In this document: positions 1 to 35,756 of the stretch, one piece after another | Position numbering within the stretch: the stretch's first letter is position 1 | How the letters are laid out: every line of letters starts with the position of its first letter | DNA from: Natronomonas sp. CBA1123 | GTDB taxonomy: Archaea > Halobacteriota > Halobacteria > Halobacteriales > Haloarculaceae | Assembly: GCF_009741925.1 (NCBI RefSeq) | Contig: NZ_WPCC01000031.1 | Location: 1-35,756, forward strand | Direction of reading: 5' to 3' | Length of the DNA: 35,756 nt | Notes under the pieces: generated by a model | Database searches by the model: none | Told to the model about the DNA's origin: nothing | Seen by the model: only the letters and a program-made list of their open reading frames with translations | Program-made: the position numbers and the translations under genes

Positions 1-63
1 CGCCCGAGAGTAGACTAGGGCGGCGATGATGCGGGCGGCGGCGGTCCGGGCGGCGCTCCCGGT

Positions 64-207
64 ATGGGTGGTGGCCCCGGCGGCCCCGGTGCCCGCGGCG
101 AAAGCGAGGACAACGAAGAGCTCGTCCGTGAGGTCCGGAAGGTCCGCGACGAGCTCCACGACATCCGACGCGAACTCGAGCGCGTCGCCGACGCACTCGA
201 CGACTGA
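64..207 (+). CDS. Small Gly-rich, charged-helix protein (start uncertain)
   Basis: This is a 47-residue frame beginning at the only in-frame ATG. It has a short Gly/Pro-rich head followed by a highly charged segment with Glu, Arg, Asp and heptad-like Leu/Val spacing (residues about 17-45), which suggests a coiled coil. The Gly-rich reading continues upstream of the ATG to codon 19-21, directly behind an in-frame TAG at 16-18. The true gene may therefore start further left and be broken or misread at the window edge. All three frames are closed within the first 29 bases. A T-rich terminator follows the stop. I do not recognise a family. Confidence 0.4.
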   Translation: MGGGPGGPGARGESEDNEELVREVRKVRDELHDIRRELERVADALDD

Positions 208-220
208 CTGTCGAACCCCC

Positions 221-240
221 AGCCGGCTGTTTTTTGTTTT
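221..240 (+). terminator. Oligo-T terminator after the small ORF
   Basis: A short palindrome (AGCCGGCT, 221-228) runs into T6-G-T4 at 230-240, 14 bases after the stop of the upstream ORF. T-rich tracts terminate transcription in archaea. The same T-rich stretch lies 26-36 bases before the next ATG and could also serve as its TATA element. Confidence 0.5.
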
Positions 241-269
241 AGCGTCGTGAGTCGCGGGTAGGGTGGGAT

Positions 270-1853
270 ATGTCGGAACTCGATATCGACGCGTCGACGG
301 CGAAACTGTTGGAATCACTCCCGGATTTAGTGTACATTCTGGATCTCGATGGCGGGCTGCTGTGGTGGAACGACCAGGTCCGGGAGGTGACTGGGTACGA
401 CGACGAGGAACTCTCGGAGATGGACGGTTTCGACCTGCTCCCGTCCGAGCAGCGCGTCGACGCGAGGGAAGCTCTCGCGGATTTCGAGTCGCTCCCACCG
501 GGGTATACGATGGAGTTCGACGTTCTAACGACGGACGGCCGACGGATTCCCCACGAGTTCAACAGCACCGTCCTGGAGGTTAGCGACGAGACGGTGCTCG
601 TCAGCATCGCCCGTGACATCTCGCTTCGCCACGACCGAGAGGCTGCCCTCCGGCGACAGCGCGACGAACTCGACACGATGAACCGAATCAGCGAGACGGT
701 TCACGGTGTCATCCGAGGTATCGTCGACGCTGCGAGCAGGGAGGAAATCGAATCGACGGTGTGTGAGCGACTCGCCGCCTCCGAACTGTATCGGGCAGTG
801 TGGGTCGGACGGAACACGCCCGAGGAGACGATAACGCCCGAGACCGGCATCGGAGTCGGTGAGGACTTCCTCGGAGTAATGGATGAACTCAACGACCTCG
901 AGTGGACTCGGCCAGCACAGAAAGCGCTCGACACCGGCGAACCCCAGGCGGCACAGCAAATCCCGGAGCTGTCGTTCCCCGACCCCGTTCGGGAAGCGGC
1001 CGTCGAGCGCGGCATCGAATCCGGCGTCGCTGTTCCGTTGGTCCACCGGGGGAACGTCCTGGGGGTCCTCGTCGTGTACTCCTCGCGGTCCGAGGCGTTC
1101 AACGACCGCGAGCAGGCGGCGTTCCGACGCCTCGGAGAAATCGTCGGCTTCGCCATCAACGCCGTCCAGACCGAACGCCTGCTTCTCTCCGACAGCGCGA
1201 CGCGACTCACCTTCCGCATCGAGAGTCCCGAAGCGTTCCTCGCGTCCGTGTCGACGCTCGCTGACGGTCCCTGTCGACACGAGTGGAGTACTCCGGCGGG
1301 CGCCGACCGGTATCGCCACTACATTACGGTCTCGGGGCTCCCGCCCGAGCGGGTCGAGGCGATTGCCGAGGAGACGCCGACGGTCGACTCCGCGGAGTAC
1401 GTCGGCTCCAACGGCGACGATGGCGTCTTCGAGGTCGTGACGACCGACTCCCTCATCCGTCGACTGCTGGAGGCCGGCGCGTCGCCAGTCTCTCTCGAGG
1501 CTCGGGACGGAGAGACCACCTTCGTCGCGGAAGTTCCGGGTGATGCGGCCCCTCGCCCGATAGTCGAGGCGGCCAAGGAGTTCTACGACGCCGAGTTGGT
1601 GTCGAAACACGAGGTCGAGCGCCCGGTTCGGACCGTCGAGGCGTTCCACCACGGCGTCGACGACCGACTGACAGACAAACAGGAGGCGGCGCTCAGACAC
1701 GCCTTCTTCGGCGGGTACTTCTCGTGGCCGCGCGACGCCACCGCCGAGGACATCGCCGACACCATGGACATCAGCTCCCCGACGTTTCACTACCACCTCC
1801 GCCACGCACAGCAGGCGCTCGTCGAAGCGTACCTCCAGCATCTAGAGGACTAG
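270..1853 (+). CDS. Bacterio-opsin activator-like regulator (PAS-GAF-HTH_10)
   Basis: This 527-residue cytoplasmic sensor-regulator has three parts. A PAS domain occupies about residues 10-125, with the typical DLDGGLLWWND and TGYDDEEL stretches. A GAF-type domain follows at about 145-300. A C-terminal HTH_10 domain at about 470-520 begins with LTDKQEAALRHAF and ends with a recognition helix, SSPTFHYHLRHAQ. The region between GAF and HTH (about 305-460) resembles the regulatory beta-rich part of Bat-family proteins. Haloarchaeal members sense redox, light or small molecules and control transcription directly, and the signal here is unknown. The start follows a G-rich stretch (GGGTGGG) just upstream. 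The neighbours do not reveal its target. The family call is firm and the regulon is not inferred. Confidence 0.9.
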   Translation: MSELDIDASTAKLLESLPDLVYILDLDGGLLWWNDQVREVTGYDDEELSEMDGFDLLPSEQRVDAREALADFESLPPGYTMEFDVLTTDGRRIPHEFNSTVLEVSDETVLVSIARDISLRHDREAALRRQRDELDTMNRISETVHGVIRGIVDAASREEIESTVCERLAASELYRAVWVGRNTPEETITPETGIGVGEDFLGVMDELNDLEWTRPAQKALDTGEPQAAQQIPELSFPDPVREAAVERGIESGVAVPLVHRGNVLGVLVVYSSRSEAFNDREQAAFRRLGEIVGFAINAVQTERLLLSDSATRLTFRIESPEAFLASVSTLADGPCRHEWSTPAGADRYRHYITVSGLPPERVEAIAEETPTVDSAEYVGSNGDDGVFEVVTTDSLIRRLLEAGASPVSLEARDGETTFVAEVPGDAAPRPIVEAAKEFYDAELVSKHEVERPVRTVEAFHHGVDDRLTDKQEAALRHAFFGGYFSWPRDATAEDIADTMDISSPTFHYHLRHAQQALVEAYLQHLED

Positions 1854-2088
1854 AAGAACTGTTCATACCGCAGTGGGTGCCAGACGTAGGTGGAGACCTC
1901 ACTCGGGATTCGGCGGTGGGGGTGGTCGCCGAACCCGTCGCGGCCGCAAAAGACGGTCGTCGCCCTCCATCGAGGTCTTCGACTCGCCGGCGTCTGGGAT
2001 GGTGGGATGCACTTCTCCGCCGGCCCTGAACCTCTCCGTTCTACGGTCGTCTCCCGTGAGAAACGCCTCGGTGTAGTACTCGGTCCGA
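1854..2088. other. Convergent intergenic region, possible gene remnant
   Basis: This is 235 bases between two converging genes, with no complete gene. On the minus strand one frame reads from about 1960 down to a TAG at 1850-1852 and gives a protein-like end (VFCGRDGFGDHPHRRIP... then VWHPLRYEQFF). Its stop shares the CTAG palindrome with the TAG of the plus-strand gene. Upstream of about 1965 this frame becomes Ser/Arg/Pro-rich and has no start codon, so at most a gene remnant is present. Confidence 0.3.
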
Positions 2089-3238
2089 CTACAGGTATCC
2101 GGCGTCGGCCAACCGCTCGACGCCCTCGCGGAGGCGCTCTTCGCTGGCCGCATACGAGAGTCGCGCGTAGCCGGGCGTTCCGAAGGCGCTCCCCGGAACG
2201 GTGGCGACGTGGGCGTCCTCGATTGCGCCCTCACACCACGCCTGGTCGTCGTCATCGACCGGCAGCATCATGTAGAACGCGCCGTCCGGAACCGGGACGT
2301 CCTTGCCGTGCTCGGCGAAGAGGTCGACGAGCATGTCGCGACGGTCCTCGAAGGCCTCGCGCATCTCGATGACGGCGTCGTCGGTGTTCTCCAGCGCCTC
2401 GACGCCCGCGTACTGGACGAAGTGCGTCGCACACGACACCGAGTGGCTGTGGAGTTTCGACGCCTGCTCGACGAGCGGTTCGGGCGCGGCGAGGTAGCCG
2501 AGTCGCCACCCGGTCATCGAGTAGGCTTTCGAGAAGCCGTTGATGGTCACCGTCCGCTCACCCATCCCGTCGAGAGAGCCCAGCGAGGTCTGCTCGGTAT
2601 CGTAGGTGATAGCGTCGTAAATCTCGTCGGAGATGACGGTGATGTCGTGGTCGACCGCGAGGTCGCGGACGCCCTCGAGGGCGTCGTCGCCGAACACCGC
2701 CCCGGAGGGGTTCGACGGCGAGTTAACGACGAGCAATTCGGTGTCGTCGGAGACAGTCGCCGCCAGTTCCTCGAGCGCCGGCGCTAACTGGAAGTCGTGT
2801 TCCGAGAGGTCGACGCGGGAGATGTCGGCGCCGGCCATCTTCGCCATCGCCTCGTAGCTCACCCACGCTGGGTCCAAGAGGACGACCTCGTCGCCCTCTT
2901 CGATGAGCGCCTGAAACGTCTCGTACAGCGCCTGTTTGGCGCCGGGGGGTGACGATGACTTCGTCGGTCGAATAGTCGAGGCCGTCGCCGTCGAGTTTCT
3001 CGACGATGGCTTCCTTCAGCGGGGGAATCCCGTTGGAGGGGGCGTAGCCGGTGTGGCCGTCGTCGATGGCCTGCTTGCCCGCGTCGACGACGTTCGCCGG
3101 CGTCGGGAAGTCGGGTTCACCCACCGAGAGGTCGACGACGTCGACGCCGTCGGCTTCGAGTTGCGATGCGAGGTTGCTGATAGCGAGCGTTGCACTCGGT
3201 TCGACGCGCTCGAGGCGGTCTGCGAAATCCATTGTCAT
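2089..3238 (-). pseudogene. PLP-dependent class I aminotransferase, frameshifted
   Basis: This is an AspC-like fold-type I aminotransferase, which moves amino groups between amino and keto acids using pyridoxal phosphate. The N-terminal frame (from 3238) carries the GEPDFPTP and GYAPSNGIPPLKEAI motifs. The C-terminal frame carries NSPSNPSG, SDEIYDAI and the PLP-lysine region FSKAYSMTGWRLGY. The two halves sit in different frames. Reading changes at a run of six G (2944-2949 on the plus strand). Removing one base restores VTPGAKQA and a single protein of about 382 residues, the normal length for the family. The ATG overlaps the ribH stop by 4 bases (ATGA), so the two are co-transcribed. A base-call error in the homopolymer is the likeliest explanation. 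The exact substrate is not determined. Confidence 0.88.
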
Positions 3239-3645
3239 TGTAGTTCCTCTGCGAGTTCAATAGCGCTCCGGACGGTGGTCGCTCCGTAGTCGATTCGTTC
3301 TTCGGCTTCCGCCTGACTCATTCCGGGGCCAATGACGCCGAAGGCGACCGGGGTGTCCCGCTCCAACGATACGTCGGTCAACCCCTGTGCGGCGGCGTCG
3401 GCGATGACCTGGTCGTGGTCGGTGTCGCCGGTGATGATGGCACCGAGGACGGCGACGGCGTCGACGTCCTCCCGGCGTGCCAGTCGGTCGGCAGCCAGCG
3501 GCGTGTCGTAGGCCCCCGGTACCTCGATAGTTTCGACGATATCGGCACCGGCGTCGTCGGCGGCCGCCCGTCCGCGGTCCTCCATCTCGTGGGTAATCGG
3601 CCGCTCTTTGTTGAACTGCGCGACTACCAGCCCGAGCGCTACCAT
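3235..3645 (-). CDS. ribH: 6,7-dimethyl-8-ribityllumazine synthase
   Basis: This 136-residue protein is close to the usual size of archaeal lumazine synthases. It condenses 5-amino-6-ribitylamino-uracil with 3,4-dihydroxy-2-butanone-4-phosphate in riboflavin synthesis. Visible family motifs are VAQFN near the N-terminus, VPGAYDTPLA (substrate-binding loop), AVLGAIITGDTDHDQVIA (phosphate-binding GD-T-DH segment) and PVAFGVIGP. The protein is expected to form a cytoplasmic multimer. It is the first gene of a two-gene minus-strand unit with the aminotransferase, overlapping it by 4 bases. A TATA-like TTTTAGG lies 22-28 bases before the ATG, consistent with a leaderless transcript. Confidence 0.95.
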   Translation of the reverse strand: MVALGLVVAQFNKERPITHEMEDRGRAAADDAGADIVETIEVPGAYDTPLAADRLARREDVDAVAVLGAIITGDTDHDQVIADAAAQGLTDVSLERDTPVAFGVIGPGMSQAEAEERIDYGATTVRSAIELAEELQ

Positions 3646-3666
3646 GACTGTCGCTCGGTCAGGGCG

Positions 3667-3673
3667 CCTAAAA
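3667..3673 (-). promoter_or_regulatory. TATA-like element for ribH
   Basis: On the minus strand this reads TTTTAGG and ends 22 bases before the ribH ATG. That is the spacing expected when transcription starts at or next to the start codon. Confidence 0.5.
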
Positions 3674-3709
3674 GAACTGCCGAAACGACCGCCGAACGGC
3701 CGGCGACGG

Positions 3710-4444
3710 TCAGTCGTTCAACTGCAGCGCCATCATCACTTCGTCGACGAACGCCCCGTCGATGCGGTAGTGGTCCCGGCGGATGGCTTCGGTGTTCCAG
3801 TCGTGTTCTTCGAGGAACTCGATGCCCGCGGCGTTCGTCGCCGGAATGCTGTTGTACACCTTATGGAAGCCGGCTTTCGAGGCCCACGACAGCGCCCGCT
3901 GCATCAGGTGGCTGCCGATGTCTCGTCCCCGGTACTCCTCGAGGACGCCGAGGGTGAGTTCGCCGGTGTGGGCGAGTTTGTCGATTCGGGGCGTCTCGAC
4001 GGCACACCACCCGACGACCTCGTCGTTTATCGTGGCGACGAAGAACCGCTGGTCTTCGAGGTCTTGGCGGACGAGGGCGCTGTCGCTCGACAACTGCTCG
4101 GCTACGTCCTCGGCGACGATGTACCGTTTCTCCTCGGCTACCTGTCGCATCACACCGAGGATGCCGGAGATGTCCTCCTGTCTCGCCGGTCGGATGGTCA
4201 CCTCCGTCCCGTCGATGTGGTGTGTCTCTTCGGTTCCGGCGTCCAGCGCCGGCCGGAGCGTCCCGTCGTCTTCCTCCAGGATGCCGTCCCGTTTCATCAC
4301 CGCGACCAGTTGCCGATACCGGTCGGGGTCGGTCAGGAGGTCCGACTCGACGAGGTCGTCGTAGGTCACCTCACCGCGTGAGTCGATAAAATCGTACAGT
4401 TCTCTGCGGTCACGGGTCTCGAACATGGGGCGTTCGCTCGACAT
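3710..4444 (-). CDS. GNAT family N-acetyltransferase with N-terminal helical domain
   Basis: This is a 244-residue protein in two parts. Residues about 5-75 form a charged helical region that looks like a winged-helix or similar small domain. Residues about 80-240 are a GNAT acetyltransferase domain, with TIRPARQEDISGI as the first strand and helix, TLGVLEEYRGRDIGSHLM as the acetyl-CoA pyrophosphate-binding motif A (R/Q-x-x-G-x-A/G type), and a final NAAGIEFLEEHDW segment. It should transfer an acetyl group from acetyl-CoA to an amine or a protein N-terminus or lysine; the substrate is unknown. A second Met (4426) is an alternative start. The gene stands alone and is divergent from the gene at 4552. 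Confidence 0.85.
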   Translation of the reverse strand: MSSERPMFETRDRRELYDFIDSRGEVTYDDLVESDLLTDPDRYRQLVAVMKRDGILEEDDGTLRPALDAGTEETHHIDGTEVTIRPARQEDISGILGVMRQVAEEKRYIVAEDVAEQLSSDSALVRQDLEDQRFFVATINDEVVGWCAVETPRIDKLAHTGELTLGVLEEYRGRDIGSHLMQRALSWASKAGFHKVYNSIPATNAAGIEFLEEHDWNTEAIRRDHYRIDGAFVDEVMMALQLND

Positions 4445-4551
4445 GGTCTCGAAGAGGTTGGGCCCGGACCGACTTGAGTCTTGTTACGTGTTATCACACA
4501 GCTAGTTACGGACCAGAAGGATTCTAATCCCTGGGCGTCTGGGTACCGGCG

Positions 4552-6288
4552 ATGAACGTTCGTCGCGACAGAACGCTGCTCGCCGTTCTCGGTCTCACTG
4601 TCGTCTCGATTGTCCTCCGGTTGGCCTTTCTCGGCAGTCGCGTCGCCCACTGGGACGAGGGTCGCGTCGCCTACTGGATTGCCGACTACGCCGCCTCGGG
4701 GGAGACGTTCTACCGACCTATCATCCACGGCCCGCTGTTGCATCTCGTCAACGCGCCGCTGTTCGAGTTGCTCGGCGCGACCGACTTCGTGATGCGGCTG
4801 TTTCCCGCACTGGTCGGCGGGTTCTTGCCGCTCGCGGCGCTTTTGTTCCGACACCGATTGCGTGACGAGACGGTCGTCTCGCTGGCGCTGTTGCTCGCGT
4901 TGAACCCCGTGTTGCTGTACTTCTCGCGGTTCATGCGGAGCGACATCCTCGCGGCCACCTTCTCGTTTTTCGCCTTCGCCTGCTTCGTTCGGGCTATCGA
5001 CTTCGACGACGGCCGCTACCTCTACGGGGCGACGTTCGCCCTCGCCGTCGGCTTCGGTGCCAAGGAGAACGTGCTGGCGTACCTCTTTGCGTTCGTCGGC
5101 GCGACGGTCCTGCTCCTTCATCACCGCCTCCTCTTCGCCCGGTTCGCCGAGCAGTCCCCGATGGCAGTTCTCCGGCAGTATCTCGCGTGGGCGCTCGGCA
5201 GCGTCGTCCGTCACGCTCGCTCCATCGCCGGCAGCGTCGCGCTGTTTCTCGTGACTGTCACGTACGTGTACGCGCCGCGCGGAAGCCTCCCCTCACAGGG
5301 GCTGTACTACCGCTCCTGCAGCGGCTACGATGGGTACTTCGACGTGGCCGCCGCGCCGACGCTCGGGGAGGCGCTCGCGAACCCGCTGGAACTCCCGCAT
5401 CTCTTCGCGTTTACGCTCGGTTCGACCGCCGAACTGTACGGCTGTCAGTGGATTACACCCCGAACAGACGACCCCAACCCCTACCTCGAATACCTCGGTG
5501 AGATGGCGCTCATCACCGCCGAATCCTCGACTGCGCTCGTCGCGCTGGCGCTGGTCGGCTTCGCCGTCACGCTGTACGCCGCCGACCGGCCCGACGACCT
5601 CGTCTCGTTCAGTTTCTACTGGGGGGCCGCCTCGCTCGTCGGCTACCCCTTCATCACCGACATCGGCGGGTCGGCGTGGCTCGTCGTCCACATCGTCCTG
5701 CCGCTGGCGATTCCGGCCGCCTACGGACTCGGCATCCTCTATCGGTGGGGCCGGGACGCCCAACTCGACGACGACACCGTCAGTGTGGCCTTGGTCGTCC
5801 TCCTCGGCATCGTCCTCGTCGGGTCGATGGCCTGGACCGGCTACGCGACGAGCTTTGCCGACCCGAAATCCGACGACAACCCCCTCGTCCAGTACGCCCA
5901 GCCCTCCGGCGACGTGGAACCGACGCTTACCGACATGCGAACGCTCGCCGACCAAAACGAGGGGACTGACGTGGTGCTGTACGGCGAGCACCTCTACAAC
6001 CCGACCGGCAACGAGGAGTTGGAGCGGCGGCCGACGTGTTCGAACTGGTTCAATTCGCTGCCGCTGCCGTGGTACTTCGAAGCGGGCGAAATGAACGTCA
6101 ACTGTGCCCCCGACAACGGGACGCTCGAGTCGGCGCTGGCGGAGAACCCGCCGGTCGTCATCGTCCACGCCGACGAGCGGGGTGCCGTCGACGAGCGCAT
6201 CGACGACCGCTACGAGGCTCGCGTCCACCTCATGCGGACCTTCGACACGCCGTTCGTCTTCTACGTCGACGAATCGCGGCTGGAGTGA
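4552..6288 (+). CDS. Agl23-like flippase-associated membrane protein (GT-C fold)
   Basis: This is a 578-residue polytopic membrane protein of the TIGR03663 type, called flippase activity-associated protein Agl23 in haloarchaea. It resembles dolichol-phosphate-mannose mannosyltransferases. The first helix (about residues 8-28) is followed by HWDEGRVAYW, with the acidic DE pair (35-36) typical of GT-C enzymes in the first extracytoplasmic loop, and then a HGPLLHLVNAPLFELLG segment. About ten further hydrophobic segments follow, with a soluble C-terminal part from about residue 430. The family is linked to N-glycosylation of surface proteins, with a role in moving or processing the lipid-linked sugar. 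No other agl genes are nearby. The start ATG follows a weak TATA-like TTCTAATCC. Confidence 0.85.
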   Translation: MNVRRDRTLLAVLGLTVVSIVLRLAFLGSRVAHWDEGRVAYWIADYAASGETFYRPIIHGPLLHLVNAPLFELLGATDFVMRLFPALVGGFLPLAALLFRHRLRDETVVSLALLLALNPVLLYFSRFMRSDILAATFSFFAFACFVRAIDFDDGRYLYGATFALAVGFGAKENVLAYLFAFVGATVLLLHHRLLFARFAEQSPMAVLRQYLAWALGSVVRHARSIAGSVALFLVTVTYVYAPRGSLPSQGLYYRSCSGYDGYFDVAAAPTLGEALANPLELPHLFAFTLGSTAELYGCQWITPRTDDPNPYLEYLGEMALITAESSTALVALALVGFAVTLYAADRPDDLVSFSFYWGAASLVGYPFITDIGGSAWLVVHIVLPLAIPAAYGLGILYRWGRDAQLDDDTVSVALVVLLGIVLVGSMAWTGYATSFADPKSDDNPLVQYAQPSGDVEPTLTDMRTLADQNEGTDVVLYGEHLYNPTGNEELERRPTCSNWFNSLPLPWYFEAGEMNVNCAPDNGTLESALAENPPVVIVHADERGAVDERIDDRYEARVHLMRTFDTPFVFYVDESRLE

Positions 6289-6340
6289 CCGCTCACTCCA
6301 GATAGCAACTTTCTCGGCCGGTGGCCGCCCGGAGGTACAT

Positions 6341-7492
6341 ATGAACCACACCACGCCAGCCGCGACGCTGGGCGTTGTCGGCGGCGGACAACTCGGACGG
6401 ATGATGGGCGAGGCCGCCGGCCCGCTGGGCGTCGAGTTGGTCGTCTCGGACCCGACACCGGACTGTCCGGCCGCACCGGTCGTCCGCAAGCAAATCGTCG
6501 GCGACTTCGACGACTACGACGCGATTCGGGAACTCGCCGAGCGCGTCGACGTGCTCACCTTCGAAATCGAACTCGCCGACCCCGACGAGATGCAGCGGGT
6601 CAGCGAGGAGACGGACACGCCGGTCCATCCCGACCCCGACACCCTGCGGACGATTCAGGACAAACTCGTCCAGAACCGCGCGCTCGCCGACGCCGGAATT
6701 CCGGTCCCCGAGTTCCGGCGGGTCGACGACGCCGAGGACCTGCGCGCGGCTGGCGAGGAGTTGGGCTGGCCGCTGATGTGTAAAGCACGGCAGGGCGGCT
6801 ACGACGGCCGCGGGAACATGCCAGCCAAAGGTCCCGAGGAGGCCGAAGCGGTTCTGGACGCCCTCGGCGGCCCCGCTCTGGCCGAAGAGATGGTCGACTT
6901 CGAGCGCGAACTCGCGGTGATGGGCGTGAAAGGTGCCGAGGAGGTTCGTGCCTACCCCGTTACCGAGACAATTCACGAGGAGGAGATTCTCCGAGAGACG
7001 GCGTCGCCGGCGCGTACCGACCCCGAGACGAGGGAGCGCGCCCGCGAGGTTGCCTTCGAGGTACTGGAGACCCTCGACGGCCGCGGCGTCTACGGTATCG
7101 AGCTGTTCGAAGTCGACGGCGAGATACTCGTCAACGAAATCGCTCCCCGCCCGCACAACTCCGGACACTGGACCATCGAGGGCGCACGAACCTCGCAGTT
7201 CGAACAGCACGTCCGAGCGGTGTTGGGGTGGCCGCTCGGTTCGGCCGAGCGCCGCGGCCCGAGCGTGACGGCGAATTTGCTCGGGGACGTAGACGAACCC
7301 GAAACCGCGACTCTGTCGGGAACCGATTCAGTCCTCGAATCGCCGAAGGCGTCGCTGCACTGGTACGGCAAACGGCAGGTCCGGCCGCTCCGGAAGATGG
7401 GTCACATCACGCTGGTCGACGACGATGCGACGGACTGTTCGGGGCTGCTCGAAGAAACGCGAGAACTGCGCGACGGGCTGACCTTCGAGTAG
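6341..7492 (+). CDS. purK: 5-(carboxyamino)imidazole ribonucleotide synthase
   Basis: This 383-residue ATP-grasp enzyme carboxylates aminoimidazole ribonucleotide with bicarbonate and ATP to N5-CAIR in purine synthesis. The N-terminus has the LGVVGGGQLGRMM nucleotide-fold motif. ATP-grasp features include KARQGGYDGRGN (glycine-rich loop), the VDFERELAVMGVKG strand and the metal-binding VNEIAPRPHNSGHWTIEG stretch. I chose the ATG at 6341 because a GGAGGT ribosome-binding site sits at 6331-6336 and the conserved motif starts just after. Extending upstream gives only non-homologous sequence. The stop (7490-7492) directly abuts the stop of the convergent protease with no spacer. The partner purE lies about 1.5 kb downstream. 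Confidence 0.96.
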   Translation: MNHTTPAATLGVVGGGQLGRMMGEAAGPLGVELVVSDPTPDCPAAPVVRKQIVGDFDDYDAIRELAERVDVLTFEIELADPDEMQRVSEETDTPVHPDPDTLRTIQDKLVQNRALADAGIPVPEFRRVDDAEDLRAAGEELGWPLMCKARQGGYDGRGNMPAKGPEEAEAVLDALGGPALAEEMVDFERELAVMGVKGAEEVRAYPVTETIHEEEILRETASPARTDPETRERAREVAFEVLETLDGRGVYGIELFEVDGEILVNEIAPRPHNSGHWTIEGARTSQFEQHVRAVLGWPLGSAERRGPSVTANLLGDVDEPETATLSGTDSVLESPKASLHWYGKRQVRPLRKMGHITLVDDDATDCSGLLEETRELRDGLTFE

Positions 7493-8803
7493 TCAGGCCC
7501 AGTCGCCCGAAGCGGCGCGGTCGACGGCGGCGTCGGCGTCGACGAACCCGCGGCCGGTCTCGTAGGGGTCGAAGCCGATGTCGTCGGCGGTGGCCTCGAT
7601 GGTTCTGATGACTTCGAGAGCGTCGGGCGTGCCGCTTGCGGCCTCGAGCATGAGCGCGGCGACGCCGGAGACGACCGGACACGCCATCGACGTACCCGAA
7701 ATCGCGGCGTAGAACGGGTCGGTGTCGGGCGAAGTCGCCTGCAGGATGTCGGTCGGCGACATCGTGCTGTTGATTTGGTTGCCGGGGGCGGCGACGCCGG
7801 GGCGGTAGATGCCCGTCCCGTCCTCGAGAGCGGCCGAGCGGTCGTGTTTTCCGCCGGGTCGCCCGCGCGAGGAGAAGTCCATCAGCGCCTTGTCGTCGTT
7901 CGTCGCGGCGACGCCGAGCACCCACGGCGCCTTCGCGTAGTCGTTCAGCGTGTTCGAACTCGGGCCGTCGTTGCCGGCGGCGAAGACACAGACGAGGTTC
8001 TCATCGAAGGTGGCCGTCTCGGTTGCGACGTTCAGCGGCGCGTTCGGGTCGAAATCGGCACCCGAGGCCGCGCCGTAGGAGTTCGACACCACGTCGACGG
8101 CGTCGGCGTGATTCGCGAGCAGGTGGTCGAACGCCGCGGCCGACTTCAACACGGAGACGGCCGCGCCGGTCGAGTACCCCGTCAGCGACGCGCCGGGAGC
8201 CATCCCGCCGTCGGTGTCGCTCCGTCCGGCGACGGTGCCCGAGCAGTGCGTACCGTGGCCGAGCTCGTCCGTGTCGAGGTCGTGGGCCGGCACCCACAGC
8301 GTCGGCGACCCGATGGGATTGCCCGCCCACTGGTAGTTGTTCTCGACGGTCAAATCGGGATGTAGGGCATCGATGCCGCTGTCGATGACGGCGACGTGCG
8401 TTCCCGACCCGTCGACGCCTTGGGTCGACCGGGCGGCGTTCACGTCTGTCACTTCCGCGGCGTCGTCGTTGTAGTACTCCAACTCGCGGTTGGCGGCGAC
8501 GTAGCGAACGCCGTCGAGTTCGGCGACCGTCTCGACGACCGGTCCCGGCGCTCGGAAGTACACGAGCGGCAACACCTCGAACGCTCGGCTTTCGGCGTCG
8601 ACATCGAGACTGGTTATCTCCTCGGCGAGTGCCTCGACTGCCGCGTCGGCGTTCAGTACGGCAATCGCGTCCTGTACACCACCCGTAAGGTCGAGTGCGT
8701 CGTCGATTCCCGTCGCCGTCGTCGCCGTTACGTTGCCGACTCCGACGATGCCGGCCGCTCCGACGATTCCAGCGCCTTTCAGAAACGTCCGTCTGCGATG
8801 CAT
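7493..8803 (-). CDS. Tat-exported subtilisin-like serine protease (halolysin type, S8)
   Basis: This 436-residue secreted protease has a complete subtilase catalytic set. Asp141 lies in VAVIDSGIDALHPD, His183 in GHGTHCSGTVAG, the oxyanion Asn278 in AAGNDG and Ser372 in SGTSMACPVVSG. The N-terminus MHRRRTFLKGAG followed by a hydrophobic stretch is a twin-arginine signal, so folded export is expected, as known for halolysins. Residues about 35-115 form the propeptide (inhibitor I9-like). The ATG at 8803 places the twin-arginine motif at the N-terminus, and longer upstream readings lack support. There is no C-terminal extension after the catalytic domain. The gene sits on the opposite strand between purK and purE. 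Confidence 0.93.
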   Translation of the reverse strand: MHRRRTFLKGAGIVGAAGIVGVGNVTATTATGIDDALDLTGGVQDAIAVLNADAAVEALAEEITSLDVDAESRAFEVLPLVYFRAPGPVVETVAELDGVRYVAANRELEYYNDDAAEVTDVNAARSTQGVDGSGTHVAVIDSGIDALHPDLTVENNYQWAGNPIGSPTLWVPAHDLDTDELGHGTHCSGTVAGRSDTDGGMAPGASLTGYSTGAAVSVLKSAAAFDHLLANHADAVDVVSNSYGAASGADFDPNAPLNVATETATFDENLVCVFAAGNDGPSSNTLNDYAKAPWVLGVAATNDDKALMDFSSRGRPGGKHDRSAALEDGTGIYRPGVAAPGNQINSTMSPTDILQATSPDTDPFYAAISGTSMACPVVSGVAALMLEAASGTPDALEVIRTIEATADDIGFDPYETGRGFVDADAAVDRAASGDWA

Positions 8804-8955
8804 TTCGATTGTATTCGACGGCTCTACTGTCGTAATTTCACCGCCGTCGATGTGTGGTGGTTTTTGTGTCCTCTGTAGTCGGACACACGGATATGTCGTG
8901 ACACGACCCACGCGCAACCACAACGACAAAGCGCCCTCCCTTCGGGGACACGCGT

Positions 8956-9579
8956 ATGACACGCTCTGCGGAGGTACAGGAAGTTATCGACCTACTGGAG
9001 GCCGAAGCCGAGGCGGACCGCTCCGACGAGGAGACGCCCGACGTGGGCATCATCATGGGGTCGGATTCGGACCTCGACACCATGTACGGGGCCTACGAGG
9101 CGCTGACTGAACTCGGCTTCGAGGAAGTGACCGACTACGACGACCCGCCGGAATCGAAGTTCACCTTCGAGACGTTCGTCGTTTCGGCCCACCGGACGCC
9201 CGAGTTGATGTACGTCTACGGCGAGACGGCCAAGCAGCGCGGACTCGATGTCATCATCGCCGGTGCGGGCGGGAAATCGGCTGACCTTCCGAACATGACC
9301 GCCTCCATCGCCTACCCGATTCCAGTCGTCGGCGTCCCAGTTCAGGAGAAGTCCGTCGACTCGGTTATCGGAATGCCGACGGGCGCCCCCATCGTCGCCG
9401 TCGATGCGGGCAAGTCGTTCAACGCGGCGCTGTCGGCAGTCCAGACGCTCTCGCGCGCACATCCGGAACTGGAAGACCGGCTGGAAGCGTACCACGACGA
9501 CCTTCAGGACGGCGTCGGCGAGGTGTCGATGGCACTTCACCGCGAGGGAACCGAGGCGTTCCGCGAAAATCGGCAGTGA
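8956..9579 (+). CDS. purE: N5-carboxyaminoimidazole ribonucleotide mutase
   Basis: This 207-residue enzyme converts N5-CAIR, the PurK product, to CAIR. Motifs visible in order are GIIMGSDSDLDTM (phosphate-binding N-terminal loop), VSAHRTPELMYVY (with the His-Arg pair), IAGAGGKSADLPNM and PVVGVPVQEKSVDSV. About 28 charged residues precede the first motif, and the C-terminus is longer than in bacterial PurE (about 160-170 residues). Both are acidic extensions of the kind found in haloarchaea. It has its own upstream region, shared with the divergent protease gene. The product probably acts as an octamer in the cytoplasm. Confidence 0.95.
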   Translation: MTRSAEVQEVIDLLEAEAEADRSDEETPDVGIIMGSDSDLDTMYGAYEALTELGFEEVTDYDDPPESKFTFETFVVSAHRTPELMYVYGETAKQRGLDVIIAGAGGKSADLPNMTASIAYPIPVVGVPVQEKSVDSVIGMPTGAPIVAVDAGKSFNAALSAVQTLSRAHPELEDRLEAYHDDLQDGVGEVSMALHREGTEAFRENRQ

Positions 9580-9608
9580 GTCGGCGTCGCCGCCGGACAA
9601 ATCAACTC

Positions 9609-9615
9609 TTATGTA
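9609..9615 (+). promoter_or_regulatory. TATA-like element for the nuo operon
   Basis: TTATGTA lies 35-41 bases before the nuoA ATG in the 70-base gap after purE. A start roughly 10-15 bases before the ATG would follow, so a short leader is likely. Confidence 0.45.
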
Positions 9616-9649
9616 TCGGTGTTCCTAACCGTCATACGATACAGAAGCG

Positions 9650-10054
9650 ATGAGCAATCCATGGATCGCCGTCGGGGCGCTGGCGTTGGTGGGAGTCGCG
9701 ATACCCCTCTCGATGATCGGGATATCGAGTCTCCTCCGGCCGAGCGTGCCCGAGCAAGGTAAACGCGCCACCTACGAATCCGGCGAGATTCCGACGGGCG
9801 ATACGCGCATTCGGTTCAACATCCAGTACTACCTAATCGCGCTGCTGTTCGTCGTCTTCGACATCGAGACGGTGCTCATCTTCCCATGGGCACTGATTTA
9901 CAGCGACGCAGTAGCCGAGTTCGGACTGACTCCGGTGTTGGGCCCGATGCTCGTCTTCCTCGCGATTCTCGTTATCGGACTCGGGTGGGCGTGGCGCAAC
10001 GGTGCCGTTCGCTGGGTCAAGAGCGAACGTGCGGAAATCAAGAGTGAACTATGA
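9650..10054 (+). CDS. nuoA: NADH-quinone oxidoreductase-type subunit A
   Basis: This 134-residue subunit of the complex I-like (Nuo) enzyme has three hydrophobic helices (about residues 6-28, 62-85 and 91-112). Between them is the conserved loop running from YESGEIPTGDTRIRFNIQYY to FDIETVLIFPW, with the conserved Glu and Asp that line the quinone/proton region. It is the first gene of the operon, and its TGA overlaps the nuoB ATG (ATGA). Haloarchaeal complexes lack the NADH module, so the electron donor is not NADH through NuoEFG. Confidence 0.96.
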   Translation: MSNPWIAVGALALVGVAIPLSMIGISSLLRPSVPEQGKRATYESGEIPTGDTRIRFNIQYYLIALLFVVFDIETVLIFPWALIYSDAVAEFGLTPVLGPMLVFLAILVIGLGWAWRNGAVRWVKSERAEIKSEL

Positions 10055-10737
10055 GTAGCGAACAGGAAATCCACGACACAGTCTCGACGCAGGAAGCCCG
10101 GATGGGCGACGGCGTCGACAACCGGTTCAATTCGAAACTTCGGGAGGCCTTCGGCTCCTCGCCGTTCATCCTCACCAAGTTCGACAAGTTCATGAACTGG
10201 GTCCGGGGTTCGTCGATGTTCATGCTGCAGTTCGGTATTGCATGCTGCAGCATCGAGATGATTCACACCTACGCCATCAAGCACGACCTCGACCGCTTCG
10301 GCGCAGGTGTGCCGCGGGCTTCCCCGCGACAGGCCGACGTGATTATCGTCCCGGGGACTATCGTCTCGAAGTTCGCCCCGCGGATGAAGCGCGTCTACGA
10401 CCAGATGCCCGAACCGAAGTTCGTCGTCGGCATGGGGTCGTGTACCATCTCCGGCGGGCCGTTCCAGGAGGGGTACAACGTCATCAAGGGTGCAGAGGAG
10501 GTCATCCCGGTCGACATCCACGTCCCCGGTTGTCCGCCGCGCCCCGAGGCGCTCATCTACGGCATCGCCAAACTGCAGGAGCGAGTCGCCAACGGCGAAA
10601 CGTCGCCGGTGACGGTCAAACCGTACGAACTCGAACAGTTCGGCGACCTCGAACGCGACGAGTTGGTACAGCATCTCGCAGACGAAATCGACGAGGATGA
10701 CCTCGTCATGCGGTACAACTGGGCGAACTCACCATGA
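10051..10737 (+). CDS. nuoB: NADH-quinone oxidoreductase-type subunit B
   Basis: This 228-residue iron-sulfur subunit carries the terminal N2 [4Fe-4S] cluster next to the quinone site. The four cluster cysteines are visible: the tandem Cys65-Cys66 in [10 protein letters not shown], Cys131 in [11 protein letters not shown] and Cys161 in [11 protein letters not shown]. The sequence [15 protein letters not shown] is the usual family stretch. The first ~35 residues are a non-conserved haloarchaeal extension. It overlaps nuoA and nuoCD by 4 bases each, showing tight translational coupling. Confidence 0.97.
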
Positions 10738-12413
10738 GTCTGGAAGAACCAAAACCCACGGACGTCGGTGAAACGCCCGACGGCAACGTCGACTACGCCG
10801 AACTCGAGGCGCTGCTCGGCGACGCCGTCATCGGCCGGGAGGAACACGTCAACGCACCGGCGTTCGTCGTCCGCCCCGACGAGGTACAGCAAGCCCTCGG
10901 TGCGCTCCGCGAGGAGGCGGGTTTCGACTACTGTTCGTGTGTCACCGCCCAGGAGTACGAGGACCGCTACGAGTCCATCTACCACCTGAAGAAGTACGAC
11001 GACCCGACACAGGAGGTCGGCGTCGTCGTTCCCACCACGCGTGACGAACCGGTCAGCCAGTCCGGCGAGGCAGTGTACCGGACGGCCGACTGGCACGAGC
11101 GGGAGGCCTACGACCTCGTGGGCATCGAGTACGCCGACCACCCCGACCTGCGTCGCATCCTGCTGCCGGAGACCTGGCAAGGACACCCCCTCGGGAAGGA
11201 CTACAATCCCGAGAAACCGCAGGTCGTCCCGTTCCGCGAACACGCCAACCCCCTGGAGCCGGACCAGCGCGGCGAGGGGTCGGAGTCCGACACGATGTTC
11301 ATCAACATCGGACCGCACCACCCCGCCACTCACGGCGTCCTGCACGTCGAGACGGTGCTCGACGGCGAGCAAATCGCCGACGTGGAACCCGACATCGGCT
11401 ACCTCCACCGCTGTGAGGAGCAGATGTGCCAGCAGTCCACCTACCGGCACCAGATTATGCCGTACCCGGACCGCTGGGACTACGTCTCCGCCGGTATCCT
11501 CAACGAGTGGGCTTACGCCCGCGCGGCCGAGGACATGGCGGACATCGAGGTGCCCGAGTACGCACAGGTCATCCGGACGATGTCCGCGGAACTGTGCCGC
11601 ATCGCGAGTCACATGCTCGCACTGGGGACGTTCGCGCTGGACGTCTTCGGTGACTTCACCGCCGTCTTCCAGTACGCCTTCCGCGACCGCGAGGTCGTCC
11701 AGGACATCCTCGAAGACCTCACCGGTCAGCGACTGATGTTCAACTACCTCCGCCTCGGCGGCGTCGCGTGGGACATCCCCGAACCGCGGGAGGAGTTCTT
11801 CGAGAAGGTCCGCGACTTCCTCGATGGGCTTCCGAAGAAGACCCAGGAGTACCACAACCTCATCACCTCGAACGAAATCTTCCAGCTCCGGTGTGTCAAC
11901 ACCGGCGAACTCCCGCCGGAGGTCGCAAAACAGTACGGCGCCACCGGCCCCGTCGCCCGTGGCTCCGGCGTCGACATCGACCTGCGCCGCGACGACCCCT
12001 ACGGCTACTACGAGGAACTCGACTGGGACGTCATCACCGAGGACGGCTGTGACAACTACAGCCGCGTCCTCGTCCGGATGCGCGAAGTCGAGGAGTCCGC
12101 GAAGATCATCGAGCAGTGTGTCGACCTGCTCGAAGAGTGGCCCGAAGAGGAACGGACGATTCAGGCCAACGTTCCGCGAACGCTCAAGCCCGACCCCGAC
12201 ACCGAAATCTACCGCGGTGTCGAGGCCGCGAAGGGCGAACTCGGCATCTACATGCGCTCGGACGGCACCGACAAGCCCGCCCGGTTCAAGATTCGAAGTC
12301 CGTGCTTCTGTAACCTGCACACGCTGCGAGAGATGACCGAAGGCGAGTACATCCCGGACCTCATCGCGTCGCTGGGCAGCCTCGACATCGTCCTGGGTGA
12401 GGTGGACCGATGA
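10734..12413 (+). CDS. nuoCD: Fused NADH-quinone oxidoreductase-type subunit C/D
   Basis: This 559-residue fusion joins NuoC (about residues 20-165) to NuoD (about 188-559). NuoC shows the YHLKKYDDP strand and the motif WHEREAYDLVGIEY followed by RRILLPETWQGHPLGKDY. NuoD begins at FINIGPHHPATHGVLH, the 49-kDa quinone-binding strand, and has the YLHRCEEQMCQ segment and the usual DLR-DDPYGYYEELDWDV region. The fusion is the normal state in haloarchaea. The protein forms the connecting arm with NuoB and NuoI. Its TGA overlaps the nuoH ATG by 4 bases. Confidence 0.97.
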   Translation: MSLEEPKPTDVGETPDGNVDYAELEALLGDAVIGREEHVNAPAFVVRPDEVQQALGALREEAGFDYCSCVTAQEYEDRYESIYHLKKYDDPTQEVGVVVPTTRDEPVSQSGEAVYRTADWHEREAYDLVGIEYADHPDLRRILLPETWQGHPLGKDYNPEKPQVVPFREHANPLEPDQRGEGSESDTMFINIGPHHPATHGVLHVETVLDGEQIADVEPDIGYLHRCEEQMCQQSTYRHQIMPYPDRWDYVSAGILNEWAYARAAEDMADIEVPEYAQVIRTMSAELCRIASHMLALGTFALDVFGDFTAVFQYAFRDREVVQDILEDLTGQRLMFNYLRLGGVAWDIPEPREEFFEKVRDFLDGLPKKTQEYHNLITSNEIFQLRCVNTGELPPEVAKQYGATGPVARGSGVDIDLRRDDPYGYYEELDWDVITEDGCDNYSRVLVRMREVEESAKIIEQCVDLLEEWPEEERTIQANVPRTLKPDPDTEIYRGVEAAKGELGIYMRSDGTDKPARFKIRSPCFCNLHTLREMTEGEYIPDLIASLGSLDIVLGEVDR

Positions 12414-13477
12414 TTCCGGCCCAGACCCAGACGCCGCTGCCCGACATCATCGGCGACCTGCTGGGGTTCGGCACCGAGATGGGCCCCGGCGAGACGTTCA
12501 TCGCGTCGTTCATCGGCGCGGCGCTCGTCGGCACGCTGATGCTGACGATGACGGCACTGGCCGGTCCGTGGGCCAAACGGAAGATTACCGCCGCGTTCAC
12601 GGACCGCTATGCGGTCAACCGCATCGGCCCCGCCGGATTGCTCATCATCGTCGCCGACGCGGTCCGACTGCTGTCGAAAGAGCTCATCGTCCCCGAGGGC
12701 GTCGACCGCCCGGCGTGGGACCTCGCACCCATCGTCATCGCGAGTTCCGCGCTACTGGGCTTCGCCGTCATCCCGATGGGTAACGGCATCCACCTCGCTG
12801 ACCCCGAAGCGGGCCTCGTTTACGTCTTCGCCGTCGCCTCCATCGCTTCGGTCGGGCTGGTGATGGCCGGCTACGCGTCGAACAACAAGTTCTCGATGCT
12901 CGGCGGTCTGCGCGCGGTCGCACAGAACCTCGCCTACGAGATTCCGCTGGTGCTCATCGCGGCGTCGGTCGTCCTCTTTGCCGGCTCGCTGCAGATGAGC
13001 GAAATCGTCGCCGCACAGACCGAGACGCTCGTCTCCCTCGGCGGCGTCGCGATTCCGTCGTGGTACGTCTTCGTCAACCCCTTCGCGTTCGTGCTGTTCA
13101 TGGTCGCGAACCTGATGGAGGTCGGCCGCAACCCCTTCGACATCCCGGAGGCGCCGACCGAAATCGTCGCCGGCTACCAGACCGAGTACTCGAGTGCGTA
13201 CTTCGTGCTCATCTACCTCGGTGAGTTCATCCACATCTTCCTCGGCGGCGCCATCATCGCGACGCTGTTCCTCGGTGGCCCCGCCGGTCCGGTGCTGCCG
13301 GGCATCCTGTGGTTCATCATCAAGATCTGGGCCGTCTTCCTGTTCACGCAGTGGGCGCGCTCGGCGCTGCCGCGGCTCCGAATCGACCAGCTCATCGAGG
13401 TGGGCTGGAAGGGCATGCTCGTGCTCGCCCTCGCGAACCTCGTCCTCACCGCCGTTATCGTCGGGGTGATTGCCTAA
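12410..13477 (+). CDS. nuoH: NADH-quinone oxidoreductase-type subunit H
   Basis: This 355-residue membrane subunit connects the peripheral arm to the membrane arm and forms part of the quinone chamber. About eight hydrophobic segments are visible. Family motifs include KITAAFTDRYAVNRIGPAG near the N-terminus, the EGVDRPAWDLAP loop, and the conserved GRNPFDIPEAPTEIVAGYQTEY segment on the cytoplasmic side with its acidic residues. It overlaps nuoCD and is followed 2 bases later by nuoI. Confidence 0.97.
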   Translation: MIPAQTQTPLPDIIGDLLGFGTEMGPGETFIASFIGAALVGTLMLTMTALAGPWAKRKITAAFTDRYAVNRIGPAGLLIIVADAVRLLSKELIVPEGVDRPAWDLAPIVIASSALLGFAVIPMGNGIHLADPEAGLVYVFAVASIASVGLVMAGYASNNKFSMLGGLRAVAQNLAYEIPLVLIAASVVLFAGSLQMSEIVAAQTETLVSLGGVAIPSWYVFVNPFAFVLFMVANLMEVGRNPFDIPEAPTEIVAGYQTEYSSAYFVLIYLGEFIHIFLGGAIIATLFLGGPAGPVLPGILWFIIKIWAVFLFTQWARSALPRLRIDQLIEVGWKGMLVLALANLVLTAVIVGVIA

Positions 13478-13479
13478 CC

Positions 13480-13941
13480 ATGATCGGAATGCTCAAATCG
13501 ATGGCAACGACGATGAAACACGCCCTGGACGGCGAGAAGTTCACCGTCCAGTATCCCGAGGAGACGCCCGACGTGTCGCCGCGGTTCCGCGGCGTCCACA
13601 AGTTCTCCCAGGAGCGCTGCATCTGGTGTCGACAGTGTGAGAACGTCTGTCCGAACGACACCATCCAGATTATCACGGACGACCAGCGCAACGGCGAGGA
13701 GTACAACCTCCACATCGGCCAGTGTATCTACTGCCGACTGTGCGAGGAGGTCTGCCCCGTCGACGCCATCCTGCTCACCCAGAACTTCGAGTTCACGGGC
13801 GACACGAAGGACGACCTCGCCTACAACAAAGAGCAACTGAAGAACGTCCCGTGGTTCAAGGACATCGACCCCCTCGCCTCCCGGGAACCCGATCGTGGTG
13901 CCTGGATTGGGGAAGGCGAAGGGGAAGTCGACTATCAATAG
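13480..13941 (+). CDS. nuoI: NADH-quinone oxidoreductase-type subunit I (2x[4Fe-4S])
   Basis: This 153-residue ferredoxin-like subunit relays electrons to NuoB. There are two complete cluster motifs: CIWCRQCENVCP (Cys47, 50, 53, 57) and CIYCRLCEEVCP (Cys82, 85, 88, 92). I chose the ATG at 13480, two bases after the nuoH stop. A longer upstream reading would run inside nuoH. This is the last gene of the first nuo block. The next nuo gene starts 1.67 kb downstream, after hairpins and two unrelated genes. The C-terminus (GEGEGEVDYQ) is acidic. Confidence 0.97.
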   Translation: MIGMLKSMATTMKHALDGEKFTVQYPEETPDVSPRFRGVHKFSQERCIWCRQCENVCPNDTIQIITDDQRNGEEYNLHIGQCIYCRLCEEVCPVDAILLTQNFEFTGDTKDDLAYNKEQLKNVPWFKDIDPLASREPDRGAWIGEGEGEVDYQ

Positions 13942-13950
13942 ACCCCGAAC

Positions 13951-14097
13951 TTTTTGCACGGTCGCTCGCTGACGGCGAGCGACCGGCAAAAACTTCGATG
14001 AAAAAGACACTTCGACCCTCCCTACGGTCGGGTCTCGGTCCCGCGCCTCCCGTTGGTCGGCGCGGAGAACCGCTCGGCGCGCTTCGCGCGCCTCGCG
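13951..14097. repeat. Cluster of four tandem hairpins downstream of nuoI
   Basis: Four inverted repeats lie in series. (1) 13951-13992: outer TTTTTGC/GCAAAAA and inner 11-bp CGGTCGCTCGC/GCGAGCGACCG, with loop TGACG. (2) 14013-14034: CGACC/GGTCG or the alternative GACCC/GGGTC. (3) 14041-14065: CCGCGCC/GGCGCGG. (4) 14071-14097: GGCGCGC-TTC-GCGCGCC with a CGC/GCG outer stem. There is no open coding frame of note. The first, with flanking T5/A5, would terminate transcription in either direction. The rest resembles an intergenic structured repeat of the kind scattered in haloarchaeal genomes. Mobility and copy number cannot be judged from one window. Confidence 0.7.
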
Positions 14098-14152
14098 GAT
14101 GCCCTTGTTATTTTGTTCAATCGGGCTCGTACGGTTTATTCACTTAAATCAC

Positions 14153-14186
14153 GGCATATCCTGAATCACTCTCTGGCAGGATAGCC
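14153..14186 (-). terminator. Stem-loop after the AT-rich membrane-protein gene
   Basis: TATCCTG (14157-14163) and CAGGATA (14177-14183) form a perfect 7-bp stem. GGC/GCC outside extends it with one bulged A. It lies 7-40 bases past the stop of the minus-strand gene that ends at 14193. There is no strong T run on the minus strand. Confidence 0.4.
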
Positions 14187-14192
14187 GGGAAA

Positions 14193-14855
14193 TCAGTTCA
14201 CATTCCGAGCAATGTAGGATAGAATTGACCCACTCAGAACCCCGATTCCACCTATAACGACGATTGGGAGGAAGGCCAAGACAATTGTTACGCCACCGAT
14301 GAGAATCACCAATCCGGTGATAAGTACGGTTCCAAGTGTAACAACGCCAAAGAACGGGAGTCCACCGGTCAAATTTTGGACAACGATACTCCCGATATAT
14401 ATCGCACCCCCAGTGCCAAGAAAGAGTACAATCAATAGGGTAACTGCTGGCCGAGCGCCTGAAACTGCCACCCCAGCTCCGCTGGCTAGCACATAACCGA
14501 GAAGCAAATACGCGCCGTTTTCTAGTATGTGTTTGAATCTAGTAGTATAACCGATTGCATCAATTGTAACGATTACATAAATAGTCGATAGTAATATCGG
14601 GATAGCAGTCACTGAGGAGGGGACCTGATACCGACCCATCAAATCAATCGACTGCCCCCACGCAAATTGCTGAAAGTTCGAAGCCGCTATCGGGACCCCA
14701 TGAGCGTTAAGATACAACCAAGTCACGGCCTGCCAGCGTGGTGCATCACTGATGAATCCAGATGGTGTAATCAAGTGGGTCAGTAGCAATCCGGTTGCAA
14801 AGGCGGCCATCCCAAAGAGAAGTCCAAATCGGCGCTGTGCCTCATGAAGTCGCAT
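14193..14855 (-). CDS. AT-rich haloarchaeal multi-pass membrane protein, unknown function
   Basis: This is a 220-residue integral membrane protein with about six hydrophobic segments (roughly residues 11-29, 81-101, 114-133, 138-159, 168-187 and 190-214). The loop between the first two helices contains WQAVTWLYLNAHGVPIA, which resembles a conserved loop in some uncharacterised haloarchaeal membrane proteins. I cannot assign a family with certainty. Base composition is clearly lower in GC than the flanking nuo genes, with more Ile and Thr codons ending in A/T. It lies on the opposite strand inside the nuo operon. A good TATA element sits 21-29 bases before the ATG. These features suggest horizontal acquisition. 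No transposase or att site was seen. Confidence 0.75.
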   Translation of the reverse strand: MRLHEAQRRFGLLFGMAAFATGLLLTHLITPSGFISDAPRWQAVTWLYLNAHGVPIAASNFQQFAWGQSIDLMGRYQVPSSVTAIPILLSTIYVIVTIDAIGYTTRFKHILENGAYLLLGYVLASGAGVAVSGARPAVTLLIVLFLGTGGAIYIGSIVVQNLTGGLPFFGVVTLGTVLITGLVILIGGVTIVLAFLPIVVIGGIGVLSGSILSYIARNVN

Positions 14856-14875
14856 GTTGGCATGTCATAAGCAGA

Positions 14876-14884
14876 TAATAAATA
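14876..14884 (-). promoter_or_regulatory. TATA element for the AT-rich membrane-protein gene
   Basis: On the minus strand this reads TATTTATTA and ends 21 bases before the ATG at 14855. The spacing fits a leaderless transcript and supports that start. Confidence 0.6.
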
Positions 14885-15027
14885 GCCTAGGTCGAATGAA
14901 TCCATCCGTCTGACTGTGGGTTCCGAGATGCACTTTGCATAGAGGTAGTCTGCTTAATGACGAACTCCGGCAATCGCGGCGCGCAATGTCAAAACTTACC
15001 ACGAACGCACGATACCACTCGCTCGCC

Positions 15028-15480
15028 ATGGAGAAAGTATCCATCGACGAGTTGGACAACGACCCGCGCGTCGCGGACGTACAGAAACACGCCACCGAAC
15101 CGCTCGGGCTCTCGGATATGGCGCTGAACTACTACGAGTTGGCGCCGGGAGAGTCCTTCTCCGGCGGGATGCACACCCACATGGACCAAGAGGAGGTGTT
15201 CTACGTGATGGACGGGACAGCGACGTTCCAGACGCCGGACGAGGACTACGAGGTCGGCCCCGACGAAGTCGTCCGGTTCGGGCCGGGAGAGTATCAGGAG
15301 GGTCGCAACGAGAGTGACGACCGGGTGCGCGCGCTGGCGCTTGGCGCGCCCAAGGGGATGGGGGAGACGCGCGCGAAGCTCCCGTGTGCCGAATGCGGCG
15401 CCGACTACCACGTCACCGAGGTCGACGAGTCGGGCGTGACGCTCACGTGTCCGGATTGTGGCAACGTCGTCGAGATGTAG
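15028..15480 (+). CDS. Cupin domain protein with C-terminal zinc ribbon
   Basis: This is a 150-residue protein. A single-domain cupin barrel spans about residues 30-110. The metal-binding first motif is GGMHTHMDQEEVFYVMDG, with His49, His51 and Glu55 as likely ligands, and the second motif region is VVRFGPGEYQEGRN. A zinc ribbon follows: Cys120/Cys123 in CAEC and Cys141/Cys144 in CPDC. The enzymatic or sensing role is unknown. I chose the ATG at 15028 (MEKVSIDEL) because the reading before it has no conserved look. An ATG at 14986 is possible. The gene lies between nuoI and nuoJ1 in the nuo direction and could be read with the downstream genes. Confidence 0.8.
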   Translation: MEKVSIDELDNDPRVADVQKHATEPLGLSDMALNYYELAPGESFSGGMHTHMDQEEVFYVMDGTATFQTPDEDYEVGPDEVVRFGPGEYQEGRNESDDRVRALALGAPKGMGETRAKLPCAECGADYHVTEVDESGVTLTCPDCGNVVEM

Positions 15481-15498
15481 ACCGGCCCACGGCGACTC

Positions 15499-15506
15499 TT
15501 TTTATA
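15499..15506 (+). promoter_or_regulatory. T-run/TATA element after the cupin gene
   Basis: TTTTTATA lies 19 bases after the cupin stop and 107 bases before nuoJ1. It could end the cupin transcript, act as a promoter with a leader of about 80 bases, or both. A second weak TATA-like stretch (ATCTTCAAAG, about 15582-15591) is closer to nuoJ1. Together these suggest that nuoJ1-N has its own promoter, needed because the operon is split here. Confidence 0.4.
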
Positions 15507-15612
15507 CGACGGATATCGGAGAACCTTGTTCGCCCCTCGCGTGCGCGCTCGTACGGAGATACGTGGGCGGAAACGGAAATCTTCAAAGGGAACCCGACTG
15601 GAGAGGTAAACA

Positions 15613-15894
15613 ATGGCTGTAGTACCGTATGAGACACTGGCGTTCCTGTTGTTCGCTCTGTTGACCGTCGGAGCGAGTCTGGGCGTCGTGTTGGTCCGTG
15701 ACGTGTGGCATTCCGCGCTACTGTTGGGTGTAGCGTTGCTATCCGTCGCGGTCCACTACGTGATGTTACGCGCCGAGTTCCTGGCAGCGATGCAGGTACT
15801 CGTGTACGTCGGTGGGGTGCTCATCCTGATCACCTTCGCCGTCATGTTGGTTCGTCGGGAGCCCGCTCCCGAAGCCGAGGAGGTGGCACAATGA
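15613..15894 (+). CDS. nuoJ1: NADH-quinone oxidoreductase-type subunit J, N-terminal half
   Basis: This 93-residue protein has three hydrophobic helices (about residues 8-27, 32-50 and 57-80). It matches the N-terminal half of bacterial NuoJ, including the conserved EFLAAMQVLVYVGGVLILITFAV helix with its pi-bulge-forming Tyr-Val-Gly-Gly. Haloarchaea carry NuoJ as two genes. GGAG/GAGG at 15600-15606 precedes the ATG as a possible ribosome-binding site, unusual here and consistent with a leadered start of the second nuo block. Its TGA overlaps the nuoJ2 ATG. Confidence 0.93.
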   Translation: MAVVPYETLAFLLFALLTVGASLGVVLVRDVWHSALLLGVALLSVAVHYVMLRAEFLAAMQVLVYVGGVLILITFAVMLVRREPAPEAEEVAQ

Positions 15895-16184
15895 CGACGC
15901 GCCCACAGCTCCACACCGAAACGAGCAAGGCCGCCGGCATCCTCGCCGTCGCCCTGTTTGGCTTCCTTTCGGCGGTGTTCCTCACGTCGGGATTCGGCAC
16001 CGCCACGGGGTTCGCCGAGGGGTCGATAACCCGCTCCATCGGCTATGCGATGTTCAACCTCGATGCCGGCGACTTCGCCAGCGAGGGCTTCCTCGTGTCG
16101 TTCATCACCATCGCAATCGTGTTGGACGCGGCGCTGGACGGCGCCGTCATGCTCGCCAAGAAGGACGAGGAGGGTGATTCCTGA
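15891..16184 (+). CDS. nuoJ2: NADH-quinone oxidoreductase-type subunit J, C-terminal half
   Basis: This 97-residue protein has two hydrophobic segments (about residues 15-36 and 66-86). It corresponds to the C-terminal half of NuoJ, with SITRSIGYAMFN and the final helix GFLVSFITIAIVLDAALDGAVMLAKKDE. The start is the ATG inside the ATGA overlap with nuoJ1. Its TGA shares one base with the nuoK ATG (TGATG). Confidence 0.9.
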   Translation: MTTRPQLHTETSKAAGILAVALFGFLSAVFLTSGFGTATGFAEGSITRSIGYAMFNLDAGDFASEGFLVSFITIAIVLDAALDGAVMLAKKDEEGDS

Positions 16185-16498
16185 TGGTGCTCGGAGCCGT
16201 TCCGGCCGAGTACTACCTCGTGCTGTCGGCCGCCGTCTTCTGTGTCGGCATCTTCGGCATCCTGACCCGGGAGAACGCGCTCATCTTCCTAATGAGCGTC
16301 GAGTTGATGCTCAACGCGGCGAACATCAACCTCATCGCGTTCGCGTTCTACTGGGGGAACCTCACCGGACAGGTGTTCGGGTTGTTCGTGATGGCGCTGG
16401 CCGCCGCCGAGGTCGCCATCGGCATCGGCATCATCCTCGTGTTGTACCGCAACTTCGATAGCGTCGACGTGACGGAAGCAACGACTCTCAAGTGGTAA
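16184..16498 (+). CDS. nuoK: NADH-quinone oxidoreductase-type subunit K
   Basis: This 104-residue protein has the three-helix NuoK layout. The first helix ends in GILTRENALIFLMSVELMLNAANINL, containing the conserved membrane Glu used for proton transfer. The last helix has the second conserved Glu in MALAAAEVAIGIGIILVLYR. It is the usual length for the family. It starts within the nuoJ2 stop and ends two bases before nuoL. Confidence 0.96.
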   Translation: MVLGAVPAEYYLVLSAAVFCVGIFGILTRENALIFLMSVELMLNAANINLIAFAFYWGNLTGQVFGLFVMALAAAEVAIGIGIILVLYRNFDSVDVTEATTLKW

Positions 16499-16500
16499 TT

Positions 16501-18543
16501 ATGGCAGGAGTATTCGCATACGCGCCGGCTATCGCCGCGCTCCCGTTCGTGTCGTTCGTCGTCGCACTGTTGGCAGGCAAGTACATGCCGAAGAAGGGCG
16601 CCCTCGCAGGCATCATCGCGACCGCAGGGTCGCTCGGCCTCTCGATCGCCGTCCTCGTCACCGTCTTCCTCGGCGAGACGTACAACGAGACGCTGTACAC
16701 GTTCGTCGGCGGCGACGTGCCGTTCGAGTTGACGTTCGGACTGCTTCTCGACCCGCTGTCGGCGGCGATGTTGGTCATCGTTTCGCTCATCGCCTTCCTC
16801 GTTCACGTCTTCTCGCTCGGCTACATGAACGACGAGGGCGAGACGGGGCTGCCACGGTACTACGCCAGCCTCGGGCTGTTCACCGCGAGCATGCTCGCCT
16901 TCGTCTTCTCCGATAACCTGCTGATGGCGTTCATGTTCTTCGAACTGGTGGGGCTGTGTTCGTACCTCCTCATCGGCTTCTGGTTCCGCCGTGCGGGCCC
17001 GCCGTCGGCGGCCAAGAAGGCGTTCCTCGTCACCCGATTCGGTGACTACTTCTTCCTCGTCGGCGTCGTCGGCGTCCTGACGACGTTCGGCACCGCACAG
17101 TTCGCCGGAGAGAACGGCTTCCCGGCGCTCGCGGAGACGGTCTTGAACCCGGAGACGACCGCCGACGCGGTCAACACCTTCGGCTTCGAGCCAGCGACGT
17201 GGTTCGCGATTCTCGGACTGCTCGTGTTGGGCGGCGTGATGGGCAAATCCGCCCAGTTCCCGTTCCACACGTGGCTGCCGGACGCCATGGAGGGTCCGAC
17301 CCCCGTCTCGGCGCTGATTCACGCCGCGACGATGGTCGCCGCCGGCGTGTTCCTCGTCGCACGGATGTACGGCTTCTACGCGCTGTTGCCGACGGTGCTG
17401 GCGGTCATCGCCTTCGTCGGCGGTTTCACGGCGCTGTTCGCGGCGACGATGGGCGTCGTCAAGAACGAAATCAAGCAGGTGCTGGCGTACTCGACGATCA
17501 GCCAGTACGGCTATATCATGCTTGCACTCGGGACCGGCGGCTACGTCGCCGCGTTCTTCCACCTGACGACCCACGCGGTGTTCAAGGCACTGCTGTTCCT
17601 CGGCGCCGGGTCGGTCATCATCGCGATGCATCACAACGAGAACATGTGGGACATGGGCGGCCTCAAAGACCACATGCGCGTGACGTATCTCGCGTTCCTC
17701 TCGGGGTCGCTGGCGCTCGCCGGCATCTTCCCGTTCTCGGGCTTCTGGTCGAAAGACGAAGTGCTGTACGAGGCGCTCGTCCACGGCCTCGGCGGTAGCC
17801 CCCTGTTGCTCGGTGCCTACGCGATGGGGCTGGCAGCCGTCTTCCTGACGGGCTTTTACACCATCCGGATGGTGCTTCTCACCTTCCACGGTGAGGCCCG
17901 CTCCGATACCGCCGAGGACCCCCATGGCGTCCGCTGGAACGTCAAGTTCCCGCTGGCCGTCCTCGGGATTCTCGCCGCGGTCATCGGCTTCCTGAACCCG
18001 CTTCCGATTAAGAAACTCACCGGACTGGAGGTCGACTTCCTCCATCAGTTCCTCGATTCCGGCCCCGAGGCGCTGTTGACGAGTTCCCACCACTACAGTG
18101 GCCTCACACACGACTACGCCGGCTACTCGGTCGGCACCATCGGCGGCGGCGAAATCGTGACGCTGCTGGCGGGCGCCGGTGCCAGTCTCGGCTTGGCGCT
18201 TCTGGGTGCGGGACTCGCCTTCGCGCTGTATCGCGGCGCCGAACCGACTCGACACACCGAGAAACTCGGCGGTCTGCAGACGCTGCTCATGCACAACTAC
18301 TACCAAGACGAATACCAGGTGTGGCTCGCCGAAGGCCTCACGCTGCGGCTCTCGGGAGCCGCCGACACCTTCGACCAGGGCGTCATCGACGGCGTCGTCA
18401 ACGGTGTCTCCAGCGTGAGCCTGTTCTCCGGCGACCGCCTGCGTCGGCTCCAGACGGGTATCGTGACCAACTACGCGGCGCTCATCGTTCTCAGCCTGCT
18501 GGTGCTTTTGGGCGTCTTCGCGGCGCTCGGGGGGTGGTTCTAG
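16501..18543 (+). CDS. nuoL: NADH-quinone oxidoreductase-type subunit L (antiporter-like)
   Basis: This 680-residue antiporter-like pump subunit has many transmembrane helices. Conserved elements are the FFELVGLCSYLLIGFWF helix with the key Glu, the lysine-containing GKSAQFPFHTWLPDAMEGPTPVS-type segment (MGKSAQ then TWLPDAMEGPTPVSALIHAA), the VKNEIKQVLAYSTISQ segment and the HAVFKALLFLGAGSVI helix. A long C-terminal part is compatible with the lateral helix. I preferred the ATG at 16501, two bases after nuoK. A GTG at 16492 overlapping nuoK would add three residues. nuoM follows immediately with no gap. Confidence 0.96.
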   Translation: MAGVFAYAPAIAALPFVSFVVALLAGKYMPKKGALAGIIATAGSLGLSIAVLVTVFLGETYNETLYTFVGGDVPFELTFGLLLDPLSAAMLVIVSLIAFLVHVFSLGYMNDEGETGLPRYYASLGLFTASMLAFVFSDNLLMAFMFFELVGLCSYLLIGFWFRRAGPPSAAKKAFLVTRFGDYFFLVGVVGVLTTFGTAQFAGENGFPALAETVLNPETTADAVNTFGFEPATWFAILGLLVLGGVMGKSAQFPFHTWLPDAMEGPTPVSALIHAATMVAAGVFLVARMYGFYALLPTVLAVIAFVGGFTALFAATMGVVKNEIKQVLAYSTISQYGYIMLALGTGGYVAAFFHLTTHAVFKALLFLGAGSVIIAMHHNENMWDMGGLKDHMRVTYLAFLSGSLALAGIFPFSGFWSKDEVLYEALVHGLGGSPLLLGAYAMGLAAVFLTGFYTIRMVLLTFHGEARSDTAEDPHGVRWNVKFPLAVLGILAAVIGFLNPLPIKKLTGLEVDFLHQFLDSGPEALLTSSHHYSGLTHDYAGYSVGTIGGGEIVTLLAGAGASLGLALLGAGLAFALYRGAEPTRHTEKLGGLQTLLMHNYYQDEYQVWLAEGLTLRLSGAADTFDQGVIDGVVNGVSSVSLFSGDRLRRLQTGIVTNYAALIVLSLLVLLGVFAALGGWF

Positions 18544-20076
18544 ATGCTGATAGAAGCCCTCATCGCGCTGTGTCTCCTCGGTGCGGCGGTCGTCTTCGTC
18601 GCCCCCAACCGATTCGCACACAAACTCGCGGTCGGCTTCAGTCTCCCGCCGCTGGCCATCTCGCTGTACATGTATCTCGCCTTCGACGGCAGCGGTAACG
18701 CCTTACTCGGCGGCGACATCGCCTACGAGACGTTCGCCCAGTGGCTCCAGTTGGGCTCCTACACGGTCAACTACCACATGGGGCTGGACGGCATCTCGCT
18801 GCCGCTGGTCGTCCTCTCGACGATTCTAACCACGCTGGCCATCCTGAGCGCGTGGACGCCCATCGACGAACGGCAGAGCCAGTTCTACGGGCTGATGCTG
18901 TTCCTCGAAGCCAGCCTCATCGGCGTCTTCGGAGCGCTTGACTTCCTGCTGTGGTTCGTCTTCTGGGAAGCCGTCCTCATCCCGATGTACTTCCTCATCG
19001 GCGTCTGGGGCGGTCCGCGCCGGAAGTACGCCGCTATCAAGTTCTTCGTCTACACCAACATCGCGTCGCTGGTGATGTTCATCGGCTACTTCGCGCTGGT
19101 GTTCGGACTGGGCGACTCCGTCTCCTCGACGGGCTTGCCCGAAATCGCACAGGCGTTGCGGGCCGGCCAACTCGGTAGCCTCGGCATCATCGGACCCGAC
19201 ATGCTCGCGCTTGCCGCGTTCGTGGCGATGTTCCTCGGCTTCGCGGTGAAGGTGCCGGTCGTCCCGTTCCACACGTGGCTGCCGGACGCCCACGTCGAGG
19301 CCCCGACCCCGGCGTCGGTGATGCTGGCCGGCGTCCTGCTGAAGATGGGGACCTACGCACTGCTTCGGTTCAACTTCACGATGCTGCCCGGACAGGCCGA
19401 GATACTGGCGATTCCCATCGCCGTCATCGCGGTCATCTCCATCATCTACGGTGCGATGCTCGCACTGGCACAGTCGGACCTCAAGCGCATCGTCGCCTAC
19501 TCGTCGGTGTCCTCGATGGGCTACGTCATCCTGGGTCTCATCGCCTACACCGTCTACGGCGTCGGCGGTGCGACGTTCCAGATGGTCGCCCACGGCCTCA
19601 TCTCGGGGCTGCTGTTCATGACGGTCGGCGTCATCTACAACACGACGCACACGCGCATGGTCGGCGACATGGCCGGGATGGCCGAGAAGATGCCCGTCAC
19701 CGCGGGCGTGTTCGTCGCCGGCGCCTTCGCCTACATGGGCCTGCCGCTGATGGCCGGCTTCGCCGCCGAGCTGTTCATCTTCCTCGGCGCCTTCGAGTCG
19801 ACGGTGCTTCCGTACGCGCCGCTGTTCACGGCGGTTGCGATGTTCGGCATCGTCATCGTCGCTGGCTACCTGCTGTGGGCGATGCAACGGTCGCTGTTCG
19901 GGCCGTTCCGGCTCGAAACCGACTACGAAATCGGGCCGGCGGCGCTCCACGATGTGGTGCCGCTGGTGACGCTCGTCCTGCTCATCATCCTGCTCGGCTC
20001 GGCACCGATGGTGTTCTTCGAGTCGATTCAGGACGCAACGCTTGACATCGTCGCTACCCTCGGAGGTGGTATCTGA
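18544..20076 (+). CDS. nuoM: NADH-quinone oxidoreductase-type subunit M (antiporter-like)
   Basis: This 510-residue antiporter-like pump subunit has about 14 hydrophobic segments. The conserved helix FVFWEAVLIPMYFLIGVWGG carries the key Glu142. The pump lysine is in GFAVKVPVVPFHTWLPDAHV and is followed by EAPTPASVMLAGVLLKMG. The SDLKRIVAYSSVSSMG segment is the discontinuous-helix region. It begins directly after the nuoL stop, and its TGA overlaps the nuoN ATG by one base. Confidence 0.97.
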   Translation: MLIEALIALCLLGAAVVFVAPNRFAHKLAVGFSLPPLAISLYMYLAFDGSGNALLGGDIAYETFAQWLQLGSYTVNYHMGLDGISLPLVVLSTILTTLAILSAWTPIDERQSQFYGLMLFLEASLIGVFGALDFLLWFVFWEAVLIPMYFLIGVWGGPRRKYAAIKFFVYTNIASLVMFIGYFALVFGLGDSVSSTGLPEIAQALRAGQLGSLGIIGPDMLALAAFVAMFLGFAVKVPVVPFHTWLPDAHVEAPTPASVMLAGVLLKMGTYALLRFNFTMLPGQAEILAIPIAVIAVISIIYGAMLALAQSDLKRIVAYSSVSSMGYVILGLIAYTVYGVGGATFQMVAHGLISGLLFMTVGVIYNTTHTRMVGDMAGMAEKMPVTAGVFVAGAFAYMGLPLMAGFAAELFIFLGAFESTVLPYAPLFTAVAMFGIVIVAGYLLWAMQRSLFGPFRLETDYEIGPAALHDVVPLVTLVLLIILLGSAPMVFFESIQDATLDIVATLGGGI

Positions 20077-21560
20077 TGGAACACGTCAGTAATTGGCTCC
20101 TGTTGGCACCCGCTGGGGCGTTCGTCGTCTCGGCGATGTTGCTGTTCGTCATCGACTCGTTCGACCCCGAGAGCAAACACGACACGCTGCTGGCGGCGGT
20201 CACGACGGCCGGCGCGGCCGTCGCGATGGTCATCTCGGCGGCCCTGCTGTTGTCCGGGACGGCCGACTCCGGCGTCGAACTGTTCGGCGGCCAACTCGTC
20301 GTCGACGGGATGAGCCTCGTCTTCACGTTCATCTTCGGGAGCGTGACCGCACTGGTCGGACTCGCCTCGGCGGACTACATCGAGGACCTCCCGCACAAGG
20401 CCGAGTACTACCTGCTCATCCTGCTGGCGGCGACGGGGATGTCGCTGATGGCATCCGCCAACAGCCTCGCCGTCGTGTTCGTCGCCCTGGAGCTCGCCTC
20501 GCTGCCGTCGTACGCCCTGGTGGCGTACCTGAAGACGAACCGCGGTTCGGTCGAGGCGGCGCTGAAGTACTTCCTCGTCGGCGCGCTGTCGTCGTCGATA
20601 CTCGCCTACGGTATCTCGCTCATCTACGCCGCGACCGGGAGCCTGCTGTTGCCTGACGTGGCGGCCGCTGCCGGAGAGGCCTCGGAACTGTACACCGGCG
20701 TCTTCGGCATCGGTATCCTGATGGTACTCGGTGGCTTCGCGTTCAAGACTGCCTCCGTCCCGTTCCACTTCTGGGCGCCGGAGGCTTACGAAGGTGCGCC
20801 CGCCCCGGTGTCGGCGTTCCTGTCGTCGGCCTCGAAGGCCGCCGGCTTCGTCGTCGCCTTCCGCGTCTTCGTCGTCGCCTTCCCCATCGATTCGGTCGCC
20901 GGAAGCGTCGACTGGGTGCTCGCCTTCCAGGTTCTCGCGGTCCTGACGATGACGCTCGGTAACTTCGCCGCCGCGACACAGGAGAACGTCAAGCGGATGC
21001 TCGCGTACTCGAGTATCGGCCACGCCGGCTACGTCCTCATCGCCTTGGCGGCGCTGACCGGCCTCGGCGACCAAGGGCTCGTCCTCGGGTCGGGCATGTT
21101 GCACCTGCTCGTCTACGGCTTCATGAACACGGGCGCGTTCCTCTTCGTCGCGCTGGCGGAGTACTGGAACGTCGGTCGCACCTTCCGGGATTACAACGGC
21201 CTCGGGAAGGAGGCGCCGGTGGCCTGCGTCGCCATGACCGTCTTCATGTTCTCGCTTGCGGGGCTGCCGGTCGGCGGCGGCTTCCTCTCGAAGTACTTCC
21301 TCATCGTCGGCTCGGTCGGTGCCGGCGTCTGGTGGCTCGGGGCCGTCCTCGCGGTCAACAGCGCGTTGAGCCTGTTCTACTACAGCCGGGTCGTCAAGGC
21401 GATGTGGATAGACGAACCCGACGAGCCGCGTGAAATCGAACGCTACCCGACGGCGCTGTACGTGGCCATCGTCGCCGCCGCCGTCGTGACCGTCGCGCTG
21501 TTGCCCGGCATCCTCGTCTTCGACAGTGCGGCCTTCGACGCCGCGGCCGCGCTCCTGTAA
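20076..21560 (+). CDS. nuoN: NADH-quinone oxidoreductase-type subunit N (antiporter-like)
   Basis: This 494-residue third antiporter-like subunit ends the operon. Conserved segments are FVALELASLPSYALVAYLK (Glu helix), GFAFKTASVPFHFWAPEAY with the pump lysine, EGAPAPVSAFLSSASKAAG, and NVKRMLAYSSIGHAGY. The C-terminal end is hydrophobic. A CTTTT run follows 14 bases after the stop and may end the transcript. Confidence 0.96.
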   Translation: MEHVSNWLLLAPAGAFVVSAMLLFVIDSFDPESKHDTLLAAVTTAGAAVAMVISAALLLSGTADSGVELFGGQLVVDGMSLVFTFIFGSVTALVGLASADYIEDLPHKAEYYLLILLAATGMSLMASANSLAVVFVALELASLPSYALVAYLKTNRGSVEAALKYFLVGALSSSILAYGISLIYAATGSLLLPDVAAAAGEASELYTGVFGIGILMVLGGFAFKTASVPFHFWAPEAYEGAPAPVSAFLSSASKAAGFVVAFRVFVVAFPIDSVAGSVDWVLAFQVLAVLTMTLGNFAAATQENVKRMLAYSSIGHAGYVLIALAALTGLGDQGLVLGSGMLHLLVYGFMNTGAFLFVALAEYWNVGRTFRDYNGLGKEAPVACVAMTVFMFSLAGLPVGGGFLSKYFLIVGSVGAGVWWLGAVLAVNSALSLFYYSRVVKAMWIDEPDEPREIERYPTALYVAIVAAAVVTVALLPGILVFDSAAFDAAAALL

Positions 21561-21623
21561 GTCGGGTCCCTCTTTTCGCGGTCGTCCCAGCACGCTTTAG
21601 ACCGTCGGCCACCCAGCACGGGT

Positions 21624-23077
21624 ATGGACCGGTTGGTGTTGGGGTGTGGCTCGGTCGGCCGCTCCTTCGTCGAACGACTACTCGACCGGCCGGGGTCGCT
21701 TCTGGTGTTGGTCGACGAGGAGCGCCGCGCGAAGACGCTCCGTGACGCGGGCATCGACGCCCGCGGTGTCGATACGACCGACCCGGCCGCGGTTCGGACC
21801 GTCGCCGGCGAGGTCGATTCGGTAATCGTCGCCCACGACGACCCCGAGCAGACCCGGAATTTCGTCGGCGTCGCTCGGGAGGCCTACCCCGACGCGTTCG
21901 TTCTCGCGTGTGTCGCTCCCGACGCCACCGGCGACACCGCTGCTATCGAGGCGCGTGCCGACCGAGTCGTGACGTACACCGACCCGACGACGGAGTTCCT
22001 CCTCGACCGCGCCGGGGACGGGGGTATCAGGACTCGTCGGCTCCAGCGTGTTCTCCGGAACATCGACGGTACGCTCGCAGTCGTCGCCCACGACAACCCG
22101 GACCCCGACGCCATCGCGTCGGCGGTCGGTCTCAAGCGAATCGCGGAGGCGGCCGGCACCGACGCCGAAGCGTGTTACTACGGCAACATCAACCACCAAG
22201 AGAACCGAGCGCTGGTGAACCTCCTCGAGTACGACCTTCGGAACCTCACGCCGGAATCGGACCTCTCGGAGTTCGGTGGCTTCGCGCTGGTCGACCACTC
22301 CCGACCCGGTGTCAACGACGGCCTCCCCGAGGACACCGACGTCGACATCGTCGTCGACCACCACCCGCCACGGGCGCCCATCGAGGCGCGGTTCGTCGAC
22401 TTACGAAGCGACGTTGGCTCGACGAGCACGCTGATACTCGGCTATCTCGACCATCTCGACATTGACCCCGACGCGGCGCTCGCCACGGGATTGCTGTACG
22501 GCGTCCGGACGGACACGAAGGCGTTCAGCCGCGAAGTGCCGAGGCGGACTTCGACGCCGCCGCCCACCTCGTCGAGTTCGTCGACGGAAGCGCCATCCAA
22601 CGCATCGAATCGCCGAGTACGACCGGGGAAACGTTGGACATCGTCGCAAACGCCATCGTCAACCGACGGCGACAAAAAGACGTTCTCACCACGTGTGTCG
22701 GCGAACTCGCCGACAGGGACGCGCTACCGCAGGCCGCGGACAAACTGCTGGAGATGAACGGCGTCTCGACGACGCTGGTCTTCGGCTACACCGACGAGAT
22801 GGTGTTCGTTTCCGCACGTTCCAGGGACGACGACATCGACCTCGGGGAGGTGCTCCGCAACGCCTTCGGCCAAATCGGTAGCGCGGGTGGGCACGCGGAG
22901 ATGGCCGGCGCACAGATTCCCGTCGGAATGCTGCTGGAGGAGACCGACGAGGCCGACCGCGGCGAGGTCATCGAGGAGACCATCTCCGAGCGGTTCTTCG
23001 AGACGCTCGGCATCTCGCTGAACCGGGCGGCGGCGTCCGTCTACGCCGACTTCATCGGCGTCGACGGGCTTGAGTGA
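21624..23077 (+). pseudogene. TrkA-N plus DHH/DHHA1 phosphoesterase, frameshifted
   Basis: The reading gives an N-terminal Rossmann-type TrkA-N/RCK domain (about residues 1-130, LVLGCGSVGRSFVERL). A DHH phosphoesterase follows, with motifs AHDNPDPDAIAS, ALVDHSRPG and VVDHHPP, and then a DHHA1 domain with GSAGGHAEMAGAQIP. Such proteins hydrolyse phosphodiesters such as cyclic or linear dinucleotides or nanoRNA; the substrate is unknown. The frame breaks after the codons for AFSREV. From 22541 the protein continues in another frame (EADFDAAAHLVEF). One inserted base near 22538-22540 restores a 484-residue protein. A sequencing or assembly error is more likely than decay, because the two halves are otherwise intact. 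A TATA-like CTTTAGA precedes the start. Confidence 0.85.
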
Positions 23078-23110
23078 GGTTTTTGCGTCGTCGCCTCTAC
23101 ACTCCGGGTA

Positions 23111-23929
23111 ATGGCCGATGACCCCGAGAACACGCTGTACCAGGACAAACCGCGAGTGAAAGACTACATGACTCGCGACGTGGCGACAGTCTCCCCCGAC
23201 GATACGGTCCTCGAGGTGTCGAAACGAATCGCCGACAGCGACGCACACAGTGGCTTTCCGGTGTGTGACGGCCGCCACGTCGAGGGGTTCATCAGTGCGC
23301 GCGATTTGCTGTTGGCCGGGGACTCCGACCCGATTTTCAAGGTGATGACCCAGGACATCATCGTCGCGCATCCGGAGATGAAGATTACCGACGCCGCGCG
23401 CGTCATCCTCCGGTCGGGCATCCAGCGGCTTCCGGTCGTCGACGACGCCGGCAACCTCGTCGGCATCATCTCGAATGCGGATGTAATCCGCTCCCAAATC
23501 GAGCGTGCGACGCCGGAGAAGGTCGGCAAACTCCAGCAGACGCTGGAAAGCATCCACGGCGTCGGCACGAGCGAGGAGCGCCGAACCGTGAAACTCTCCG
23601 ACTTGACGCCGACACAGACGAAGGTGTACACCGACGAACTCGAAGGTCGGTCCTACGAACTCGAAAACGGACTCGCCGAACCGCTCGTGGTCATCGACAA
23701 CGGCGGACAGCTGCTCCTCGCCGATGGCCACCACCGGGTGAAGGCAGCCGACCGCCTCGACATCGAGGAGATGGACGCCTACGTCATCGTGTTGGACGAA
23801 CGCGTCAGTCTCGGGATGGCCGAAACCGCACGGAAGTCGAACCTGAACTCCATCTCCGACATCCAGGAGGTCGATTACGCACACCACCCCCTCGTCGAGA
23901 CGACGAAGCGACTCCAGGAACCGGAGTAA
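23111..23929 (+). CDS. CBS-pair protein with ParB-like C-terminal domain
   Basis: This 272-residue cytoplasmic protein has tandem CBS domains at about residues 15-70 (VKDYMTRDVATVSPDDTVLEV) and 75-135 (VMTQDIIVAHPEMKITDAAR, then LPVVDDAGNLVGIISNADVI). A ParB/sulfiredoxin-like domain covers about 155-260, recognisable by LADGHHRVKAADRL. CBS pairs bind adenine nucleotides or S-adenosylmethionine and regulate attached domains. The ParB-like domain may be a nucleotide-hydrolysing or DNA-binding module. The function is not established. It lies downstream of the DHH gene in the same direction, with a TATA-like GTTTTTG overlapping the preceding stop. Confidence 0.82.
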   Translation: MADDPENTLYQDKPRVKDYMTRDVATVSPDDTVLEVSKRIADSDAHSGFPVCDGRHVEGFISARDLLLAGDSDPIFKVMTQDIIVAHPEMKITDAARVILRSGIQRLPVVDDAGNLVGIISNADVIRSQIERATPEKVGKLQQTLESIHGVGTSEERRTVKLSDLTPTQTKVYTDELEGRSYELENGLAEPLVVIDNGGQLLLADGHHRVKAADRLDIEEMDAYVIVLDERVSLGMAETARKSNLNSISDIQEVDYAHHPLVETTKRLQEPE

Positions 23930-23986
23930 GCCGACGACCCCCGGTTCGACGCCAACCTTCATACTTGCGCCTACCGAAACGGGTGT

Positions 23987-25684
23987 ATGTTCGACGAGGA
24001 GGATTTAGCGGAGATACGCGCCGAGCGTGAGCGCTGGGAATCCGAGACGCTTGAGCCGTTCCTGGAGAAGGGAGAGCGGAAAGACGAGTTCGTCACCGTC
24101 TCCAACCACGAGGTCGACCGACTGTACACCCCCGAGGACGTCGCGGACATCGACTACGATGAGGACCTCGGCTACCCGGGCGAACCGCCGTACACCCGAG
24201 GGCCATACCCGACGATGTACCGCGGTCGAACGTGGACGATGCGGCAGTTCGCCGGCTTCGGCACCGCCGAGGAAACCAACGAGCGGTTCCACTACCTCAT
24301 CGACGAGGGCCAGACGGGCCTGTCGACGGCCTTCGACATGCCGACGCTGATGGGTATCGATTCGGACCACCCGATGAGCGAGGGCGAGGTCGGCAAGGAG
24401 GGTGTCGCCGTCGACACGCTTCGGGACATGGAGGTGCTGTTCGACGGCATCGACATCAGCGAAATCTCGACGAGTTTCACCATCAACCCCAGTGCGGCCG
24501 TTATCTACGCGATGTACATCGCGTTGGCCGACCAGCAGGGCGTCGACCGAAAGGAGGTCCGCGGCACCCTCCAGAACGACATGCTCAAGGAGTTCATCGC
24601 CCAGAAGGAGTGGGTCATCCCGCCGGAACCCTCCCTCGACGTCGTCACCGACACCGTCGAGTTCGCCGTCGAGGAGACGCCGAAGTTCCATCCGATTTCG
24701 GTGTCGGGGTATCACATCCGCGAGGCGGGGTCGACCGCCGCCCAGGAGGCGGCGTTCACGCTCGCCAACGGCTTCGCCTACGTCGAGGACTGTCTGGACC
24801 GCGGCCTCGAAATCGACGAGTTCGCGCCGCTGCTGTCCTTCTTCTTCAACTCTCACAACTCCATCTTCGAGGAAGTCGCGAAGTTCCGCGCCTCCCGCCG
24901 CGTGTACGCCCGCGTGATGGCCGATTGGTACGGCGCCGAGGCCGACGAGTCGAAACGCCTGAAGTTCCACACCCAGACGGCGGGACAATCGCTGACGGCC
25001 CAACAGCCACTGAACAACGTCGTCCGGACGACGATTCAGGCGCTGGCCGGTGTCCTCGGCGGCACCCAGTCGCTGCACACCAACAGCTACGACGAGGCAC
25101 TCGCCCTGCCGAGCGAGGAAGCGGTTCGGGTGGCGCTTCGGACCCAGCAGATAATCGCCGAGGAATCGGGCGCCGCCGACATCGTCGACCCGATGGGCGG
25201 CAGTTTCGCCATCGAGACACTCACCGACGAGATGGAGGCCGAAATCATGGAGTACATCGAGGAGATACGCGACATCGGTGAGGGGTCCGTGCGCGACGGC
25301 GTCCTCGAGGGTATCGAGCAGGGATACTTCCATCGGGAGATTCAGGACGCCTCCTACGAGTACCAGAAACGCGTCGACGCCGGCGAGGAGGTCGTCGTCG
25401 GCGTCAATCAGTACACCATCGACGAGGAACCGGACCCCGACATCCTGAAAATCGACCCCGAGACGCGGGACCGGCAACTCGACCGACTGGAGCGTACCAA
25501 GGAGGAACGCGACGACGCCGAAGTCGAGGCGACGCTCGAGGCGCTCTCCGATGCCATCGACGACGGCGAGAACGTGATGCCCTACATCATCGACGCGGTG
25601 AAAGCCTACGTGACGATGGGCGAGATTATGGAGGTCTTCGAGGAGCACTACGGCGCCTACCAGGAAAAAATCGGCCTCGCTTGA
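23987..25684 (+). CDS. mutA: Methylmalonyl-CoA mutase large subunit
   Basis: This 565-residue catalytic subunit isomerises methylmalonyl-CoA and succinyl-CoA with adenosylcobalamin in propionate/odd-chain or methylaspartate-type metabolism. The TIM-barrel domain has RGPYPTMYRGRTWTMRQFAGFGTAEE near the start (given here in part: YPTMYRGRTWTMRQFAGFGT), FDMPTLMGIDSDHP, GTLQNDMLKEF, SVSGYHIREAGSTAAQEAAF and LHTNSYDEALALPSEEAVR. The cobalamin-binding domain of one-chain enzymes is absent. The small subunit must be encoded elsewhere, as usual in archaea. A TATA-like TTCATACTT lies about 21-29 bases before the ATG. Confidence 0.95.
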   Translation: MFDEEDLAEIRAERERWESETLEPFLEKGERKDEFVTVSNHEVDRLYTPEDVADIDYDEDLGYPGEPPYTRGPYPTMYRGRTWTMRQFAGFGTAEETNERFHYLIDEGQTGLSTAFDMPTLMGIDSDHPMSEGEVGKEGVAVDTLRDMEVLFDGIDISEISTSFTINPSAAVIYAMYIALADQQGVDRKEVRGTLQNDMLKEFIAQKEWVIPPEPSLDVVTDTVEFAVEETPKFHPISVSGYHIREAGSTAAQEAAFTLANGFAYVEDCLDRGLEIDEFAPLLSFFFNSHNSIFEEVAKFRASRRVYARVMADWYGAEADESKRLKFHTQTAGQSLTAQQPLNNVVRTTIQALAGVLGGTQSLHTNSYDEALALPSEEAVRVALRTQQIIAEESGAADIVDPMGGSFAIETLTDEMEAEIMEYIEEIRDIGEGSVRDGVLEGIEQGYFHREIQDASYEYQKRVDAGEEVVVGVNQYTIDEEPDPDILKIDPETRDRQLDRLERTKEERDDAEVEATLEALSDAIDDGENVMPYIIDAVKAYVTMGEIMEVFEEHYGAYQEKIGLA

Positions 25685-25764
25685 GGGAGGGTCACGACGC
25701 CGAATCCCGCTGTGTGGGACAGTTACCGAACAATTAACGTTCGACTCGTTGTAAGGAGTTGTGT

Positions 25765-27374
25765 ATGCACAAGCCACTGCTGGTGACGGACTTCCTCGAC
25801 CGTGCACGCAACCACTACGCAGACGAGGAGGCGGTGGTCGCGACGACCGGCGAACGCTACAGCTACGCCGAGCTGGGCGACCGCGCGGACCGGTTTTCGG
25901 CCGCACTGCAGGCTCGCGGCGTCGAGAAGGGCGACCGCGTCGCCGTCCTCGACCCGAACACCCACTTCCATCTGGAGGCGGCCTACGGGTCGATGCAAAT
26001 CGGGGCGGTCCACACGCCGCTGAACTACCGACTCACCCCGTCGGACTTCGAGTACATCCTCGAGGACGCCGGCGTGAAAGCGGTGTTCGCCGACTACGAG
26101 TACGCCGAGAAAATCGAGGCGATTCGAGACGACGTCTCGACCGAGTTGTTCGTCACGAACGACCCCGACGCCGTCGACGGCGAGTGGACGACTTCGAATC
26201 GTGGCTCGACAACGACGGCGCCTTCGACCGCCCGGAGATGGCCGAAGACGAGGTCATCACCATCAACTACACCTCGGGGACGACGGGCGACCCGAAGGGC
26301 GTGATGCGAACCCACCGCTCGGAGACGATTCACGCCCATCTGATAACCATCCACCAGGAACTCACCGACGACGACATCTACCTGTGGACGCTGCCGATGT
26401 TCCACGTCAACGGCTGGGGGCACATCTACGCAGTCACGGGCATCGGTGCGAAACACGTCTGTACGCGCGGCGTCGACGCCGGCGGCATCTTCGACGCCAT
26501 CACGACCGAGGACGTGTCGTATCTGTGTGCGGCACCGACCGTCCTCAATCAACTGATGAGCTACTACGAGGAGAACGACCCCACGACGGCCGGCGCAAAC
26601 GACGTTCGGGTCGCGACCGCCGGCAGCGCACCGCCGGAAGCCACCATCCGGACCGTCGAAGACGAGTTCGGCTGGTATCTCAAACACGTCTACGGCGCGA
26701 CCGAGACGGGGCCGCTCATCACCACCTCCGACGCTCGGCGGCTGTTCGACGACGACTCCGCCGACCGGTTCGCGGTGAAGAAGAAACAGGGTATCGGCTA
26801 TCTCGGCACTGAAGTCCGTGTCGTCGACGAGGATGGCAACGACGTGGCTCGGGACGGCAACTCCATCGGCGAAATCGTCGTTCGAGGGAATCAGGTGATG
26901 GAGGGGTACTGGGAGAACCCCGAGGCGACCGAGGAGGCCTTCTCCGACCGCATCGAGGGGTATTACCACATGGGCGACCTCGCCACCATCGACGAACACG
27001 GGATGATTTCGATTCAGGACCGCAAGAAGGACATCATCATCTCCGGCGGCGAGAACATCTCCAGCATCGAACTGGAGGACACGCTGTTCGAACACGAGGC
27101 GGTCGACGACGTGGCCGTCATCCCCTCGCCGAGCGACGAGTGGGGTGAGACGCCGAAGGCGTTCGTCGTTCCGGCCAACGGTGACCCCGAGAACCCCGGT
27201 ATCACCAGCGACGAACTCGTCGCGTTCACTCGCGAACACCTCGCGAGTTACAAGACGGTCCGTCGAATCGAGTTCGTCGAGGAACTCCCGACGACGGCGA
27301 CCGGCAAAGTCCAGAAGTACGAACTCCGAACGGAGGAGTGGGACGACGAAGACCGGATGGTCGGACAGGGGTAA
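25765..27374 (+). pseudogene. AMP-binding acyl-CoA ligase, frameshifted
   Basis: This is an ANL-superfamily acyl-CoA ligase of about 536 residues after repair. It activates a carboxylic acid with ATP to an acyl-adenylate and then forms the CoA thioester. Motifs are YTSGTTGDPKGV (phosphate loop), MFHVNGWGHIY, YGATETGP, MGDLATIDEHG, DRKKDIIISGGENISS and the C-terminal catalytic lysine in TTATGKVQK. The first ~143 codons from ATG 25765 are in one frame and the rest in another. Inserting one G at 26186 restores EWDDFESWLD. The ATG is preceded by AAGGAG and TATA-like AATTAA. The substrate is unknown, and medium-chain fatty acids are only a guess. The neighbouring methylmalonyl-CoA mutase suggests a fatty or organic acid pathway. 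Confidence 0.88.
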
Positions 27375-27381
27375 CGCTACC

Positions 27382-27777
27382 TCACTCCGACCCGAGTTGT
27401 CCAGCGACGACCACGGGCTGGTCGGCGTGCAACAACACTTCCTGTGCACCGGGTTTCAACTGCCGCTTTCCGGCCGGCGAGCGGCGCCGACCGCCGATAC
27501 AGAGCAGGTCGGCATCCAGCGCCGCGGCCGCCTCGACCAGTCCGCGCGGGGCGTCGTCGTCGACGACGCCGTGGATTTCGGCGTCGATATCGGTCGCCGC
27601 GAAGGATTCCACTGCCTCCTCGACGGCTGGAATCGCTTCGACCGGCGCCTCGCCGTCGTGGACGTGGACGAGCGTCACGCGGAGTTCCCCGGCCGAGGCC
27701 GGCAGCTCCGTGACGGCCTCGACCTTGTGCGGTAACTGTTCGTCCGCCGTGGCGACACCGACGACGACGTGATACAT
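27382..27777 (-). CDS. Universal stress protein (UspA) family
   Basis: This 131-residue small cytoplasmic protein begins VVVGVATADEQ and ends with an ATP-binding-like loop, CIGGRRRSPAGKRQLKPGAQEVL. This corresponds to the G-x2-G-x9-G-S/T motif of UspA proteins, with Pro-Gly in place of the usual Gly-Ser. Short strands with an Asp-rich middle are typical. The role is probably stress-related nucleotide binding. It converges on the acyl-CoA ligase with a 7-base gap. A TATA-like CTTACTTC lies about 24-31 bases before the ATG. Confidence 0.88.
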   Translation of the reverse strand: MYHVVVGVATADEQLPHKVEAVTELPASAGELRVTLVHVHDGEAPVEAIPAVEEAVESFAATDIDAEIHGVVDDDAPRGLVEAAAALDADLLCIGGRRRSPAGKRQLKPGAQEVLLHADQPVVVAGQLGSE

Positions 27778-27836
27778 CGGTTTGCGGTCGGTGGTGCTGA
27801 AGTAAGTGCTTTCCCTTCCCGAATCGGTCGCTCCGT

Positions 27837-28106
27837 TCAGCCGTCCGCGTAGCGCCGGGAGACGAAGACGACGAGCAACAGCAACACGCCGAGCATCGTT
27901 CCGATGGTCAACATCCCGAACATCGCGAGTCCGAACGGCGTCGGCTGGAAGGTGATTATCCCGAGAAACGAGACGGCTTCGAGGTCCCGAAGGCCGATGC
28001 TTCCGATGACGCCGCCCATCAGTCCGGCGACGGCGACGACGATGAAATACAGCGCGATGATGATGCGGTTGCCACCGCGAGCGGTCTGCCCGTTCGTGTC
28101 CGTCAC
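27837..28106 (-). CDS. Small two-helix membrane protein of the cox cluster
   Basis: This 89-residue protein has a short charged N-terminus and two strong hydrophobic segments (about residues 15-36 and 55-80). Between them is the loop GLRDLEAVSFLGIITFQPTPF. It lies next to the terminal oxidase genes. Similar small proteins are found in haloarchaeal cox clusters and are named only as cox cluster proteins. No cofactor ligand is obvious. A TATA-like AAAACTAATC precedes the start by about 22-33 bases. The function is unknown. Confidence 0.75.
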   Translation of the reverse strand: MTDTNGQTARGGNRIIIALYFIVVAVAGLMGGVIGSIGLRDLEAVSFLGIITFQPTPFGLAMFGMLTIGTMLGVLLLLVVFVSRRYADG

Positions 28107-28194
28107 AGGTGCCGGTAGGGTGGGCCGGGCGATTAGTTTTGTGAAACGACGATGCTTCTGAAACCCTTTTGCCGGTCTGCTCCTAACTGGGGGT

Positions 28195-28308
28195 ATGGCC
28201 GAAACATCCCGTCAGTTCACCGAAAAGGAGTATCTGCTCGTCGTCCTCGTCGGCGTCGCCGTGTTGATGGCTGCGACCGGACTGATTCTCGTCCTCACGT
28301 CTATCTGA
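28195..28308 (+). CDS. 37-residue single-helix membrane protein
   Basis: The ATG at 28195 opens a 37-residue frame ending TGA at 28306-28308. A charged N-terminus (AETSRQFTEKEY) is followed by one hydrophobic helix (residues about 14-36) that ends SI. It sits divergent from the preceding cox-cluster gene and convergent with coxA. An ACCCTTTT element lies 26-33 bases before the ATG. Its size and shape are consistent with a tiny accessory subunit of the oxidase, but this is an inference from position only. Confidence 0.65.
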   Translation: MAETSRQFTEKEYLLVVLVGVAVLMAATGLILVLTSI

Positions 28309-28323
28309 CGGAGCGAACGAACC

Positions 28324-28330
28324 GAAAAAA
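28324..28330 (-). terminator. T-run terminator after coxA
   Basis: On the minus strand this is T6 followed by CGG, 12-18 bases past the coxA stop. It also lies 17 bases beyond the stop of the convergent 37-residue gene, although only the minus strand has the T run. Confidence 0.5.
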
Positions 28331-28342
28331 CGCGTCTCTCAG

Positions 28343-30145
28343 CTATTCGTCGACATCGTTGCCGCCGTCGGTGGCGACTTCCTCGCCACCGTCGGCCGCG
28401 ACGTCTTCTTCGCCACCGTCCGTCGTCGCGAGTTTGCCCTCCGTCGAGAGTCGGTCCTCGAACCACGCGAACTCACGGCCGTGGAGGCCGTACTCCTTGG
28501 TGTTCCAGGGGTCGGGGTCGGTGACTTCGGGGCCTTCGAGCCACGACTGGACGATGTTCCACAGCCAGATGACCGTCCCGATGGCGATGAGGAACGCGCC
28601 GACGGTCGCGGCCTGGTGGAGCAACTGGACCTGTGCCAGCGGCGCCAACACGGGGTCGAACTCGTAGGTGGCGTAGCGACGCGGCATCTCGAGGTAGCCG
28701 AGCACCAACATCGCGAAGAACGTGATGTTGACGCCAATCATCGACAGCCAGAAGTGCCACTTCGCCAGCGTGCGCTGGTACATCTTCCCGGTGACGATGG
28801 GGAACCAGTAGTAGACGCCGCCGAAGCCGGCGAAGGCAATCATCCCCATGACGACGTAGTGGAAGTGGCCGACGACGTAGTACGTCTCGTGGAGCAGGAG
28901 GTTCACCGGAATCGCCGCGAGGAAGACGCCGGTGATGCCGCCCAACACGAAGTTCGAGACGAAGCCGAGACAGAACAGCATCGGTGCGGTCAGCCGCACC
29001 TCACCGTTCCACAGCGTCGTAATCCAGTTGAACGTCTTCACTGCCGATGGTATCGCGATGGCGAGTGAGGTCGCCATGAACGACGCCCGGATACGGGGGT
29101 CCATTCCCGAGCCGAACATGTGGTGGGCCCACACGCCGAACGAGAGGACACCGATGGCGAGCGTCGAGTAGACGACGAACTTGAAGCCGAACAGTTTCCG
29201 GCCGGCGAACTTCGGGAGCACCCACGAGACGATACCCATCATCGGGAGGACGAGGATGTACACCTCGGGGTGGCCGAAGAACCAGAAGAGGTGCTGCCAG
29301 AGGATTGGGCCGCCGCCTTCGATGGCGAAGAACGTCGTCCCGAAGTTACGGTCGAGCAGCAGCATGATGAGCGCGCTCCCCAGAAGCGGGAACGCAAAGA
29401 GGATGAGCCCCGACTGGGTGAGGATGGTCCACGAGAAGATGTCGAGGTTTGCCCACGTCACGTCGTCACCGCGCTCGGTGAAGATGGTCGCGATGAAGTT
29501 GATAGCCCCCATCGTCGCCGAGACGCCGGTGAGGTGTAACCCGAGCAACATCAGGTCGACACCCGGGTTGGTCTGCTCGATGGACAGCGGCGCGTACATC
29601 GTCCACGAGGTTTCTGCGGGACCGATGCCGACACCGAACGGGATGAAGAAGAACCCGGCCCAGATGAGCAACGCCCCCGGCGGCAACAGCCAGAAGGCGA
29701 TGGCGTTGATGCGCGGGAACGCCATGTCGTCGGCGCCGATGAGCAGCGGCACGAAGTAGTTCGAGAACGCCGCGATGATGGGCGTCCCGAACAGGAACAG
29801 CATCGTGATGCCGTGACTCGTCAGCAGCGCGTTGTACATCGAGGGTTCGAGGAACGCCGTTCCCGGCGTCGTCAACTCGATGCGCATGAGCATCACGGCG
29901 ACGCCACCCCAGATGAAGGCGATGACGCCGTAGGTGCCGTAGAGGATGCCGATGTCTTTGTGGTCGACCGTGGTCAGCCAGCGGGTGATTCCCGGTGGTT
30001 TGTGTCCGTGACCCGCCGCACCAGCGGCTTCACCACTGGCGAGCGGAGTGTACGTGCGCCAGTTCTCCATGCGGGCGACGAGGGCGAACACCCCGATGAG
30101 GAGCACCCCCATGAGAACCGTCAGCGCAAGCTGTTCTGCAGCCAT
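28343..30145 (-). CDS. coxA: Heme-copper cytochrome c oxidase subunit I (A1 type)
   Basis: This 600-residue catalytic subunit reduces oxygen to water and pumps protons. Ligands are visible. Low-spin heme: His111 (LLTSHGITM) and His429 (VGHFHYVV). CuB and active site: His292 in FFGHPEVYILV with the cross-linking Tyr296 and pump Glu294, His341-His342 in VWAHHMF. High-spin heme: His427. The K-channel Lys370 lies in IPSAVKTFNWI. The Glu in GHPEV marks the A1 subgroup. About residues 35-52 are a short hydrophilic stretch before the conserved core, and the last ~30 residues are an acidic Gly-rich tail. A T-rich element (CTTTCTTTACC) lies about 27-37 bases before the ATG. Confidence 0.97.
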   Translation of the reverse strand: MAAEQLALTVLMGVLLIGVFALVARMENWRTYTPLASGEAAGAAGHGHKPPGITRWLTTVDHKDIGILYGTYGVIAFIWGGVAVMLMRIELTTPGTAFLEPSMYNALLTSHGITMLFLFGTPIIAAFSNYFVPLLIGADDMAFPRINAIAFWLLPPGALLIWAGFFFIPFGVGIGPAETSWTMYAPLSIEQTNPGVDLMLLGLHLTGVSATMGAINFIATIFTERGDDVTWANLDIFSWTILTQSGLILFAFPLLGSALIMLLLDRNFGTTFFAIEGGGPILWQHLFWFFGHPEVYILVLPMMGIVSWVLPKFAGRKLFGFKFVVYSTLAIGVLSFGVWAHHMFGSGMDPRIRASFMATSLAIAIPSAVKTFNWITTLWNGEVRLTAPMLFCLGFVSNFVLGGITGVFLAAIPVNLLLHETYYVVGHFHYVVMGMIAFAGFGGVYYWFPIVTGKMYQRTLAKWHFWLSMIGVNITFFAMLVLGYLEMPRRYATYEFDPVLAPLAQVQLLHQAATVGAFLIAIGTVIWLWNIVQSWLEGPEVTDPDPWNTKEYGLHGREFAWFEDRLSTEGKLATTDGGEEDVAADGGEEVATDGGNDVDE

Positions 30146-30206
30146 GTGTCTCTATGGATGGAGTAGGACTACTGGTAAAGAAAGCTTGCGCTTGCCGCCG
30201 CCACTG

Positions 30207-30249
30207 CCGTTGGTTTTCCGACCGAGGCTGTGGCTCCCAACGGAAAACC
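30207..30249. repeat. Overlapping inverted repeats upstream of coxA
   Basis: GGTTTTCCG (30212-30220) and CGGAAAACC (30241-30249) are a perfect 9-bp inverted repeat. CCGTTGG (30207-30213) and CCAACGG (30237-30243) form a competing one, so the two stems cannot both form. The site lies between the stop of the 69-residue gene and the coxA promoter. It may be a terminator for the former or a binding site for a dimeric regulator. Confidence 0.5.
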
Positions 30250-30272
30250 CGAAGCGTAGAACGATGGTCGCG

Positions 30273-30482
30273 TTAGGCGTCGTCGGAGACCGACTCGGCC
30301 TCCGGGTCCGGTGCGGCTTCCGCGTCCTCGGGGGAGTATCCCGGCGGTATCTCGTCTTCCGTCTCCGAGCCCGCGATGGCCTTCCCGGAGAAGTACGTCA
30401 ACAGCGTCAGGGCGATGCCCGTGACGATGATAATCGACATCTGAACGAACAGAACGAGCGGGTCGTTGGGGATAATCACCAT
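30273..30482 (-). CDS. 69-residue single-helix membrane protein
   Basis: One hydrophobic segment (about residues 8-30) is followed by an acidic Pro/Asp/Glu-rich tail of about 35 residues (EDEIPPGYSPEDAEAAPDPE). The ATG overlaps the end of the preceding tiny gene by 7 bases, showing co-translation. It is a cox-cluster neighbour. No family is recognised and the function is unknown. The acidic tail would lie in the salty cytoplasm or outside, depending on orientation. Confidence 0.72.
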   Translation of the reverse strand: MVIIPNDPLVLFVQMSIIIVTGIALTLLTYFSGKAIAGSETEDEIPPGYSPEDAEAAPDPEAESVSDDA

Positions 30483-30580
30483 ACGCCGTACACGATGACG
30501 AAGAACGCGAGTATCGCGAGGGGGATAACGTTGACCGACAGGTCCAGCAGCGTTTCCCGGTCGAACGTGCGGTTACTCAT
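30476..30580 (-). CDS. 34-residue single-helix membrane protein
   Basis: The frame starts at 30580 with SNRTFDRETLLDLSVNVIP and ends with a hydrophobic helix FVIVYGVW. It overlaps the next gene by 7 bases. Proteins with this FDRETLLDL-x-VN-x-IP pattern are common beside haloarchaeal cox genes and are annotated only as a domain of unknown function (I recall DUF6684, which I have not checked). A TATA-like stretch (CCTCTTTGTATCC) lies 20-32 bases upstream. Function unknown. Confidence 0.7.
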   Translation of the reverse strand: MSNRTFDRETLLDLSVNVIPLAILAFFVIVYGVW

Positions 30581-30612
30581 TGGCCGTGAATTCGAACACG
30601 GATACAAAGAGG

Positions 30613-31026
30613 TTACTGATTCGCGACGCGGGGAACGACGAGGCCAGCGACGGCGACGATGGCGCCCGTCGCCGCGATGGTGAAACCGCGAAGCGTGACG
30701 CCGTTTTCGACGCTGGTCTGGGCGACGTACGCCGACACGCCGCCGTCGACCTGCGTCGAAACCAAGGCGAGACCGACGACGACGAGTGCGACGCCCATCC
30801 CGGCCAGCAGACGCCACGGACTCGCCACGTAGCCAGCTTCGTGGACGATACCCGAGACGCTGCCGGCGAACATGACCAGCCCCGCGATGGCGACGGGGTA
30901 GAGCCCGAACAGGATGCCAATCTCACTGATGACGAGTCCCAGCGCCACGACGACCGGCCACGGACTGGACTTGGCGTACTGCTCGGAGAGCGCCGATTCA
31001 GTCTCTGGTTCCGATTCCGCTTCCAT
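30613..31026 (-). CDS. Four-helix membrane protein of the cox cluster
   Basis: This is a 137-residue protein. The charged N-terminus (MEAESEPETESALSEQYAKS) is followed by four hydrophobic segments, about residues 25-43, 46-65, 72-93 and 113-132. The ATG at 31026 begins the acidic N-terminus typical of haloarchaeal cytoplasmic ends. A longer reading to 31077 is basic and lacks support. No cofactor motif is visible. Its position between the zinc-finger gene and the tiny membrane proteins suggests a structural or assembly role in the oxidase, which is inference. Confidence 0.75.
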   Translation of the reverse strand: MEAESEPETESALSEQYAKSSPWPVVVALGLVISEIGILFGLYPVAIAGLVMFAGSVSGIVHEAGYVASPWRLLAGMGVALVVVGLALVSTQVDGGVSAYVAQTSVENGVTLRGFTIAATGAIVAVAGLVVPRVANQ

Positions 31027-31077
31027 ACTCGGTGTAGGAACTGCCGAGACAAAGGACCGTCGGTGTCTCGCTCGCAC

Positions 31078-31356
31078 TCACACGACGAACGCGTACACGA
31101 AGATGAATCCGAAGTAGATGAACAGCAGCGCGGCCAGTGCCTTCAGTCGGAACAGCCGGACGTCCTCGCGTTCGGCGTCGCGGGCCGCGCGATAGGCGTC
31201 GGCCTCCGCCTCGGAGAGTCGGGGCTCGTGTTCGATGCCGCGGTGGAGCGCGAGCAACTGTTCGTCGACGAACTTCTCACCGCAGTACGAACAGGTGGCT
31301 GGCTCCTCGGGCGGGTCCGACGGTGGCGTCTGTCGAGGGTGGGTGTGTTCGGTCAT
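31078..31356 (-). CDS. C2H2 zinc-finger protein with C-terminal membrane anchor
   Basis: This 92-residue protein has a complete C2H2 finger: Cys22, Cys25, His38 and His43 in CSYCGEKFVDEQLLALHRGIEHE (spacing C-x2-C-x12-H-x4-H). A charged linker follows, and then a single hydrophobic helix (about residues 69-91) that ends the protein. It lies 3 bases after the 455-residue membrane protein and is co-transcribed with it. A membrane-anchored finger could bind metal or protein near the oxidase. The role is unknown. Confidence 0.8.
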   Translation of the reverse strand: MTEHTHPRQTPPSDPPEEPATCSYCGEKFVDEQLLALHRGIEHEPRLSEAEADAYRAARDAEREDVRLFRLKALAALLFIYFGFIFVYAFVV

Positions 31357-31359
31357 CGG

Positions 31360-32727
31360 TCAGGAGACGTACGGCGGAACCGCGTACGGTTGAGAGACTA
31401 TCCAGAGGCTGACGATTGTGTAACACACCATCGCCGCCGTGGTGGCGTACTGGCTTCGGATGGCCTGCAATTTCCCGGGGAAGATATCGTATGCGGCGGC
31501 GTGGGCGACCCAGATGGCCAACAGGTGTCCCAGAATGACGAACGACAGTTCGAGGCCGCCGAACCACGCCGGCAAGAGAAGCGCGACCGGCTCCGGCGGC
31601 GACAGCGGCGCGGTGAGCGTCCCGAGCAGCGTCGGCGACAGCTCGAGGAAGTACCCGAGGAAGTGCGCGACGTGGTAGCCGGCGGCGATGGCGACGAGCG
31701 GCGGCGCGAACCGATAGGCGAGGTCCTCGACGGGGACGTACGTCCGGGCGCGTCGCTTGCTGGCTTTCGCCGCTGCCCGGTAGATGCCGAGGAAGACGAG
31801 ATAGCCGACGACGAGCGCGGCGGCGTACAGGAGGTTCGGCGGGACGCCGCCTTCGACGACCGCGACCGCATAGCGGCGCCACAGCGGCGTCGCGACGAGG
31901 CCGTCGTAGGTCGTCACCCACAGCACCGCGACGACGAAGGCCACCTCCGCTCGGGAGGTGACGAGTTTCGCCTCGCTCAACCCCGCCCCCGGCAGCCGAA
32001 CGCTGACCCCGTCGTCGGCGTATAGCGGCGCGACGCGACCGAAGTACCGGAACACCCGTGACACCGGGTCGACGGTCTCGAACCACGTCTCCTCGCCGAA
32101 GACGACCGCACCGGCCAGCGTGATGACGGTGTAGCCGGCGACGATGCTCGCGAGGAACCGTGGTTGGTCGGCGACGGGGCTGACGACCTCCAGCCAAATC
32201 AACGCGAGCAGGCCGACGACGCTCGGCCACGCGTCCAGTCGGTCGGGGTACGGCCGGTCCAACGAGGGCAAAACGGTGGCTATCGAGCGCCACGGGTTGA
32301 GAACGGGCCAGGTGTTCCCGACGAGGTAGGTGGTCATCGCGTATCCGGACCACCACCCCGCCCAGACGACGAGGATGGCGGCGTTGTACAGTGACTCCTG
32401 CGGACCAACGAAGCCGACCACCAGGACGAACAGGAGGCCGACGACGCCGACGACTCGCCCGACGCCGGTAAGCACTCGAAGCGCTGGAAGGGCGACGGCG
32501 CGTCGCCAGCCGTGGACGCGGCGGATGAACGCCCGGTCGGTGACGAACGACGCGAGCAGGAACGACGCGCCGATGACGCCGCCGCCGGTGAGCAAGAACA
32601 GCCACGTCGGCACGGCGAGACTCCGCCCGGAGGCGCTCGCCAAGCCGGCGCCGTGAGCGCCGGCGGTTCCCACGACGCCGAGGAGAACGCCGACCAGCGT
32701 GAACGCCAAACGACGACGGGCGGTCAT
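31360..32727 (-). CDS. Large multi-pass membrane protein of the cox cluster
   Basis: This 455-residue protein has about ten hydrophobic segments and is rich in Val, Leu and Gly. Distinctive stretches include GTAGAHGAGLASASGRSLAVP near the N-terminus (first helix then loop; given in part as GAHGAGLASASG), LVGNTWPVLNPWRSIATVLP, LLALIWLEVVSP and YHVAHFLGYFLELSP with membrane-embedded His residues. I do not recognise an enzyme family. It is found next to cox genes in haloarchaea as an uncharacterised protein. It starts a unit with the zinc-finger gene 3 bases downstream. The conserved His, Trp and Pro suggest a heme- or copper-related role, but nothing in the sequence proves this. Confidence 0.78.
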   Translation of the reverse strand: MTARRRLAFTLVGVLLGVVGTAGAHGAGLASASGRSLAVPTWLFLLTGGGVIGASFLLASFVTDRAFIRRVHGWRRAVALPALRVLTGVGRVVGVVGLLFVLVVGFVGPQESLYNAAILVVWAGWWSGYAMTTYLVGNTWPVLNPWRSIATVLPSLDRPYPDRLDAWPSVVGLLALIWLEVVSPVADQPRFLASIVAGYTVITLAGAVVFGEETWFETVDPVSRVFRYFGRVAPLYADDGVSVRLPGAGLSEAKLVTSRAEVAFVVAVLWVTTYDGLVATPLWRRYAVAVVEGGVPPNLLYAAALVVGYLVFLGIYRAAAKASKRRARTYVPVEDLAYRFAPPLVAIAAGYHVAHFLGYFLELSPTLLGTLTAPLSPPEPVALLLPAWFGGLELSFVILGHLLAIWVAHAAAYDIFPGKLQAIRSQYATTAAMVCYTIVSLWIVSQPYAVPPYVS

Positions 32728-32841
32728 TGTCGTCGGTAGTCGTCGGGGACCGGAGAACCTTCCGGAATCGGCGGGTCGTTCGATGGATGGACCAAAGCCA
32801 TGAGGGGAATCTGAAACCCCGAGTTTACCCCACCGACTGGA

Positions 32842-32870
32842 ACGATATCACTACATACCACTGATATCGT
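32842..32870 (-). terminator. 9-bp inverted repeat after the nuclease tail
   Basis: ACGATATCA (32842-32850) and TGATATCGT (32862-32870) are perfectly complementary, with an 11-base loop. On the minus strand the stem starts 6 bases after the TAA at 32877-32879. It is well placed as a transcription end for the reading that passes the 33039 stop. The remaining ~110 bases up to the gene at 32727 hold no recognised feature. Confidence 0.5.
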
Positions 32871-32876
32871 CGAGAA

Positions 32877-33038
32877 TTACGACGCTAAAACAGAGAGGCC
32901 ACCAATAGCGACAATCGCAGCCCCGACCCAGTTCAATGAGATGCTCCACATTGTGCCACTCAATGGTTGGGCAATTATGAGAATAGCAATCGTGAGTCCG
33001 GCGACTGCCAGCGAACCGGCGACATCCTGATTATCATA
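32877..33038 (-). other. Two-helix tail in frame behind the nuclease stop
   Basis: In the same frame as the 175-residue gene, directly after its TGA (33039-33041), 53 sense codons follow to a TAA at 32877. They encode two hydrophobic segments, DVAGSLAVAGLTIAILIIA and LNWVGAAIVAIGGLSVLAS. There is no ATG, GTG or TTG at the start of this stretch, only an internal ATG. A stop-to-sense change (for example GGA to TGA) would fuse it to the nuclease. The remaining possibilities are a small separate gene with a rare start, or a remnant. Confidence 0.45.
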
Positions 33039-33566
33039 TCAGAACAATCCCCCACCGCCTAACAGGCCTCCATCGTCATCTCTAGAATCGGCATTCTTTC
33101 CCATATCCTCACGCCGTTTGATTACGAACGCGAATTGAGTCATGTCCATCATTCCTCGGTTACGGTCGATGAACTTGTTCTCAAGCTCCCTCCACCCATC
33201 CATATCTTCAATCCCACAAGCACAGGCGATGACGTAATCGTAGTTGTCTGCGTAGTCTTCCAATTGCCCACGTAACTTCTTTTTCTGGGAGTTTGTGAAG
33301 TTCCGTTTCAGTTCAATCCCAACTTCGTCATCCACCACTACATCTCCATACGAAGTACCTCGTTCGGTGCTGACAACGTGGCTACCTCCACCAGCATCCA
33401 ATCCAAGGCCAAGCCCACCAGACTGTTGATTAAGGGCTTGGTCAAGATAGTCCTGCAGTTCGGATTGGTATTTCCTCTCGTGGTCATATTCCGCTGAAGG
33501 AATCCACTGGTCAACGAGGTCGAGGACATCCCTCCCTAATGGATTACCGATACCCATGACGCTCAA
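33039..33566 (-). CDS. PD-(D/E)XK nuclease-like protein, possibly truncated
   Basis: This is a 175-residue protein. Candidate catalytic residues of the restriction-endonuclease fold are Glu36 (KYQSELQDYL), Asp75 (SYGDVVVDD) and Glu85-x-Lys87 (VGIELKRNF). Gln101 follows in a helix (KKLRGQLEDYADNYDYVIACAC). This order fits PD-(D/E)XK enzymes that cut or process DNA. The C-terminus is a charged, Gly-rich linker (SRDDDGGLLGGGGLF) that ends at a TGA, after which a membrane tail continues in frame. Composition is AT-richer than the flanking cox genes, and Lys and Ile codons are more frequent. The gene stands alone between the cox units, suggesting acquisition. The substrate is unknown. Confidence 0.65.
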   Translation of the reverse strand: MSVMGIGNPLGRDVLDLVDQWIPSAEYDHERKYQSELQDYLDQALNQQSGGLGLGLDAGGGSHVVSTERGTSYGDVVVDDEVGIELKRNFTNSQKKKLRGQLEDYADNYDYVIACACGIEDMDGWRELENKFIDRNRGMMDMTQFAFVIKRREDMGKNADSRDDDGGLLGGGGLF

Positions 33567-33683
33567 CTAAATGCGCTCGTGAAAAAATCTTCCTCCGGTA
33601 TTTCTGAGATGATTTCTGATGTAGGCGTCAAGGAGTACGATTCGTCAGAACTCTATGATTCTCAGAGAGATGGTTCTTGTCCG

Positions 33684-33707
33684 AAATAAAGGCCGCTGAA
33701 AGCGACC
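33684..33707 (-). terminator. Terminator of the cox2-cox3 unit
   Basis: An imperfect stem (GGCCGCT/AGCGACC, 33691-33707) is followed on the minus strand by TTTATTT (33684-33690). It lies 23 bases after the cox3 stop. Confidence 0.45.
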
Positions 33708-33729
33708 AAATCAGTAGAAGGTTGCCGTC

Positions 33730-34605
33730 TCAGACGATAGCACCCGCGTACAGCACGATGACGAGGAACACCCAGACGATGTCGACGAAGTGCCAGTACA
33801 TCGAGACGGTCGACACCGAGACGTGTTTCTCGGCGGAGTAGTGTCCGAACAGCGCTCGGATGAAGAGGATGCCGATGAGGACGGCACCGAGGGAGACGTG
33901 CAGACCGTGGAGGCCGGTCAGACCGTAGAAGGCGGAGCCGTAGGCGCCCTGCGTGACGGTGAAGCCCTCGTGGACGATGAACTCGTAGTACTCGTACACC
34001 TGACCGCCGAGGAACACGAGTCCGAGGAACAGCGTCGCACCGAGGAGTCGAACGAAGCGTTGGCGGTTGCCCTTCAGCAGTGCGTGGTGGGCGTAGTGGA
34101 TGGTGAACGAACTGGCAATCAGGATGAGGGTGTTGATGATGACGAGCGAGCTGAGAACGTCACCGGAGACGACGAGTTCGGGCAGTGCCTCTTCGGTCCA
34201 CACTTCGCCACCGCGGATGAAGAAGTAGTACACGAAGCCGGCGCCGAACGTCGCGACCTCAGTCCCGAGGAACAACAGCATCGTGAGCTTCAACGGGAAT
34301 CCGAAGTCGTCGGCTTCGCCCTCCCAGAAGTTGACGATGAAGGTGTGATACAGCCAGCCGTACAGGCCCGTCAGGAACAGGAACGTGCTGATGACGAATG
34401 CGGCCGGTCCGATGGTCGGGGGAACGATGCCATACTCCGGGCGTCCAAGGACGAACAGGGCCGCGCCGATGTAGAACCCAGCGCCGCCGAGGGCAGTGAT
34501 GAACGGCCACCAGGAGGCTTCACCGAAGCCGCGGGGCCAGTCCTCGACCGCGGGCAGGTGGTGTTCGTGGCCACCGTGATGTCCGTCGTCGTGGTCGACA
34601 CTCAT
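33730..34605 (-). CDS. cox3: Cytochrome c oxidase subunit III
   Basis: This 291-residue protein has a His-rich N-terminus (VDHDDGHHGGHEHHLP) and the seven-helix CoIII/CyoC core. Conserved features are WWPFITALGG, FLGTEVATFGAGFVYYFF with the conserved Glu, the TIHYAHHALLKGNRQRF segment, GQVYEYYEF, YGLTGLHGLHVSLG and WHFVDIVWVFLV. The start at 34605 is chosen because a TATA-like TTTTTAC lies 24-30 bases upstream; the longer reading to 34644 would run over this promoter. It follows cox2 with its own promoter and stabilises the catalytic subunits. Confidence 0.96.
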   Translation of the reverse strand: MSVDHDDGHHGGHEHHLPAVEDWPRGFGEASWWPFITALGGAGFYIGAALFVLGRPEYGIVPPTIGPAAFVISTFLFLTGLYGWLYHTFIVNFWEGEADDFGFPLKLTMLLFLGTEVATFGAGFVYYFFIRGGEVWTEEALPELVVSGDVLSSLVIINTLILIASSFTIHYAHHALLKGNRQRFVRLLGATLFLGLVFLGGQVYEYYEFIVHEGFTVTQGAYGSAFYGLTGLHGLHVSLGAVLIGILFIRALFGHYSAEKHVSVSTVSMYWHFVDIVWVFLVIVLYAGAIV

Positions 34606-34623
34606 ACGCGGGTCATTCGAGTC

Positions 34624-34640
34624 GAGGGGTAAAAACCCTC
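34624..34640 (-). promoter_or_regulatory. cox3 TATA element in a palindrome
   Basis: On the minus strand TTTTTAC lies 24-30 bases before the cox3 ATG. It is enclosed by GAGGG (34624-34628) and CCCTC (34636-34640), a 5-bp inverted repeat that surrounds the TATA element. This arrangement could allow a repressor to block TBP, though chance cannot be excluded. Confidence 0.45.
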
Positions 34641-34723
34641 CCAAAGCCGACGGCTATCCCTGAAACTGGGGCGGTCGCTATCGACAGGAAAACCCGGTAG
34701 GGCCGAAAAGAACGTACGGACCG

Positions 34724-35482
34724 TTACTCGGACTGCTGGTTCGCCAGCCACTCGTCGTAGTCGTCGCCGTCCATCACGACGAACTTCCCGTTCATCTGGG
34801 AGTGGCCGATGCCGCAGTACTCCGTACAGTAGAACTGGTGTTCACCGGGCTCGGTTGGAATCGTCTTGATGGTGTTGTACTCGCCGGGGAAGGCGGTCTG
34901 CTTCAGACCGAGGTCCGGCACCGACAGCATGTGGAGCCAGTCGGTCGACGTGATGTGGAAGTACACCGGTCTGTCCGTTGGCACGCGTATCTCGTTGTTG
35001 GTCGTTACGTCGGTCCCTTCGTAGGTCGCCCGCCAGCCGTAGCGGAACGCCTCGATTTCGATTTCTACGGCCTCGTTCTGTTCGGACTGTAGTGGTCCGA
35101 CGGCGCCTTCGAGGTCCTGGGACACCTGCGGTTCGATGCGGTCTTCGCTGTCGATGGGGTTCCCGACTTCCTCGACGGCGAGCACCTGATAGGAGGCGAA
35201 GCCCACGAACAGCAGCACGATGGCGGTTGCCACCGTCCACGTAATCTCCAGCCGGCGGTTCTCGTGGGTCGGCTGGGGGTCGTCGTTGTTCTTGAACTTC
35301 ACCACTGCGTATATGAGGATTACCTCGACGAGGACGGCGATGGGGATGGCGACCGCGAGCAGTTTCGCGTTGAGGTCGTTTATCTGCTCTACGCCTTGGC
35401 TCTGTGCGAACACGGGGTCGGCCGAGATGGCGAGTAGCACGAGTCCGGCGAGCGCCGCCGTGACGGTGCGCGTGACTCTCAT
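34724..35482 (-). CDS. cox2: Cytochrome c oxidase subunit II (CuA)
   Basis: This 252-residue protein has a signal-like N-terminus (about residues 1-26), two transmembrane helices (about 40-62 and 80-101) and an extracytoplasmic cupredoxin domain. The binuclear CuA ligands are complete: His184 in DWLHMLSVP, and Cys219, Glu221, Cys223, His227 and Met230 in YCTEYCGIGHSQM. It accepts electrons from a mobile carrier, probably halocyanin, and passes them to subunit I. The gene lies upstream of cox3, with which it probably forms a unit, and is divergent from the ctaA/ctaB-type gene. Confidence 0.97.
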   Translation of the reverse strand: MRVTRTVTAALAGLVLLAISADPVFAQSQGVEQINDLNAKLLAVAIPIAVLVEVILIYAVVKFKNNDDPQPTHENRRLEITWTVATAIVLLFVGFASYQVLAVEEVGNPIDSEDRIEPQVSQDLEGAVGPLQSEQNEAVEIEIEAFRYGWRATYEGTDVTTNNEIRVPTDRPVYFHITSTDWLHMLSVPDLGLKQTAFPGEYNTIKTIPTEPGEHQFYCTEYCGIGHSQMNGKFVVMDGDDYDEWLANQQSE

Positions 35483-35506
35483 TACCGGCCGATTAGGAAC
35501 ACCGGA

Positions 35507-35513
35507 CTAAATA
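35507..35513 (-). promoter_or_regulatory. TATA element for cox2
   Basis: On the minus strand this reads TATTTAG, 25-31 bases before the cox2 ATG. It sits in an ACTA-AATAGT near-palindrome. Its position indicates a leaderless transcript. Confidence 0.6.
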
Positions 35514-35553
35514 GTTGCTGACTTCCCGTACGGGGACCCGGAAGCGCGGGGCC

Positions 35554-35559
35554 TAAGTA
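35554..35559 (+). promoter_or_regulatory. TATA-like element for the ctaA/ctaB-type gene
   Basis: TAAGTA lies 22-27 bases before the ATG at 35581, which fits a leaderless start. It lies in a 98-base divergent region shared with cox2. Confidence 0.45.
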
Positions 35560-35580
35560 CGACCACTCCAAGGTTCCCGT

Positions 35581-35756
35581 ATGACTCGCCGCCCTTCCAT
35601 CACCGCCCTGCTCGCGGCGGCCGTCGTCGGAGTGTACGTCCTCGTCGTGGTCGGCGCGACGGCCGCACTCTCCGACGCCGCCGCGGCGTGTTCGGGGTGG
35701 CCGCTCTGCGGTGGCGACCTCTCGAATCCGGCGGTTCTCGTCGCGTTACTGCACCG
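35581..35756 (+). CDS. N-terminus of a heme A/O synthase-type membrane protein (partial)
   Basis: Only the first 58 residues lie in the window. An Arg-rich start (TRRPSITALL) leads into a hydrophobic helix (about residues 8-30). The signature GATAALSDAAAACSGWPLCGGD follows; given in part, TAALSDAAAACSGWPLCGG. This Cys-x-x-Trp-Pro-x-Cys loop is typical of CtaA-type heme A synthases. In haloarchaea it is often the N-terminus of a CtaB (protoheme farnesyltransferase) fusion. Which of the two cannot be decided from this fragment. Its place divergent from cox2 fits heme supply for the oxidase. Confidence 0.7.
   Translation, partial: MTRRPSITALLAAAVVGVYVLVVVGATAALSDAAAACSGWPLCGGDLSNPAVLVALLH

Follow-up and report, generated by a model that had tools for sequence, protein, structure and literature searches.

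A haloarchaeal PD-(D/E)XK-like nuclease gene and a small downstream membrane-protein gene as a candidate two-gene membrane-tethering module

Introduction

Membrane nucleases that cut phage DNA at injection have been shown only recently, and in bacteria, with SNIPE as the main example and Kiwa and Zorya as systems built on related ideas. SNIPE is a single protein, studied in bacteria, which comprises an N-terminal transmembrane (TM) segment, DUF4041 and a GIY-YIG nuclease, and this membrane-placed nuclease cuts phage DNA during injection (PMC13190303). Its membrane-targeting region is poorly conserved, with about a third of the homologues lacking a TM segment, and the nuclease without its TM anchor is highly toxic (PMC13190303). 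In Kiwa (KwaA/KwaB) and Zorya, a membrane protein is encoded with a DNA-acting partner that is active at the entry site (PMC12904381).

Here, we describe a locus in the draft genome of a haloarchaeon (G000; 89 contigs), in which a nuclease-like gene is directly followed by a region encoding two membrane helices. The stretch of DNA analysed, hereafter the window, is an entire contig of 35.7 kb. An earlier note on this DNA had interpreted the locus as a membrane-anchored nuclease whose anchor was cut off by a nonsense change.

Results

Nuclease gene and small two-helix gene

The features of the window and the membrane-partner arrangements found in related genomes are listed in Table 1. The C-terminal end of the nuclease ORF, DDDGGLLGGGGLF (GGLLGGGGLF), forms a Gly-rich linker with a hydrophobic GGLF terminus and runs directly into the TGA stop. 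Past this stop, the frame stays open for 53 further codons (YDNQDVAGSLAVAGLTIAILIIAQPLSGTMWSISLNWVGAAIVAIGGLSVLAS) that encode two hydrophobic helices and ends at TAA (32879-32877). A hairpin with a perfect 9-bp stem (ACGATATCA / TGATATCGT) begins six bases past the TAA; its folding energy is -14.4 kcal/mol (z = -2.1), and it is not kept in the alignment with G001, a genome of the same genus. The linker running into the TGA, the open frame with two helices and the hairpin had all been described in the earlier note and were borne out. The note had also stated that no start codon opens the tail, which holds for the nuclease frame, as ATG, GTG and TTG are absent ahead of the helices and the first in-frame TTG (+75) and ATG (+87) both lie within the tail, but an ATG (33037-33035) whose frame is offset by one nucleotide from that of the tail body (33035-32880) had been overlooked.

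Table 1. Features of the window and arrangements of membrane partners in the nuclease family
Feature or arrangement	Position	Strand	Basis or occurrence
PD-(D/E)XK nuclease-like protein, 172 aa	33042..33557	minus	ATG at 33557, stop TGA 33041-33039
Small two-helix membrane protein gene	32877..33037	minus	homologous intact separate genes, alignments A1 and A6, dN/dS below 1
Ancestral ATG of the small gene, with the one-nucleotide frame break in codon 2	33035..33037	minus	alignments
9-bp hairpin, possible transcription end signal	32842..32870	minus	3' of the small gene
Promoter-like element GGAGGAAGATTTTTTC, BRE/TATA-like	33577..33600	minus	shortly upstream of the nuclease ATG
Low-GC insert (about 49%) carrying the module	32799..33717	.	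GC profile, relatives G009 and G015
Separate two-helix partner (8)			window, G001, G402 (SD626R), G216 (H. aquaticus), G030, G378, G433, G461
Separate one-helix partner of 29-40 aa with LPDW motif (8)			G040, G064, G038, G022, G112, G090, G435, G325
One helix fused C-terminally (3)			G004, G306 (Halalkalirubrum), G197
No recognisable membrane partner within 700 nt (8)			G079, G167, G053, G045, G288, G384, G203, G330
Divergent group, two helices fused, ExK pair lost (eleven genomes)			G072, G083, G166, G040 (second copy), G332, G157, G319, G075, G262, G309, G261

In the four closest relatives, namely G001, Halorubrum SD626R, Halonotius aquaticus and G030, the counterpart of the tail is a separate gene encoding 53-56 aa that starts from an ATG of its own, at the nuclease stop or just past it, and this stop (TGA or TAA) lies in the same place every time. 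G001 contains the closest nuclease homologue (91% amino acid identity), and its tail homologue, which shows 80% identity, lies in another frame and starts with its own ATG after TAA-T. In Halorubrum SD626R (L028) and Halonotius aquaticus (L029), the TAA is directly followed by the ATG of a 53-aa two-helix protein, and G030 encodes a 56-aa two-helix protein behind a TAATG junction. Intact homologous genes of this type are also present in G378, G433 and G461. The start codons in the family overlap or touch the nuclease stop (TAATG, TGATG or TAAATG), and the frame offset between the two genes varies among relatives (-1, 0, +1 and +2).

In the alignments of the four closest loci (A1 and A6), the overlooked ATG falls opposite the codon that starts the separate homologous gene, and the window shows a one-nucleotide gap right behind it. 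Codon 2 is thus one base short, and the body of the tail lands in the nuclease frame, apparently by accident. The lesion in the window is a shift of frame by one nucleotide where the small gene begins, rather than a nonsense change inside a fusion. The comparison of the tail with that of G001 yielded a dN of 0.125 and a dS of 0.517 (0.053 and 0.833, respectively, for the nuclease), and these values, together with the 80% identity, indicate that the tail is more than a chance ORF and was under purifying selection as a protein until recently. Because this selection is still visible in the tail, the lesion would be either a real recent change or a sequence error; no homopolymer run is found at the site. 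A CTG codon just ahead of the first helix may serve as an unusual in-frame start. A separate conserved two-helix gene with its own start was what the note had named as refuting the fusion; near relatives have such a gene directly 3' of the nuclease stop, and the fusion is thereby refuted for this locus, although fused helices do occur in more distant homologues.

The promoter-like element is conserved in four loci whose farther upstream flanks cannot be aligned, and it travels with the module.

Nuclease family

The family profile was built on an alignment of 17 homologues (A2), in which D72 is invariant. E82-x-K84 is kept in all core members but L014 and is lost in L015 and in the group with two fused helices. 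These residues are likely to be catalytic, judging from their conservation. The AF2 model of the window nuclease (pLDDT 78, pTM 0.74) shows an alpha-beta-beta-alpha-beta core (H27-47, E73-75, E79-87, H89-103 and E108-116). Both hallmarks of the PD-(D/E)XK superfamily, the core fold and the catalytic D...(D/E)xK, are thus found in the model and the sequence, respectively. In a Foldseek search, XPF nuclease domains ranked first (E 0.013), with PspGI and YaeQ lower in the list; none of these matches was significant, and the nuclease-like fold noted earlier is supported by the model together with these weak superfamily matches. Weak profile matches were obtained to phrog_28707 'nuclease' (9.1e-6) and sce7726 (0.0013), each in one to five members, and to DpnII-MboI (0.0098) in one member. 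No Pfam match to Mrr_cat (PF04471) was found in the window protein and 16 homologues, and none to GIY-YIG or DUF4041. The PDB profile search gave matches at chance level only, the BFVD fold search gave no significant match, and neither by sequence nor by fold did the family match any named family significantly. The window nuclease is thus placed in an unnamed PD-(D/E)XK-like family, with metal-dependent DNA cleavage as a predicted activity. There is no apparent secretion signal on the protein.

In all core homologues, including those at partnerless loci, a Gly-rich C-terminal stretch and a short hydrophobic peptide (GGLF, GIPGI, DLLGF or GMFDF) are present. The divergent haloarchaeal homologues L015, L017, L021 and L054-L060 carry two fused C-terminal helices and have lost the ExK pair; they are probable dead-nuclease membrane proteins. 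In G090 (L013/L020) and G360 (L051), the nuclease genes are interrupted by internal stops or frameshifts, and the adjacent LPDW peptide is intact in G090.

Distribution and exchange of membrane partners

The profile search identified family matches in 34 of the 391 genomes of the class. Small TM ORFs were found downstream at 13 of 27 family loci, compared with 0-2 of 324 control genes from the neighbourhood, each at least 150 aa long, for which comparable ORFs were sought at the same distance; the ORF rules were fixed after the partners had been seen, and the comparison somewhat overstates the significance. A chance association of these ORFs with the nuclease genes was ruled out by this control. 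Strong matches to both small membrane families occur only directly behind nuclease genes: all seven strong places of the LPDW one-helix family in the 391 genomes directly follow a window-type nuclease, and so do all strong copies of the two-helix family, with the sole exception of G016. Weak two-helix matches in G031, G101 and G439 are parts of long membrane proteins, and a weak LPDW match in G343 lies within a 374-aa frame, also of a long membrane protein; these were treated as chance. G325 contains two copies of the nuclease and LPDW peptide genes (L075 and L076), about 61 kb apart and with the same neighbours, which represent a recent segmental duplication. The membrane micro-genes consist of 29-56 codons; no family model matches them, and annotation is likely to miss them.

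A maximum-likelihood tree of the nuclease domain contains some long branches, and only well-supported nestings were therefore used. The nuclease of G040, which has a one-helix partner, nests with those of G030 and G461, which have two-helix partners (starred support), and that of G378, with a two-helix partner, nests inside the one-helix clade. In G016, the window-type two-helix gene follows an Mrr_cat nuclease gene (PF04471, E 7.5e-24). Mrr nucleases of G079 and G082, which are 65-71% identical to that of G016, are likewise followed by a small membrane gene. The small proteins of these three loci (L134, L135 and L136 in G016, G079 and G082, respectively) have a common DDDDLRFGDV-like N-terminal segment and differ in the membrane part, which is a single helix in G079 and G082 and the window-type two-helix domain in G016. 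In other Mrr homologues, the helices are fused. Taken together, the tree nestings and the Mrr relatives indicate that the membrane part behaves like an exchangeable module of more than one nuclease family.

Genomic setting

The module has a GC content of about 49%, compared with roughly 60-70% in its surroundings. The insert replaces a palindrome-rich spacer of about 216 nt between cox-region genes; in the close relatives G009 and G015, this short spacer is found in place of the module. In these relatives, the spacer (L096, 2380-2600, in G009) is built of GC-rich palindromes, and it is precisely at this point that the G015 assembly is interrupted (contig ends C1 and C2; L167 and L164). No target duplication, inverted or terminal repeats, or transposase was found at the insert. 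Family loci sit at different places even among genomes of the same genus, and no recurrent neighbours, wider operon or defence island was found around them. The patchy presence, the absence of common neighbours and the low GC content suggest that the module moves horizontally. The phage, plasmid and IMG/VR viral-contig collections contained no homologues, and PADLOC, run on the nuclease family and the small proteins, gave no match, including to KwaA/KwaB or ZorA/ZorB; the sole resemblance found by PADLOC was that of the separate G016 Mrr protein to the Mrr domain of ZorD.

Discussion

We consider it probable, though far from certain, that the locus represents a two-gene module consisting of a cytoplasmic PD-(D/E)XK-type nuclease and a downstream micro-membrane protein that holds the nuclease at the membrane. 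The small protein would bind the nuclease, probably via its Gly-rich hydrophobic C-terminal peptide, and tether it to the inner face of the cytoplasmic membrane, where the nuclease would cut viral or other foreign DNA on entry and be kept off the chromosome. The window copy probably yields no anchor, which would leave a soluble or inactive system. This reading draws on the separate ATG-started partners, their touching start codons, the enrichment of small TM ORFs behind family genes, the fusions, the partner swaps in the tree and the Mrr relatives. The occurrence of the helices as fused segments in some relatives and as separate, coupled genes in others points to a physical association by the classical fusion argument. 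The idea of membrane anchoring advanced in the earlier note thus gains support from the partner genes and distant fusions, whereas the fusion at the window locus itself does not stand. The role against entering DNA is probable by analogy with SNIPE. Several points weigh against this reading: a membrane partner could not be recognised in eight core members, the family shows no PADLOC match, defence-island neighbours or homologues in phages, plasmids or viral contigs, and the resemblance to known nuclease structures is weak (best E 0.013). In addition, the SNIPE nuclease is highly toxic without its anchor, yet the anchor-less copy in the window persists.

Among the alternatives, a toxin-antitoxin pair, with the nuclease as toxin and the small membrane protein as antitoxin or sequestering partner, would account for the small overlapping genes, their patchy distribution and the swappable partners. 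We regard it as unlikely, as the eight partnerless core members nearly all keep D and ExK and fused forms are atypical of such pairs. Furthermore, the nuclease is intact beside a broken partner in the window and is broken beside an intact peptide in G090, which together argue against a strict toxin-antitoxin relation, each case being known from a single genome sequence. A housekeeping membrane nuclease acting in DNA uptake and nutrition, in repair or in chromosome handling at the membrane has a similarly small chance of being correct: the membrane link without defence-island context speaks for it, but the patchy, low-GC occurrence at differing places even within a genus is unlike that of housekeeping genes, and the nuclease lacks an apparent secretion signal. 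It is more doubtful still that the hydrophobic peptide is a membrane-active effector (a pore-like toxin) with the nuclease-like protein as its sensor or regulator. The one- or two-helix proteins of 29-56 aa do resemble small membrane toxins, and the window has kept the nuclease-like gene beside a broken peptide; however, the reverse is seen in G090, and peptides that are fused or replaced by unrelated helices fit an anchor better than a specific pore. Finally, an ancestral fused nuclease truncated by a nonsense TGA, or a fused form made by readthrough, is very improbable despite the position of the tail in the nuclease frame without an in-frame start and the true fusions in distant relatives, because near relatives end the nuclease at the same place and start the partner in differing frames, a pattern not accounted for by the loss of a sense codon or by readthrough of a stop conserved in frame, and because the ATG is still present in the window.

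Beyond the tethered module itself, the Mrr loci lead to a broader and more tentative proposal, to which we give slightly less than an even chance, that haloarchaea use snap-on anchors, i.e. interchangeable one- or two-helix micro-proteins that sit behind unrelated PD-(D/E)XK nucleases (the window family and Mrr), split from or fuse with them, and would turn a generic nuclease into a membrane gatekeeper. If this is true, the gain, loss, splitting and swapping of anchors in archaea, with another nuclease type, would mean that membrane location itself is selected as a way to tell incoming from own DNA. The natural split of nuclease and anchor makes the idea easy to test. The concept of a membrane-bound defence nuclease is already known; in the literature searched, no paper on this nuclease family or on its small partners turned up, and the family with its split, swappable archaeal micro-anchors is absent from the family libraries and papers searched.

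As in SNIPE, the nuclease is associated with a poorly conserved, exchangeable membrane segment, with membrane placement predicted here from the sequence; by the same prediction, a TM partner is separate or fused in most of the nuclease relatives and absent in eight. Unlike SNIPE, the window family is archaeal and PD-(D/E)XK-like, lacks DUF4041, and has its anchor at the C-terminus or in a separate downstream gene. The principle of encoding a membrane protein together with a DNA-acting partner is shared with Kiwa and Zorya, whereas the partners here are proteins of 29-56 aa with one or two helices and show no KwaA/KwaB or Zor match. The predicted core fold and the D...ExK motif are those of the PD-(D/E)XK superfamily, which includes the XPF/ERCC4 nuclease domain, PspGI, YaeQ and DpnII-MboI. 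The window nuclease has no PF04471 match and is distinct by sequence from the haloarchaeal Mrr_cat nucleases, but both combine a PD-(D/E)XK nuclease with a small downstream membrane gene (in G016, G079 and G082 for Mrr_cat) and have fused helices elsewhere.
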